Assembly (NCBI GenBank): GCA_928724745.1
Contig: CAKMXJ010000032.1
Coordinates: forward strand, 496,001-560,000
Reading direction: 5' to 3'
From: Anthracocystis setariae
Lineage: Eukaryota; Basidiomycota; Ustilaginomycetes; Ustilaginales; Ustilaginaceae
DNA: 64,000 nt
The translations under genes were made by a program, and so were the position numbers. The first letter of the stretch is position 1, and the number at the start of each line of letters is the position of its first letter. The notes beneath the pieces were generated by a model. It did no database searches. It worked only from the letters and a program-made list of their open reading frames with translations, and was not told the origin of the DNA. Shown here piece by piece: positions 1 to 64,000 of the stretch.

Positions 1-2
1 TT

Positions 3-2681
3 GATCCCGATCATTATCCTCTACCTAACCCCGATGATCTCCGCGAACGTTTGGCCGGCGCCAAGTTCATTACAACGTTCGACCTACGAAAGGCCTTCTA
101 CCAGATGCCCCTACATCCTGATGATCGCTGGAAAGCCACGGTCCTAACTCACCGCGGCCAGGAGACACTTTCCTGCACGATCATGGGCCAATCCCGTTCC
201 GTCGCCTTCCTCCAGAGAACGTTGACGGAAGCCTTCGGAGCTGCTGGACTTGCCGACAAAACCTTTGTCTACGTTGACGATTTCGGCGTGCGTTCCGCTA
301 CAGCCGACGCTCACCTGCAAGACGTCCGCGCTGTGATGAACGTTATTCGCCACCTCGGCCTTACTCTCGCCCGCGACAAGGCGCACGTCGCACGGGCCGA
401 AGTTCCCCTCCTTGGTCATCTCGTCTCCGGTCGTGGAACTCGACTTCACCCTGATAAGTGCACGGCTATCCAGAATATCCAATACCCGACTACGCTCAAC
501 CAGTTGGAATACATCGTTGGATTCTTCTCTTACTACAAAACATACGTTTCGCGATTCGCAGCCCTGATCCAGCCCCTTCAACGCCTCAAGACTCTGCTTC
601 TCAAAGGTGCTCCGCCCGGAGGCCACGCCAGGAAAAAGCATTGCTCTACCACCGCCGTTCCTGAAGACCCCGCCGCCCAACAAGCCTTGCACGAGCTGAA
701 GGCCATCCTCCAGGATCGAGTTCTCCACTTCCCCGATTACTCCAAACCCTTCCTCGTGTACGTCGACGCCTCGCAGCAACACGGCTTCGCTCTTGCCTTA
801 CATCAGAACCGCCCGACATCCTCGTCAATCTCCCCTGCCGAAGTCCCCATTTGGTTCGACTCCCGCGCCCTGCAGCCCGCCGAACGCACATATTGGCCAA
901 CTGAGCTCGAAGCCGCGGCTGCGGTCTGGGCCCTTCAGCGAACCAAACGCTTCCTCGACGCCTCACCAGGTCCTCACATCCTATTCACAGATCACCTCGC
1001 TGTCACCAGCATAGCCGACGCAAAGCCTTTCTCTGTAACACCTGCATCCCGAAACCCTCGCCTTATCCGTTTCGCACTCCTCTTGGCAGAGTTCCGGCCC
1101 AAGCTGCAGTTTATGCACCGCAAAGGCATGTACATGACACATGTCGACGCCTTAAGCCGCATCCAGGCAGCGGACGCCTCTTCCCTCACCGCCACAGCTC
1201 ATCATGTTTCCATCAGTCCCGCCCTCCAGGAATCCATTGCATCCAGCCAGCGTTCTGACTCACCTATGGCTCGTATCGCTAAAGACCTCGTAGCTAAAGC
1301 CGCTGGTCAACGCCCCTTCTTACACAACGGATGGGGTCTAGACGCCGCAGGTCTCCTCCACAAAGTCGATGAAGACGGCAAGTGGCGCATTTGCATTGGA
1401 CCAACAGCCCTTCCGCAAGTCATCGCCCTTGCTCACACTGGCCACCTCGGAGTCAGCGCCACCTTTGATCGGTTTCGCCAAGTGGCTTATGCGCCTCATC
1501 TGCTTCGCCACGTCAAAACCTTCGTTCGCCGCTGCACTCGTTGTCAGCAAACAGCGACACTGCGCCATCGTCCCTACGGCTCCTTGCAACCACTTCCAAG
1601 TCCGCACGCTCCCTTTCTCACACTGTCATGCGATTTCATCGTCCGGCTACCTCCAGTCCGTTCCCACTTCGACCGCGACCTCCTTGATACGATCTTAGTT
1701 ATTACCGACACTGCAACCCGCCGAATCTACCTGCTCTCCGGCGCTACCACGTGGACGGCAGAACAATGGAGCTTCCGCTTCGCAGAACGCCTCCTACCTC
1801 ATGTCGGCTACCCAACTCGACTCATTAGCGATCGCGACTCACGATTAACCTCGGCCTTTTGGAAGTCTCTTAACGCTCGCTACGGCTGCGAATTAGTTCA
1901 CTCCGCTGCTCACCACAAGAGCGACGGGCAAAGTGAACGCGCTATTCAATCGGTCGAAATGGCCCTACGTGGTCTATGCAATGCTTGGTCAGATGACTGG
2001 GCTAACCACCTCCCGCTCGTCGAGCTACTCTTGGGAAACCGAGTTAATTCTTCGTTGAACGCAGCCCCTAACGATCTAGTGTATGGCGTCAAGCTCCGCG
2101 ATCCATTTACAGCGCTTCAACAGGAATCCGCTATTCACCCGCACCATTCACAAGCCGGTGACCTTGCTATATCCGAGCGTCGCTTAGCATTTCGAAAGGA
2201 AGCCCTCGACCATCTCGCAGCAGCGCAAGCTTACATGAAACTCCGTTACGATCGCCTTCATGACCCTCCGCCCTCACTCCATGTTGGTGACTGGGTCTGG
2301 CTCAACATCGGCGATGGGTACGGCGTCCCTAAAAGTCATCTTCCTGTCGATCGCCGTCTCGGCGTACAACGCTTAGGTCCTTACCGAATTCGCCGCGTCG
2401 TGAGCGATCTCGCTTATGAACTCGACTTACCGTCGGACTCCCGCCTTCACCCCGTTATCTCCATCCAACATCTGGAGACCTACACTCCCACGAATCAACC
2501 ACCTCACGAGCAGCGCATCACCCAAATCCTAAAGGCTCGTACACTCAAGACTCGAGGGCTGCAATACCTTGTTCGATATGGTCATGCCGGTCGCGATCGT
2601 TGGGTTCCGGCCTCCTCGGTTACAGACCCGGCCGTCCTCAGCGACTGGCGCGCTCGCCACACCTCCGAAACCTCCACTTAA
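3..2681 (+). CDS. Ty3/gypsy pol polyprotein, 5'-truncated by the window edge
   Basis: The frame is open from base 3, so the true start is upstream; codons before base 51 read YPLPNPDDLRERLAGAKF, the usual N-terminal motif of gypsy RT. Visible parts, in order: RT with catalytic VYVDD (about bases 264-280); the MGQSRSVAFLQR segment matches the variant MG..S.A..QR found in fungal Tf1-like elements rather than the commoner GLxNAP. RNase H follows with YVDASQ, TELEA and FTDH acidic residues. Integrase has an HHCC zinc finger (HTGHLG...CTRCQQ), then the D-D-E triad in CDFI, SDRDSR and QSERA. A GPY/F module (RLGPYRI) and a C-terminal chromodomain (ITQILKAR...YLVRYGHAGRDRWVPASSV) complete it. It synthesises and integrates element cDNA. 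No inactivating lesion is visible. Confidence 0.93.
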   Translation, partial: DPDHYPLPNPDDLRERLAGAKFITTFDLRKAFYQMPLHPDDRWKATVLTHRGQETLSCTIMGQSRSVAFLQRTLTEAFGAAGLADKTFVYVDDFGVRSATADAHLQDVRAVMNVIRHLGLTLARDKAHVARAEVPLLGHLVSGRGTRLHPDKCTAIQNIQYPTTLNQLEYIVGFFSYYKTYVSRFAALIQPLQRLKTLLLKGAPPGGHARKKHCSTTAVPEDPAAQQALHELKAILQDRVLHFPDYSKPFLVYVDASQQHGFALALHQNRPTSSSISPAEVPIWFDSRALQPAERTYWPTELEAAAAVWALQRTKRFLDASPGPHILFTDHLAVTSIADAKPFSVTPASRNPRLIRFALLLAEFRPKLQFMHRKGMYMTHVDALSRIQAADASSLTATAHHVSISPALQESIASSQRSDSPMARIAKDLVAKAAGQRPFLHNGWGLDAAGLLHKVDEDGKWRICIGPTALPQVIALAHTGHLGVSATFDRFRQVAYAPHLLRHVKTFVRRCTRCQQTATLRHRPYGSLQPLPSPHAPFLTLSCDFIVRLPPVRSHFDRDLLDTILVITDTATRRIYLLSGATTWTAEQWSFRFAERLLPHVGYPTRLISDRDSRLTSAFWKSLNARYGCELVHSAAHHKSDGQSERAIQSVEMALRGLCNAWSDDWANHLPLVELLLGNRVNSSLNAAPNDLVYGVKLRDPFTALQQESAIHPHHSQAGDLAISERRLAFRKEALDHLAAAQAYMKLRYDRLHDPPPSLHVGDWVWLNIGDGYGVPKSHLPVDRRLGVQRLGPYRIRRVVSDLAYELDLPSDSRLHPVISIQHLETYTPTNQPPHEQRITQILKARTLKTRGLQYLVRYGHAGRDRWVPASSVTDPAVLSDWRARHTSETST

Positions 2682-2834
2682 CTCTCGTTCCGCCTCGATC
2701 TCGATCCACGTTTCTGTCTCGCGTCGTTCCCAGTTCTCGCACGTTTCGCATCTCGTCTTTCTCGCTTTCCTCCCGTATCGTTTTCAGGTTTCGTCTCGTT
2801 CTTGCAGCGGAGCTGCTTCCTTTAGGGGGGGCAG

Positions 2835-3007
2835 TGTCAGGTGACTACCTGACTACCGCTTAGCTAATCAGTCTCACGTGCAGGACAAGTGCATATACGA
2901 TCACTCGCCTGTATATATATTCTGCTCCGTTCCGGTTTCAGCTCTCTTTAGGAACGTCATCTCAATTTCACGCTTAAAACCGCATACAATCGTGCGAAAG
3001 CGTGACA
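2835..3007 (+). repeat. putative 3' LTR of the retrotransposon
   Basis: It starts with TGTCA directly after a G-rich polypurine tract and ends with TGACA at 3003-3007, giving a perfect 5-bp terminal inverted repeat; length would be 173 bp. A TATA-like run lies at 2912-2920. The right edge is inferred only from the inverted repeat because the 5' LTR is outside the window; the flanking gtacc (3008-3012) would be the target duplication. The left edge is secure, the right edge is tentative. Confidence 0.65.
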
Positions 3008-3808
3008 GTACCAGAGCGTTACTTATACAGTATGCATGCAAGCCCACACCTCCTATTCGGTAACTCAACTTTGCCTCGTCTTGGTCATCTGCGGATCGAG
3101 TGTAACAAGCTTGGACGCTATGATCTCGATCATCGAAGAGGATTCCCCGCATCTTACTACTACTTGTACTATCTAATTGCCAAGACCAAGCCCGCTCACA
3201 GCAGACTTGACCTTGCACCTTGCATCAACGTGTCAAAAGCATTCATCCGTCCACTTCGATCCAAGCTTGACTTGGCCTGGCCTGGCTTGGCTTGGCTTGG
3301 CTTGGCTTGGCTTGGCTTGTTGATCGTAGCGGAATCCGCATTCGACCATATGCGCGCTAGAGGCTGATGAGTGGCTGAGGCTGTGAATGATGCCAAACAA
3401 ATTGGTCTCGAGGCTGACACAGTATTAATAAACTCGACTCGAGGTGCAGGCTTTGGCTTCGGTTTCAGCATGTGAGATCTCCTCTTTGATGGAAAACAAA
3501 AGATATATTGAGCCACCCGGCCGATTCTGAAGATGCAGTGTAGTCGTGGATGTCTGTGCATTACCGTCTTCCGACACCGTTTACTCCGACCGCAGGCTGC
3601 ACCGTTAAAAAAAGGCAAAAAAAAAGGTAAAAAAGGTGTGGTCGGATGCAGTTCAGCCGACACTCTCTCGCGGCGAAAAGAGCATAGAGGCCCAGTTGTC
3701 CAACACCACCATCGCTTTCCGTTGCATCCTTCCTCTGTGCCATCACCTTTGCTTTCCCCCCTTCCTGACGCATCTCCAAGTGTAGCACATCCGTTGCCGC
3801 TTGGTTTC
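3008..3808. other. intergenic region with (CTTGG)n pentamer array, promoter side of LTA4H
   Basis: No gene is seen. A pentanucleotide array of CTTGG units with CCTGG variants lies at 3271-3320. A lysine-coding A-rich run (about 3607-3632) precedes the aminopeptidase start. An in-frame ATG at 3533 would extend the aminopeptidase by 92 residues of low-complexity sequence, but I regard that stretch as 5' UTR. Confidence 0.6.
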
Positions 3809-6131
3809 ATGCTGCTGATTCCTCGACTCTCTCCTTCGTCGTTCTCTGTGTCTCGTTCTTTTGGCTCGTTCGCTCCAAAGCTCCGTTTCGGTTCCTTACC
3901 ACCCCCACCCTTCGCTGCTGTCTCTGCCCGCACAGCACTTCGACCTCTCGCTACTCCTATCCCACTTCAACACAAATCCACACGCTACCTGAGCAGCTCA
4001 ACTGCACATCTCGCAAACATGACTTGGACCGCACCGGACCCTACCACCGTTGGCGCTCCCCGCCCTCGCGTTCCCGAGGATCTCCACACCCATGCCAAGG
4101 TAGCCGAGTACAAGCCCGTCCATCTTCACCTCGACTGGAACATCGATTGGGAAACTCGCATCATCTCTGGTCGTGTATCTCACGTCATCGAGCTCATCCA
4201 ACCCGGTCTCACCTCCATCATTCTCGATGCCAGCTACCTCAACATCAGCTCGGTCCACGTCGAGGGCAGCAACGTTGACTACACCCTTGGCACCCAACGC
4301 GGCACCCTCGGTGCTCCTCTTCGCATCCCCATCCCTTCCTCCATCAACAAGACTGGCGACAAGGTTCACGTCGACATCGAATACAGCACTACCGAACACT
4401 GCACTGCTCTCGGCTGGCTCACAAAACAGCAGACCGCTGGCAAGACCAACCCTTTCCTCTACTCCCAGTGCCAGGCTATCCACTGTCGCTCTCTCGTTCC
4501 CTGCATCGACTCGCCCTCCCACAAGATCACCTACACCGCCAGCGTCAAGTCGCGCATCCCTGTCCTCATGTCCGCCCTCAAGGACGATTCCAAGCCCGAC
4601 GAGCCCAACACGTACCACTTTAAGCAACCCGTCGGTATCCCCTCTTACCTCATCGCCATCGTCGGCGGTGACCTCGAATTCCGAAAGCTCGGCGAAAGGA
4701 CTGGTATCTGGGCCGAACCGCCCAACGCCGACGCCGTTCAGTGGGAGTTTGAAGCCGATGCCGAGCGATTCCTCGAGCACGCCGAGAAGGTCATTTCTCC
4801 TTACTCCTGGACTCGTTACGATTCCGTCGTTCTGCCTCCCTCCTTCCCCTACGGCGGTATGGAGAATGCCAACCTCACCACCCTCACCCCTTCGCTCGTC
4901 TGTGGTGACCGCAGCTTGACCGACGTGCTGCTGCATGAGCTCTGCCACTCTTGGTCCGGCAACCTCACTTCGTGCGCCAATTGGACCCACTTCTGGCTCA
5001 ACGAAGGCTGGACCGTCTACCTCGAGCGTCTGCTCCTCCAGGATGTGCATGGGCCCAAGGAAGGTCCTGCGCACCGCGGGTTTTCCTACATCATCGGTTC
5101 CAAGGCTTTGAAGGATGCCTTGGAGCAATTTAGCGACCACCCCAGATTCCAGCGTCTCATGCCGGTATTCAAGGGCGGTGAGGATCCCGATGACGCCTTC
5201 TCGTCCATTCCGTACGAGAAGGGCTCCAACTTCCTCCTCCACCTCGAACGCACCGTCGGCGGCCTGCAGAACTTCCTCCCCTACGCAAAGTCGTACTTCC
5301 ACGCATTCTACAACCGTTCCGTCACCACGCAGGAGTGGAAGGAGCACCTGTTTACCTTCTTCGAGTCCAACAACGAGGCGACCGAGGCGCTCAACAAGGT
5401 GGACTGGGATGCTTGGCTGCATGGCGAGGGACTTGAGCTGCCGGTCAAGATGGAGTACGACACTACGCTCGCTGAGCAGGCGTTCCAGTTGGCTGACAGG
5501 TGGATTCAGGTTATCGAGGGACACCAGTCGGTCGAAAACGCTCACTTTGACAAGGAGGACATCAAGGGCTGGAATGCCAACCAGGTCGTCGTTTTCCTCG
5601 AGCGTCTCCATGCGGGTCCCAAGGTGCCCAGCGCTGTCACGGATAAGCTCGACGAGATCTATGGCTTCTCCAAGGCTACCAATGGCGAAGTGCTGCTGCG
5701 CTTTTTCGAGGTCGCGCTCGAGGTAAAGGACGGCAAGTATGCGCACCAGGCGGCTGAGTGGGTCAAGGGTCAGGGTAGGATGAAGTTCTGTCGAACCATT
5801 TACCGCGCTTTGAACAAGGTCGAGCCTGAGCTGGCCAAGAAGACGTTCCTCGAGAACAAGTCATTCTATCATCCGATTGCTGCGGCACAGATTGAAAAGG
5901 TATGTTGCGTGTCCCCTTAACCCCCGCGTGTTTTTTTTTTTTTTTTTTGGCTTGGTTGTCCGGATTGGTGTGCATCGAGCGTGGTCTCGCTCGGTGTGGG
6001 AGGCAGTTAGGAACGGGAATACTGACACGCTTTCGAGAGGCGCGGTTCGGTTCGTCCGTTTTCCCCTCCTCCCCCTTTGTTCTCTCTTTCTTCTTTCCCC
6101 CCTCCCTTTCTTCTAGGATCTTGGTCTTTGA
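3809..6131 (+). CDS. LTA4H: leukotriene A4 hydrolase / M1-family aminopeptidase (two exons)
   Basis: Exons 3809-5899 and 6117-6131 give 701 aa. This is a zinc metallopeptidase of the M1 family, with the GGMEN substrate motif (residues about 349-353) and HELCH-18-E zinc site (H376, H380, E399), followed by the alpha-helical LTA4H C-terminal domain. Fungal members act as aminopeptidases and epoxide hydrolases. The start at 3809 gives an Arg/Ser-rich, acid-free leader resembling a mitochondrial presequence; a second ATG at 4019 gives a 631-aa cytosolic form close to the family's usual 610-670 aa, so dual targeting is plausible. The intron begins at 5900 (gtatgt) in phase 0; the proximal acceptor at 6115-6116 adds only D-L-G-L and a stop. 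A second acceptor at 6223-6224 instead continues in frame into MOD5 (see next entries). Confidence 0.9.
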
Positions 6132-6224
6132 ATCCCGCGTAACAAGTGTCGAGTCGTGTATAGTGCAACTGTTTCTTAACTCAATCCAAATCGTCTTTTT
6201 TTCTTTCTTTGCCTTTTTGTTTAG
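5900..6224 (+). other. last LTA4H intron with two competing 3' splice sites
   Basis: One donor (gtatgt at 5900) faces two acceptors: ttctag ending 6116 and gtttag ending 6224. Each has a long pyrimidine tract and a plausible branch sequence (ctgac near 6022; cttaac near 6175). The codons after each acceptor are nearly the same: gat ctt ggt ctt tga against gat ctc ggt gtg cgt cag. Both are phase 0. The first terminates LTA4H; the second runs into the MOD5 frame. An 18-base T run lies at 5931-5948. The only ATG in this interval is inside the donor (gtATGt), and its own frame ends at 6246 without joining MOD5. Confidence 0.8.
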
Positions 6225-7901
6225 GATCTCGGTGTGCGTCAGGTAGGAGGCGATGTGGTGACGATTTTCGGGAGTACTGGGGTGGGTAAGACGAGGTTGT
6301 CGGTTGAGCTCGCTGTGGCTATTGCCGATGGAGGAGGGGGGAGGGGGTTTGGGGGGTATGTGGGTGGCGAGGTGATTTCGTGTGATAGTATGCAGATTTA
6401 TCGAGGGTTGGATATCATTACAAACAAGGCGAGTGAGGGGGAGATGCATGGGGTGCCACATCATCTTTTGGGGTTTCTCGATCCGGCCGAGGAGGGGTAT
6501 GATGTGTCGCGCTTTGTCGAGGATACGAATCGGATTGTGAGCGGTCTAGCGAGGGAGCGGAAGGTGGCGATCGTATGTGGTGGAACGACGTATTATTTGC
6601 AGCATTTGCTGTTTCCGGGTAGGTTGATCACGTCGACTGCTGGGGAGGAAGGGAGGCAAGCGAGGGTGGAGCTCGATGGGAATGAAGCGTATCAAAGGTT
6701 GGATGAGGAGCAGAAACGGTTGTTGGCCGAGGTGGGCGTTTCGACGTCGGACAAGAGTGACTTGACGACGCGAGCCACGAATGATGCGACGTTGGGGGTC
6801 AAGTTGTGGAAGGTGCTCCAAGTGGTGGATCCGGTGATGGCGCAAAGGTGGCATTATCGTGACTCGCGCAAGGTGGCCAACTCTCTGCGCGTGTTCAAGT
6901 CGACGGGACGTGCGCATTCCGATCTGATCGCTGAGCAGGATCAGCTCGACCATCGCCAATCGCCCACGCAATTGGAAGAGAGAGGGGAGCGAGGAGTGAG
7001 TGGATATCGAAAGCTACTGTTCTGGCTATGGTGCGAACCGAATATCCACAAAAAGCGATTGGACGATCGGGTGGATGTGATGGTGGATCGTGGGCTTGAA
7101 GCCGAGGTGAGAGAGATGTGCGATATCGCCCGGAGCATGCTCAACGACACGCTCGCCGAAACCGCAAGGTACCAGACCGGCATCTTCCAGACCATCGGCT
7201 ATCGCCAGTTTGCAGAATATCTCGACAAGCTCGAACGCCTCACCGCCACTCCCAGTTGCGCTCAACCACAGCGACAGTGGTGGGAAAAAGCGGTCGAGGA
7301 TACCAAGACGTCGACACGACAGTATGCGAAAAGCCAGCTCAAGTGGGTCCAGAACAAGCTGATTCCGCAAGTGCGTCGTGCCCAATCTTTACTTGGGACG
7401 CAGGGCGATGTCGAGCTGTACCTCCTCGACACGAGCGACGTCGACAAATGGGACGAAAACGTCCTCACCCCCGCTCTCCACATCCTATCATCCTTCCTGA
7501 ACCGCCAACCGCTGCCGGACCCTGCGACGATCTCGAACGCCACCGCGGCCACACACTACCTCTTCTCCGGTCGAACCGCCAACCAAGCCCTCGCAAAACT
7601 CTCCCTCCAAACCCCACCCCACGCACATCCCGGTGAAGGCCGAGCAACCATCGAGGCGAACAAACTATTCACTTGCGAAATTTGCACCTTCGACCCAACC
7701 CATCCAGTCCTGATCCGCGAAATCGACAGAGAAACCCATACCAAAGCAAGACACCACCGCAACAACGTCAAACGCCGGATGAGCGTCCACGAAAAGGCGC
7801 AGCGCATCCAAGCCAAAATCGATGCCGGCAAACATAAAACCCTCCTCCGCCAATCCACCAAGTCTCATCATCATCCTGCTTCAACAGAGGAACAAAACTA
7901 A
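6225..7901 (+). CDS. MOD5: tRNA dimethylallyltransferase (isopentenyltransferase), exon without its own ATG
   Basis: This 558-codon exon encodes the enzyme that transfers a dimethylallyl group to A37 of tRNAs reading UNN codons (i6A37). The P-loop GSTGVGKT is near its start, followed by ISCDSMQIYRGLDIITNK and GGTTYYLQHLLF, both family hallmarks, and a C-terminal C2H2 (matrin-type) zinc finger CEIC...HTKARHH typical of eukaryotic Mod5/TRIT1. The frame has a stop at 6222-6224, inside the acceptor, and no ATG before the P-loop; the first in-frame Met lies beyond it (in DSMQIY). The enzyme therefore must start in an upstream exon, and the phase-0 join to LTA4H (3809-5899) is the only one I can see, giving a 1255-aa fusion. 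An internal start at LTA4H Met 5779 (MKFCRT), or a non-AUG start, would give a near-normal-size Mod5. Confidence 0.88.
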   Translation, partial: DLGVRQVGGDVVTIFGSTGVGKTRLSVELAVAIADGGGGRGFGGYVGGEVISCDSMQIYRGLDIITNKASEGEMHGVPHHLLGFLDPAEEGYDVSRFVEDTNRIVSGLARERKVAIVCGGTTYYLQHLLFPGRLITSTAGEEGRQARVELDGNEAYQRLDEEQKRLLAEVGVSTSDKSDLTTRATNDATLGVKLWKVLQVVDPVMAQRWHYRDSRKVANSLRVFKSTGRAHSDLIAEQDQLDHRQSPTQLEERGERGVSGYRKLLFWLWCEPNIHKKRLDDRVDVMVDRGLEAEVREMCDIARSMLNDTLAETARYQTGIFQTIGYRQFAEYLDKLERLTATPSCAQPQRQWWEKAVEDTKTSTRQYAKSQLKWVQNKLIPQVRRAQSLLGTQGDVELYLLDTSDVDKWDENVLTPALHILSSFLNRQPLPDPATISNATAATHYLFSGRTANQALAKLSLQTPPHAHPGEGRATIEANKLFTCEICTFDPTHPVLIREIDRETHTKARHHRNNVKRRMSVHEKAQRIQAKIDAGKHKTLLRQSTKSHHHPASTEEQN

Positions 7902-8072
7902 CAACCTCACCATAACATCTCCAAACTGTAGACAAACACCCTTCTCGCAGTAAAAATATACCCCCTTCGGAGCGAACGAGCCACACACCGAATCTGAGTG
8001 TAAAGTGACAAAAGTGCGAGACACACCAATAGGCAAGCGAATTGTGAACAACAGTTTCAGAGTAGGAGCGTT

Positions 8073-9466
8073 CTATACGGCTTGGGTGGCGTCGATCTCG
8101 ATGGCGGGCACGATCGACGCCATGAACTTAAGGAAGATGATCATATACTGATCGACTCTCAACCCCTCAACGTCATCCTCTCCCACTGCATCTCCCTCCC
8201 CTGCTGCTGCGCCTTCCCCTGCCGCTTGCGTCGCATCGCTCCCACTTCCGGCACCTGTGACCCTCTTGACGGCGCTGGTAACACTCCACCCCTTCTTCTT
8301 CTTCTTCTCCGCCGTCGTTGGCGCTCCGGACGCTGCTGCTGCTTTCCTCTGCTCCTCGATGACGGAAGCATTCATTCGCTCGATCACCTTCTTCATCACG
8401 CTGGCATGCTTGCATGGGTGGATGCTGGCTGTGGCGACACCGGCCGTGGCCGCGCAACTCGTTGCCGAGCTGTCCGGCCCGGCATGTCCGTGTGGGAAAG
8501 GCTCGATGGTGACCGTCTTCTGTGCGTAGTCCGAGGACACGTCTTCGAAGATCTGGGCGGGCTTGAGCGGTACGCCGTGCTCGTCGTAGCCGACTAGCCA
8601 CATTCGAGGCGTTTGGTAGTACTTGTCGTAAGTGATGATGCAGTCGTACTTTCGCACGGAGAGGAGCTTGTTATTACCTCCTGCCGTGGAACCAGGTGCG
8701 TTGGAGGTGGCTGCCACGGGTACGGCGGCTGTGGCGGGATCGTCCTCTTCCTCAATGCCACCTGCGAGATCGTCGGTCTCATCATCCATATCGGGGATGT
8801 CGGGGATGTCTGGAATGTCGCCAATCTCGTTGGCAGATGAATTGCTGATGCCAACACCAGCTACGCGTGCTGCAAGGTCGTCCTCCTGCCCCTCGGTGAG
8901 TTGATGTTCAGGTGCCAACTGGTCTTCCCCGATGTCTGGGATATCGATCATATCTGTGGCACGACTGCTTCCACCTGTCTGCTGGTCGTAGTGGGTAGCC
9001 ACCCACTGGTCATCTTCGCTCGCATCCGCTCCGGACTCGTCGAAGCTCATAAGCTTTTCATCGTCATCCTTGAGCCCAACTCCGACTCCCCTTTCGATCT
9101 GGCTGACCCGGCGCAGGGAAGGTACACCACAGGAGATGAGGAACTGCTTGTCTTTGGGAAGGTAGTCGCGAGCCTTGGAGGGACTGCCGGAGCACCATTG
9201 CCATGTTGGGAACTTGTACGACAGGAAGTCTCCGGCTGCTACGAACTCGTCTGTGATGGTTGCAATCGGGTAGACAGGCCCAGAAGTACAACAGACATTT
9301 CACCGGGATAGGGAGAGATCAGCAACAATGTCAAATGCTCAATCGTTTAGATGGAGCGTAGAAACCTACCTGGTGTGATCCGACCATGTTCCTTGAACTT
9401 GGACTCCCGCAATACTGGCGCAAGATAGTCGCGCACAGCCCAAAAGTGGGTCTGTAATGCATTCAT
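8073..9466 (-). CDS. ATG3: Atg3, E2-like enzyme for Atg8 lipidation (two exons)
   Basis: Exon 1 is 9370-9466 ([19 protein letters not shown]...) and exon 2 is 8073-9250, separated by a 119-bp intron (gtagg...cacag); together 424 aa. Atg3 accepts Atg8 from Atg7 and passes it to phosphatidylethanolamine on the growing autophagosome. Diagnostic parts: N-terminal helix and [14 protein letters not shown], then [18 protein letters not shown]; the [20 protein letters not shown] core; catalytic cysteine in the [12 protein letters not shown] motif; and [19 protein letters not shown] near the end. The acidic flexible region carries a tandem [10 protein letters not shown] repeat, and a Lys/Ala-rich insertion precedes the C-terminal block. 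Head-to-head with ESF1. Confidence 0.94.
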
Positions 9467-9969
9467 TCTGTTCGATTCGTCGTGGTGGGAGCTCTGTACG
9501 GCTGGGAAGGAATGCCAGGATGATGTTGTTGAAGCTTGCGATCGGTACTCGTTGGGCAAGGTAGTGAGGTAGTGATGGGTGAAAGCTTGACTGCGCCCAA
9601 CGTTAAACGTGTGTGACTGCAACTGCAACTGCAACTGCAATAAGTGGTCCGTGTTTCAGGCAGGCTGTGGTGGACAAGACCCTGAGCGGCATTTGACGAT
9701 CCAAGCTGCGATTGTTTCGCTGCCATAAAAAAGCGCTCTGTTAAACAGGCGCTGAAAATTAATTATTCTAGAAATCCGAACTGTAATGTTAGATTTGATG
9801 ATGATGATGTTCTGCGAAATGTTCGGGTTACGGATTTGAATGGCACCGACTCTTGGAAATTTTTTTGGAAGCTGTTGAATGAACCCTTCCTTTCCGAATT
9901 GAGCATCTTGAACTCTCACACACCGCAGCACGCCACCCCTTCTATCTCAGACAATAGCCATCTTCAACC
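9467..9969. promoter_or_regulatory. shared divergent promoter region ATG3 / ESF1
   Basis: This 503-bp interval lies between the ATG3 and ESF1 start codons. A (TGCAAC)n run on the plus strand sits near 9618-9640 and an AT-rich stretch at 9726-9870. No conserved promoter element could be named with confidence and no gene is seen. Confidence 0.5.
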
Positions 9970-12639
9970 ATGGCCAAAGGTGGGAGCAAGTCCGGCGGCG
10001 GTCGTCCCGTACCGGCTAGCTTCAGCGATGCACCAATGACCACCGACCCTCGTTTCGCCAAGGTCCACACCGACCCGCGCTTCTTGAAGCCCAAACGCGA
10101 TGATACCAAGGTAGTCGTCGACGAGCGTTTCAAAGCGCTTTTCGAGGACGACAAAGGCAAGAAGAAGAAGAAGACCGACAAATACGGTAGGAAGATCACT
10201 AAGGGACAGAGCGATGCCGATCAGATGAAACGTTTCTATCGCTTGGAGGACGAGGATCTCGAGGAGGCGGAGGAGAGCGAGGACGAGCAAGAGGAAGATC
10301 ATGATGCCGGTCCGATTGATTATGCTCGTGGCGAGGGCGATCTGGACAGTTCGTCAGAGGAGGAGGAGTCTGAGGACTCCGATGATGATGACGGGGACTC
10401 GGATACCGATAGCGAGGACGAGGACAGCGAAGAGGACGATGTCATGATTGGTCCCTCGACCGTCATCGATCGCGAGCGTAGGAAGAAAGCAGCTCGTTCC
10501 GCCCGCTTCGAACAAGATGACGAGGATGATGATGGTCTTGGATCCGACATCGCAGAAATCGACCTGGAAGAAGACCTGGACGAGTCCGTCTACGCTCAAC
10601 TCGATGCTCAGGCCGAACGAGCCATCGCCGAAGGCGGCATCGAAGGCGACGAGTCCGACTCGGACGTCGAAGCTTCATCCTCGCGCAAGAAGGGCAAAGG
10701 CAAAAGCAAAGAGAAGCTCCGCAAGTCGAAAGGCAAGTCTAGCAAGGAAAAGATCCCACGCGGTGACGACACTTGTCGTCTAGCTGTAGTCAACCTTGAT
10801 TGGGATCACGTCAGGGCCAAGGACATCTACAAAGTATTCAGCAGCATCGTGTCTCCCATTGCGAGCATCACTGCTGCGGAAGCACTTCAAGCTCACCGTC
10901 GAGCTGCTGCCGAGGGTGCGAGCGGATCTTCTTCGTCTCGCGCTAAAGCCGCGCCGGCGATCTCTCAAGTAAGGGGCAAGTTGCTCCATGTCCGCGTCTA
11001 CCCTTCTGACTTTGGCAAAGAGCGCATGGCCAAGGAAGACCTCGAAGGCCCACCACCCGAGATCTTCAAGGATCACAAGTCGAAAAACAACCTCAACTCG
11101 GACACGGAAGACGAGGAAGAGATCACAGCCAAGACGGTGGTCCAAGTCGATGAAGGAGGAGAATTCGACGAAGAAGCCCTTCGCAAGTACCAACTCGACC
11201 GTCTCCGCTATTACTACGCCGTTGCCACCTTTGACAGCAAGGAAACGGCGAGACACGTGTACAACGAAATCGACGGAACCGAGATGGAACGCACCGCCAA
11301 CGTGTTCGACCTTCGTTTCGTACCTGACGGCATGGATTTCGCCGATGGCCAAGATGGCCGCGACGCCGAGTTCAGAGACGAAGCCACCGAGGATGTGGCC
11401 AACTACAAGGGCGTCGACTTCAAGACGGATGCGCTTCGTCATTCGCGTGTCAAGCTGACTTGGGATCAGGACGATCCGGAGCGCTCCAAGCTTACTCGTA
11501 TGGTGGCGCGGGGTGGTCTGACCAAGGAGCAGCTGCGCGACGACGATTTCAAAGCGTATCTTGCCTCCGACACCGAGTCTGAGCCGGACGAGGATGAGGT
11601 CGCTGTCAAGAGTGGGCGTGACCGTCTGCGCGCGCTGCTCAATCTCGATGGCAATGATGATGCCGGTGGGTTTGGAAAGAGGGGCAAGCGTAGTGGAGGT
11701 GTGTTTGACGATCCTACGCATGACGATGATGACGAGCAGGGAGAAATGCAGATCACGTTTATGCCTGGTCTGTCGGAGGCTGCTGCCAAGAAGGCGGCTA
11801 CAGGCGGAAAGAAGGCGGGTGAAGATGAGACGACGTTGGAGAAGTATCTGAGGAAGCAGAAGGAGAAGAAGGAGCGTCGCAAGGCGGCTCGCTCCGGGGT
11901 CGTGGATGGGGATGGGGAGACGGATGGGCAAGAAGAGGTGGAGGGGCCGATTGAAAGCACTGATGCCGGGTTTGACGATCCCTTCTTCAACCAGGAGACG
12001 GATATGGAGGCTGCGATTGCTGCCGAGTTCGGCGAGGAAGGACCCACCGCCAAATCCAAGAAAGCGTCCAAGAAGAACAAAGCCAAGCCTAGCGTCGATG
12101 ACGAAGAGGATCGCGAGGAATCTGCGCGCTCTCGCGCCGAACTGCAAGCGATCATCGGTGACACGAACGACGAGCTCACCCAGGACGGTCGACAACATTT
12201 CGACATGAAGGACATCCTGCGTGTCGAATCCGGCAAAGACGCCAAACGCGCCAAACTGCTCAAGCGTCTGTCCAAGAAGAAGCAACGCCAAGAGGAGGCG
12301 TTCCAGGAGAGGAAGGGCGCGCCGTTGGTTCAGGATAGTTTCGAGGTGGACGCTAAGGATGATAGGTTCAGTGCGTTGATGGACGACCATAGGTTCGCGA
12401 TCGACCCGACGCATCCCGGGTTTGCCAAGACCAAGGCGATGCAGAAGATCATGGATGAGAGGAGGAAGACGTTGGACGCAAGGAGCGGCGAGACTGTCGA
12501 TAAGAAGGACACGCAAAAGGTGAACAATGGCAGCAAGGACGGCGAGCTGTCGGCATTGGTGGAGAAGCTCAAGAGGAGAAGCGGCGCAACGGAGAGCAGT
12601 GAGCAGAGTGCTAAGAAGAGGAGGAGGCAGCGTGCTTAG
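9970..12639 (+). CDS. ESF1: Esf1, nucleolar 18S rRNA-processing factor
   Basis: An intronless 889-aa highly charged protein. It starts MAKGGSKSGG with the DPRF motifs (TTDPRFAKVHTDPRF) typical of Esf1/ABTAP, followed by an Asp/Glu/Ser-rich acidic tract (residues about 80-165), a Lys-rich stretch, then the conserved central region (TCRLAVVNLDWDHVRAKDIY; LRYYYAVATFDS) that resembles an RNA-binding fold. The C-terminus carries the NUC153 motif (DDRFSALMDDHRFAIDPTHP), shared by nucleolar processing proteins. Esf1 acts in the small-subunit processome and is needed for 18S maturation. The start follows a clean upstream gap and matches the family N-terminus. Confidence 0.93.
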   Translation: MAKGGSKSGGGRPVPASFSDAPMTTDPRFAKVHTDPRFLKPKRDDTKVVVDERFKALFEDDKGKKKKKTDKYGRKITKGQSDADQMKRFYRLEDEDLEEAEESEDEQEEDHDAGPIDYARGEGDLDSSSEEEESEDSDDDDGDSDTDSEDEDSEEDDVMIGPSTVIDRERRKKAARSARFEQDDEDDDGLGSDIAEIDLEEDLDESVYAQLDAQAERAIAEGGIEGDESDSDVEASSSRKKGKGKSKEKLRKSKGKSSKEKIPRGDDTCRLAVVNLDWDHVRAKDIYKVFSSIVSPIASITAAEALQAHRRAAAEGASGSSSSRAKAAPAISQVRGKLLHVRVYPSDFGKERMAKEDLEGPPPEIFKDHKSKNNLNSDTEDEEEITAKTVVQVDEGGEFDEEALRKYQLDRLRYYYAVATFDSKETARHVYNEIDGTEMERTANVFDLRFVPDGMDFADGQDGRDAEFRDEATEDVANYKGVDFKTDALRHSRVKLTWDQDDPERSKLTRMVARGGLTKEQLRDDDFKAYLASDTESEPDEDEVAVKSGRDRLRALLNLDGNDDAGGFGKRGKRSGGVFDDPTHDDDDEQGEMQITFMPGLSEAAAKKAATGGKKAGEDETTLEKYLRKQKEKKERRKAARSGVVDGDGETDGQEEVEGPIESTDAGFDDPFFNQETDMEAAIAAEFGEEGPTAKSKKASKKNKAKPSVDDEEDREESARSRAELQAIIGDTNDELTQDGRQHFDMKDILRVESGKDAKRAKLLKRLSKKKQRQEEAFQERKGAPLVQDSFEVDAKDDRFSALMDDHRFAIDPTHPGFAKTKAMQKIMDERRKTLDARSGETVDKKDTQKVNNGSKDGELSALVEKLKRRSGATESSEQSAKKRRRQRA

Positions 12640-12952
12640 CTTTCATCTTTGTTGTGGTGCTTCGACAGTTCATTGTGACGCCGCTGCAATCCAAGTAGTC
12701 TATTTCGTTTCTTTAGTGTCTGTTTGTCGTCCCGATACCCATCCATCGCTCTGGCTGGATCATTGTGCGGTGACGGTGCCGAAAGATGCAAGCGCATCAT
12801 ACAACCTTGCCTGTGAGTGCGGGGTCATACACATTCCCTCGCAGCCTGTAATGCCTGCGGGTGAAGGCTGTTACCTTTCGCACCGTGTGCATGCAGCTGA
12901 CCGCTTTGATTGTAGAAAGGAAATACTGGTACATATGAATTCGATCTGTGAT
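12640..12952. other. convergent 3' region ESF1 / LSM5
   Basis: This 313-bp stretch separates the ESF1 stop from the LSM5 stop on the other strand. It should hold both 3' UTRs and polyadenylation signals. I see no gene or distinctive repeat in it. Confidence 0.5.
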
Positions 12953-13555
12953 TTAGACGTCTGCGGGACCTTCCGAGCCGGGGATGAGCTGTTGTGCCAA
13001 AGCAAGAGCAGAATTTGTGAGAATGAATGACTTGCTTTTGTCGAATCGATCCGTAGAGCAACTCACCATGCAAATGTTGTTTCCATTCAGAAGGGTCTGA
13101 CCGAGCTTGGTCTTCTTCTTCTTGCCATCTGCGGAGGTCTCGCTGTACCATTTGGAAGTCGAGTGAATTCAGATCGTATGTCAGTGTGACTTGCCCTCTG
13201 CAAGGTGCTGTATGCCATCGATGCACTTACTATTCGGTCACATCCTCGAGCACCATGTCTGTGCGAACATAGGTGAGTAAAGGTAATGTTTATAGTCAAT
13301 ATCGACCTCTTTCCTCTGCTCCAACGCATACCCCACAGCTGTATGTCTTCATTGTGAGCCTTAGAAAGAGCTGTGATACTCACTGACATAGTCGTCGAAT
13401 CCGAGCAATGTTCCGCTGAACTCCCGGTCGGTCTTCATGATGACCCAAATGCTGGAACCGATGCATTTGTCGATGAGCTCGAGCGGAAGAATGGTGGGAA
13501 GCGCGGCGGCAGCGGCGGCAGCGCCTGCCGGTGTCGGTTCTCCTGGAGGTGCCAT
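12953..13555 (-). CDS. LSM5: LSm5, subunit of the U6 snRNA LSm2-8 ring (four exons)
   Basis: Exons on the minus strand are 13384-13555, 13231-13258, 13067-13142 and 12953-12988; introns are 125, 88 and 78 bp with gtgagt, gtaagt and gtgagt donors. The joined frame is 312 bp (103 aa). It contains the full Sm fold: [20 protein letters not shown] (Sm1), [20 protein letters not shown], and the Sm2 box [12 protein letters not shown]. LSm5 belongs to the LSm2-8 ring (U6 snRNA 3' end) and the LSm1-7 ring (mRNA decay). An Ala-rich N-terminal tail is extra. The second exon is a 28-bp microexon. The gene is head-to-head with BUD13, another splicing gene, 247 bp away. Confidence 0.95.
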
Positions 13556-13802
13556 ATCGGATACTGGAGACAAGATGGGGATGATGTCGAGAGTGAAGGA
13601 ACACAAGAAGGGAAGCCAACCAGCTTACAGCCGCGTTCGATGTGGTTTCCGATTTCCGAGCTTTTTCCCCCCCCCGACTGGCTCACTCCACTACGAAATC
13701 TCTTCATGTTCAGCCAGTCGTCAACAGAAGACTCGACATGCCACGTTTGGATGTATACATGCCCATTATAGCTGTGAGCTGTAGTCCATTCTAGCAGCAA
13801 AA
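13556..13802. promoter_or_regulatory. bidirectional promoter LSM5 / BUD13
   Basis: Only 247 bp separate the start codons of two divergently transcribed splicing genes, so both promoters must overlap here. The C-run at 13668-13675 (ccccccccc-type) is the most marked feature. No specific factor site is recognised. Confidence 0.6.
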
Positions 13803-14765
13803 ATGCCCGATCCAGACCTTCAATCGTATCTTGCTGCGCACTACCTCTCCGGTCCCAAAGCCGACGCCATCCTCGCGCGCACCGCGGCCGACGGCAAAGT
13901 CAAGCGCAAGAAGAAGAAGAAATCCACCGAAGCCGAAGCCTCAGCGTCTGGAATCGTTTTCAAGGACGACTCGGATTCCTGGAAGATACCGTCGACTGCA
14001 GAGGATGAAGACGAGGATGGGTGGACACCTCAGGTGGTAGGGTCTGCGTCTGCTGGACCGAGCAAGGTGTTTCGCAAGGTTGGAGGCAGCAAGGCTTTGG
14101 ATGCAGCAGAAACCGCATCAAAAGGAGGGGAGGCATCAGAGTTCAAAGCTGGGCTGAGGACCAAGGAGGAGATGAGGGCGGCTCGACTGGCTCGCGAGGC
14201 AGAAAAACGACGCGAAGTCGAGCTCGCTCCCACCCGCACATCCACCGAACCTACCGAAGCAGCGGACGACGACGAGGAGGCATCCCGTCTAGCACACCAA
14301 ACCATCTACCGTGATTCTTCCGGTCGAATCATCGACGTCGCCGCCCAAGAAGCTGCCGAACGCGAACTGGAACGCGAACGCAAACGAAAGGAAGCGGAAC
14401 GTTCAACTTGGAACCAAGGTCTCGTCCAGAAGCAACAACGTCAAGCCGAAGCCGCCGTACTTGCATCTATGCAAGACCAATCTATCGCGCGCAGAGCAAC
14501 GGATCACGACTACAACCGACATTTCAAAGAACAGGAACGAGCCGACGACCCAGCATTGGCGTTTTTGACTAAAAAGAGAAACGCAGCGCCCCAGATGCCG
14601 AAATACAAAGGCCCCTGGCCACCGAACCGCTTCAACATCCCACCCGGTCACAGGTGGGATGGCGTGGATAGGGGAAATGGCTTTGAAAAGGCTTTCTTCG
14701 AGAGAAAAGCCGCACTCGCAAGGAGGGAGCAAGAGGCGCGTGCGTGGGGCCAGTCCGATATGTGA
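13803..14765 (+). CDS. BUD13: Bud13/Cwc26, RES complex pre-mRNA splicing factor
   Basis: An intronless 320-aa basic protein. Its N-terminus ([14 protein letters not shown], then KRKKKKK) and C-terminal Bud13 domain ([11 protein letters not shown]..., NPALAFL-like [10 protein letters not shown], and [28 protein letters not shown]-type sequence, here with GNGFE) are diagnostic of the Cwc26/Bud13 family. Bud13 joins Pml1 and Snu17 in the retention and splicing (RES) complex, which binds the activated spliceosome and helps splice introns with weak 5' sites. Length is similar to yeast Bud13 (266 aa) and much shorter than the human protein. It shares a promoter region with LSM5. Confidence 0.95.
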   Translation: [320 protein letters not shown]

Positions 14766-15069
14766 AACCAAGTATCCTCAGCATCGTCGACCTTCTTGCT
14801 CGCCCGAGTTTCTCAATATACCCTACAATACAGAATACGTTACAGTACCGTAGAGATGTCAGAGTCAAATGAATGGGTTGATGAAGAAGGTACAAATACA
14901 AACGGAGCTAGGAATTAGCCTCGAGAAAACAAGGAACGAAAGTTGAGCGCCTTTATGGGGGTATCCAAAGAGTCCAAATGGCGGGGTGAGAGCGAGAGAG
15001 CTCATGAAAGGTCACAGAATAAAAGTACATAAACCCTCAGATCAAGCAAGAGGAACAAAGGGAGGCGAC
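14766..15069. other. convergent 3' region BUD13 / seven-helix protein gene
   Basis: 304 bp between two convergent stops. It is A/G-rich on the plus strand and should hold both 3' UTRs. No gene is seen. Confidence 0.5.
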
Positions 15070-16695
15070 TCAGACATCATGGGGCTGAGGCTGCGACGGG
15101 GTGTGCGGAACTGTCTCTGCGACGTCCTGTAGCCCGCCGTCCCTTGGCACCGACCTGCTGGAGCCAAAGCGCTGCATACGACCTGTGCCGCTGCTGCCTG
15201 GACGATTTTCCGAGCGACTTGCTGTGTTATCTTGCAACGACATGCAGCTGCCTCTGTGGCGAGGACCGTCGCCTTTGTCGGAGATGCCGTTGAGGGGTGC
15301 AAACAGGGTTGCGTCCGAGGATCGCCGCGACTCGTACTGCTGCAGTGAATAGGTCGCGGGAAAATCGATGGTGATATGATCGGCTGTGCCGAGTGTGCGG
15401 GTGACTTGCTTCTCGGTGGACGGAAGGTGGTTGTGGGCTGATGACTTTGGAGACACGTCTCCTGCTTTGATCGCTGTTGCAGAAGATGATCCAAAATGAT
15501 TCTTCTTGAGTGTGGGGACGACAGCGGAAGACGAACTGGCGTCGCTTTCGGGTGAGCTCGCTTGAGCAGTTTCGCGCCTCGTTGATTCGAGGCAAGAAAC
15601 ACCCATTGTGGATAAGCTGGGCTTGAAGGCAGTGTTGGACTCGGCCATGATGGCTTCGAACGCAGTCACAGGATGGGAATCACGCTGGGACGCTGCGCCG
15701 GTCGCAGCGGGATCGTTGGCGTCTCGCATGCCAGGGAGGACAGCATTGTCAGGGGCAAGCTGATCTGTGAAGCGATCCTCTCTCCATCTGTGGGAGCTGG
15801 ACAAGGATGCAAGTACGGCACCGAAGGCTTGTACGTAAACGTTGGCGACGAGGAGGAAGCCCATGTCGACGGCGGACAGCGAGAGACCTCTTGACAAGAC
15901 GAGTGCCAACGCATAGATGGTGGGGAAGACATAGCCAAACGCGATGGCGAACATGATCTGCTTGGACCATCGTAGAAGCGGGTTGGATTTTCGGCTGACC
16001 AAATCGCGATCGCGACGTCCTAGATGAGAATAGCGCCAGAGAAGGAAGAAAGAAGCATAGACGCAGTCGATAAGCTGGAAAATGAGGGTGAAAAGGTTGC
16101 TGATATCGTTGGTGGCTTTGGTGACGCTTACGCCGAAGCCTTTACTTTGATAGATTTGGGCGGATCTGCTGAGAGTGATGCTGATGGTGGTGAGTCTTGC
16201 AATCTTCATGAGAGTGGGCACGACGCCGATGGCAACGCGCTTGGATCGACTGGCGAGCGTTGTTGGGTAGAAAGATAGTAATCTAAGCTGGATGGCAATG
16301 TGCGTGATGAGAGGCACGATGTAGAGCATGGAGGTGGAAGCCAACCACAGGCGGAACATGGAGTCTGGTGAGGCATTGCCGAAGAGCTGGTAGGCCCAGA
16401 AGACAGTGTTGAGGGTGGAGCCGAGCAGACCGCCGAACATAGCGATACCCAGGACCCAAATGACGGGAAGGCGGCGCTTCTGGGGACTGAGACCGTTTTT
16501 GAAGAGCACGGCACACAACAAGACGAAGAGGAGTGTGGCGAACATGGAGTAGAGAATGATATAGGTGACGCCATTTCGAACGAGCTCGACGGGCACAAAT
16601 TGTTGCGCTTTGGTGGTCTGGTTGGAGGAGTTGTCGACGACAAGCACGATACGTTGGCGCCATGCGAGATCTTGCTCTATTGCTGCGGTAGACAT
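15070..16695 (-). CDS. seven-transmembrane receptor-like protein, function unknown
   Basis: From the ATG at 16695 the protein is 541 aa (MSTAAIEQDL...); the frame stays open upstream to 16833, but those 46 codons look like UTR. I count seven hydrophobic helices: GVTYIILYSMFATLLFVLL, VIWVLGIAMFGGLLGSTL, LASTSMLYIVPLITHIAI, VVPTLMKIARLTTISITL, LFTLIFQLIDCVYASFFLL, IMFAIAFGYVFPTIYALAL and MGFLLVANVYVQAFGAVL. The N-terminus has possible N-glycosylation sites (NSSNQT), and a Ser/Thr-rich C-terminal tail of about 190 residues follows, as in fungal GPCRs. I cannot assign a ligand or a named GPCR class; it is not obviously Ste2/3, Git3 or Pth11. It faces a Zn2Cys6 factor across a 3.6 kb gap. Confidence 0.8.
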   Translation of the reverse strand: MSTAAIEQDLAWRQRIVLVVDNSSNQTTKAQQFVPVELVRNGVTYIILYSMFATLLFVLLCAVLFKNGLSPQKRRLPVIWVLGIAMFGGLLGSTLNTVFWAYQLFGNASPDSMFRLWLASTSMLYIVPLITHIAIQLRLLSFYPTTLASRSKRVAIGVVPTLMKIARLTTISITLSRSAQIYQSKGFGVSVTKATNDISNLFTLIFQLIDCVYASFFLLWRYSHLGRRDRDLVSRKSNPLLRWSKQIMFAIAFGYVFPTIYALALVLSRGLSLSAVDMGFLLVANVYVQAFGAVLASLSSSHRWREDRFTDQLAPDNAVLPGMRDANDPAATGAASQRDSHPVTAFEAIMAESNTAFKPSLSTMGVSCLESTRRETAQASSPESDASSSSAVVPTLKKNHFGSSSATAIKAGDVSPKSSAHNHLPSTEKQVTRTLGTADHITIDFPATYSLQQYESRRSSDATLFAPLNGISDKGDGPRHRGSCMSLQDNTASRSENRPGSSGTGRMQRFGSSRSVPRDGGLQDVAETVPHTPSQPQPHDV

Positions 16696-19600
16696 GGTGT
16701 AGCAAGGAGGCGGGCCACACTGCAGCCTGCCGAATTTGAAAACGACCGAAGGACCAGACAGCGCTTGTGTGTTGATTAAGCCGACGGATGCGCCATGGAT
16801 GACAGAAGCAGTCAGATGGTGAAAAATAGACAAGTCGGAATGGTGGTTTGTTGACGACGAATGGAGGTGGGAGTGTACAAGGCTGTTAAGGTCGAGGCAG
16901 CAGACAAAGTGCAGAACGAGTTGGGTGCACAGTGGATCGTTGGTGATGTAGGTGGAACGAGAGGGCTGATACGACTAAAAGGCAGCGAGAGTGGGCGTGG
17001 GAGATCAAGCTTGGCTTGCGGTGATGGTCTAGTAGAGTCGGTAAAGAGTGCGACTATAGTGCCATCTGCAGGGAGTGGTGAACGTGATAGAGCCACACTT
17101 GAGAGTCGTGTAGCGAGTGCAAGTTAGGTATGTGATGTGGAAGGTGGTTGCAAAGAAGCATTGGGCTGTGAACAGAGGGACACTGGCGACGAAGTCAAGG
17201 CAAGGCGAGGTGAGGCGAGGCGAGGGGCGATGCAAGAAAGGCCAGTAGTAGTGGCGGAAGCGGCGGGGTCGGCGGCGGCTAGGTACGGTAGCTTAGGTTT
17301 GACATGGATGCAGGTGCGAACGGAGAAAATTGTCAAGTGTCGTTTAGTGGGGGATCGCAGACGATCACAACGCGCAAAGCGGAGAGGCTACTTGGGCAAG
17401 CAAGGCTGCCTGGCTGCCTGGTCGGTTGGTATGATAAAAGGGGGGCGAGGACAGAGGCGAGCGACATCAGGCCTAGCGCAAATTAGAGGTCGCAAGCGAA
17501 AGCAAAAGGCAAAAGCGAGAGGCCGTGTGCATGTGATGTCGCACAAGCAGGAGGCAGCGGCGGGAAATGGAATCCGAATGCAATCCAAGTGAAATCAACA
17601 TGATGGTGTGAGACAAGCGCAGACTGAGGCGTAGAACCCTGCGCTGCAATAGAAGCAGCCAATTTGCAACTTCCGAATCAGGCGAATTACTGTAGACCGG
17701 AGTAAGTAGTGCTTGCCAGCAATTACTGTAACGCTGCCGAATTGTGCCAAAATTCAGGGACACAGAGAGAGAGAGAGCGAAAGAGAGAGAGAAAGAAAGA
17801 GAGAGGGAGAGACAAATAAGGAAAAACTGAAAGTGGACAAAAGCCGAGGCCAATTTGATTACAGACGAAACCAATTCCTCACACAGCACCGAGCTTGCAC
17901 CTTGAGGCCCACCACCAGCAAAGCGTTTCGCCGCTCGCTTGACAAACTCCAGCCGAGCTTTGCCTTGAGCCTTGGTCGAAAAGCTTTTCACACAACGCAC
18001 ACCAAAACAGCATGCTGTGGCTTCGCCTGAGTCTGTGATATAATATGATCCCGTTTCGCTTATGGTCTGATTTAAATCGTTTTGATGCGGTTGGTGCTAC
18101 TGTACAGTACTATAGTCTGTCTACTCGTCGCGATCTCCACGCCACATTCTATGAGAAGGCTCCAGAAGGGGCAGACCCTCGTTTAGCCGAATGATCCGGC
18201 AGGTCATAGCGCTGTCTTCTTTGCCGTCTTGGCCGTCGGGAAAGTAAGCAGGCAGCCACAAGCGAGAGCCTAGATGTGCAAGCGCTATCAAGCGTGTGTC
18301 GATGCCCTTATCATTGAGGCCTCATCACCGATGTGGACTCTAGCTGCCAATCTTATTGTCACATGATCGCGATTTTGTTTTCCTGATCCCGATTGTTTTT
18401 CCATCGTTCACTGATGATCGGGATCATGGACCGTAGCTCCAAGTTCTCGACTCAGCCGAATAGCGGCCAGCCCAGCCGTGAGTTAAGCATGGATTCCGAT
18501 GTCGCTCCCACTCTCGTGAGTACCGTACCGTCCATCAGCCATCGCATTTCAGTAGAACCGACGGTTGTTTTCATAAACCTTTTCCAGGCATCGCTCACAG
18601 CAATCAACGTCACCACCTTGTACACTTTACATACATCGTCGATGTCAGCGCCCAACGCACACACAAGTGAATTTGGTGCTTGCAGTTTTTGGATTTGGAA
18701 TTCCGCAGACACTCTAGAATTTGTTTGTGGAAAGGGTTCGAGTGCCGAAGCGACTGAATCGATGCAGAACTTGTGTATGCATTTAGGCCATGTGCGATGC
18801 CCTGTGGGCGGACGCAGCCAGCCAAAAGGGGGCCAGACTGGTCGATCGAAATTCTGAGTTTGAGTCTTCGCCCATCCGCATCGTTTATTGAGACCTTTTC
18901 TTTTTTTTTTTTTTCATTTTTTGATTTGTCTAGATCGGTGTACTGTACTTACTGTGTACTTGATGTGGCATTTGAACGGTTGACGGGTTTAGTGCGCCCA
19001 AAGAAGCAACGCGGCAGAGTGACCTCTTGACGCGTCCCAGCATCTTGTGCGGCAGTAAGCCAGTACAAGTAGCATGGCAGACAGACAGCTCGCCTACTTG
19101 ATCTTATTGTTCACATGGGCTCGCTATGCTAATTCTCTGCAAAATACAGTACAGTACAGTACGCTGCTACAGTACTGCACTGCATTGTCTTACTCCGCTA
19201 ATGCTCTGCCTCTGCTCTGAATCTGCTCTCTACTGGCAGTCCCACGACACTTGTTTCGTTTCGTTTGGTTTGGTTCCTACAGTCCAGTCCAAGTACATCG
19301 CCAAAGACTCATCGACCAAATCCATGCTCAATCCACTTTCAACTGCCTCCAGACTGTGCAGTATCGCTGAATGAATCAGCTGCACCATGTACACTCTGTC
19401 ATTTTGCTTTTGAGAAGCCCCGCAATGGTGGCAGTCAATGCTCAGTACTCTGCTGTGCTGTACTGTACAGTCCAGAGTCCAGTACAGACCCTGACGGCAG
19501 GCAGGCAGGCTGGCTGGCTGAGCGAGCGAGCGTTTGAGCTGACATACGTACCGAAATCGGTCCCATGTTTCTGGATTCCGCTGCTGTTCACAGCCGCAAA

Positions 19601-20304
19601 AACCCGGCATGCCGAAAGACCGACAGATTCAATTTGTCGCCTCGTCGTGCACCCTTTTTGCATTTCAACAGTGCACTTCTGTACTCTGCTCGCCCGCGAT
19701 TCGCCATATCCTTTGCGGGTTTTGCATCTCAATCCGCTTCTCCCCTTCCACTCTCCACCATCCCCTCGCATCACCACCACTTTCATCTCCACTCTATCTT
19801 CACCTCCATCCATCGCTCCCCTTCATTCATCCGCTTTGCTCTCGATCGCGCTTCCAGTCCGCCTCTGACACTCCCTCCCTTTTCGCTGTGTTGCATCACC
19901 TCGCTTACAAATCTCTTAGCCGTCTCTTTCGAGCTCAGCCATCTCCTCTTTCCGGTTACTGTACCTCGCTTGCAGCACCGCATTTCTGTTCTTCATCGCT
20001 GACCTGGACATCCATCCAACCGACAAACATCCGTGCTCTCAATCCGTATCTCGATTGCAACCGCAGTACGATACTGCCGGTGGCTTCTGGTCCGACACCT
20101 TTGGTACCCTCGCTGCGTTGCATGCGCTCCACTGTTGCTGGCGGTTGATACGGCTGACCGCTTGCCATTGGCACCACCGCGCTTGCACAAGACCAGCTTG
20201 GGTCACACGAACTCTGCGGTAATTCTTTGCGGTCCATCCGCATGCTAATGCCCCTGTCTCTCGATCCATCCATCAGCAACCACACTGCCACTCCACCTTG
20301 CACC
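16696..20304. promoter_or_regulatory. 3.6 kb divergent intergenic region with GA-rich tracts and TACAGTAC motifs
   Basis: This is the largest gap in the window, between a seven-helix protein and a transcription factor. It contains GA-rich microsatellite-like sequence (17762-17814), a 10-bp inverted repeat (18384-18393 with 18417-18426, 23-bp loop), a T tract (18901-18914), several copies of the TACAGTAC/GTACTGTAC motif (18098-18109, 18940-18949, 19145-19162, 19459-19470) and a GCAGGCAG run (19496-19512). Open frames here (for example 17137-17592, 18393-18857, 19371-19868) show no recognisable domain and skewed composition. I read it as long leader and regulatory DNA, though an unspliced long non-coding RNA is possible. 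Confidence 0.5.
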
Positions 20305-23300
20305 ATGGCGCAGCAGCCCATTCAACCCCCCTTTGGCTCCGCACCTGGCCCTGTCAATCCCCTCTATGCAAATACGTCCAAAGCCATGAAGGACTATGAC
20401 ATTGCCATGTCTTCTCAAGCGCCTCGCGTTCCATGGGACGCTGCTGCTGCCGCTGATCCGTATGCACAACACCATGCTGGTCTGCCGCATCAGAGGCACA
20501 TGCCGTATCCCTCCTTCGAACCCCGACATCCAGCTGAAGTCGATGCTCTCCGTCCACCCGCCTTGCATCATCACCACCCCCCCGGCTCTCACCGTCCCCA
20601 CTTGCATCATCACCCCTACAGTCCTCCGTCGGGCGCACACGCCAGTTCCACCTACGCATCTTCTTCCCGACACGCCGACATGCAGCACAGGCATGTCTCC
20701 AGAGCCGCCTGTCTCTCGTGCCGATCCGCCAAGCGCAAGTGCGATGGAGTCAGGCCCGTCTGTGGCCCTTGTGCCTTGAGAGGTGTCAAGGATGGCTACC
20801 CGCAGGACGATGGCGGATGTGTCTACGTCGCCAGCAAACGTGGAGGGCCTCGATTCAAAGGTGTCAAAGGCGTCGAAGCCACCAAACGAAAGCTCGACGA
20901 ACGTGAAAAGGTCGGCAAGGTAAAGTGTGGCAGGAGCAGCACCGATGACCCACACTCTCAGTCGCCGCCTGAACACGCCAGTCAGCATCCTTCCTCCAAT
21001 GCTTCCACTCCGCTCGACGGCGCTACCCTGCACTCCAGGTATGTCGAAGGCGACACACAGGCTTCGCTCAGCCTCGATCTAGGACGAACCGATGGCATCG
21101 CACCCATGGAAGAATTTGCCGACGCCTTCTCCTTCGACCGGGAGAGGAGCGCCCTCACTTCCCGCAGCTTCTTCCGTCCTGATTCCCAGGTCGTCGGCGG
21201 TCTCTTTGACGACTTGTCCGCCACCAACTTTGACTTGCTCCAGAAGCTTTCCGCGTCGCAAGCCTCGGTGGGGCTCTCGCTCGCCAATTTCTATCACAAG
21301 TTGGAGGATCTGCCCAAGGCCGGTGTGCTTTCCATGTCCAACGTAGACGAGTTTGGCAGTATCGAGGTCGACATGCCCCAAGCTCTTTTGGAGTTCGAGA
21401 CAGCAAACAAGTCGAGTGCAGCAGTCAACTCGGAACAACAAGCACGTGCTCTGCTTTCCGACTTTTACGAGCTCGTATATCCAGCATGCCCCGTTATGTT
21501 GCCTTCCGGCCATCTTTCCTCCTTGGCCTTTCACTTGTCAGAGGACGAATCTTCGGCTCTGTTGGCGGCCATCTCGGCCTGTGTCGCTCTGCAGCTTCCG
21601 CAGACCGAGGCCAAGCGCATTGTCAAAGGCAGTCTCTTGTTCCACGGCCCCGACGACCACGAAACAAAGGCCGAGTTGCTCGATCTAGAGCACGCCTCTC
21701 GCGACGAAATCGCAGCTTACCACGCAAAGTCGGCAGAGAAGCTCTTGCTGAAAAAGGTGGCTTTGCTGGCGCGCGCCTCGTCCTTCCCGCCGGATTCGGC
21801 CAAGGCCATCGAGGCAAGCAAGGTCATGGCTAGCAGTCGCTCCGTCGGTTCCGACGTTGAGCTGGTCAGGATCAAGCTCGTAGCCACGCACACTCTTCTT
21901 GCTCACTACCAATATGGAACTTCCAACAACCGTCGCGCTTTCCACCATGCTTCGCAAGCTTGGAACCACGCCCAGGCTCTGAACCTGGATGCAGGCGAAG
22001 TGGTTCCATCCGCGCCATCGTGGTTTAGCCACGAACAAAAGTGCGAATGGGCGCGCAGGGCATACTGGACTTGCTACTCTGCGGCGACGGTCATGGCAGC
22101 AACCGGTGGCTTCAAGCCTCTTGCCGTAACTCGCGATATGCCCTCGGATCTGGGCCTGCTTCCCAACCTTCGCGGCGATCGATCCAGTTGGAAGGTGCTG
22201 GTTCGTGGCGCTCAGTTTGTGTCGCGCTCGTACGCAAGTCTGTACGACCTGGACTCGTACAAGAACAAAGCGGAGAACAAGATGGCGGATCCAGCCAACC
22301 AGGCGCGCGACAAGCGTCGAAAGTGGGAGGTCATCTTTGAACGAATGCAAAAGGTGGATGCGGATGTGATGCAATATGCTCGCGACGATCCGGTTTGGAG
22401 GGACGAAAGCTGCTTCGAGCCCAGTGTGGGGCTTTCGCGCCAGACGATGCAGTTTGAGGAGGAAAACGAGATCCGTCTCAGTCGTAGTCTGCGTGTTGCG
22501 GGCAAGTTGATGACGAGCGGTGCCTTGATCATTTTGCATCGAGCGCAGGCGTTTGCGAACGCGAGGATCTTTGTTGCGCCCACGTGCGGCATTCCGGGCG
22601 CTTGCGACAATGACAGCGATACGGCGTCGGATCATGGAAGTCGACGAGGTGGACCGGATCGATTGTGGCATCGTGAAGTGGAGGGTTTGCCGCCTTCGGG
22701 TCGAGCTGCGCAGGGCGACGAGATGAGTCCGAGCCTGGATGTTGCTTCGCGATCGGGCATTGCAGCCACTCGGTCGGTTCGCTCGCGCAGTGCGAGCAGT
22801 TTCAGCAGCAGTGGGGCTGGAAGCGTGACCAAGAGCTTGGTGAGTTCGTCGTCGTCGTCGATGCTTGGCCAGGTGACGATTACGCCGTGCGGGATTCCGG
22901 CGAGGTTCAACGGTGGACCATTTGAGCCGTCCGAGTCGCTGGATCGATGCCGGTTCGCGGCGGGGGTGATGTACCACCAGCTTACGCACATCAACACGAG
23001 CACGTTCCGGCATGGAAGACGCGAGTCGATGGCCGAGCTTCCGATCGAGGCGAGCCATGGCAAGGAGAGTCGCGAGCAGTGGTCTGCGCCTTCGTTGCCG
23101 CCGTTTTCGGCGTGTTCGTTGGTGCTGGCAGCATACGTGTTGCTGATGGAGACGCTTCATGCGCAAATCGCAGCGGGATTGGGAGACGATCTGGACTTGA
23201 CCAGCGTCGACGATGGGGATGACGATGTAAGCGAAGAGGCGCTGATCCAGCTCTCGCCGATCCTTCAACCGGATCCGCACCGTACCGCTCAGATCCCGCA

Positions 23301-23505
23301 GTTGGCCGGCCGACAGGCTTACAAGCTCGCCATCAAACTACGCTCGTGCATCCTGCAAATCGAAGCAGCGCTGGAAAAATTCTCAAGAGCTTGGGAAATC
23401 GCAAAAGGTTACGCACAGGAAGTCAAACTACTCCTCGAAGTTAATCAGGGTCTCTTCTCCACCACTGCTGCCACTACTGCCATCACTCAGAATCCTGCCG
23501 CTTGA
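20305..23505 (+). CDS. Zn2Cys6 (fungal-specific) transcription factor
   Basis: A 1066-aa protein from the ATG at 20305 (MAQQPIQPPF); an ATG at 20242 is an alternative. A His/Pro-rich N-terminal region leads to a Gal4-type binuclear zinc cluster (AACLSCRSAKRKCDG..., cysteines at about 136, 139, 146, 153, 156 and 172). The spacing C-2-C-6-C-6-C-2-C is standard, but the last loop is 15 residues rather than 6-8. A middle region matches the fungal-specific transcription factor domain (DFYELVYPACPVMLPSGHLSSL; WARRAYWTCYSAATVMAATGGF). Long Ser-rich linkers follow. It should bind CGG-type DNA half-sites. The target pathway is not evident. Confidence 0.9.
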   Translation: MAQQPIQPPFGSAPGPVNPLYANTSKAMKDYDIAMSSQAPRVPWDAAAAADPYAQHHAGLPHQRHMPYPSFEPRHPAEVDALRPPALHHHHPPGSHRPHLHHHPYSPPSGAHASSTYASSSRHADMQHRHVSRAACLSCRSAKRKCDGVRPVCGPCALRGVKDGYPQDDGGCVYVASKRGGPRFKGVKGVEATKRKLDEREKVGKVKCGRSSTDDPHSQSPPEHASQHPSSNASTPLDGATLHSRYVEGDTQASLSLDLGRTDGIAPMEEFADAFSFDRERSALTSRSFFRPDSQVVGGLFDDLSATNFDLLQKLSASQASVGLSLANFYHKLEDLPKAGVLSMSNVDEFGSIEVDMPQALLEFETANKSSAAVNSEQQARALLSDFYELVYPACPVMLPSGHLSSLAFHLSEDESSALLAAISACVALQLPQTEAKRIVKGSLLFHGPDDHETKAELLDLEHASRDEIAAYHAKSAEKLLLKKVALLARASSFPPDSAKAIEASKVMASSRSVGSDVELVRIKLVATHTLLAHYQYGTSNNRRAFHHASQAWNHAQALNLDAGEVVPSAPSWFSHEQKCEWARRAYWTCYSAATVMAATGGFKPLAVTRDMPSDLGLLPNLRGDRSSWKVLVRGAQFVSRSYASLYDLDSYKNKAENKMADPANQARDKRRKWEVIFERMQKVDADVMQYARDDPVWRDESCFEPSVGLSRQTMQFEEENEIRLSRSLRVAGKLMTSGALIILHRAQAFANARIFVAPTCGIPGACDNDSDTASDHGSRRGGPDRLWHREVEGLPPSGRAAQGDEMSPSLDVASRSGIAATRSVRSRSASSFSSSGAGSVTKSLVSSSSSSMLGQVTITPCGIPARFNGGPFEPSESLDRCRFAAGVMYHQLTHINTSTFRHGRRESMAELPIEASHGKESREQWSAPSLPPFSACSLVLAAYVLLMETLHAQIAAGLGDDLDLTSVDDGDDDVSEEALIQLSPILQPDPHRTAQIPQLAGRQAYKLAIKLRSCILQIEAALEKFSRAWEIAKGYAQEVKLLLEVNQGLFSTTAATTAITQNPAA

Positions 23506-23841
23506 ATTTTTTTTTTTCAAGCGTTCGTTCCCCACTTGTTGTTCTTACGACGGCTTTTTTTCACACTACGCGGGGTGGTAAGCATCCAATTTTTAACCTT
23601 TTTTTTTTTTAAAAAAAAAAAAAAAAACTTATACCCTGTCTCTGCAAACCAACACGCTCCAAACTGAAGAAGAAGAAGAAGAAAAAAGGGGGAGAGAGAG
23701 TTGTTGTATTAATGATGACGAAAAGGGGGCAAAGGTTATAGGAATTGGGTGGTATCACGAGGTACAGACGGCAAGCCAAAGATGAAAGGACTGTGTGTGT
23801 GTGTGGGAATGGGATGTGTGTGTGTTTTTATATAGAGTTGT
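23506..23841. terminator. convergent 3' region with a T12A17 dyad
   Basis: The stretch between two convergent stops includes a run of 12 T followed directly by 17 A (23599-23627), a GAA-rich run (23670-23688) and short TG repeats (23793-23825). The T/A dyad could fold as an AT-only hairpin, exclude nucleosomes or supply bidirectional polyadenylation elements. No gene is seen. Confidence 0.5.
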
Positions 23842-24558
23842 CTAGTCCTTGCGGGAGAGTTCGATGACGGGGAGGGTGAAGAAACTGGTGTCTGGGGTTA
23901 GGAGGCCTGCAGCGCCGACGTACCAAGCGATGGCGGCGGTGAGGATGCCGAATGAGCCACCTGCGGTTTGGATTTTGGCGTTGCCGGTGAATTCGGCGAT
24001 GAAGAGGAGGAGGAAGGTGATGTCGAGGAAAAAGAAGAGCGCGACGAGGCCTACCGAGGAGCGGAAGGAGGCGACGAGCATGATAAAGGTGAAGATGAAC
24101 CAGGCGCTGAGGTAGATGCCGACGGCGTTGGCGACTTGGGCTTCGGGGACGCCAGCGGCGTTGTAGTTGCCCTCGACGATGCCGAACCAGGGGATTTGGA
24201 TGATGGCGTAACTCCACCAGAATGCACCGTAGCTCGAAAAGGCGGTGGCACCAAATGTGTTACCCGCGGCAAACTCCCACATGCCAGCAAGGAACTGGGC
24301 GATACCACCGTAACCGATGGCCAGACCTACAACGACGTTGGGAACAGTGACACCGCGAGCCTTGACATTGTACATGGAAAGGACGAACGTGGTGGCGGCG
24401 AAACCGAACAGACCGAGAGGTGCCGGGTTGGCGAAGCGACGATGGTAGATTGGGAAGGCGGGCTGCGACGTGTCTTGCGGGTGTCCTCCAGGGGTGAGGG
24501 CGCGCACGGTTTGGGCACCGCCCTGGTAGCCGTTCTCTTGTTGCTTAATCTCGGACAT
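23842..24558 (-). CDS. acetate/ammonium permease of the GPR1/FUN34/YaaH (Ato) family
   Basis: 238 aa from the ATG at 24558 (MSEIKQQENG); the frame stays open further upstream but with non-conserved sequence. The NPAPLGLFGFA signature opens the first of six predicted helices, and FAAGNTFGATAFSSYGAFWWS is the second family hallmark. Members (yeast Ady2/Ato1, Yarrowia Gpr1, E. coli SatP) move acetate with protons across the plasma membrane. Intronless; regulation not evident from sequence. The family call is firm, the exact substrate is inferred. Confidence 0.94.
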   Translation of the reverse strand: MSEIKQQENGYQGGAQTVRALTPGGHPQDTSQPAFPIYHRRFANPAPLGLFGFAATTFVLSMYNVKARGVTVPNVVVGLAIGYGGIAQFLAGMWEFAAGNTFGATAFSSYGAFWWSYAIIQIPWFGIVEGNYNAAGVPEAQVANAVGIYLSAWFIFTFIMLVASFRSSVGLVALFFFLDITFLLLFIAEFTGNAKIQTAGGSFGILTAAIAWYVGAAGLLTPDTSFFTLPVIELSRKD

Positions 24559-26238
24559 GGTTGCGACGTGAGACTGCAGATGCTGTCTGGTGAGGAGAAG
24601 TGATGGGAGGTGTGATATGCGGGTTCCCAACACTGACCGGTGACCAAGAGAGGAGGGTTTTAAGTACTTTTCGGGGAGTTCGGGAGGGGGGGGCTTTGAC
24701 CAGAGAGCGGTCAACTCAAACGTATTGGACAGGATGTGGTCAAAAAATGGGCTGAGTCTTGGACTGCGTCACATATCATCCACGATCTGGCCTATTTCTT
24801 TTTTTTCTTTTTCTTTTTCTTTTTGGCGTTGATCACCGATGCACTTTTCGCAGGCACTATGGCAGAGACGGGCATACCGGTGTGGCTACCGGATTGGAAT
24901 GTCACAACACCAAACTTTTTTTTTTTCCCCTTCCTGGTCTTTTCCTTTTCTTTCCCCAACCGTGCGTCGCTCGGTTAAGCATTTTGGCTTGATTGTTTTG
25001 CGCCGGCAGCACGGAAGGTTCTGGCCAGTCCGTGCATCCCCTCTGCCTCGGAGCGCAGCGCATCATGAGACAAATGGACTGAAATGGCGCGCAAGTACAA
25101 TTGCACCCACCCAAGCAACCTCGTCCTGTACAGTACAACAACCATCGTTGAAGCCACACCTCCTTGGACCCGAGGGCTTGCTCAAAATTTGCAGTAAGTT
25201 CATGCCGCCTACATGCTCGACGAACAGACACAATGAAGCTTGGCAATTCTGTCATGCCGTACCTGTGTAACAAGGCGGGACGACTGACGCGACAATGCGA
25301 CGTGCATCAATGGAAAATCAAGTTTGAAAAAAAAAATTTAAAAAAAATAAAAAAATAGAGCCAAATGATGTTGCTGAAGCAGCGATCTACAGAGTACCGC
25401 TCTGCTTTGATGCATTCAAGCTGGTGCTTTGTCGACGACGCGAGGATCGGTGAAAAAAAAAAAAATAATTGACATTCGCCGATCGGCCGCTCGAACTTAC
25501 AGTGTAGTATGGCACCGATCAGCCTCTCGCTCCAGATTGCGATCTTGCGGTTGGTGAAACAGACTCACTGTAGCGAGAAACGCGCAGAGCTCTCGGTCCG
25601 CATGATCGCTCTCGCCCATCCAAGGCAGACAGACCAATCAATCAATCAATCAATCGCTCAGCTTGCATAGCCGATATCCAACCCCACCTCCACACCCACA
25701 CCCCACACGCTATTGCCTCAGCCGAATACCGTTCGGCAACAGCAAGCCGATGTCGCCAAGCAATCTCAATGACGCACCATCCCCCTTCCTTTTCCAACCT
25801 TGGCACACCTCCAACCAACATCATGAACAATACAATGTGGAGAAAGATCCTGTCATTTACGCACAGACCAAACCCCGCAAAACAAACAAACATATTACAA
25901 CTATAATAACAAAAAGTGCTCCAATACTGTTCTGCATAACTTCGGTTTCCCCGGTTCGGCCAACGAAACCTGATCCTGCAGTCACCTCCACCTGGCCCAG
26001 ATCCTGCACACCTCACCCAAGTCCCCTCCGTTCACGCAATGCCTTCTTTCGGGTTTAGCCACAGACCACATCACTTCTTCATCCATTTCCAGATCAGGCC
26101 CTCTCGCCACCCATCGTCGCATTGACCAAGTCGTAGAAGACCGTTAAATTGAGCAACGTGTAGTACTCGCTACGAAAAAGTACATACCATGCAAAACAAA
26201 TTAATCATACAGATATAGCATGGCTCCGCAGAGCCACT
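24559..26238. other. 1.7 kb intergenic region with homopolymer tracts
   Basis: This holds the promoter side of the acetate permease and the 3' side of the Egt1 gene. T-rich tracts lie at 24797-24824 and 24915-24926, A-rich tracts at 25326-25357 and 25453-25468, an (AATC)n run at 25635-25654, and one TACAGTAC motif at 25126-25136. No coding sequence is recognised. Confidence 0.5.
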
Positions 26239-29200
26239 TCACTTGTCCCATGCAACGCGTCCACCGCCAAAGACAAACGGATATGCCGTTTGATAGTAGT
26301 TGACAAACGTGCGTCGGCCAGCGATCCACGGTGCCGTCGCATAGCTGCCGCCAATCACGACGCTGTGTTTGCCATCGAAAAAGTCCGAGCTGTAGCCAGG
26401 ATACATCGTGGACGCTTGGAACCCTTCGTACTCAGCAAACACAGTGCTCGTCCACTCCCATACTCCCCCATTGTGCCCTGGCAACAGCGTTCCATCCGAG
26501 TCATAACGCGGCAGGCAAGCCGGAACGGGATGCCAGTTGCGGAAGCCAACGTTGGCCGACGGCGCCGCCTGACCCTGGGTGGGATTGTGCGAGCTTCTCC
26601 GCCTTCCGCCCGCCGCTGGCGTCGCATCTTCTCCCTCTTTGCTCACAGTGGATCCTGGACCATGCATCGAGATCCCGGGAGGATGGATCTCCGTCTTGAG
26701 CCTTCGTCGAGACTTGTTCTGCGGCTTGGGAGCATTAACGTTCTCCGTAACATAGAAGCGGCGCAGCATCATGATGGCTTCATCACGAAGGTAGCCGCCC
26801 ACCGACTCGTAGCCTGGCGCACTGACGATGCCATCATCGTCATGCAGACCAAGCACGCTGCCGTTGCCTCCGAAGCGCTCGTTGCCGGCGCCAAACACCA
26901 CTCGTCCAATGCCAATCTGCCTCAGCGCAGCTCCGCACATGATGCAAGGCTCAATCGTGACATAGAGTGTGGTATCCTTGAACGGATTATCGCCCTCGGG
27001 ACCCGAGTGAGGATCAATCGCAAAGTTGGGCGCAGAGGGCGGTAGGATCGAAAGGATGTGATCGATCGCCTCGAGCTCGGCATGTCGAGTCGCGTTGAGC
27101 AGCTCGTTGGTTCGATTGCGTCCACGAGCAATCACTTCTCCCTTGCGCACAAACACGCCGCCAACGGGCACTTCGTTAGCATCGAGCGCCTCTTGCGCCA
27201 TAGCGAGCGCCTCACGCATCCAATGCAGATCTTCTTCCGACTGCTCCTCAGGCGGAACATATTTGACAGCAGAACCACGCACGGGCGGGGCTTGCTTGCC
27301 AGGCGGTTCAATCTCGTGGACCTCAGCTGGAGGCGTCCCGGCGTCCTTGTCAAAGGGAGGAACGGTCAGATCAAGCACCAATGCCTCGGGAGGAGCATCC
27401 ATGAGCCTCCGGAGCTCGGCATGTGTAGGAAGACGACCGCCTTTCCAAGCAGCATATGCTGCCAGTTGCTTGCCAGAAGCCTGGACTGGCCAGTGCTGAG
27501 CTACAGGCATGTCCACAGGCCCGTAGAAGCTGCGGACCGAGTGGCCCTCCCCATCGTCATGTTTGACCCACGATGCCGGAATATCGGAGCTGGATGTAGC
27601 TTGGAGGAAATCCAAGTACTCTGCGTTGGTGATGGGAAGCGCAGAGATGGAGAAGGCCCTCGTCTCTGCCCTTCTTCGAGGATGCTCGTTGTCCCAACCG
27701 AACTCGGGCTGACCCATCTGCATGTTGAGATTGTGCACATCGCTCGACGGAGATGCTGCAACGATGTCAAAGTCTTGCGTATCGTCATCATCGTGCCCAA
27801 GCTCCACAGATGCAGCTTCAAAGTGAAAGCGCTGCTCTGAAGCTCGGCGGCCACCGCGCTTCTGATACTCAGCTTGCCATTTTCGCGAGAGCGAGGCCCA
27901 GTCTGGAGCCATGAAGCCCGCTGGTGACCTGGTGTTGGGGGACTGTATGAGCATGTAAAGCAAAGTTTCAAGGTGGAGATTGATATGCTCGAGTGTCATC
28001 CAGAGCATCCTCGCCAGGCGGCGATTCATCATCAGATCGCCACGGGCGACGTCCTCGTAGATCTGTTGCACGCGTAGCTGCACCGTTTGCTGGTATTTGA
28101 GGATCTCATCGAGTGTCGGCCAGTCTTCTTTGCAGGTGGGCACCTCGCTGTGCGGATTGCATTGGGTCGTGTCATCCATATGAGGATCGATACCACGCTC
28201 AAAGATGGCCGAGAACCGATCGTTGGTATGAGGTTGCTTCAGATATGTGGCAACGTGGATGTCGACGAACGCCGGGATATGACCGAGGTAGAACAAGCAG
28301 ATGTGTCGAAGGTCGATCGGCTTTTCGTGCAGCATGTTCTCGGGAATCATGGTCAAGGTGACACAGTTCCAAGCATCCCACACCGTCTTCCAGTCTCGAA
28401 GGCTAGGCAAACCGAGCAGAGCAGCCTTCTGTGCCATCTCGTCAAGATTGCTGCCGCCCCAGCCATCGTCGATCTTCGTGGCAGAGGGCTGCTGGGAAAT
28501 GTCCGACTCCACCTTGGAGCCGATCAACTCAGGATTGATGCCTGAATTGGAGAAGTGGAAGCCAGGCTTCTCGACGAGCCAGATATCGTATCGATCGGAC
28601 TTGTCGCTCCAACGCTGAACAACCCGAAGGCCCGCATAGTCGAAGAGGTTCAGGGTCTCGCGTTCACTGAACTTATAACTGGCCTCCATGTGAATGAGCT
28701 CGCCTTCCTGAACCTGGATGGGCTCAGTTAGCCCAGCCACTCGGATTTCGTGCGCCTCCTTGGCGCGATAGTAAGACTCGTGACGACCTTCTCGGGCGTT
28801 GTACCTGTCAAAGTACTCGAATTTGCGGCGGTCGATGACGTTGCCGCCGAGTGCTCGATCTGCATGATCCAGACCGTTCATGATGAAGTCGCGCGTCAGG
28901 CCTGCAGGATCGTTGTATGCCAAGGCAACATCAGCTGGCTTGTTACGGCGGTCGATGGAGATCAGCATGGTGTCACCCGCACGCATGCTGCCCCGCGCTG
29001 TCTTGGCAAGGAAATCGGCAGCAGCCTTGCGGTCAAAGTTGCCGATGCTAGATCCGAGCCAGAGCAAGCAGCGCTGCCCTTCGACCTGGGCACCAGCCGC
29101 GGTGGAAGCAGCTTTCAGACCACCTTTACCAATAAACTCCAAGCCAGCATCGTACGTGGCCCACAAGCCATTGATCCCTACCTTGCCTCCGTGAATGGTC

Positions 29201-30027
29201 CAAGCGTCTTGGTCGCCGTTGATGGCTTCCTGTGCGTGAAGATCGCGCAAAGTTCGGTCGAGCTCTGCGTTGTCGAGATCGAGCGCATAGTAGTGAACGC
29301 TGGGACCGCCAGTTGAGAGTGTGGGCAAGACTTTGAGTGCACGTAAGAGGTGGATGGTCTTCTTGAGTGAGCCAGCGCCAAGTTCGACGAGCGATCCAGC
29401 TCCAACGGCTCGGTCGCCATCAAGCCCTTCCTCGGCGTTGACACCTCCGTTGAATCTACCCACTTGACTGTCACCCCACTTTTCCTTGCTCGATGCATCG
29501 GCACCTCGTGGAGGTGGCAAAGAATCCTGGTGAGCATGATCCTGATCCAGGCGAGGGGCTCTGTGACGCGCTGCGGTGGCGTCCGATGACTTGCCGGATG
29601 CTGTGGTCGAGTGGCCAAAGATACGTAGAGCAATCTCGGGGCCATAGTCCTTGAGGATCTGTAGCTCGGCATTGTAGAGGTAGTACTCAGGAGCCGCAGT
29701 CAGCTTGTCATATAGGATGAGGCCTTGTTCGTCGTAGAGGATGGTGGTTGGCAGCGTCTTTCTATACGAGTACTTGAGATCCTCCTGGTCCGCCTCCTTG
29801 CCAGGGACAACGAGCTGATCGCATTGCAGCCCTGCAATAATTTCGCGTCGGAGCTGGTCGTGCGTGGAACTACTCGAGAGACTGCCGGCGCTGCCGGAGT
29901 AGAGGTCAATGACGGGAGCAGTGAGAAGCTTGCCAGCTGTCTCGATCTGCGGAGTCTTGACAGTCATCTTGCCGACGTCGGTCAAACCACTATCGGCAGA
30001 AGACGTTGTTACGGCAGAGGGCGCCAT
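26239..30027 (-). CDS. EGT1: Egt1-type ergothioneine synthase with a Tad2 tRNA adenosine deaminase nested in its EgtB domain
   Basis: A single uninterrupted 1262-codon frame. Residues about 65-490 are the EgtD histidine N-methyltransferase (SAM motif LVELGAGSLKKT near 213; LGSSIGNFD near 324), which makes hercynine. Residues about 545-870 begin EgtB: a DinB-like bundle with the iron motif HINLHLE (H681, H685, E687) and then the FGE-sulfatase fold, which stops at GGRLPTHAELRRL (863-875). The fold resumes at NVGFRNWHPVP (1159) and NGGVWEWTSTVF (1186-1197) to the end. Between them, residues about 925-1118 are a complete Tad2-like deaminase (H982-A-E984 and P1027-C-I-M-C1031). In ordinary fungal Egt1 the RLPT and NVGFRNWHP blocks are close together. 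Both catalytic sets look intact. The frame could be one trifunctional protein, or splicing could remove the insert. Confidence 0.9.
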   Translation of the reverse strand: MAPSAVTTSSADSGLTDVGKMTVKTPQIETAGKLLTAPVIDLYSGSAGSLSSSSTHDQLRREIIAGLQCDQLVVPGKEADQEDLKYSYRKTLPTTILYDEQGLILYDKLTAAPEYYLYNAELQILKDYGPEIALRIFGHSTTASGKSSDATAARHRAPRLDQDHAHQDSLPPPRGADASSKEKWGDSQVGRFNGGVNAEEGLDGDRAVGAGSLVELGAGSLKKTIHLLRALKVLPTLSTGGPSVHYYALDLDNAELDRTLRDLHAQEAINGDQDAWTIHGGKVGINGLWATYDAGLEFIGKGGLKAASTAAGAQVEGQRCLLWLGSSIGNFDRKAAADFLAKTARGSMRAGDTMLISIDRRNKPADVALAYNDPAGLTRDFIMNGLDHADRALGGNVIDRRKFEYFDRYNAREGRHESYYRAKEAHEIRVAGLTEPIQVQEGELIHMEASYKFSERETLNLFDYAGLRVVQRWSDKSDRYDIWLVEKPGFHFSNSGINPELIGSKVESDISQQPSATKIDDGWGGSNLDEMAQKAALLGLPSLRDWKTVWDAWNCVTLTMIPENMLHEKPIDLRHICLFYLGHIPAFVDIHVATYLKQPHTNDRFSAIFERGIDPHMDDTTQCNPHSEVPTCKEDWPTLDEILKYQQTVQLRVQQIYEDVARGDLMMNRRLARMLWMTLEHINLHLETLLYMLIQSPNTRSPAGFMAPDWASLSRKWQAEYQKRGGRRASEQRFHFEAASVELGHDDDDTQDFDIVAASPSSDVHNLNMQMGQPEFGWDNEHPRRRAETRAFSISALPITNAEYLDFLQATSSSDIPASWVKHDDGEGHSVRSFYGPVDMPVAQHWPVQASGKQLAAYAAWKGGRLPTHAELRRLMDAPPEALVLDLTVPPFDKDAGTPPAEVHEIEPPGKQAPPVRGSAVKYVPPEEQSEEDLHWMREALAMAQEALDANEVPVGGVFVRKGEVIARGRNRTNELLNATRHAELEAIDHILSILPPSAPNFAIDPHSGPEGDNPFKDTTLYVTIEPCIMCGAALRQIGIGRVVFGAGNERFGGNGSVLGLHDDDGIVSAPGYESVGGYLRDEAIMMLRRFYVTENVNAPKPQNKSRRRLKTEIHPPGISMHGPGSTVSKEGEDATPAAGGRRRSSHNPTQGQAAPSANVGFRNWHPVPACLPRYDSDGTLLPGHNGGVWEWTSTVFAEYEGFQASTMYPGYSSDFFDGKHSVVIGGSYATAPWIAGRRTFVNYYQTAYPFVFGGGRVAWDK
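26676..27255 (-). other. TAD2: nested Tad2/ADAT2-like tRNA adenosine deaminase domain
   Basis: Residues about 925-1118 of the Egt1 frame. The zinc/catalytic motifs HAE (codons at 27079-27084) and PCIMC (26935-26949) are present, as are the Tad2-specific blocks NEVPVGGVFV, LYVTIEPCIMCGAALRQIG, VVFGAGNERFGGNGSVL, GYESVGGYLRDEAIMMLRRFY and APKPQNKSRRRL. These cover the normal Tad2 protein from its first residues (Met 937 lies where yeast Tad2 begins) to near its C-terminus. With Tad3, Tad2 converts A34 to inosine in tRNA anticodons, an essential step in eukaryotes. A free Tad2 elsewhere in the genome cannot be excluded from this window. Confidence 0.88.
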
Positions 30028-31934
30028 TGTCTGTGGAAGCGAAGAGAAGTGGCTGCGACTAGGACGATAGATGAGGTACTATGGAGGGAAAGCGCGTCGA
30101 ACGGGAAAGCGGAGAAGCCGGTGCGGCTGGTGAACGGATCGAGAGATGGATGCGTGCTCTCTGATGGTGGAGCAAGAGGAAGGAAAGGCATATAGCGCCG
30201 GAGGGTCGATCAGCGGCTCGCTACCAAGGACAGGAATGTCAGGCAAGGCTAACGCTGCGGAAGGGCCAGGAAGTCGCGGAGGTGCGCAAAACCAGGGTCC
30301 AGGGAACAGGTGCTGAGCTTGGCACACAACGCTACACTGCTGCAAAGCGTCAACAAGGAAGGCGGCTTGAGGGATCCTTAGCCAGTGCGCTTACGGCCTT
30401 CTCCCAATCACTCGAACTTCTGCTGCTATGTGGCTACTCTGTAATGGGATCGGCGAAGGAGCGGACGAGCAGGAGCAAGTCCGTGCGTTGGTTGACTTGC
30501 TGATCGTCAAGTACATCTCATTATTAATATCACAAAAAAAAAGGAGGAAAGCATGCGAGCATCGATGGAGTTGCCGAGCTCTGGGCTGAACCCCTTCCTC
30601 CACACGAAGTACTGTAGTCAGCACGGACTGCCAATTTCCGACTCAATACTGTGCTACTTGATTTCTGCCCAGCTCCGCGAATCAGCGCCTCATGTCAATC
30701 TGTCACAGTTCCGGATTCAAGCATCGGAGCACTGTCAGGCATCTCCGTCAGGGACCTCCGGGATAAAGCCGCGAGGTCTGGTGACCGTTGTGAGGTCAAG
30801 AGCCACAAGCATGAATGAATGTGAATGCCTCACGCCTGAAACGAGGCTTGCCGCCAACTATTGACCGTGGAAACCGAAAGTCGATCCGCTCAACCGTGTG
30901 ACCGTTGCAGCACTCGAGCTCGCGTTGCCGATTGCATCTGTTGAACGGTCCCACAAATCGTGTGCAATCGAGCTAAGAACGCCCGCAGCAGTCACGGGTG
31001 CTTCCGATGGGCGTTTTGGTGAACGTGAGAGTGCTTCGAAGGAAGGACATGGCGAGGACCTCCTCGACCCGCTCTTGCTCGAAGTCGATTCTAGTCAGAA
31101 AGAGGAGCCAACACCGCTTACTGTACCTCTGAAGGGCCAGCAAGAGTCGAAGCGGATAGCTTGGGCTTCATAGAAAAGTGTATACAGTTAGTAGATAAGG
31201 GAATGCGGCCATATCACTCGACTCCGAAAGCAAAATCAGATCGGCCTTTCCAAGACATTTCCGTCCCGATGCCTCGGCCATTTTGTAACTAGGTCCCGCT
31301 GCAACCTCGCTCCTGAGGAGACGTAGTGTATGGTCAACCAACGGTGGTTTTGAAGTCGACTTTCGCAAATGACATTCTGGTCCGATTCAGCCGTTTCACA
31401 GAGGCATCCTAGCTCTGGTCACAGCTCAGGTCGAATCCAACTCGACTTTTGAACCTAGCCACGTCTCTCGCCAGTCTAGCTCTAATGAAAGCGTCTTCTT
31501 GTACGAATACTGCATACCCAAGGCACCCCTTAGCAAGCCTCCTGCTAGATGAAGTCGTTGCAGGCTGTTCCTTCGGCCCTGCAGTCTGACACAGTCACAT
31601 TCGCATTCCGACTCACATACACGGTTTCAAGTAAAGTCCCAAGCACGAGAGAAACATGTTGGCGTAAACAGACTTGTTTTGGATTGAGCTTTGCTTTTGT
31701 GTAGAGGTACAGATTGGAACGACGACCAGTGAGCCTTCGTTCCAGTATCGGATATGGATGAAGCTATTGGGAAGAACAACGCAAGCTCGCAGCGTCGGCC
31801 CAATAGCTGGTGCAATAGAAAAGAGTGCGTAACGACGGCCCTGTCTGCATGACCGTCGAAATGATGCTGATGAATCCTAAAAGCGGAGAGGAGAAAAGAT
31901 GCGAATGCGAACCAGAGACGACATGACCGAGCGT
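30028..31934. other. 1.9 kb intergenic region, 5' of EGT1 and 3' of the eL31 gene
   Basis: No recognisable gene. Short open frames (for example 30553-30864 and 30898-31173 on the plus strand) lack known motifs. An A-run lies at 30532-30542. It probably contains the EGT1 promoter in its left part and the eL31 3' UTR in its right part. Confidence 0.45.
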
Positions 31935-32318
31935 TTACTCCTGGTCAATGACGGTGGTCTGGAGACCCTTGCAGTTACCGAGGCCGAGAACGGGCATGGC
32001 GTAAGTGTAGAGCTTCTCCTTGGCACCCTCATCGTCGTTACGCTTGCGCTCGAGACGCACGCGCAGACGGAGGGGGAAGTTCTTGACACCGTACTTCCAC
32101 ACCTCCTGGTTGAGCTTGGGGTCCAGGCGAACATCCTTGGTGCCCATGGCCTTCTGGGCGAAGGCGACGACCTCCTTGATGGCACGGGGAGCGCGCTTCT
32201 TGAAGGCAACGTCGTGGACGCGCTTGTGGAGGTTGACGGTGTACTCGCGGGTCACAACATCGTTGAGGGCAGAGCGGGTCTTCTTGCCCTTCTGAGACTT
32301 GTCCTTGTGGTCCGCCAT
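31935..32318 (-). CDS. RPL31: 60S ribosomal protein eL31
   Basis: 127 aa from the ATG at 32318 ([13 protein letters not shown]). The whole family pattern is present: [62 protein letters not shown] and [24 protein letters not shown]. eL31 lies near the peptide exit tunnel of the large subunit. The bases just before the ATG on the coding strand read gatacag after a ttgac branch-like element, so a leader intron probably ends exactly at the start codon; the frame stays open upstream but is not conserved there. Intron-containing leaders are common in fungal ribosomal protein genes. Confidence 0.95.
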
Positions 32319-33986
32319 CTGTATCCGAGTCAAGATTGAGCGCAGGGTGAAACGCAAGTGTGATATGATCAGATTGATGTTCCAAATCTCATGCGGCGGA
32401 GTAGCTTATACGCAGCACATCAGCATCGGCATCGGCATCGGCATCGGCATCAACGGATTCTCCTTTCCCTGGTACTGTCCTGCGACCCTCCTCCGTAAGA
32501 TCGGCCCTTGGAGCGCTGGAGCGCGAAAAAAAACCATGCTGAACTCTTCCGACATTCCGCTGTTGATCCTCCCGACGTATGAGGGCCCTCTGTCGATGGT
32601 TGTCAATCGTATTATCGTTGAGCTCTACTCTTGTGGACATCTGCTGGTCCACGAAATGAGTGCTGGCTTGCATCGGAGACTTTTTGTGGTTGGCTGTGTA
32701 TGTTGTCGGACTCTGCGTGGAAAAAACGTGCGCGAGTGCGCCGTGAACAGTGATTCATCTGCAACATCTTGTTGCGGATGCGTCGATCTGATGTTGTCGC
32801 TGTGATATTGGTGCAGGGCTGAAGACAGTATCTCAAAAGATGGCATGTGAGGTGACGGAGCCGAATGAGCGTGCTGCTGCCTCGAGCATTTGCCGATCAG
32901 AGTAGATGCGTCCATACGATGGTGTTTCTCGAGGAGATCGTTTTCTAGAACATCTTAGCATCCTTGATTGACTGGTCACCGTCCTCCGTCCTGCATGCAT
33001 TGCCCAGTCTCTGTCCGATCCTGCCTGGCACACCCACCTGCGATGCTCTGCTTTGCTGTTGTAGATGTCGCAGTTGGTACTGGTGTATGTTGGGAGACAC
33101 TTACTGTTGATATCGATCTTGAGGTGATGGTATCGCAAAAGGATATGGAAGGCAAAAGGACTTCAGACGTCGTCAAATTCAAACTGGGCACACCGACGCA
33201 CACCTCACTCCATGCGGTCTCCGCTCCCAGAAAACCGCCCTCTTGCTCTTCTGCCTATGGGCTGCCGACTTCAAAGTTAGAGAGCCAGCCGGCCTCAGCT
33301 GCGATTGAGAAACCGCATCCACGTCGGATCCGTCTAGGGTTTCACCAGGCTCATGCTTGGTGCTGAGGCGCCAAAAAATCATCTGCTTTGGGGTCACGTG
33401 CATTGGGAGTCAAAACTGTAAATTTTTGCCACGAGCATGCATCACACGTACGAAACACCACGAAAAAGTTGCGAGTGCACAGATTGGCAGCGAGCTCGTT
33501 GTGACCGGATGAGGCCTAACAAACAGAGTTCAAAGTATACGCTCGTCTCCTCGTTCTCAGGGATCATCCCTGTCGTCGGGTATCGGAAGCATGGAAGCGA
33601 TGCTGCCAAATCAAGTTTAACCCTGGTCGCCTTGTCAAAGATACAGTCGAGCTGTCTCAACTCAACGGATCTCCTCCGCATATACAGCTCCTCATCGTGT
33701 CAGCATCCATGATCATCATGAGGTTTGCTATGCATGGAGAGCTGGGTGAGAATAATCTACAAGGTTGATATAGGTCGTTGCTACGCCTGGGGAGGTGGCC
33801 AGAAGACCTGAGTATGTGCCCAACATGGCCCAAGGATTCAAGGTGACGGTGGACCCTAGAACCCGAACGCTAGATCTGAGAGCACATGCTGTCTGTAAAG
33901 CTGCCGATGGTACCAACATGAGGAAGAAACGGGGCCTGAGGCTTGCTCGTTTTGATTGAGGTGTAGTGTAATGTGAAGAAAGCTTT
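32319..33986. promoter_or_regulatory. upstream region of the eL31 gene, with (GCATCG)n hexamer repeat
   Basis: About 1.7 kb between the eL31 start and the eIF3h stop. It should contain the eL31 promoter, leader exon and leader intron, and the eIF3h 3' UTR. A hexanucleotide GCATCG array lies at 32423-32452. No other gene is recognised. Confidence 0.5.
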
Positions 33987-35198
33987 CTACACAGCACCGG
34001 TCTTGGCAGCGTTGAGTTGAATGACACCGAGAGCGGCAGTCTCGGCCAATCGTCTCGCTGAGCTGTCGATCTGACCAAGCAACAAGGTGGCTTCGAGTCG
34101 CGAAGGCTCTGCGGGGATCTTGAAAAGACGGTTGACGTCCTCGATGGGGAGAGGGGCAAGACCCTGAGCCTCGCGCGCCGCGTTCTCCGCTTTCTTGCGA
34201 GCGAGGTAGGCCTCAGCCTTGGCCTTCTCTCGTGCAAGTTGACGAGCCTGGAAGCCTACGTTACCAGCCTCAGCAGCGTGCTCGTCGATGATCTCGAGAG
34301 TCGACTCGAGCGACGAAGCCAGGACGGGCTCCAAAGCAAGGTTCAGGGAAGTGTAAGAAGGGGTGAGAGCGGCAGTAGGAGGGTTGCGCAGAAGATCCGA
34401 GGTGCTGGGCTGAACGATCGAGGGGCCCGGTGCGCTTGGTGTAGAGATGCTGCTAAGGAAGGCGTCGAGAAGGGCCGTGTTGCGGAGCGAGACGGGAATC
34501 TCGATGAGAATGTTGGCGAAAGTGAGCTTGTGGTCGATGAGGCTCTGGGTGTGGAACTTGCCCTTCTTGTGGGCCTCGACGAAGGATGGCGAAAGTCGGT
34601 ACGCCTTGACCGAAGTGTTACCCTGAGCGGACTGGGCGAGGTCGTGGACGATGAGAACACCCTTGCCACGGCCGCTGGCACCATCGCGCTCCATAAGACC
34701 GGCAATGGCAGCGAGGCCGTCGACAACGGAGGAGTTCAGGAAAGCGCCGAGGAAGCAGCCCTGGTAAAGACCGACGGGGTTGGCATCGGCGTTGACATCA
34801 CGCAGCAGGCGAATCATGTCGGAGGTATATCTGGTGGCGTTGCGGCTGCTTCGATCCTCCTCCTCATCGCGCTCTCCACCTCCACGTCCCGGGTTAGGGA
34901 GAGCAAACACATTTGAAACTTCTAGCGTTCCACCAAGGTCCATGCCGAGCAGAGCACCGGAGGCAGAGGCGGGGTGTGCATCGCGGCAGTGCTTAACGAT
35001 CTTGGTGAGAGCAAGACCATCGAGGCGGACAGATGTGATGACGTCCGAGTCAAGCTCAAGCGCTTCGAGGGCGGCGCGGTCAAGGTCGGATTGCGCCTGT
35101 GCGTTGGAAGGCTTGGTGGAGATGGCGGCGGCCGCGTTAGTGGGGGCAGCGGCTTTCGGTGTGCGTGCGGCTGCGGCTGCGGCTGCGGCTGCGGACAT
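33987..35198 (-). CDS. translation initiation factor eIF3 subunit h
   Basis: 403 aa, intronless. After an Ala-rich N-terminus (encoded by GC-rich trinucleotide repeats) comes the MPN domain (VRLDGLALTKIVKHCRDAHPASASGALLGMDLGGTLEV..., residues about 55-190) without the JAMM zinc motif, as expected for the non-catalytic eIF3h. YQGCFLGAFLNSSVVDGLA and LIVHDLAQSAQGNTSVKAYRLSP are family hallmarks. The C-terminal helices (QARQLAREKAKAEAYLARKKAENA) mediate contacts in the eIF3 octamer, and the protein ends NAAKTGAV. eIF3h is absent from budding yeast but kept in many basidiomycetes. Confidence 0.93.
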   Translation of the reverse strand: MSAAAAAAAAARTPKAAAPTNAAAAISTKPSNAQAQSDLDRAALEALELDSDVITSVRLDGLALTKIVKHCRDAHPASASGALLGMDLGGTLEVSNVFALPNPGRGGGERDEEEDRSSRNATRYTSDMIRLLRDVNADANPVGLYQGCFLGAFLNSSVVDGLAAIAGLMERDGASGRGKGVLIVHDLAQSAQGNTSVKAYRLSPSFVEAHKKGKFHTQSLIDHKLTFANILIEIPVSLRNTALLDAFLSSISTPSAPGPSIVQPSTSDLLRNPPTAALTPSYTSLNLALEPVLASSLESTLEIIDEHAAEAGNVGFQARQLAREKAKAEAYLARKKAENAAREAQGLAPLPIEDVNRLFKIPAEPSRLEATLLLGQIDSSARRLAETAALGVIQLNAAKTGAV

Positions 35199-37670
35199 GA
35201 TGAATGGTGATCCCAGTCGATACGAGGCAGGTGCGGATATAGCGAGATGATGGTAGAAAGGTTGCTGTCAATTTGCGAAAAGTGAAAAACCGCGAGTGCA
35301 CGGCGACTCAGCGGTGTGCGCGGTGTCGAATTGACTCAGTCTTCCTGCCAAACGTGAAGCTGCCTGCTGCCTGTGCGTGTATTGCAGGAATGGTCGTCGC
35401 ACCTTCCGAAATCTTCGCGTTGGCGATATCAAAGGGAAAAAAGGCAGTCTTCTTGAGAGATTTTTTGGTTGTTTGAGTGTTCGATCTATGTAACCGAACA
35501 ACATGTATACTTTCAACCAGGCAAGCTGCAGAGGGCCTCTTCTGCCACGCCGGCAAGCAATGACTCGTGAGCTCATTCAGACAGACGCACCTCAGATTGA
35601 GGACTCTGTTGTGTCCAGACCTGGCGCGCTCTTTGCTCGGGTCGTCAGTGTCATGGAGAGCGCCAGCTTCGAAGACCACGACTTTGGATCATGCGTTTTG
35701 AACCGTTGAGATGAAGTCGAGGGTCCAAGAAATGCGTTAAAATTGGGGTCCTCAAAAAGATCGCAAAAAGAGTGTTCTCATCGGAACTGCAGCTCCCAAT
35801 ACATGGCAAAACTTGCTCACCGTGAGTCTCAACGGTCTAAGAAGATGCCACCACTTTAGCTCTACCAGTGTTCCCTGGAGACGCTACCTCTATCCACTGT
35901 CCGACGATGGGATATCTAGATCCCCTTGGACTCATGTCGAATAGGGAGACGCAAAATGCCGTTTGCAGCATGATGTGAAATGCACAATCGCGCGTCTTGC
36001 CGCTGAATCTTTTGGTGTGCGTACAGTACTGTACAGGATTGTACATGACCCCGAGATGCAAGCACATGTCGGGACACTTGCGACAGTTTGAAGCAAGGTG
36101 GCATCACGCCAGAGGTGCCATACTGCCTGAGCATAGAGTACACGAAAACGAAAACGACAGGATACTACCAAGACGACAACAAGGGTCACCACCGGCGCAT
36201 TGAAGTTGCTGGTTTGCTACGAGTCCTCGAAAGCGAGAGTGGTGATTGCAGAACGACTTGTTCAGTTTGACGGCGCGAGCGAGCACAACATCAGATGCCG
36301 TGGATGCGCGTTTGAGCCAAAAAGTTGGCTGACAGGGCCCGTCCACCGAATCGTGGAAATTCGACCCAAACAGCCGCGTGTGCATGTGGTCGCTGCAGGG
36401 TGACCTTAGAGTTGCATCGTATGACCTTGTTGTGATTTGGAACTTCGAATCAACCGACGCACTGCTCGACGTCCTTCAGTTACGCGTCCCTGTGAGACAC
36501 AACACAAAAACGGCAAGAAACCAACCAACCACATGCACCAACCAACCTGGCCTAGGGTTGTGTTGGTGCAAACAGGGTCGATGATAGTGGAGACTACATA
36601 GAGTAGCCACTCTAGAATCGGATGGAATTTCAGCTAGACGCCCACAGTAGCTTGGGGTTGCGGAATTCCCTCGTTTATTTTGCATTCGCTTCCTTTCCTC
36701 GCATGGAAACGTCGCAGCAAGAATTGCGACTCAGATCTTAATTGGTTGGTTGAGCGATTCTACTCTGCAAAGGCAGCTTACACCACGCCGGCGCTCCGAA
36801 AACTTGTCGGCCCTACCGTACTGTACTGTACTATGCCAAACAGGCAGCATTGTCAACAAAGCTCGAGCCGATCATGGCGAAACTCCTTTCGGAAGGTCAA
36901 AGCTGACGTCGTCCCTTTCAGCTCATCCAATGCGAAGATGGCTTTTGCAAGCCTCATGCCGCTATCTACTCGCCTGGAATTCTCGCAACACAGCACTGTA
37001 GCTTTTCACGCCCTAGGACTGTACGCGCCCCTCAGGCTTGCAGCGACTTCATCGCCCTCTCGCCTCCCCATGCTACGGGCACTCCGCAAACAGAATCGCT
37101 GTTCTTCATACAGTGCAACACAATTCAACACAACAGTTTTATTTATTTATTTATTTATCTATTTATTAATTTCTCTGTGTGAAATTTCCCATAAATTTCA
37201 TCGCGGCTGTGAACTGCATCGATGCTCGCTTGCTAGGCTAGGCGTCCCTTTTCGCGATCCGCACCTGTCATTATTCGATCTTGCTGAGGGTCCTCGCTTC
37301 TGTTGCTTAGCCATTGCTTCCTCCCTGCTACTCATCCCGCATCTCAGCTGCTTCGTCCACAACCGCATCGTCTTTGCCACACTTCCACTCACCACAATCT
37401 ACGGTGATCGTTGCTCCAATCAGCTTGTGAAGCGCCTACTCCAAGCCGACCTATGGTTTCGCGGCCTAAATATCATTAAAAAGGCTTCGCTTCTTTTGTT
37501 CCTCTCGTTCAGCAGCTCGGCAGCTTCGACGATCCATCTTCTCAAACACTCCGTTGATTCTCCCGCGCCGCGTCAAGAATGGCCGTTAGCATCTAAACTG
37601 GATCTCCATTCGAAAAGGTCTCAGAACTAGGTAGCCGTACCACCATTGGCACCAGCCGGCCATCGTCAGC
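35199..37670. promoter_or_regulatory. 2.5 kb divergent intergenic region eIF3h / DUF4203 gene
   Basis: A perfect 14-bp palindrome GTACAGTACTGTAC lies at 36021-36034 and a GTACTGTACTGTACT run at 36818-36832. A (TTTA)n repeat lies at about 37138-37168. A 316-codon open frame (36680-37630) crosses that repeat and has no recognisable domain; I treat it as fortuitous. No gene is called. Confidence 0.5.
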
Positions 37671-40610
37671 ATGTTGCTCCCACGTTGCCTGAACACTTTC
37701 GTCGGGCTGGGCTTGCTTGTTGCACAAGCATGTTTGGCTCAGGGACAGCAAGCCGCCCAGCCATCTTCGACTGCAACAGTCTTGGACAGGACCGCTACCC
37801 CGACTCCCACTGCTTCTCCCACAATATCACAAGCGTCGACTGTGGTCCTGTCCACCATTACCACTACCCTGAGCAGTGGCCAGGTGCTTCCCTCGAGTCT
37901 CACCGCTTCGGCGACCAGAAGTGGCAATATCTGGTACATCCCGGTCAATACCACCGTCCCCGTCCCGTCAAGCACAACACTACTGTCGACATCTACATCG
38001 GCTCCGAATGCTACCTCGACCGCAATTCATGCGGCTTCCCAGTCTTCGTCCTTGCCCCTTCACACTGTAATTGACCCAGCGTTCGGCGTACTGGGTGCGA
38101 TCCTCATCATCGCAGGTCTTCCCATGGCGTTCTACGGCCACCGCAATCGCTGGTCCAGCTACTTTCTGTCTGGCTTCTTTGCTCTGGCCCTCATCTGCAT
38201 CAGCATCATCCTCAAGGTCGGCGTCCTAAGTGCCATCAATCCACCTTCTCCGGCAATCAGAGGGCTCTTCCTCGTCGCAGCCATCATTTCTGGTGCTGTG
38301 GGTGGTATCGTTGCCATCGTCTTTTGGCGTGGCGCTGGCTTGTTCTCATCTGGCCTGGGAGGGTTCTTCTTCGGCCTCTTTCTCCAAGCCGTACGACCGG
38401 GCGGTCTGATCCGTCCCATCGGTCTTCGCTTCGTCTTGTACATCGGTCTCTTTGCCATTTTCTTCACCGTCAGCTGTATCGAGCGTGTCCATTCGCTTAC
38501 ACTGGCGTTGGCAACAGCCATCATCGGCGCTACCGCTTTGACGCTGGGGATCGACTGCTTTTCTACACAGGGCCTCAAGGAGTTCTACATTCGTAACCTT
38601 GGCTTTGATGCGCTCTTCACTGCCAAGTACCCACCTACCTTCCAGGATGGCCATTTCCCGCTTGTACAGGGTATGCAGATCCAACTCGGTGTCTTGGGCG
38701 CGCTCATTCTGATGGGCTTTGCCTTCCAAATGCGCTTGTGGTCCGACCTTCGCACACAGCTTGAGGTCCTCAAGCGTAACGACGCTCGTCGAAACATGCG
38801 AAGTAAGGCTGAAAGCGCTGCCCGTGCTGTCGCCCGCACCGCAAAGAGGGACCTTGAAGAATGGGAAGCTAAGCACGGATACAACAAGACCAGTAGTCGA
38901 CAGGTGGCAAGGGATGAAGAAAACGCGCTTGCATTCGACACACCGGATGCCAAGGATGCTCGGAGTCGAACGAGCTCGTTCATGACCCTGTTTCGCTCCA
39001 ACACGGCACTGGCGACCCCTGTCTCGCACAACGAGAAGCCTACCGACTCGCCCGCCGCGTCCAGTATTCTCGATACGGGTGCCTTCCCGTTCCCCTCGCA
39101 GACGACCGGACGCCACAGCTCGCAATTCCTCGACTACATTCAGAAAGGTCCCGAGCGAGTAGAGTCGAAGGGACCATTGAATCTTGATTTGCAGTCCATC
39201 GGAATCGCACTCGATACTCTCCATACTTCTCCTGTGACGGCACCTGCCTCCGTCTCCATGAGCCCAACTGCCAGCGGCAGTAGAGCAGGAGCATTTGACT
39301 CCATCAACCATGTTGCAAGTCAGCCCATGTCGCTCGACCTCACCCGCCCCACGTCATCAGAGGCGGTGGCAGGCAGCGACTCGTTCCGACAACGTTCTGC
39401 TTCCACAGCCGCACTGATGGACAATGCTACAGGCTTCATGGATCTGGTGCCTCCCAAAGCAAGAGCAAGCAAGAGTGGAAGCAATTCAAGTTCGGCTGGT
39501 ACCGAAGCTTCGAGTCGGTTTGGCAATCCTACGCGCACACAAAGCCAACCCATGGCGCCAACATCGACTGTGTCAACGGGTACGTCGAACTGGGCCCAAT
39601 CCATCAACCCGACATCTCACGAGCGCACCTTCTCGGGCCCAACACCCGCGACCAGCTCTTTCTGGATGGGTAGCACCCCGATGGCCAAAAGCTCTTCGCA
39701 TCAAGATCAATCTCAGCAGGATCGCCGAACAAGCTTTGCAGGTGCAGAGGCACCGCGACATCAGATTGAGGTCCAGCTCACACCTCTTCCCTCCTCTTTT
39801 GCTGAACCGATCAAGGCCGTGAGCGGCGGGCAGAGCAGTGCAGTCGCGCAAGCCCGTCGGTCATTGGCACTGCGTCGCAGCGATCAACCAGCTGTGCCTT
39901 GGACTAACCCTGGCGTAGAGACTGTCCAATCCGCTCGCAGGCATTCTTCCGGCGTGGGCGCTAGCGCGCCCAGACGTGCAATGTCGATCGAAGAGCTCGA
40001 GGCTCGCCATCGAGCGAAGTTGGCAGCTCTGCAGGCACCTGCGACGCACACCGTGCAAGAGGCGGATGCGCTGCGTAAAGCTAAAGAGGAGTGGGAAAGG
40101 AAGCAGAAGGCAGAGAGGAGGCGTATGTATGAGCGGGAGATGCAGAAACAGGCCGCTGCAGCTGGAGCTGCGGCTGCGAGCACGTCAGCCTCCAACGGAC
40201 GCGTTGCTTCGCTCACTCAGGGCAATATCAATTCACGAGAAGAGCGTCGACGATCGCGGGCGCTGAGTACTACACTTCTTGAGGCTGTCGGTGAGGAATC
40301 ACGCGAGTCGGGTGGAATCAGCAAAGCTGCCGAATGGCGCAGGACAATCTCTGGACTGGAACAGCTCGATCCAAGCGTGACCAAGGCATCCAACCCTACT
40401 ACGCCGAGCAGCACTCGCCCAACCTCGCCTCAGCTGCACGCCGTTCACGAGCGAGCGCCTGGTAACCCTTTCCCTTTGCAGCAGCAGGACAAGAGGAAGC
40501 GTCTGAGCGAAACCGACCGCAGACGCTTGAGTCAGGGAGCCGGTGACCGTTCGCAACGTCGTCACAGCCAAGCGCTTCTCGACTTTGGCTTGCCAAGCGG
40601 CGGACATTGA
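37671..40610 (+). CDS. DUF4203 (TMEM198-like) multi-pass membrane protein with signal peptide and cytosolic coiled coil
   Basis: 979 aa. A signal peptide (residues 1-25, cleavage near AQG-QQ) leads to a Ser/Thr-rich ectodomain (26-130) likely to be O-glycosylated. The DUF4203 block (about 133-360) holds roughly seven helices with Gly-rich faces, for example FGVLGAILIIAGLPMAFYG, GAVGGIVAIVFWRGAG and GLGGFFFGLFLQAV. A long disordered cytosolic tail includes a charged coiled coil (about 770-840, EELEARHRAKLAAL...KAKEEWERKQKAERRR). Animal TMEM198 relatives are linked to Wnt receptor signalling, but fungal members have no assigned role. Location is inferred to be plasma membrane or endomembrane. 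Confidence 0.85.
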   Translation: MLLPRCLNTFVGLGLLVAQACLAQGQQAAQPSSTATVLDRTATPTPTASPTISQASTVVLSTITTTLSSGQVLPSSLTASATRSGNIWYIPVNTTVPVPSSTTLLSTSTSAPNATSTAIHAASQSSSLPLHTVIDPAFGVLGAILIIAGLPMAFYGHRNRWSSYFLSGFFALALICISIILKVGVLSAINPPSPAIRGLFLVAAIISGAVGGIVAIVFWRGAGLFSSGLGGFFFGLFLQAVRPGGLIRPIGLRFVLYIGLFAIFFTVSCIERVHSLTLALATAIIGATALTLGIDCFSTQGLKEFYIRNLGFDALFTAKYPPTFQDGHFPLVQGMQIQLGVLGALILMGFAFQMRLWSDLRTQLEVLKRNDARRNMRSKAESAARAVARTAKRDLEEWEAKHGYNKTSSRQVARDEENALAFDTPDAKDARSRTSSFMTLFRSNTALATPVSHNEKPTDSPAASSILDTGAFPFPSQTTGRHSSQFLDYIQKGPERVESKGPLNLDLQSIGIALDTLHTSPVTAPASVSMSPTASGSRAGAFDSINHVASQPMSLDLTRPTSSEAVAGSDSFRQRSASTAALMDNATGFMDLVPPKARASKSGSNSSSAGTEASSRFGNPTRTQSQPMAPTSTVSTGTSNWAQSINPTSHERTFSGPTPATSSFWMGSTPMAKSSSHQDQSQQDRRTSFAGAEAPRHQIEVQLTPLPSSFAEPIKAVSGGQSSAVAQARRSLALRRSDQPAVPWTNPGVETVQSARRHSSGVGASAPRRAMSIEELEARHRAKLAALQAPATHTVQEADALRKAKEEWERKQKAERRRMYEREMQKQAAAAGAAAASTSASNGRVASLTQGNINSREERRRSRALSTTLLEAVGEESRESGGISKAAEWRRTISGLEQLDPSVTKASNPTTPSSTRPTSPQLHAVHERAPGNPFPLQQQDKRKRLSETDRRRLSQGAGDRSQRRHSQALLDFGLPSGGH

Positions 40611-41743
40611 GCAGGCACAGGCGGTGCAACAATTGAAAGAATCCGGACGCTTGCCTAGCAAACGCTCTGCGGCAAGAGGTGCGTGTCCGCTGGCCTATGC
40701 CGTCTACATCCTTGCCCTACACGAGAGCTGCGCTATCTGCAGAAGTCGAAGCTGCAACTGTTTCCACCCTTCGTCACCATGAACAATCAATACATTGTCT
40801 ATGACACATCCGAAGCTCACGTCCGACACCCACCGCATGGGATCTGTCAGAGGAAAGGCCCGTGATGCCTGAAAGGTTGTTTCATGTTGAGAATCGCTTC
40901 TGTGAACTCACAATGAATCTCGACTGTACCCCAACGGGCATCGGACTGTTGCTAGGAGAAATTCCGATAGCTCGATGATAGACCGTTAGGTCCGTCCATT
41001 TCATTTTGTGTCGAGTCAAACTTGCACTCTACTGTTCTCGATCCTTGATGGAAATCGTGGAACACAGCACATGGCGGGCATTTGGCCGGTCGGATTTGCG
41101 ATTGGGTCAAAGTCACGACCCTGAGCGGTTATCGCAATCAATCATGGCCGAATGCTCACAGCTCTAGAACAGCAGCTGTACAGCCGATGTTTTTTTTTTT
41201 TTGGGGATCAGAATTTGAAAGCCAAAAATCCACGCCTCGCGCAGAAGTTCGGATCTGCCGTTTGATAACCAAAACCCGCACGGTCTTTGTTCATTACAGT
41301 ATAGGCGCTACAATCTCTGGCAACGCACAAGCCGGTTGGTTCTTCTGTTTGCCCATCTCTTCTCTGTTCATGCCGCCGTCAGCGTCTTGGCCGGTTTCCC
41401 CTTACGTCCGCTTGGTTCTTGGCTCGGCTACTCACTACTCTTCCACAAATCTTGTTGCGACAATCCTCGTGCATACCGTTACTGGCTCGAGTCAGCTCAG
41501 ACGACATCTTTGTTTGCTCCTGCCCCTCCGATCCGCACTGCCGTTTTCTTTCTTCCTTAACCGAGATCAGCATCTCGTCTTCTTGGCCCGAACCGGCCCG
41601 CCAAGGTGCTTGTCCAACGCAAACGATACAAAGGTCGCTTCACCAACATCGTTCTGGCTGCCCCACAAAACCATTTCCACCCACTCATCTGCTTGGTGCA
41701 ACCTTGATCGTCTTCACTTTGACCACGTTCCACACGTTTTTGG
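40611..41743. promoter_or_regulatory. 1.1 kb intergenic region upstream of the carbonic anhydrase gene
   Basis: It holds the 3' UTR of the DUF4203 gene and the promoter of the carbonic anhydrase gene. A 12-base T run lies at 41190-41201. Open frames at 41082-41828 and 41419-41955 overlap the carbonic anhydrase start in other frames and look fortuitous. No gene is seen. Confidence 0.45.
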
Positions 41744-42592
41744 ATGTACACGGTGTTTCCTCGTTCGTCACTCTTCAGCGTGGCTCGTCACGGCGCACAA
41801 ACCGACCTCGTTCACCGACTCGCCTTAAAAGGAGCTTTCGTCACGTCCCCGCGTGCCGCCTGTCGAACTCAAGTCACCCCAGTCACACATTCTCGGGCCT
41901 CGATCCGTTGCCATTCCACCTCGTCGAGCTGCACGCCCACCATGTTCCAAGTTAGCGACCTCCTCAACAAGAACGTCGCCTGGAGCGCCAACTTCAAGAG
42001 CACCAAGCCCGAGCTCGCCAAACAGCTCTCACAGACGCAGACACCCAAGATCCTTTGGATTGGATGCGCCGACTCTCGTGTTCCCGAGTCGGTGGTCTGC
42101 GATGCAAACCCAGGCGACATCTTCGTTACCCGCAACATTGCCAACCAGTTCCGTCTTGATGACGACAATGCGTTGAGCGTCCTCACGTTTGCTGTCCAGG
42201 CTTTGGGCATCGAGCACGTCGTTGTGGTCGGCCACACTTCCTGCGGTGGTGTCAACGCTGCTATCGCGGGAACATCTGCCCCTCCCAGCAACGAGGCTCT
42301 CGAATCGAGTGCGCTTCTTCGTCACCTCGTCCCACTCACCCAGGTCGCCACCAAGGTCGTCAAGCAACATCCCGATCTCAAAGGCGAAGCGCTCGCCGAC
42401 AAAGTCATCTACGAATCCGTCAAGTTGCAGGTCGACAACATCGTCTCGACCAACATCATTCAGGATAACTGGAAGCAGGTCCCCTCGCCTCTCTCGGGCA
42501 AGGTCATGAACAAGGTCCAAGTTCACGGCCTCTGCTACAACATCGCCAAAGCCGAGCTCGTCGACCTTGATCTCACTCGATCCTCGTCCTAA
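41744..42592 (+). CDS. NCE103: beta-class carbonic anhydrase
   Basis: 282 aa from 41744; an internal ATG at 41942 (Met 67, MFQVSDLL) would give 216 aa, the usual fungal size. It interconverts CO2 and bicarbonate. The zinc site is complete: C108 and D110 in IGCADSR (with R112), and H164 and C167 in GHTSCGG. The first 66 residues are Arg/Ser-rich with almost no acids (MYTVFPRSSLFSVARHG), like a mitochondrial presequence, so two start sites could serve mitochondria and cytosol. No intron. Convergent with the cytochrome P450 gene. Confidence 0.94.
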   Translation: MYTVFPRSSLFSVARHGAQTDLVHRLALKGAFVTSPRAACRTQVTPVTHSRASIRCHSTSSSCTPTMFQVSDLLNKNVAWSANFKSTKPELAKQLSQTQTPKILWIGCADSRVPESVVCDANPGDIFVTRNIANQFRLDDDNALSVLTFAVQALGIEHVVVVGHTSCGGVNAAIAGTSAPPSNEALESSALLRHLVPLTQVATKVVKQHPDLKGEALADKVIYESVKLQVDNIVSTNIIQDNWKQVPSPLSGKVMNKVQVHGLCYNIAKAELVDLDLTRSSS

Positions 42593-42898
42593 CAGATAGG
42601 CACGTAGCAAACCACGCCGCTGGCAAATCAAGATCGCTTCCCATCATATTCCATAGAAAGACAAAATCGCATGTACTTTTTTACTCGCCCCTGCAAAGGC
42701 AATCACAGTTTTGCCTTGATACGCACCACTTTGTGTCGGATCCAAACAGATCTGTGGGCAGCGTCATCGGTGCAAGATGGGATACACAGCGCAGGCAAGA
42801 AGAAATGAGAATTGCGAGGAAGGGGGAGAAGTTTCAATGATCCACTGTCTAGATAACATAGTGAGTTCCGATAGAGAAGCGACGAGGTTAAGACGGGA
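42593..42898. other. convergent 3' region carbonic anhydrase / P450
   Basis: 306 bp between two convergent stops, expected to hold both 3' UTRs. No gene or repeat stands out. Confidence 0.45.
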
Positions 42899-44692
42899 CT
42901 AGAGTGGATCGACGATGAAGCGAAGAGGCAACTGACTTCCCTCCTTCTCCTCGCCGACAACGACGGGACGCTGAACCACCGCTTCGATACTCTTGATCTT
43001 CATTCCATCTACACACTCGATCCTGTACTTGGCGAGGATGCGGATCAGGATGATCTTCATCTCGACCATAGCGAATCTGTTTCCAATGCACACCTTGGGT
43101 CCCCCGTTGAACACGAACGAGCCGTACGGCGATGGAAGTTTCGACTTGGCATGCAGCTCCGGCAGGTCGTTCCATCGTTGCGGCTTGAACAGGTGTGGGT
43201 CAGCGCCAAAGTATTTCGGATCGAGGTTGTTGCCAGCGACCGATACGCCGATTTCTGCCCCTGGGGCGACGGGGATCTTGTGCATCGTTCTGCCATCGGT
43301 CGCCTTGAACGGAGTTGTAACGGGTAGCTGATCCTCCTTGGTCACATAGCGGAACGTTGTAACCACGGGCGGTCGCAAACGCAGCGTCTCTTGGATGACA
43401 TGGTCGAGAGGTCGCATCTCCTCGCTGTTGAGGTCCGCCCAGCTCAGCTCGTTGATCGCATCGCCATCCTTACCCAACGCGACCAGTGCCTTTTGGATCT
43501 GTTCGCGAAGCGTCTTCTGATACTCTGGCTTGTGCGCAAGGAAGTAGGTGCACCAGCTCATCGTAGTTGCCGTCGTCTCGTGGCCTGCAAAGATGAACGT
43601 GACGATCTGTCCAGCTAGCGTGTCATCCGAAAGACGGTCCTCCTCGCGAATCTCGGGTGACATGTTGGCCCGCATCAGAAGATGCAAGATATCCTTCTTG
43701 CCATGAAACGTCTCCCCAGCGCCGACACCCGCCGCAAGCTCCTTTCGAATCTGCTTTTGCTTTGCCTGGACGATCTTTTGCGAAACCTTGATGAGCTCGC
43801 TCCTCATCTCTCGCATCTTTCGGACACTGTCTGTGACTGGCAGGATGTAGAGCAGCGACGGCACGATGAAGAACATGAAGGCACCGACGATGGCGTCGAT
43901 CGTCGAGATGTTCATGCTCGACGTCATGGCGGCGTGGAATGCAGATCTGACCGCTAGTCCGTTTTGGCCCTGCTCGACGGCGCCGAAATCGTAATCGAAA
44001 CCTGCACGACCGATGATGTCGAGCGTAACACGACCAAACCATTTCACAGTATCCTTGACATCTGCCCCCCACTTGGACTCCAACGAATTGTCCTTGTCGA
44101 AACGATCCATCATCTGGTTGGTCGCGTGCGTAAACACAGGCATGAGCTCCTTGAGTGACTCTGCACTGAACGCAGGCGAAAGCATTTTCCTCTGCTTCTT
44201 GTGTTCGTCGCCAAACACCGCTACGATGCCGTCTCCGATGATGACCTTGGTCGCCTTGGTGCCTGCTGCGCTTCTTGCGTAGTTGTAGCTGTCGTTGAGC
44301 ACATGGTTGATGGTAGCTGCATCTCGAGTCACCAAAAGCTCACCACCGATGGGACGTGGCACAAGCAAATGATCCGTGTTATACTCTTCGAACATCCGTG
44401 CGGTCGAAACGCCAGGGCCTTCGGTGATGTCGGCACCATCATCTCCAATGATGGGCTCGCGGTCTTGCGCCTTGGCGTTCTTGGCTCCAAACTTCTTCTT
44501 TGGATCGGACGTGTATCCAACCAGGAATGAAGCTCGCTTCGGTCCGGGTATGTTGGCCCATACCGAAGGGCCTTTCGTTGATGCCTTCCATGAGATGTAC
44601 AATGTAGCGACGAGGAAGAGACTCAGCAGACCGGCGGTGGTCGGATAAGCTCCCGCCCAGCGCAGGACGTGATCAGAGAACGTTGCCGGCAT
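42899..44692 (-). CDS. cytochrome P450 monooxygenase
   Basis: 597 aa, intronless. A single N-terminal membrane anchor (AGLLSLFLVATLYISW) is followed by a Pro-rich hinge (IPGPKR). The oxygen-binding I helix AGHETTATTMSW, the ExxR motif ETLRLRPP and the heme loop FNGGPKVCIGNRF (heme-ligating C535) are all present, so the enzyme should be active. It acts at the ER with a P450 reductase. The helix C region (FGDEHKKQRKMLSPAF) resembles fungal P450s of the CYP4-like clans; I cannot name the family or substrate. No biosynthetic cluster surrounds it, which favours a stand-alone lipid or xenobiotic hydroxylase. Confidence 0.93.
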   Translation of the reverse strand: MPATFSDHVLRWAGAYPTTAGLLSLFLVATLYISWKASTKGPSVWANIPGPKRASFLVGYTSDPKKKFGAKNAKAQDREPIIGDDGADITEGPGVSTARMFEEYNTDHLLVPRPIGGELLVTRDAATINHVLNDSYNYARSAAGTKATKVIIGDGIVAVFGDEHKKQRKMLSPAFSAESLKELMPVFTHATNQMMDRFDKDNSLESKWGADVKDTVKWFGRVTLDIIGRAGFDYDFGAVEQGQNGLAVRSAFHAAMTSSMNISTIDAIVGAFMFFIVPSLLYILPVTDSVRKMREMRSELIKVSQKIVQAKQKQIRKELAAGVGAGETFHGKKDILHLLMRANMSPEIREEDRLSDDTLAGQIVTFIFAGHETTATTMSWCTYFLAHKPEYQKTLREQIQKALVALGKDGDAINELSWADLNSEEMRPLDHVIQETLRLRPPVVTTFRYVTKEDQLPVTTPFKATDGRTMHKIPVAPGAEIGVSVAGNNLDPKYFGADPHLFKPQRWNDLPELHAKSKLPSPYGSFVFNGGPKVCIGNRFAMVEMKIILIRILAKYRIECVDGMKIKSIEAVVQRPVVVGEEKEGSQLPLRFIVDPL

Positions 44693-45690
44693 TCTTGGAT
44701 GATCCTACGATCTCCTCTTCTAGGAGGGTGAGCTGGATCAGTGGAGGAGATTGTGAGGGTAAGAGGAGAAGGATACTGAAAGCACGAGGGGTTGGGCCGT
44801 TTTCTTGCACTTGAGGGTAACAGACGGATCAGGGGCAGGGCAGCGAGCTAGGAAGCGGGGCTCGAGCGGATCTGAAACCCACGGCGACCATCGTATGATC
44901 AGTCAAGGCAGCGACAGGAGCCCAGGACTTCTTTTGCATCATCATCCTGTCAACATCCTGGCGACAATATGCAGCAATGGAAGCATTTAGTAAATGCAAC
45001 CGGCGAACTGACTAGCTGGAAAGTCTGGCTTCACGAGCCAGAGCGGAACAAAAGCCAGCGGGGACGCTTTTTCCGTCAGTCTACCAAGTTCGGCTCTAGC
45101 TAGTACAGAAAGTACAACACGCAGACGTGTGCCATGATCAGATCACTATGCATAGCGGTTCGCCTCGCGCCGTACTGGCGTCAGGCTTGTCGCCGTTGCA
45201 TAGGCGTCCCGAATTTCTCACAGCCTTGGCCCCGTACAGGGGTCGAGAACAATCAGACCATTTCGTGGCAGCAGAATGGCGTTGCTGACGCGCAAAAGCC
45301 CCAAAGCCCGGTCGAGTGCAGTTGGTTGCTGCTCTTCTTCTTCGCGCTAGCCGAACTGTGGATAGGGCATCATCAAGTAAAAACGAATCAACTTGGTGAC
45401 GAAGCGGCGATGCGCGGCAAGCGAGGAATGCCGCTGCCGTTTCCGCTATCCTTCGTTGCTTACGAGCTTTTCAGTACTGTTACCGGTACAGCTCTGGCAC
45501 AGTAAAGCAATTTTTGCATTTTTTTTTTCTTATCAGCGGATCGTGCGCCGTTGGTCTCTGACTTTCTGGTGAAGACCACTCTCATCCAGCTACCATCCAA
45601 CTTCAGTGTTGGCTGTGACACTCACTGCTATAGCTCCAGAGATTGCGAAAGCTCGACAATCAGTGTATAACACACACAGAGAAACAGAGA

Positions 45691-45758
<68 letters not shown>

Positions 45759-46291
45759 GCGGAATGTTGTCTGCGGAATTGAGAGTGCGAGGCTCGCTGG
45801 AGCGCTTTGCTTTCCCGCGGAATTCCAATCCACGCATACCGCGCATGGCGGAAACCAGAACGAAGTTTGATGCCTGAGACGCTTGCCATAAGAGTACTGT
45901 TTTGCTTTGCCTCTCTCTTCGGACCTTCTTGCCATAGACGAGTCCAGAAGAAGCCTTCGAGATACCGCGGAATCGAACAGCAGCCTCGACGAGCTCTTTC
46001 TCACCTCGGTAGCCGCCTCCCGGCATGATTATCATCATTGCAGTTGCATGTTGGCAGCCTCAAAGTGCGGTGGCGAGTGTTCACGTTGCTGATGAATTCG
46101 GCTAGAAACTAGACTGGACTAGAAGTGTGGCATCCAAGTAATACGCAGGGATCCCTTCCATCGGCTACCTGCTGAAATTTCGATGTCAGACAAGCGCTCC
46201 GAAGCGATGGTACGACCACGCCAGCTTCCACAGACCCGGCACTCTACTCGTAGCAGCAGATCGAGCGTTGACAAGGAAAGCACATAGATTA
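44693..46291. promoter_or_regulatory. 1.6 kb intergenic region with a long (GA)n microsatellite
   Basis: It lies upstream of the P450 gene and downstream of the gene at 46292-47583. A nearly pure (GA)n microsatellite of about 70 bp lies at 45686-45755. Open frames that encode Arg-Glu or Leu-Ser repeats here are products of that repeat. No gene is recognised. Confidence 0.55.
45686..45755. repeat. (GA)n microsatellite
   Basis: About 35 GA dinucleotides with one GGG-type interruption near the left edge. Likely length-polymorphic among strains. Confidence 0.95.
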
Positions 46292-47583
46292 TCACAGATA
46301 TGCTTGATAGTCCGATTCTGTCAGTTCGTAGCCCCACTGCCACAGCGTCTGTCTGACCACAGGATTGACCTCTCCATCGTCCCATCGTCCGCCCTCCTTG
46401 GCTACGTTGATTGCCAGCATCTTTCGGAATCGGCCGCCAGGACCGCATGCCTTGAGCCATCGCCCGATCTGACGTGCATCGTCCTCCGATCGTCTCCCTA
46501 GGAAGAAGCGGTAGTACCACTGGAACCAGCCGCGTGGGTCGATTGGGCGGATCCAGCCTGACTTTTCCCATTCTTCCAGTGGCTGTCCGGCTTTGACCTG
46601 AAACTTGTTGACAGATGGCTCCACGTGCGATCGCCGAAGCATGTCCTCGACGTCGAGGTCGTCAAGCCATTGCTGTGGCAGCTCAGCGAGCTCTTCCTCT
46701 ACGTTCAGTGGCCGTTGCAGGACTCGAGAGTGATAGTCCCTGAATGCGGTTCCGCCAAACGCGCCCTCCCGCAGCATTTCTTCGGGCGTGACGTTGGGTC
46801 GGAACTGAGAGAATTCGTCTTCAAAGATCAGCGCACCTCTTCCTTTGCCATTGGCGATGTACTCTCGTGAGGGCAACGACATGCGCTCGTCATAGATTTC
46901 GTCGCCTCCCTTGGTAGGTAGTGGGGGAGCTGCCGGATTCGAGAGTTTGGTAAGAGTGGGTCGGCCAGAAAGATCAAAGGTGCGCGAGCCTCTGCTGCTA
47001 TTTGCCTCGTCGCTCTCTTCTTCGCGATCATCCGCCATGCCCTGCTGCTGGCCCGAAGCGCTGCCTCCACGCCACCGGGGAACGTATGCGTCCGAGTCAT
47101 CTTCTTCGTCTGTGTCCCAGTCGGTGTACTTTGCGCGAGAGGACGTGGAGGCGCGGCTGCTCTTGCGCGTTCCTTGGCGTATCTTCTTCTCCTTTTTCAC
47201 CTTGGGTGGCCTTGCGATCGAGGGAAGCAGGTCGCGTTCACGATACGAGCGAGGTCTGCTTCCAGATGCGATGCGAGACGATTTTCGGGAAGACACCTCT
47301 TGCTCGCCGCCGTCTGCTCCGTCTAGAGGGTTGCTGCGCCTCTTGGCAGTGGGCGCTTTCCTTTCTGGGGATGGCTCCCGAAGTCGTATGGTAGTCTGTA
47401 TGCGTCGGGTTAAGCAGTGAAGCGAGATATTTTGAGCTTGAATGCGATCAAGTTTTACCCGGCTTCGAATGTGGTTGAGGCCATGTTACTTACGGGGTTC
47501 AATCCTAGACTGAGCATGAGCTCGGCATTCTTGCGTATGTTCTCTTGCCGGACGGCCTCGTAGTCTAACTCTGAGTCGGCCAT
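46292..47583 (-). CDS. uncharacterised nuclear-type protein with conserved C-terminal GWFQWYYRFF domain (two exons)
   Basis: Exon 1 is 47494-47583 (MADSELDYEAVRQENIRKNAELMLSLGLNP) in 30 codons and exon 2 is 46292-47395; the 98-bp intron starts gtaagt and ends gcatacag. The joined protein is 397 aa. The N-terminal Y-E-x2-R-x2-N-I-x2-N-x-E-L-x3-L-G-L pattern resembles the N-terminus of several chromatin-associated WD40 proteins (Cmr1/WDR76 type), but no WD repeats follow. A basic Ser/Arg-rich region (SRKSSRIASGSRPRSY) suggests nuclear location. The C-terminal third is dense in aromatics (VKAGQPLEEWEKSGWIRPIDPRG, GWFQWYYRFFLGRR, DDARQIGRWLKACG) and looks like a folded, conserved domain that I cannot name. 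Function unknown. Confidence 0.8.
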
Positions 47584-50056
47584 TGCTGTGTCATGTAGGA
47601 CAGACGTGGATGTGTCTCCGAGTCTAGAACAGATTGCCTGCGTGTCGATGCGCGTCTCAGCGACGAGGGTGATTCAGAAGAAAGAAGCCTGATGGGAAGG
47701 ATACCAAATCTTCGCCGAGGCAGAAGAGGATGGCTCCCTTTTTTTCAGGCAATGAATGGCCTCCACTCGAGCTCTCGTGTATGCATGCAAACGCGCCTCA
47801 AGACCAACACTTGCCACTCTGGCCATTCACAGATTCTGGACGTTCAATGGAGGGAGGGAGAGGTGGGCTCCTAAATCGAGGCGCATAAATATCGGCGATC
47901 TCATCGGGCAACCATCTCGACACGCCATGGTCATCCAAAGCTTGTCCAGCTTGCTACCTTCTTTGGCATCGCCGCGCATCGTCAGTATATCAAATGCTAC
48001 AATCAGCATTACGTACTTCCCTGGTCAGTTCTTGGACGAGCTTGTTGTTCCGAGCCATGAAGTGACAATGCTGCCTCTTTTGCGTAGCCCGCCCCAGAGC
48101 TTCAGGGAGTTAGATGTTGTTCTTTCCTAAAAGCTGATACCCTTCTTGCTTGGGTGGTCGCTTAATTGGCCAGTGAAACCTCTCTGATCCTCCGACTATG
48201 GTGCCTTGGTCGTTCGTAGCAAACTATACCTTGGAGGCAAGCCAGTGCCAAAGAAGCCCTCTGGAGGAGGGTGTGTAGAGGACTGTTGACGAAAGATTCG
48301 GCCGGGAGAGCTCAAGCTTCGAGCTCATCTGCAGCAACGACAAAAACAAGGCAATGCTGAATCAGCAAGCTTCTCTCGAAAGCATAGCATGACGATATAG
48401 CACGGAGGAATGAGGCTGCCGTGCATCTCCAGCGCCGCCGTCCAAGAAGCCGGATGAAGTCACGGAATGAGGAGTCTGAAAGGTGACAAAGCGCTGCAGC
48501 CGCCCTGAGGTCGGGCTGGGAAAGTGGAGGTTCTTCGCCGCGTCACAACGCGTCATGGCGGGATTCAGCCTTAAACACAAAACAAAAATGCGGGGGCAGA
48601 GTGTGTAGAGCCGAAAGGGTTTTGGGTTGAACCCATGCTACAAACCTGGCTAGCAGAACGGTACCGCACCAGCAGAAGTGTCAATTCAAGGAACTGAACC
48701 CTCCGAAAATGGGCTTGTCATTTTCGGCCCCAATGACGACTGTCATCGTCGGCGAGAGGGAAGCTTTCACATTCGCATATTGTGTCCTTAATTCGTGATG
48801 GCTCGTGATGATGCCAAATTTGGCTCTTCTTCGAGTGCAGCGGCTTTTCGGGAAGCTGGCATGGGTAAATCATGGCCAAAAAGAGGTTAAAGATGCTTGG
48901 CACGAGCTGCGGCAGCAGTCCCTAAATTTGGTACTGTAGCATCTCGTGGATCCCAAATTTAGGTGCAGGCAGGCGAGGGTCTCGTCCCTCAGCTCTAACC
49001 GGCCAACTAAGGGCGGGCCCCAACATCTGTTTCTTTACGAATAGATCATATGATCTGCAAAACAAGAGCTGTCAGCATCGACAGCGCTGCGGTTCAAATC
49101 GGAGCCGGGCTCCATTGTCCGAGTGTGCATCACAGCCCTGTGCGTCTTCAACATGTGGAGGCCGTCCCACTGCACGGTCCAAGCGATCTTTTCTGTCATT
49201 TGATTTCTCAATGTAGCTGTACGGCACTGCACAACACGGGCAGCTGTTCAATAGGAGAGCCGGACTCACTGCGGTGGTATGGGCGTAGGAGCAACACGTT
49301 GGCGCACATGATTCTGGCAGTTCGTCTTGATGACTGAAGGTGCAGAAGCTCGACTGACGTGCTACAGGGCAGACAGTGTGTTGCACCCAATCGACCACGA
49401 AAAAGGGAAAAACTCCGATGCGGAGGTGCCGATCGACAGCTGAGAGTTTGGTGACCGCCTCTTTGCGGCAGTGTTCTTCGATCCGCTGGGAAAGGCATGG
49501 GTCAATCACAACCCTGCTGCTCCACAGCCACTCATCTGTGTTGCTACGTCGGGTCGCATCCCCTCTTGCTACTGAGGCTTGGCAGCAACACACACACGGC
49601 ACAGAGTCGATTGTCTCTCTTGTCTCAACGGAGCGTCTCTGTCCTGCCCGGACAGGTTAAGCCTTTCCGAGCACAGATGTCGTCATCAGAGCGCTCTCCA
49701 CCTTGAAGCCATCGAAATGTGTTCTGCTCCTCGTGTGATCCTGCATTTGCCGATCTAGCTTTCAGCAGCAGCTACAACGTGTGCAAAGTCACTCAGCATG
49801 CAGTACTGCACATCCTACTCGACTACGGCTGCTACACAGGGTCTGTATGCCAGCCAGCCCGTCGTCTTGTTGCTCAGTTATGCAAGTGAGAGTTTGGGCT
49901 GAGTAGTGGAGGTGACGGTCAAACCTCCTCTCCTCTTAGGGTTCCACAAAAGCATATATACCCGCCAATCGCAGCATTCTATCTCTCTCTTCAACCCCAT
50001 CAACTACTTTACTCTTCTCACCTCACACATCCATAAACTCGTAAACACTAGCCAAC
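47584..50056. promoter_or_regulatory. 2.5 kb intergenic region upstream of the Hsp9/12 gene
   Basis: Open frames here (for example 49072-49602 minus, Cys-rich) lack domains and signal peptides and are not called. A TATA box (49955-49960, catatata) lies about 100 bp before the Hsp9/12 start and is followed by a pyrimidine-rich leader (49979-50040), the layout of a strongly induced fungal promoter. I could not identify a canonical STRE or heat-shock element with confidence. Confidence 0.5.
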
Positions 50057-50409
50057 ATGTCTGACGCTGGACGACAGGACTTCACCGACAAGGTTAGTAC
50101 CCTCTTACCAATTCCCCTCCCTCTCCCCCCTCGTAATCATCAATTCTGACTTCCACTCGCTCTCCCTTTTCTGATCGCTCTGAAATTCTGCAGGCCTCTT
50201 CGGCCCTTAAGCCCGACTCTCAGAAGAGTGTTGGCGAGAAGGCCAAGGAGAACCTCGACAAGGCCGCCGCCACCCTCCAGCCTGACTCGACCAAGTCGGA
50301 CTCGCAGAAGCTCGGTGACAAGGTCACTGGCAGCGACAAGTCGGACGAGTCGCTCCTCGACAAGGCCAAGAACGCTGTCGGCCTCGGCGACAACCACCAC
50401 ACCCACTAA
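50057..50409 (+). CDS. Hsp9/Hsp12-family small stress protein (two exons)
   Basis: Exons are 50057-50092 and 50194-50409, with a 101-bp intron (gttagt...ctgcag); 83 aa. The start MSDAGRQDFTDKA and the repeated Lys/Asp/Ser-rich KPDSQKSVGEKAKEN pattern are the hallmark of fungal Hsp9/Hsp12 proteins. These are intrinsically disordered, become helical on membranes, and accumulate strongly under heat, osmotic and stationary-phase stress. The tail contains a His cluster (DNHHTH). The second exon alone has no ATG at its start, so the gene is missed without splicing. A TATA box lies about 100 bp upstream. Confidence 0.95.
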
Positions 50410-50594
50410 TTTCAACGTCGTTACGCCGGCATGACAATCACACCGTCTTGCTAGCTATCGTTCGCAACAATCATTCTGCAATTCAATCATAATACCTCTC
50501 CTTTTCTGTCTGCTTGTGACACAACGTCGGTGACCTTTCGGCGTGTTATTGCTGTCGGCTTAGAACGCAGTTCATGGAACGCTTTATTAACGCA

Positions 50595-52703
50595 TCAAGT
50601 AACTACATCGCCATCACCATTTGATTGTGAGCCATTATTGTCCCTACCGCGTGTCTCGATTGGCAAACAAGCCATGGCGGCTGTGACTACGAGCAACATG
50701 GATGTAGCCATGATCAGGGGAACGGCTGGCGTCAGAGAGAAAGCCCAGCCTGCCAAGATGGGAGCGATGATCCCAGCGACACGGCTGATGGCTGAAGCGG
50801 TTCCGCATGCAGTCGCGCGTATGGTTGGCGCCATGACCTCGGGTGTATATCCGTAGATGGCCGCATACGAGATGCTGTTCGACACTGAGATCGCAGTAAG
50901 ACTGGATCTCGAATAGGTAAATGAAAACAGCAGCACCGAAGCTGCCATGACAGCGGTGGAAGTTACCATAGTACCAATCCTTCCTAGCCTGGTCTCCACC
51001 ATATAAGCTGATACAAGACTGCCTGGAAGAGAGGAGAGCGAGTAGATGAGGATATCAATCATTGCTCTCCGAATGGATGCATCGTCTGGCTCTGGAACAG
51101 CTGCTGCGGGCAGATCATAGCGCTGCTCCAACAGTTTGGGAAGCAGCACGTTGAACGTGGTGAAGCCATACGACATTCCACCCCAGATGATCCAGATGAG
51201 CACCGTGGTGCGCTTCCATTCTGGCGAAAACATTTCGAAGTAGCGAGAGGCGAGATCGGCTGCACTCGCATGCCAGCTCTCGGGCAGCCAGGTGAGGGAG
51301 GATGGCAATGGGGGTTCGATAGTTCGGTGTGCAGAGACGTTGAAGCTTCGTCCATGCGAAGTGTTACGTTCGCGATTCTTACTTGTATCATCATCCCCTT
51401 CGTCCGTTTCGCCGAGCAGCGGTCTCGAAGCGTCTTCCCTCCCTGGCGTGTCGATAGCATCGTCATCATGTACTATGTAGCTGGATACGATGGTGCTATG
51501 CCCAGCTTCCGAGGAAGGACGTCGCTGACCTGTTGGATAGTGGCTCTCGACATCGCTGCTTCCAGTTGGTCCGATGTGTATTCTGCTATCGTCCACATCC
51601 TGTATGCGGAGCGTAAAAGTGCCCCCTCCATTGTACCTATGAATCTTCTGTAGAATGTCTCTTGCCTCTTGTGGACGACCGGCGTGCACAAGGTACTTGG
51701 GCGACTCAAGCAGTCGGAAGAAGACCACTCTTGCTGAAACGAAGAGCACCGTCACGAATGCCAGCGCGCCCAGCAGCCATCGCCAGCCTTCTTTGTTCTT
51801 GGACGACAGCACTGCCAACCCAATCAGCGAGGACACGACCGAACCTGCCGAGAAGAAAACACTGAGAGCGGTCACATAGCTATGTTTCCTTACCGGCAAA
51901 TTCTCCACCAGGTTCGAAGAATCCGTCGGCATGCTTCCTCCCACACCTGTGCCAACCATGAACAGCAACAGGCATAGCCATGAGAACGATGGTACGAAAG
52001 CCGACAGACTGCCGAAGATCGCCGTCACGATCAAAGTAATGTTGAACGCCGCTTTCCTGCCGTACGCGTCTGAGATGGTACCCCAGGCTATGGATCCGAC
52101 GAACATGCCGATAAAGATGCTTGAACTGGCGAGACCAACGATGCCATCTGTGAGCGTAAAATAGCGCTGAATATGCGGAAGTATGATGGCAATGGCTTGG
52201 ATCCACATGTTGTCCGCTGCCCAGCCCAGACCGGAGAGGATGAGGACAGTCCATTGGTAGCGGCCCATACCGATGCGGTCCATGGTGCGGTCGAGGGGTG
52301 TGACACCGACTGCGGTTGCTCGCCAATCGTCGCGGCCACTGCTGGCGTCATCTTCGCCCGAGTAGACAATAGTAGGAAGAAACAGCGAGCGCGAGGAGGT
52401 GATTCGATCAACGAGAGGAGGTCGGCGCGCTGTTTCGGCGCTGTTTCGGGCGGAAGAGCCAGCTGCTCGGCCCAGCGATTGGGTGCTTGTATGCCGCGGC
52501 AGGGAAGATGGCAGCGATCTTGGGTGTGATCGCGAAGACGGGTCTATTGTCGGTAAGCGGGAGGCATTGCTAGGACTTGCCGTTGCGCGAGAAGACTCGC
52601 TTCCAGGAAGACCGATCCGGCTGCTGTGACCCCGTTCATTGGCACCGACCTGATGACAGCCTGCCGTTGTTGAGAGAGTGTCCTCAGGTAGCGAGGACAT
52701 ACC
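50595..52703 (-). CDS. major facilitator superfamily transporter (SV2/sugar-porter-like)
   Basis: From the ATG at 52703 (MSSLPEDTLS) the protein has 702 aa; frame-open ATGs at 52826 and 52880 could add 41 or 59 residues. A long Ser-rich cytosolic N-terminus precedes DRIGMGRYQWTVLILSGLGWAADNMWI, the opening of an MFS fold. The GTISDAYGRKAAF signature lies between helices 2 and 3, with the ESPKYLVHAGRPQEARDIL sequence before a large polar central loop (about 170 residues). Six more helices follow, including GFTTFNVLLPKLLE and GYTPEVMAPTIRATACG. The architecture is like SV2-related and inorganic/organic ion MFS permeases (YPR/VPS73-like). Substrate unknown. Confidence 0.88.
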   Translation of the reverse strand, partial: GMSSLPEDTLSTTAGCHQVGANERGHSSRIGLPGSESSRATASPSNASRLPTIDPSSRSHPRSLPSSLPRHTSTQSLGRAAGSSARNSAETARRPPLVDRITSSRSLFLPTIVYSGEDDASSGRDDWRATAVGVTPLDRTMDRIGMGRYQWTVLILSGLGWAADNMWIQAIAIILPHIQRYFTLTDGIVGLASSSIFIGMFVGSIAWGTISDAYGRKAAFNITLIVTAIFGSLSAFVPSFSWLCLLLFMVGTGVGGSMPTDSSNLVENLPVRKHSYVTALSVFFSAGSVVSSLIGLAVLSSKNKEGWRWLLGALAFVTVLFVSARVVFFRLLESPKYLVHAGRPQEARDILQKIHRYNGGGTFTLRIQDVDDSRIHIGPTGSSDVESHYPTGQRRPSSEAGHSTIVSSYIVHDDDAIDTPGREDASRPLLGETDEGDDDTSKNRERNTSHGRSFNVSAHRTIEPPLPSSLTWLPESWHASAADLASRYFEMFSPEWKRTTVLIWIIWGGMSYGFTTFNVLLPKLLEQRYDLPAAAVPEPDDASIRRAMIDILIYSLSSLPGSLVSAYMVETRLGRIGTMVTSTAVMAASVLLFSFTYSRSSLTAISVSNSISYAAIYGYTPEVMAPTIRATACGTASAISRVAGIIAPILAGWAFSLTPAVPLIMATSMLLVVTAAMACLPIETRGRDNNGSQSNGDGDVVT

Positions 52704-53379
52704 TGTACCATCACCCGAACCGTTGTAGGATGCTGTGAGGACAGAGGCCGTTGGGAACTCTGCAAGAGAAGCATTGTACGCGGTGCAGAAGATACTTGCG
52801 AAGACGGGTTGGCTTGACGGGTCCATGCACACCCACGCACCAAGTGCCACGGCTTTGCTGCGAGTGCATAGACAGTGCATGCAGCTGTCGGGACAGACCT
52901 TGGCTCAGTGTCGCGGTCCGCTCTTCTTGGATATTAATGTGAGATCGATATTTGCAACATGTTTAATACATGCCGGCCATTTTGTTGGGCTTGCTCCCGG
53001 TCACAGGGACGCAGTGCGTCATGTGGCTTGAAGTTGAGCTTCTCTGATTCTCGGCTTTCCATGGCTTCGATGGATTTAATCAGATTTTTGGATTTGAACA
53101 AATTTCACCGTTGCAGCCGTGCAGTGACGCTCTTGGCTGAGTCAATCACAAGATGGCTGACTCCACTCTTGCAACTCATCTGCAAGAAACTTATCCACCA
53201 TCATCTTGCCACACAAAAGCTTACGATTGCTCTCAACGATAGACGCAGCATGCTCCCTCTTTCATCCTTCTAACGGGCCACGTTCTGGAAGCTATCATCA
53301 CAGCAGGCCCCGGTTCCACGTTTCCATACAGCATTCGCCACTGCCCGCTTCCACTCGGATTTACATCGGGACAGCAATC
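52704..53379. promoter_or_regulatory. divergent promoter region MFS transporter / mitochondrial carrier
   Basis: About 0.7 kb (0.5 kb if the longer transporter start is used) between two divergent genes. An AT-rich core lies at 52930-53105. The carrier frame is open from 53206, but the ATG at 53380 gives the better start. No gene is seen here. Confidence 0.45.
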
Positions 53380-55086
53380 ATGCCATCAGCATCCACTAGC
53401 GCCCCTTCTCCCTTTCGAAGATCCGAACTAACCGAGCCGGAAGCATTTCCTTCTATGGCGGCGACATCTCTAGAGCGTCCGGGATTGGGCAAACGTCGAT
53501 TAAGTTTCGGCCAAGGTGCGCCTCGCAAGCCTGTATCGCGAAGCAAAAAGGCAGTAGCGGCAGTCACTGGTGCTGTCACCACGTCCTTTCTCATGACGCC
53601 CTTCGATGTGATCAAAACAAGGCTACAGACACAGAGCAGTGCCGAGCCCCTCTTTTTCCCCTCTCAGCACATCACATCAACTTCTTCAGCCTCTTCGATA
53701 TCTAGCTTGGACAAAGGCAAGCGAGCCGTGAGAGGTGGTGCAAGTCTCGCGAGCGGCGGAGTAGCAGCGCATCCAGCCACATGCTGTCAACAAACTTTCT
53801 TCAGTTCCAACCGACAGCCAGAAAGCATCCTCTGTCGATACGATCCTCGCCAAGCTTCTTCTTCCGCCTCCGCCTCCACCGGCTCCACGAGCACAGCATC
53901 GGCAACGGCATTCTTCACCCCAAGATCTCGTTCCTCTCCTCGCACTGGGTCGTCTCGCTTTGGCCGTCATACAACCTCCTTCTCTGCATCCACTCCGCCT
54001 CGCTCCAGTGTTCGCATCCTCCCGTCACCCCCACCCGCACCCTCAGGCTATCTCCACCCGTCCCCATCTGCCATCACCGCCAACGGCTCATCCTCCTGCG
54101 CATGCGCCTTTCCCAACGAAGTCGTCGCCGCCAGAGAGCTCAAAGCTGCAGCTGCTCAGCAGGGTCGTCTCACAGGTCTCTGGGATGGTGTGATCAAAGT
54201 TGGCAAAGCAGAAGGCATTCGTGGGCTATGGCGCGGACTCGCACCCACCCTTATGATGACTGTACCTGGACAAGTCACATATATGAGCTGCTACGACTTT
54301 TTCCGATCGCACCTTCTGGCGTCAGAAGATACAAGCAAGATTCAGGCTGCATTCGAATCCGACTCGGCCGCCAATGCATCTGAACTTGGACTTCGTGGCA
54401 AATCTCCTTCTCTCTCGGCGGTTACAGCGCAATCTTTGTATGCATCGCTCCTAGCCGGCGCGCTCGCTCGAGGCATCTCTGCGACGCTTGTCACTCCACT
54501 CGAACTCGTTCGCACGCGGCTGCAAGCATCCTCTCGCTCGCAAGCCACACTTTCCTCCATTCTTCGAGGGCTCTGGGTCGAGATGCGCACAACCAGCTTC
54601 TCCTCAGGTGGTGGGCCTCTCATCTTGTGGCGTGGCCTCACTCCAACCCTTTGGCGCGATGTGCCCTTCTCGGCGATTTACTTTGCTGGGTACGAAGCTA
54701 TCAAACGCTCGCTTACCGGCGGTGGACTTGGTGAAGGCAATGCGTCGGGCAGCGGCGAAGAGTTTGGAGTCGCCTTTGTCGCCGGTGCCGCCTCTGGATC
54801 TCTCGCTGCGGTGCTCACCCACCCCTTCGACGTGGTCAAGACAAAGCTACAAACCCAAGGCAGCCATGGGGGCGAAGCGAAGGGAAGACTTTCAGGCAGT
54901 CTCAGAGGAGTCAGCCAAAGGGATGGGAATGTCTGGCAAGCTCTCAAGCACATTGTGGAAAAGGAGGGGGGAAAAGGGTTGTGGAGGGGATTGAGTCCGA
55001 GGACCGCTAAAGTGGCTCCGGCTTGTGGAATCATGATCGCCAGCTTCGAGGTGGTTGGACGAGCTCTTGCCGATTTGGATATTTGA
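53380..55086 (+). CDS. MTM1: mitochondrial carrier of the MTM1/SLC25A39-40 group
   Basis: 568 aa from the ATG at 53380. Three carrier repeats are marked by PFDVIKTRLQ, PLELVRTRLQ and PFDVVKTKLQ, each with the downstream G-x-RG element (GLWRGLAPTL, LWRGLTPTLWRD, GLWRGLSPR). The GLTPTLWRDVPFSAIYFAGYE sequence is typical of the Mtm1/SLC25A39 branch, which imports glutathione and affects manganese and iron-sulfur enzymes of mitochondria. The first matrix loop is expanded by roughly 140 residues and carries cysteines at about 135, 136, 152, 240 and 242; in SLC25A39 the same loop is where a cysteine-bound iron-sulfur centre senses glutathione. The subgroup call is less certain than the carrier family call. 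Confidence 0.88.
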   Translation: MPSASTSAPSPFRRSELTEPEAFPSMAATSLERPGLGKRRLSFGQGAPRKPVSRSKKAVAAVTGAVTTSFLMTPFDVIKTRLQTQSSAEPLFFPSQHITSTSSASSISSLDKGKRAVRGGASLASGGVAAHPATCCQQTFFSSNRQPESILCRYDPRQASSSASASTGSTSTASATAFFTPRSRSSPRTGSSRFGRHTTSFSASTPPRSSVRILPSPPPAPSGYLHPSPSAITANGSSSCACAFPNEVVAARELKAAAAQQGRLTGLWDGVIKVGKAEGIRGLWRGLAPTLMMTVPGQVTYMSCYDFFRSHLLASEDTSKIQAAFESDSAANASELGLRGKSPSLSAVTAQSLYASLLAGALARGISATLVTPLELVRTRLQASSRSQATLSSILRGLWVEMRTTSFSSGGGPLILWRGLTPTLWRDVPFSAIYFAGYEAIKRSLTGGGLGEGNASGSGEEFGVAFVAGAASGSLAAVLTHPFDVVKTKLQTQGSHGGEAKGRLSGSLRGVSQRDGNVWQALKHIVEKEGGKGLWRGLSPRTAKVAPACGIMIASFEVVGRALADLDI

Positions 55087-55256
55087 TCGAGCACGCACGC
55101 ATACAGTACAGTTTCGTCAGGGAATGATGATCTTGATGTCATTTCAAAACTTAGAGCGCATTTCAAAACTTGGAGCGCATTGTGTGAGTGAAAGATAAGA
55201 CGCTACGAATACAGAAGGCGACTTGCGATTACATGGGGATGGGGATGGACGACAAT

Positions 55257-57545
55257 CTATGCGATGGGGATCTCGGATTCGGCCTGGGTCGTTGCGGAGC
55301 GTGTGGGTTTGAAGCTATCCACGCCAATCCACTGCCAAACCCTCAACCACTCGCCCTTTTTCTGGGCTTGACGGGTTCGGATGTTTGAGTTTTCTTCGAT
55401 GACTTTGGCGACTTTTTTCCAAAGCCTATTCCGGATGGCGGGGTTGTGTTCGTCCGAGAGGATGTGGTCACGAAGGTGGGGGAGGGGGACAAAATCGTCC
55501 GGGTACAGAACGGGATCGACCCCATGCAGGTATTCCTGTTCCTGAAGCCTTTCCAGTACGGCTGTGACGAGGATGGCTACTCTTGCACTTTCCGCACGCG
55601 CCGAAATCAGCCGGTAACGCAGATAGACAAAGGTCACCATCAGAAAAAGAGCAAGCGCAAAATACAACCTCGCCCTCATCACCCACCCCTTCAACGCCAA
55701 CCGAGCCTGACAAGACATACTCAAACTAGCCTGCTTGGCCGCCAAGAAATACTCCACCCCGCCACCACCCTCCTCCTCAACCGGGATGCGAACAACATTA
55801 CTCCTCGGATCAGTCAACTCGAACATGGCCATATACCACACCTGTTCAAAGTACTCCTCGCCAATTCCCTCCTCCCTGGCGACCTGCATACTCTTCTTAA
55901 CCGCCTGTTCACCGATCGCATACGTCAAATCCCTATTCTCCCGCAACAGCTTTCGATCCAGCTTGCTAACACTTCCATGCGGCTTCTGCGTTGCGCAAAC
56001 CACCTCGCCCTTGAACTCGGCCAACATAGACGAGATCGACCTGGCAAGCTCCGCAGCTAGCACCAACTTCTGCGTATCCGGAAAGCACTCAGGACTTGTC
56101 ATGCTCAGCGGTAGGATGTAAGACGCCAAAGGAACATGCGACTTCCAATTGGGTTGAAGCACCCAATCGTCCGAATCGCACCCTTGAATCTTGCCGTAAG
56201 CGCACGTAGCATGGGCGGGACAGACCGTGCACTCTGGCCTGAGGAAGGAAGGAAGAACGGCGCTATCATCGATCGTCTCGTTGTGCGCCTTGGCGTAGGC
56301 TAGAGCAGTAAGGTGTCGGTCGGCAACAATCGCGTTTGTGTCCGAGTTGGTATCGCAAAAGCCAAGAGCGCGAGATTCGCGAGCATACCACAACGTCCAT
56401 GCCAGCAGTGTTACGGTGACGAATGTAAAAAGCGAGCGACTGAGGTGGTCACCAAGCCTGCTCGGCGAACTAGCTTGACGACGATGCTGCTTGTCCTTTT
56501 TGCGTCGAATGTTGCGCATTTTGGCGAGGGCGGAGGGGGACATGAACGTGTCCACGTCCAAGTCGTCGTCGTCCTCGGCTCGTTCGCCTTTGTCAGCGGA
56601 GGCAGGTGCATCGTCTGTCGCGATGTTGCGGGGTGGGGTGATGGCTAAGGTGCTTTGGTCCATGTAGTTGCGGGGTGTCTCTGGCCTTGGCGCAATGGAT
56701 GGCTGCGAAGTTTTCTCTGCGGAGCGATCGGAGAGAGACGAGGACGAAGTTTTCTTGCGCAGAGTTGAAGTGCCCTCGGTTGTCTTGCGACGAGGCTTTC
56801 GGGCAGAAGCTGCAGCCTTTGCAGCAATGCCAGGGGCTGGAGACGCCTCGCTACCAGACTGGAAAGGGTTGCGATCCGAAAAGGTGCCATCATCATCGCT
56901 CTTTCCACCGCTGCTCAGGCGGCCTGCCTTCCTGGTAGTGGAAGGGGGAGAAGTGGTTGTACCAAAGGTGACACGTCGAGATGCAGGGGTTTCCTCAGGC
57001 TCCGATGCTTCCAAAGGTGCCGCAACAAGTGCGGGTGCAGACTTACGAGGGCGACCTCCTCCACGCTTGACCGGCACCTCGGCATCTAGTTCTGCTTTTG
57101 GAGTTGGCTTGACTTCGGGTTCAGCCTCACTCTCTGTGGCGGTAGCGACGTCGTTGGCGAGGGGCGACTTCTTACGAGCGGGTGTGCGAGAAGTTTTCGG
57201 TTTTGCAGGGATTTTGGCTGGAGTGGCAGCCTCGCTCTTTCTAGGACGGCCTGGTTTGCGCTTGGCAGGTGTCTGTTCTGGTGTAACCTCCGAGTCTTGA
57301 CGCATATCGATGATGCCACTGGAGCTGGCCACGATGGTTGCGTTCTTCTTTCGAAGGTGAGCGGTCTTGGGAAGAACGTTGACATTGAACAGTTCGACAA
57401 GATCTGCTTTCTTGGCTGCGCTGCCAAAGGGGACTTGATGCTCGACTAGGATGTTGCGCAGCTGGGGCATGGTGAGCGAGCTGGGCTCGAAGCCTTCGCG
57501 CATGTAATCATCGCGCTCGACCATTTCTTCCGTACCGAATGCCAA
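55257..57545 (-). CDS. Src1/Heh1 inner nuclear membrane protein (LEM-like HeH + MAN1 C-terminal domain)
   Basis: 762 aa in one exon. The N-terminal HeH/SAP-like motif (about 20-55: PSSLTMPQLRNILVEHQVPF...KADLVELFN) is followed by two AT-hook-like patches (KRKPGRPRKS near 97; GGGRPRKS near 163) and a long basic nucleoplasmic region, then a first transmembrane helix (about 370-388). The lumenal Man1-Src1 C-terminal domain follows (CTVCPAHATCAYGKIQGCD, paired cysteines), with a second transmembrane helix (about 627-643) and a nucleoplasmic winged-helix-like end. It tethers chromatin and rDNA to the nuclear envelope and assists ESCRT surveillance of nuclear pores. Yeast SRC1 is alternatively spliced to one or two helices; this gene encodes the two-helix form in a single exon. 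Confidence 0.92.
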   Translation of the reverse strand: MAFGTEEMVERDDYMREGFEPSSLTMPQLRNILVEHQVPFGSAAKKADLVELFNVNVLPKTAHLRKKNATIVASSSGIIDMRQDSEVTPEQTPAKRKPGRPRKSEAATPAKIPAKPKTSRTPARKKSPLANDVATATESEAEPEVKPTPKAELDAEVPVKRGGGRPRKSAPALVAAPLEASEPEETPASRRVTFGTTTSPPSTTRKAGRLSSGGKSDDDGTFSDRNPFQSGSEASPAPGIAAKAAASARKPRRKTTEGTSTLRKKTSSSSLSDRSAEKTSQPSIAPRPETPRNYMDQSTLAITPPRNIATDDAPASADKGERAEDDDDLDVDTFMSPSALAKMRNIRRKKDKQHRRQASSPSRLGDHLSRSLFTFVTVTLLAWTLWYARESRALGFCDTNSDTNAIVADRHLTALAYAKAHNETIDDSAVLPSFLRPECTVCPAHATCAYGKIQGCDSDDWVLQPNWKSHVPLASYILPLSMTSPECFPDTQKLVLAAELARSISSMLAEFKGEVVCATQKPHGSVSKLDRKLLRENRDLTYAIGEQAVKKSMQVAREEGIGEEYFEQVWYMAMFELTDPRSNVVRIPVEEEGGGGVEYFLAAKQASLSMSCQARLALKGWVMRARLYFALALFLMVTFVYLRYRLISARAESARVAILVTAVLERLQEQEYLHGVDPVLYPDDFVPLPHLRDHILSDEHNPAIRNRLWKKVAKVIEENSNIRTRQAQKKGEWLRVWQWIGVDSFKPTRSATTQAESEIPIA

Positions 57546-58140
57546 GACTAGGGGCAGTCTTGGGGTCCAAGAGGATGCTTAAGCTCAAGGAGCGGACAAA
57601 GTCGGGACAAAAAGACGATGGTGGCAAAGAAGGAAGGGATGGGAAGAATGTACGACGTAAAAATGCAGCCGTGAATCACTGAACTCAGCCAAAGTCCAAA
57701 ATTGGCATCCCAAGATCAGCTCGAGCACTACGCTTGGACCCTGAACAAGGTACGCGTAAAACCTTAACCTAGGCACGTGACGTTGACTGAGCTGCGAGCG
57801 CATCCCAACGTTTGTTAGAGTCCCAGCCGAAGATGACGTAATTCGAAAACTGTTCAGCCTAGCGAGGCATAGTTGCACAAGCACAACACTCAGTCAAACA
57901 GCCATTACAGTTTGACAGTCTCCGACGTGGGTGACGGGCGAGAGTCGACGACGAGCTATCTATTGCAATCGAATCGAGTTTCTATCCCATCCTGCGCAAT
58001 CTATGAAGAGTGGGTCGGGAGCCTAAGCTGTGCGGAGAAGGAGGTTCCTGAAACTGGCACCTTGGATTCTGCAACAGCTGCATGGTTCCAGTGAAGCGGA
58101 TGTCGCCTTTCTACGTAGCCACAATTTTGGAGAATGGCAA
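57546..58140. promoter_or_regulatory. upstream region of the Src1/Heh1 gene
   Basis: 595 bp between the Src1 start and the stop of the DUF7704 gene (both on the minus strand). It holds the Src1 promoter. No gene is seen. Confidence 0.45.
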
Positions 58141-59021
58141 TCAAGCCTTCTTGCCACGCCTATCGGCAGAAATATGAGCGATTGGACTACCTCGTGCGAC
58201 ACCGTTCCACCAGAGCACTCGGAACTGTATTTGTTCAGCAAGCCAGGCAATGACCGAGTTCGTCAGCACTTCTCGGTATGTATCGATCGATCGATGAAGG
58301 GGGCGAATGACACTTACGCAAAAGAGAATAAAGGTGATCATGATGTTCCCGAACAACTGTTTACCACCCAGCGCCGTACCATCATGATAATCTTGTCAGC
58401 TTGATAACGTGGTGACGAAACGGTAGAGATGTTACTTACGAGACTGTTCCAGCTTGCCGGCTTGGCAAGCAGCGACACCTTGTCCATGAACGTTGCGCTT
58501 CTCAAGCCGCGTGGCCCGTTAGGCAAAAGCCAAATCGTGATTCCGATATGTGTCCAATCCGCCGCTGCCAGTACAAAGATCAGATACCTCACCAACCTCT
58601 CCAACACCTCGTCCTGCCTTCCCCTCAAGAACTTTCTCAAGGCGTAGAACATCAACGCAGAGTTGAGCATGATGAGAAAGTAGCAGCTGCCAAGTTGACC
58701 CAATGCCATTCGCGTTGCGTCCGTCAAGACTCCCGCCTTGAGAAGTCCACGTTGTACTTTAGACGAGGTGAGGAATGCCGGGGGAACCAGTTCGTGGTTG
58801 TACTTTTCGGGAAGCACGAGAGCATAGTAGGTACCGGCCAGAACGGAGATGGGTTCGAGGACGCCGAAGAAATAGTACTAGTCAAGACACACCACCAAAG
58901 GATGATGCAATATCAGCATGGATTCCATCACATGTCAAGATGAAAGAGAGCAGGGCGAAGGTGTTGAAACACATACCCAGTGATTCGGCAAAGGATCCAA
59001 GGCTTTGTTGATCTTGCTCAT
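58141..59021 (-). CDS. DUF7704-type small multi-pass membrane protein (four exons)
   Basis: Minus-strand exons are 58977-59021, 58440-58877, 58318-58356 and 58141-58224, all phase 0; introns are 99, 83 and 93 bp with gtatgt, gtaagt and gtaagt donors. The joined protein is 201 aa: MSKINKALDPLPNHW, then YYFFGVLEPISVLAGTYYAL (helix 1), GQLGSCYFLIMLNSALMFYAL (helix 2), YLIFVLAAADWTHIGITIWLL (helix 3) and, from the 39-bp third exon, LFGNIMITFILFC (helix 4), ending RRGKKA. The four-helix layout and the sequence match the DUF7704 family common in basidiomycetes; no function is known. The acceptor of the third exon was chosen because it creates helix 4 and keeps the frame. Confidence 0.78.
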
Positions 59022-59530
59022 ATTGTCAGATCAAAAGCAGGGAGTAGGTGCACCAAGTTGATGAAGGGATGCCGGCAGGATAGTGACCAAAGTAAAGTAA
59101 GTGTGGCAGAATGATCTTGGGAGGGGGTTTTAGGGCACGACGTGTGGAGTATAGCATTTCGCGGGGAAGATCACGTGCAGCTTCGCGTGGCAAAAACAAT
59201 GTTTGATATGAAGGTATAACATTATTCATTTTGGGGGCGCGTAGATAGGAACGCGAGGAGGCTCAACCAACACTTTTTTTGAGCACGATCAACACTGTCC
59301 CGCAGCTGCATGCAGCGCACGGAGAGGATGAGACTCAGCAGCGAGCCCTTGTCATGATCATCTTTCCCACCACCACCATCGTGCTCATCGCCCAGCTCTC
59401 CCCAAACCTTTCCATCGAATCCACTTTTATCGCTATCAGCACCATCCCAATCATCTCCTGCTCCAAATTAAACGAATCCACGGCCGTCCATCCAAGGTCG
59501 TCGACCAACCACATCTACATCGCATCCGTC
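59022..59530. promoter_or_regulatory. divergent promoter region DUF7704 gene / SPC24
   Basis: 509 bp between two divergent genes. It has a T/A-rich stretch near 59199-59235. The SPC24 frame is open from 59279, but conserved sequence begins after 59531. No gene is seen. Confidence 0.45.
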
Positions 59531-60256
59531 ATGTCCGCTGCAGCCACATTCACATCTCCGGAGGATTCGTCTTCGCTCATGCCACCACCTACAGTCGCAG
59601 CTCCCTCTCTCTCCCCAGCCATGGTCGACGACGCTCGTCTGACGGATGATGATATCGACTCGCTCATCGCCTCACTCTCGCCCTCCACGGAACTGGACCA
59701 TCTTCGCCTCATCGAAAAGACCATCCGCGAAACACAATCGCGACGTCGTCGCGAAGAAGAAGAAAACCGAGCCAAAATTCACGCCCTCACCACCGCCCTC
59801 ACCGACCTCAAAAAGCAAAGCACACGACAAGCCGCCGACTGGCGAAGCCTCGCCCAACACGCCGAGACCATCGAGAAACTCGACAACCGAAACTTCGACC
59901 TAGCCAAAAAAATCAACGAACAGGAATCCCTCCTGAGCAATATGCAGAGTGAGATGCTCGAACTGCGACGAATCCAGGACGAACTCGAAGACGTCGATAT
60001 CGAGGACGAAACCGAAATGGACCGCGACGCACTATGCCTAAGGATCTTCCGCGGCCTCGGCTTCCTCCCCTCCAAAACATCCCATCCCACAGACTCATCC
60101 GAGTCACAAACACAGCACCAGGAATGGTCCACACTCCTAGTCCGCTCAGACACCCGAAACACAGCCATCCAATTCGATATCTCCACATCCCACCTCAAAT
60201 CCAACGAGATCTCCCCCCTCATCCTCGCAGACCAACTCTGGAAAGCCGCCGAATAA
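59531..60256 (+). CDS. SPC24: Spc24, NDC80 kinetochore complex subunit
   Basis: 241 aa from the ATG at 59531 (MSAAATFTSPEDSS); a second ATG (MVDDARLTDDD) is a possible start. A coiled coil runs from about residue 50 to 150 (DHLRLIEKTIRETQSRRRREEEE... LDNRNFDLAKKINEQESLLSNMQ). The C-terminal globular domain has the Spc24 signature (DALCLRIFRGLGFLP, VRSDTRNTAIQFDI, ILADQLWKAAE). Spc24 pairs with Spc25 at the centromere-proximal end of the NDC80 complex and binds Mis12/CENP-T. Length fits the family (about 200-230 aa). Convergent with GID4. Confidence 0.92.
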   Translation: MSAAATFTSPEDSSSLMPPPTVAAPSLSPAMVDDARLTDDDIDSLIASLSPSTELDHLRLIEKTIRETQSRRRREEEENRAKIHALTTALTDLKKQSTRQAADWRSLAQHAETIEKLDNRNFDLAKKINEQESLLSNMQSEMLELRRIQDELEDVDIEDETEMDRDALCLRIFRGLGFLPSKTSHPTDSSESQTQHQEWSTLLVRSDTRNTAIQFDISTSHLKSNEISPLILADQLWKAAE

Positions 60257-60364
60257 TCTTCTCCTCATACCCCCCGACACTGTCCTTGCAGAAATAAAAA
60301 AAAAAAAACCTGGATAGCATTGCGATTGTTTGGCATGCAAAGAAAAGAATCACATCAACAAAAC

Positions 60365-60368
<4 letters not shown>

Positions 60369-60404
<36 letters not shown>
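60369..60404. repeat. (GA)n microsatellite in the SPC24 / GID4 convergent region
   Basis: About 18 GA units between the SPC24 stop and the GID4 stop, next to an A12 tract (60297-60308). The gap is only 154 bp, so both 3' ends must lie around the repeat. Confidence 0.95.
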
Positions 60405-60405
<1 letters not shown>

Positions 60406-60410
60406 AGGTC

Positions 60411-63221
60411 CTAGCGCATCTCGAATGAACAGCTACTCGCTTCCGGAGTATGGTGTAAGCTCAGCTGCTGGTATGGTTCCGAATTCTCATGGAAGTAGAA
60501 TCCACTCATCTTACCCATCGCTCCCAAGTCATCGTATCCGTCGTCTTCCGCTGGATGATCAGGCCACATGTTGGCGAACGGATCTTCTGCACCCCCTCCC
60601 AGCGATAACTGAGGACTCGTCGGCGAGCTGGGCCAGAATCCCGGTCCTGATGGCGGCAAGCCAAGCGGCGAATGCGGGTGGTAGATCGGATGGTAGTACG
60701 ACACCCCACTGCTTTGAGTCGACGCTGGAGGTTGCGGTAGTGTCGATGGCGCCGACAGCGAAAGCTCTCGTCTGCGTTGCGTACGTGCCGCATACCACTG
60801 TGCTCCGGTAGGATTGGATGGCGTGGCTTGAGTGGTACCGTGCGTCACTGTCGGCGAGCCCGCTGGCGACATCCCGCCACTCGTTCCGCCACTCGCCATT
60901 GAAATGTTGCTTCCACTCCTCCCCCTCTTCGCCGCCGGCGGTCTCCCTGCGCTCTCCCCCAGCTCCACGCATACGTAGTAGAAACCTGCAAAACTTGCGC
61001 CATTGATATCCCTCACCCTGTGGTCCGGCACCAGGAATTTCTCCTTCCACCTCATAAAAACGAATCCCTTGTTCTGGTGATTGAATCTCAATCCAGGCTT
61101 ACTCAAGGCGCTCCTGAGCGGTCGGAAAGGAGGGAATCTCGCCCAATGCTTCAGATCATCCGCCTCGGTGGCACCCCATTTGCCCGTCACGAATCCGTAT
61201 CTATCGCCGATGATCTCGGCGTCAAAGTAGGTCGTGAGTTCCGGCCAGTCCTCAGTAAGCCCGCGAATGTTGAGGTAGCCGCATAGATGGGATGCTTCTA
61301 GATCGACGTTGACGATACGGACCGTGACATCGTACGAATTACGGCCAGATCTTTGCGTGCCATTGAATGTCGCCCCAGGGTAAAGGCAGCCTCGAGATTT
61401 GGGTGGGGCTCGAACAAGCGAGAGCTCTTGGAGAGGGTCTGGTTTGGATGGGTCAAACCATCGAACATTGTCCACTTTGGCTGACAGATCCAACGAGGTC
61501 TTGGAGTCGCCTTCCACATCCATCGGCGTGACTTCGTCCGTGCCGGTCATGTGAGAGAGCGGATGCGCATGGTACTTGACGGCTCGAGCGGGCTCGATCC
61601 CGACAGCATGGTGCGTAGATGCGGCTGCAAGAGAGGTTGACGTAGATAACGAAATGAGAGATGGTGGGCGATTGTGCCTGGCAGAGTTGTAGATTTGTTC
61701 GGCAATGGCGTGTGTGGGAAGCTGACTGAGCCGAGGCCTGGTCACCGCTGCCGGTCCATATGGATCATCGTCAATAGACATTTCCGCTGTTGCGCTAGCT
61801 GTTCCTACAGCAGCGAAAGCAATGTTCGTGGGACCAGTGGAAGAGCCAGATCTGCTGAGCCTCCTTGCCGATGATGGCCGACGCTGCTTGACACCACCTG
61901 GAATCGCATGGGCAGGTGCAGGAACGTTGTGACTATGCGACGAGGAGCTCTGTGAAGAGAGATGGCTGCCGCTACGAGATCTTGACTGTGCCGAAGGAGA
62001 GACAGAGGGGTTAAGACAAGAAGCGTTGCCGTGAGTAACGTGCGAATTGAGCGTGGGTGCTGTTTCGGAAGCAGGAGTAGCTGTGTAGGAAGGAGGAAAG
62101 CTGACAACAACGGGGACAGAAGAAGAGCTTACACTCTCAGGGTCGGGGCCCGGCCCGTTGTAGCTGAGGCTTCTCGAGAAGCTTCCTGATCGACCCAGAG
62201 CATACGATGAAGATGTCGCGGTGTGGGAAGCATGGTCGTGTCGCTCAGCAGATGCATCTGCAAACCGAATCCTTCCGCGACTTGTGGATCGGCTGACACC
62301 TGGTGGCGAGGAGGGTGCGCGCAAAGCGGGAGATAGAGGTGCACGTTCGAGAGGTGGAAAAGCAGAAGGGTCATGCAAATGGACGGGGTCGCCGCCAGAT
62401 TGCGTCATCTCTGCGTCGCCGCCTGCGCCCATGTTGTCGACCGAGATGGTGAGCTGAGCCTGAGGTGAGCTTGTCTGCGGGTGGACAGCGGCGGCGGCGG
62501 CGGCGGCGGCGGTGGTGGTGGTGGTGCTAGATGCATTTGAGCCGCTCTGTGATGCAGCGCCGAAATTGTTCATCAAACCAGTGTGCTGCCCGGATGCATC
62601 AGCGCCCGGCTGCTGAGAAGCAAAAGATTGAGTAGAAGCAGCTGCGGCTGAAGCATTGTCAGAGGAAGCATCCGGGCCTGTGGTGGTGACGGTCTCTGCA
62701 AGTTGTGCTGTGCACTGTGTGCAAATCGCATGAGTATCTGTTGCAGTTTGGCCTGGTTCGTCCGAGGCAATGTGACGTGCAAGCGCCACAGCGGCGGCAG
62801 CATTGATGGCGGAAGTGAGGGATTGATGCGGTTGCAAGCGATGCTGGGATCGAATCGAGTCCGGTGCGAAAGCGTACGAGGATGGGCTGGGAGCTGACAG
62901 AGATGCTGAGGAAGGTGTACGGTCCAGATTCAGTTGACGATCCTGAGGCGTTGGGAAGGCATCAAGCAGCTGGCCACAACGAGCGCAATTCTTGGGTTGA
63001 GCGATACTGGGAGGGTCTGGACGTCTGAGCGCATCAGTTGACGAAGTGCTACTGGAGAGATTGCTGTGTCCGTTAGAGTCAAACTGGCCCCCCGTTGCCG
63101 AAGCGTAGGCAAGTTCGGGCTGGCGTTGCTCACTGGTGGCGGACGAAGGTTGACGGTGTTCCGGCTCGGCTGGCGCCGGGGTCGAGGTGGTAGGCATGTT
63201 GAAGGACGGTCCCGGTGTCAT
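60411..63221 (-). CDS. GID4: Gid4/Vid24, substrate receptor of the GID/CTLH E3 ubiquitin ligase
   Basis: 936 aa, one exon. The conserved beta-barrel that binds Pro/N-degrons lies at about 612-756: YPGATFNGTQRSGRNSYDV, HLCGYLNIRGLTEDWPELTT, EIIGDRYGFVTGKW, HWARFPPFR and FMRWKEKFLVPDHRV...GASFAGFYYVC. In yeast it marks gluconeogenic enzymes for destruction when glucose returns. Yeast Gid4 has about 360 aa; here a 610-residue Ser/Thr/Ala/Gln-rich N-terminal extension precedes the barrel and about 180 residues follow it. The extension carries two CxxC pairs (C79/C82 in NCARCGQL and C167/C170 in ICTQCTAQL), which could form one zinc-binding site. Polyalanine and polythreonine runs come from short trinucleotide repeats (62491-62525). 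Confidence 0.9.
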   Translation of the reverse strand: MTPGPSFNMPTTSTPAPAEPEHRQPSSATSEQRQPELAYASATGGQFDSNGHSNLSSSTSSTDALRRPDPPSIAQPKNCARCGQLLDAFPTPQDRQLNLDRTPSSASLSAPSPSSYAFAPDSIRSQHRLQPHQSLTSAINAAAAVALARHIASDEPGQTATDTHAICTQCTAQLAETVTTTGPDASSDNASAAAASTQSFASQQPGADASGQHTGLMNNFGAASQSGSNASSTTTTTAAAAAAAAVHPQTSSPQAQLTISVDNMGAGGDAEMTQSGGDPVHLHDPSAFPPLERAPLSPALRAPSSPPGVSRSTSRGRIRFADASAERHDHASHTATSSSYALGRSGSFSRSLSYNGPGPDPESVSSSSVPVVVSFPPSYTATPASETAPTLNSHVTHGNASCLNPSVSPSAQSRSRSGSHLSSQSSSSHSHNVPAPAHAIPGGVKQRRPSSARRLSRSGSSTGPTNIAFAAVGTASATAEMSIDDDPYGPAAVTRPRLSQLPTHAIAEQIYNSARHNRPPSLISLSTSTSLAAASTHHAVGIEPARAVKYHAHPLSHMTGTDEVTPMDVEGDSKTSLDLSAKVDNVRWFDPSKPDPLQELSLVRAPPKSRGCLYPGATFNGTQRSGRNSYDVTVRIVNVDLEASHLCGYLNIRGLTEDWPELTTYFDAEIIGDRYGFVTGKWGATEADDLKHWARFPPFRPLRSALSKPGLRFNHQNKGFVFMRWKEKFLVPDHRVRDINGASFAGFYYVCVELGESAGRPPAAKRGRSGSNISMASGGTSGGMSPAGSPTVTHGTTQATPSNPTGAQWYAARTQRRRELSLSAPSTLPQPPASTQSSGVSYYHPIYHPHSPLGLPPSGPGFWPSSPTSPQLSLGGGAEDPFANMWPDHPAEDDGYDDLGAMGKMSGFYFHENSEPYQQLSLHHTPEASSCSFEMR

Positions 63222-64000
63222 GTTCGCACTCGATCGAGCGTATCAGAGAGATTGACTCAGATACTATGCATTTGGATCCCTTGTAAGAAGAGCGCCAGCG
63301 ATGGCGATGAAAGGATGAGTCGATCGGTCACTGCTGAACGTAGAAACGGCCACAACGACGTCAGTGAAAGTGTGGAAAAGTCGCGTGGCGATGCTGCTAA
63401 AGCATAGACGTAGCTGTGCGGTGCTAGTCTGATGAACTCGATCTGGGTGAGTTGGATCAGGACGAAGCCCTGTCACACCAGATCGAAGGAGATGCGGGGA
63501 TTGCTGCCTCGGATTCCGAAGGTTGCCAGAAAGCGCAGGCGATTGATGATCGTGTCAGAAGCGGATTTAAGCGTGCGTGTAAGAGAGAACCGGGAAAGAC
63601 GTCCAGGATCGCTTCGATTCTCGATGATGAAGGATGATGGATGACAAGCAGCGAGATGGTCAGCTGCACACGATTGGCTCCACACAATGGGTTGGCTCTA
63701 TGCGTGCCACTGGGATTGCAGGGGACAAGCGGAACAAAGTCACACAATTCATAGCTACAGCGTGAGTACTGCACTGCACTGCACTGCACTGCACTGCACT
63801 ACAGAGTCTCTGAAGCGAGAAAGAGGGTGACGCGGGCGATTCTCGGCCAAGTCCCACAAGCGGGGATTTTCAACCCAAGACGCAACGCAAGTCAGTGAAG
63901 AGGTGCCTGACTGACTCCACTCTGCAGTCGCAACCGAACTCGCAATTGTTAAATACTCTGTGAATATATGAACACAAGCGCGCTAGCAGGCTAAATCCAA
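63222..64000. promoter_or_regulatory. upstream region of GID4 with (GCACT)6
   Basis: The last 779 bp of the window. A pentanucleotide array of six GCACT copies lies at 63771-63800. Open frames here lack recognisable motifs. It should contain the GID4 promoter. Confidence 0.5.

Follow-up and report, generated by a model that had tools for sequence, protein, structure and literature searches.

Architecture of the locus

In the window (the whole 64,000-nucleotide stretch of Anthracocystis setariae DNA analysed), positions 26239..30027 of the minus strand form a single open frame of 1262 amino acids in the ORF listing, with an ATG start and no internal stop; the genome search recovered the same frame, open over 1279 codons. 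It encodes, in this order, an EgtD-like methyltransferase, an EgtB iron domain, the first half of an FGE-sulfatase domain, Tad2 and the remainder of the FGE domain, and the motifs HINLHLE, RLPTHAEL, HAE, PCIMC and NVGFRNW start at residues 681, 865, 982, 1027 and 1159, respectively. Its features are:

26239..30027 (-): whole ORF, 1262 codons plus stop, EgtD-EgtB(FGE-N)-Tad2-EgtB(FGE-C)
28570..29766 (-): EgtD-like SAM-dependent methyltransferase domain, residues 88-486
27964..28353 (-): EgtB DinB_2-type iron domain, residues 559-688 (Pfam and EgtB-IV match)
27967..27987 (-): HX3HXE iron motif HINLHLE, residues 681-687
27403..27723 (-): EgtB FGE-sulfatase, first half, residues 769-875, ending in RLPTHAELRRL
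27241..27402 (-): linker 1, residues 876-929, mostly low pLDDT
26677..27240 (-): complete Tad2 (ADAT2) tRNA adenosine-34 deaminase, residues 930-1117
27076..27084 (-): HAE, with zinc ligand His982 and catalytic Glu984
26935..26949 (-): PCIMC, with zinc ligands Cys1028 and Cys1031
26554..26676 (-): linker 2, residues 1118-1158, low pLDDT and few hydrophobic residues
26242..26553 (-): EgtB FGE, C-terminal half, residues 1159-1262, with GGVWEWTS and GYSSDFFDGKH

The domain features expected of Egt1 were present, namely the N-terminal EgtD-type domain, DinB_2 with HX3HXE (an iron motif named in PMC4020840) and both FGE halves. The EgtD-like domain, which holds a low-complexity insert at residues about 144-206, matched Methyltransf_33 (PF10017) over 208-486 (Pfam, E 4.3e-74) and the EgtD chain 4pim (E 3.7e-23). 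Residues 548-705 matched EgtB-IV (8vih), and the Pfam match to DinB_2 at 559-688 (E 1.3e-4, 22.9 bits) fell slightly below the curated cut-off of 24.8; FGE-sulfatase was matched in two stretches over 769-872 (Pfam, E 3.6e-23), and the C-terminal half matched both EgtB-IV and EgtB. The methyltransferase exceeded the NCBIfam cut-off for EasF (234 vs 205.6), while the equivalog cut-offs for EgtD (164 vs 291), EgtB (87 vs 360), the OvoA N-terminal part (133 vs 400) and TadA (85 vs 150) were missed, these models being built for bacterial and archaeal annotation. The substrates of the EgtD and EgtB parts are those we infer from the sequence.

The deaminase part resembles eukaryotic Tad2 more than bacterial TadA, as judged from E-values against PDB chains: 3e-42 to 3e-38 for yeast, human and mouse chains, 3e-26 for the trypanosome and 6e-21 to 3e-13 for TadA. 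Residues 934-1117 aligned with yeast TAD2 (7bv5_A, E 2.6e-42) and residues 930-1103 with human ADAT2 (3dh1_A, E 2e-39), the match including the eukaryotic Tad2 tail (NERFGGNGSVL...YLRDEAIMMLRRFYVTENVNAPKP), and Pfam assigned MafB19-deam to 932-1059 (E 3.4e-22) and dCMP_cyt_deam_1 to 931-1046 (E 2.1e-21). In a 283-residue structural model, mean pLDDT was at least 91 in 12 of 17 ten-residue blocks over 926-1095, with lower values at 996-1015 and 1046-1075, and the first eight PDB matches of the Tad2 model were human, mouse and yeast ADAT2 (44-48% identity). A contig scan confirmed 264 stretches, from which 80 loci were kept; at all 80 the matched query region was the Tad2 part and its immediate surroundings, and we read these loci as bacterial TadA. 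The alignment drawn from 40 of them has an invariant TIEPCIMC, partly by construction because that pattern was among the scan patterns. No EgtB relative was confirmed in viral contigs.

The initial annotation had described an uninterrupted 1262-codon frame in which EgtD, HINLHLE and an FGE fold split by a complete Tad2 lie together, and the frame, the Pfam and PDB-chain matches and the motif positions bear this out; HINLHLE, HAE and PCIMC likewise support its statement that the catalytic motifs are intact on both sides of the insert. Chance is excluded for the domains of the frame, and the insertion of Tad2 in Egt1 is real and in frame.

Insertion site and products of the gene

At the cut, the FGE loop spans 22-26 residues in two solved EgtBs (344 to about 367 in EgtB-IV 8vih, 302 to 329 in EgtB 4x8b) and 284-287 residues here, supporting the earlier placement of the insert in a loop. 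The two linkers are probably disordered, although a shortage of homologues for the flanks may also contribute to their low pLDDT in the 283-residue model. In a 718-residue model the EgtB part was poorly predicted (mean pLDDT 54.5, with no EgtB relatives among the 31 alignment rows), so that this model does not bear on the formation of the two folds. Coding bias was in frame in linker 1, as in most of the gene, and not clear in linker 2 (where bias and composition were measured over 1121-1158) or in the FGE C-terminal piece. Both linkers were jointly stop-free in 5.7% of base shuffles, which alone is weak evidence for the joins.

We consider it unlikely that the long protein is made while functional Tad2 comes mostly from a shorter form, arising from an internal promoter or start or by excision at the linkers. 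In Fusarium, TAD2 transcription and translation do begin at alternative sites, and the long N-terminal extension lowers binding to Tad3 (PMC11087585); here the linkers flanking Tad2 are modelled with low confidence, Met876 and Met937 are in frame, and Met943 has G at both -3 and +4. Against this, 48 ATGs in all frames, counting the main start, precede codon 937, making leaky scanning very unlikely, and position -3 is C at Met876 and T at Met937. Moreover, since no stop separates Tad2 from the EgtB C-terminal piece, an internally started product would retain that piece. A separate Tad2 made from Met937, as had been suggested, thus appears unlikely.

Another earlier suggestion, that alternative splicing drops the insert so that one transcript gives ordinary Egt1 and the other the fused form, found no specific support and seems very improbable. 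A fair donor, GTGCGT at 27282, shares its phase with three CAG acceptors (exon starts 26718, 26574 and 26568), the last two of which would excise just the Tad2 part; yet no CTRAY branch site lies 5-50 nt ahead of any of the three, and of 454 control coding stretches drawn from nine further long frames in the window, 69 contained an equally good in-frame pair (16 when a branch site was also required). The hypothetical intron would measure about 708 nt, against about 60 to 440 nt for six gaps in this genome, which were paired between split Ras-family matches and partly count unmatched exon. An assembly or annotation artefact, in which a sequence error joins two genes, is hardly credible even though the reading rests on one assembly, since Tad2 sits between the halves of one domain rather than beside a gene, the contig is 1.93 Mb long, both joins are free of stops, and a long insert in the FGE domain is likewise described for Ustilago maydis Egt1 (PMC4020840).

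Candidate deaminase partner and wobble tRNAs in the genome

The search for a second Tad2 in the same genome, proposed at the outset, used PF00383 and PF14437 together with the Tad2 piece and found none. The piece gave one full match, followed by the Tad3 gene at E 0.7, and PF00383 hit four places including Tad2, the other three of which we read as a dCMP deaminase, a cytidine deaminase and a PAP2-linked deaminase. As matching was exon by exon in a possibly incomplete assembly, a second Tad2 split by introns might have been missed. Egt1 also gave a single match in the own-genome search, with no second copy, and a separate Egt2 candidate was present (E 4.7e-79 to solved Egt2, 5uts; locus L153).

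There was one Tad3 candidate, in a 683-aa frame (L146), where HAV replaces HAE (KHAVIQAI) and EPCIYC is present; in Tad3 the catalytic Glu is replaced, usually by Val (PMC11087585). Its matches to ADAT3/TAD3 chains were modest (E 7e-7 to 2e-4), and PF00383 scored 20.1 bits, under the cut-off of 25. The candidate forms the C-terminal portion of the frame, fused behind a Set7-like SET domain, an arrangement for which our literature search returned no precedent. Both halves of the wobble-inosine deaminase thus seem, from their domain matches, to be tied to SAM-dependent methyltransferase proteins. Among 56 tRNA loci scanned with introns allowed, 17 were A34 genes (Thr AGT 4, Ala AGC 6, Leu AAG 4, Ser AGA 2, Arg ACG 1), and no G34 tRNA for those five boxes was seen.

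Interpretation and comparison with known systems

Among the readings offered initially, a single fused, trifunctional protein is the best supported, given the one frame, the genome searches that found no second Tad2 or Egt1, and the FGE insert published for U. maydis. We consider it likely that the locus reflects a domain insertion, that it is the sole detectable Tad2, that its product is mainly one protein of ~1262 residues and that Tad2 pairs with Tad3 in trans. At some point the sequence encoding Tad2 would have entered a variable loop in Egt1's FGE-type domain, and the gene would now yield chiefly one protein. The EgtD and EgtB portions of this protein would convert histidine and cysteine into hercynylcysteine sulfoxide, to be finished by the separate Egt2, while the Tad2 module, held on two linkers, would pair with Tad3 to make inosine-34 in tRNAs. 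Since Tad3 makes up the C-terminal end of a Set7-like SET protein, we propose that the active deaminase is a complex Egt1[Tad2]:[SET]Tad3; pairing in trans of one trifunctional protein with SET-Tad3 is the most likely arrangement on these data. These conclusions are drawn from the sequence of one genome.

By default, we read the fusion as tolerated, giving the two enzymes equal abundance and the same location, with no regulatory link shown. It is doubtful that the heterodimer builds a four-enzyme hub in which the level, location or activity of I34 editing depends on methyl/sulfur status or on redox stress (the latter by way of ergothioneine synthesis), or in which the deaminase is kept in check. 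Neither EgtD nor SET is known as a tRNA methyltransferase. Trm140 is reported to hold the potentially mutagenic trypanosome ADAT2/ADAT3 in check (PMC6382703). The SET-Tad3 fusion turns the pair into a ready-made case for asking if methyl or redox metabolism and wobble decoding are coupled. In this fungus an essential tRNA editor seems to occur solely as one module of an antioxidant-synthesis enzyme; if so, ergothioneine synthase would be indispensable here on grounds that have nothing to do with ergothioneine, and deleting the whole gene would give a phenotype open to misinterpretation.

The Tad2 module shares with S. cerevisiae (7bv5), human (3dh1) and Fusarium (FgTad2) Tad2/ADAT2 the full deaminase core with HAE and PCxMC, the eukaryotic tail and a Tad3 partner in which Val replaces Glu. 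The Tad2 chains of solved structures are 189-253 residues long, whereas here Tad2 is preceded by 929 and followed by 145 residues. By analogy with the 112-aa alternative N-terminal extension of FgTad2 (PMC11087585), the 929-aa stretch might weaken Tad2-Tad3 binding. In Trypanosoma a wobble deaminase, ADAT2/ADAT3, also acts with a SAM-dependent methyltransferase, Trm140, but there separate proteins form the complex, the methyltransferase acts on tRNA and the substrate is common to both (PMC6382703), unlike the fusion here. The searched literature held nothing on Tad2, ergothioneine and fusion together and no reported link between tRNA deaminases and ergothioneine, although tRNA-specific adenosine deaminase and ergothioneine co-occur in one paper, on bacterial editing; 'related to TAD2' had no match, and the passages of PMC12754623 on Tad2 architecture do not mention smuts.

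Fungal Egt1 of N. crassa (NcEgt-1) and S. pombe (SPBC1604.01) similarly unites an EgtD-type methyltransferase, DinB_2 with HX3HXE and FGE-sulfatase in one chain, with a separate Egt2; no deaminase is named for them in the relevant passages of PMC4020840, whose main text lacks the word, whereas here a 284-287-residue stretch containing Tad2 replaces the short FGE loop. The same 2014 paper, the only mention of UM00197/UMAG_00197 in the literature searched, gives this gene as the U. maydis homologue nearest to S. pombe Egt1, with long non-homologous inserts in the methyltransferase and FGE domains (its section 7) whose function it calls unknown. The likeness, a long FGE-domain insert known from the paper's description rather than from a sequence comparison, suggests that UM00197 carries the same Tad2 fusion, unrecognised, and a Tad2 insertion could account for the insert of unknown function in this published Egt1.

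A single open frame joining Egt1 domains and Tad2

The fused frame in the window (contig C28:496001-560000 of the assembly) was open throughout and occurred once in the genome (own-genome search; 21.47 Mb, 36 contigs). Together with its Pfam domains, this upheld the initial annotation's claim of an uninterrupted 1262-codon frame with EgtD, EgtB and Tad2.

Fused frame, window 26239-30027(-), 1262 codons: Pfam domains by residue
208-486, Methyltransf_33
559-688, DinB_2 (slightly below the Pfam cut-off)
769-872 plus a second stretch, FGE-sulfatase
931-1059, deaminase

The last 104 residues were similar to the C-terminal ends of EgtB and EgtB-IV. Ten other long frames in the window belonged to ordinary eukaryotic families, with a Zn(2)-Cys(6) domain of the fungal kind among them.

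In sequence matches to solved chains, residues 934-1117 paired with yeast TAD2 7-185 (E 2.6e-42), eukaryote-type tail included; the Tad2 part also matched human (E 2e-39), mouse (3e-38) and trypanosome (3e-26) ADAT2, and TadA chains at E 6e-21 to 3e-13. An AlphaFold2 model of residues 876-1158 (alignment including 40 TadA rows) was confident across its core (926-1095) save two loops, and its top eight PDB matches were human, mouse and yeast ADAT2. Judged by sequence, the inserted deaminase is Tad2-type and no generic deaminase; the yeast match and ADAT2-like core agree with the proposal that a full Tad2 fills the cut.

In the alignment with EgtB-IV (8vih), residue 871 corresponds to 344 and 1163 to 371 (Asn1159 to about 367, extrapolated); with EgtB (4x8b), residue 874 corresponds to 302 (alignment table only) and Asn1159 to 329. 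By these pairings, an FGE loop normally of 22-26 residues spans 284-287 here, which supports the suggested loop position; the sequence similarity of the FGE first half to both structures is weak (E 0.0024 for the 8vih stretch). The flanking segments 876-929 and 1121-1158 are composed as expected of tethers, with 61% and 68% Pro+Glu+Ser+Lys+Gln+Gly+Ala and 24% and 5% hydrophobic residues, respectively. One study found that domain gains and losses occur mostly at chain ends and less often internally (PMC10158824), so a whole enzyme inserted internally is a less usual event.

Copy number and products of the frame

The PF00383 profile search of the genome returned four places, including:
L002, dCMP deaminase by sequence reading
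L003, cytidine deaminase by sequence reading
L004, PAP2-linked deaminase

Neither this search nor one with the Tad2 piece found the second Tad2 that the initial annotation had proposed looking for; besides its own place, the latter hit just the Tad3 gene (E 0.7). A Tad1-type A_deamin is a separate gene. L004:1237-2781(-) on contig C11 is a further unexpected deaminase fusion, a 514-aa frame of PAP2-type phosphatase and Inv-AAD/PF00383 deaminase. Tad2 and Tad3 are each reported to be essential (PMC11087585), so the fused frame very likely must give working Tad2.

The two linkers were jointly free of stops in 5.7% of shuffles. In-frame codon bias was 0.22 bits per codon in linker 1 (876-929), the other five frames being negative, and unclear in linker 2, after Tad2 (-0.03), and in the FGE C-terminal piece (0.04); GC3 was 0.644 in the Tad2 segment vs 0.643 in EgtD 207-486.

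A working Tad2 from an internal start is unlikely, and we retain it because Fusarium sets a precedent of fungi using internal starts for TAD2, where a long N-terminal extension lowers Tad3 binding (PMC11087585). Codon 937, the suggested start of a separate Tad2, is preceded by 48 ATGs, main one counted. Neither of the in-frame ATGs at 876 and 937 carries a purine at -3, unlike the main ATG, which has A there and G at +4. Splicing out of the insert to leave ordinary Egt1, also raised initially, found no backing: although donor 27282 is in phase with acceptors 26574 and 26568, a CTRAY branch site is missing at these acceptors, and an equally good set occurs in 69 of the 454 control stretches. 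The insertion itself is real: a metabolic enzyme carries an essential RNA editor in frame.

Candidate Tad3 partner, A34 tRNAs and ergothioneine genes

A short ADAT3-like query matched C1:150416-150562 (E 2.3e-5), within a 683-aa Tad3 candidate frame (L146:1261-3312(-), contig C1 about 150.3-152.3 kb). Its residues 44-147 form a SET domain (PF00856, E 4.4e-14) matching SET domain-containing protein 7 (5h6z, E 1.6e-31), which we take to be S. pombe Set7. The Tad3-like part, C-terminal to it, has HAV instead of HAE and matched trypanosome ADAT3 (E 7e-7), mouse ADAT3 (E 4e-5) and yeast TAD3 (E 2e-4). Since this candidate sits behind a SET domain, Tad2 and Tad3 alike seem to be fused to proteins that have a SAM-dependent methyltransferase domain. 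Coincidence is one possible reason, L004 being likewise a two-domain deaminase frame.

The tRNA survey scored 62 of 611 candidates, leaving aside one match on contig C24. At 56 loci read with introns allowed, ARAGORN gave 17 A34 tRNA genes, which fall into five kinds, and none with G34 in the corresponding boxes; no A34 tRNA for Ile, Val or Pro turned up among the 62 scored. Without introns, six Ala AGC loci came out as four unclear, one typed Leu and one missed. Introns of 7-71 nt were called with introns allowed at L024, L025, L027-L029, L031-L037 and L118-L143; these predicted tRNA introns are more than are known for most fungi. L136 was called tRNA-Pyl (cta), likely a misreading.

The ergothioneine pathway looks complete in the genome, because L153 (contig C11:594374-595168) matches solved Egt2 (E 4.7e-79). 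The Egt2 candidate L153 and the PAP2-deaminase fusion L004 lie ~12 kb apart on C11. Listed producers of ergothioneine include Ustilago, Pseudozyma and Moesziomyces species (PMC11993508; PMC10858013).

Comparison with Ustilago maydis UM00197

No report of Tad2 joined with Egt1 was found in the literature searched and, as far as these searches go, the fusion is unreported; its parts are each known already, and the arrangement is new. Pluskal and co-workers (2014; PMC4020840) described long non-homologous inserts, their function unknown, in the methyltransferase and FGE-sulfatase domains of the U. maydis Egt1 homologue UM00197.

The fused protein also has inserts in both domains, and these fit the published description of UM00197. 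In the FGE domain the insert is the Tad2 stretch; in the methyltransferase, 74 residues lie between 132 and 207 vs two in EgtD 4pim. Most of the latter stretch is of low complexity:
window 29410-29598(-), low-complexity insert of ~63 residues (144-206) in the EgtD methyltransferase domain

It is possibly the counterpart of the UM00197 methyltransferase insert. The Tad2 insertion is probably old, provided that the FGE insert of UM00197 proves to be the same one.
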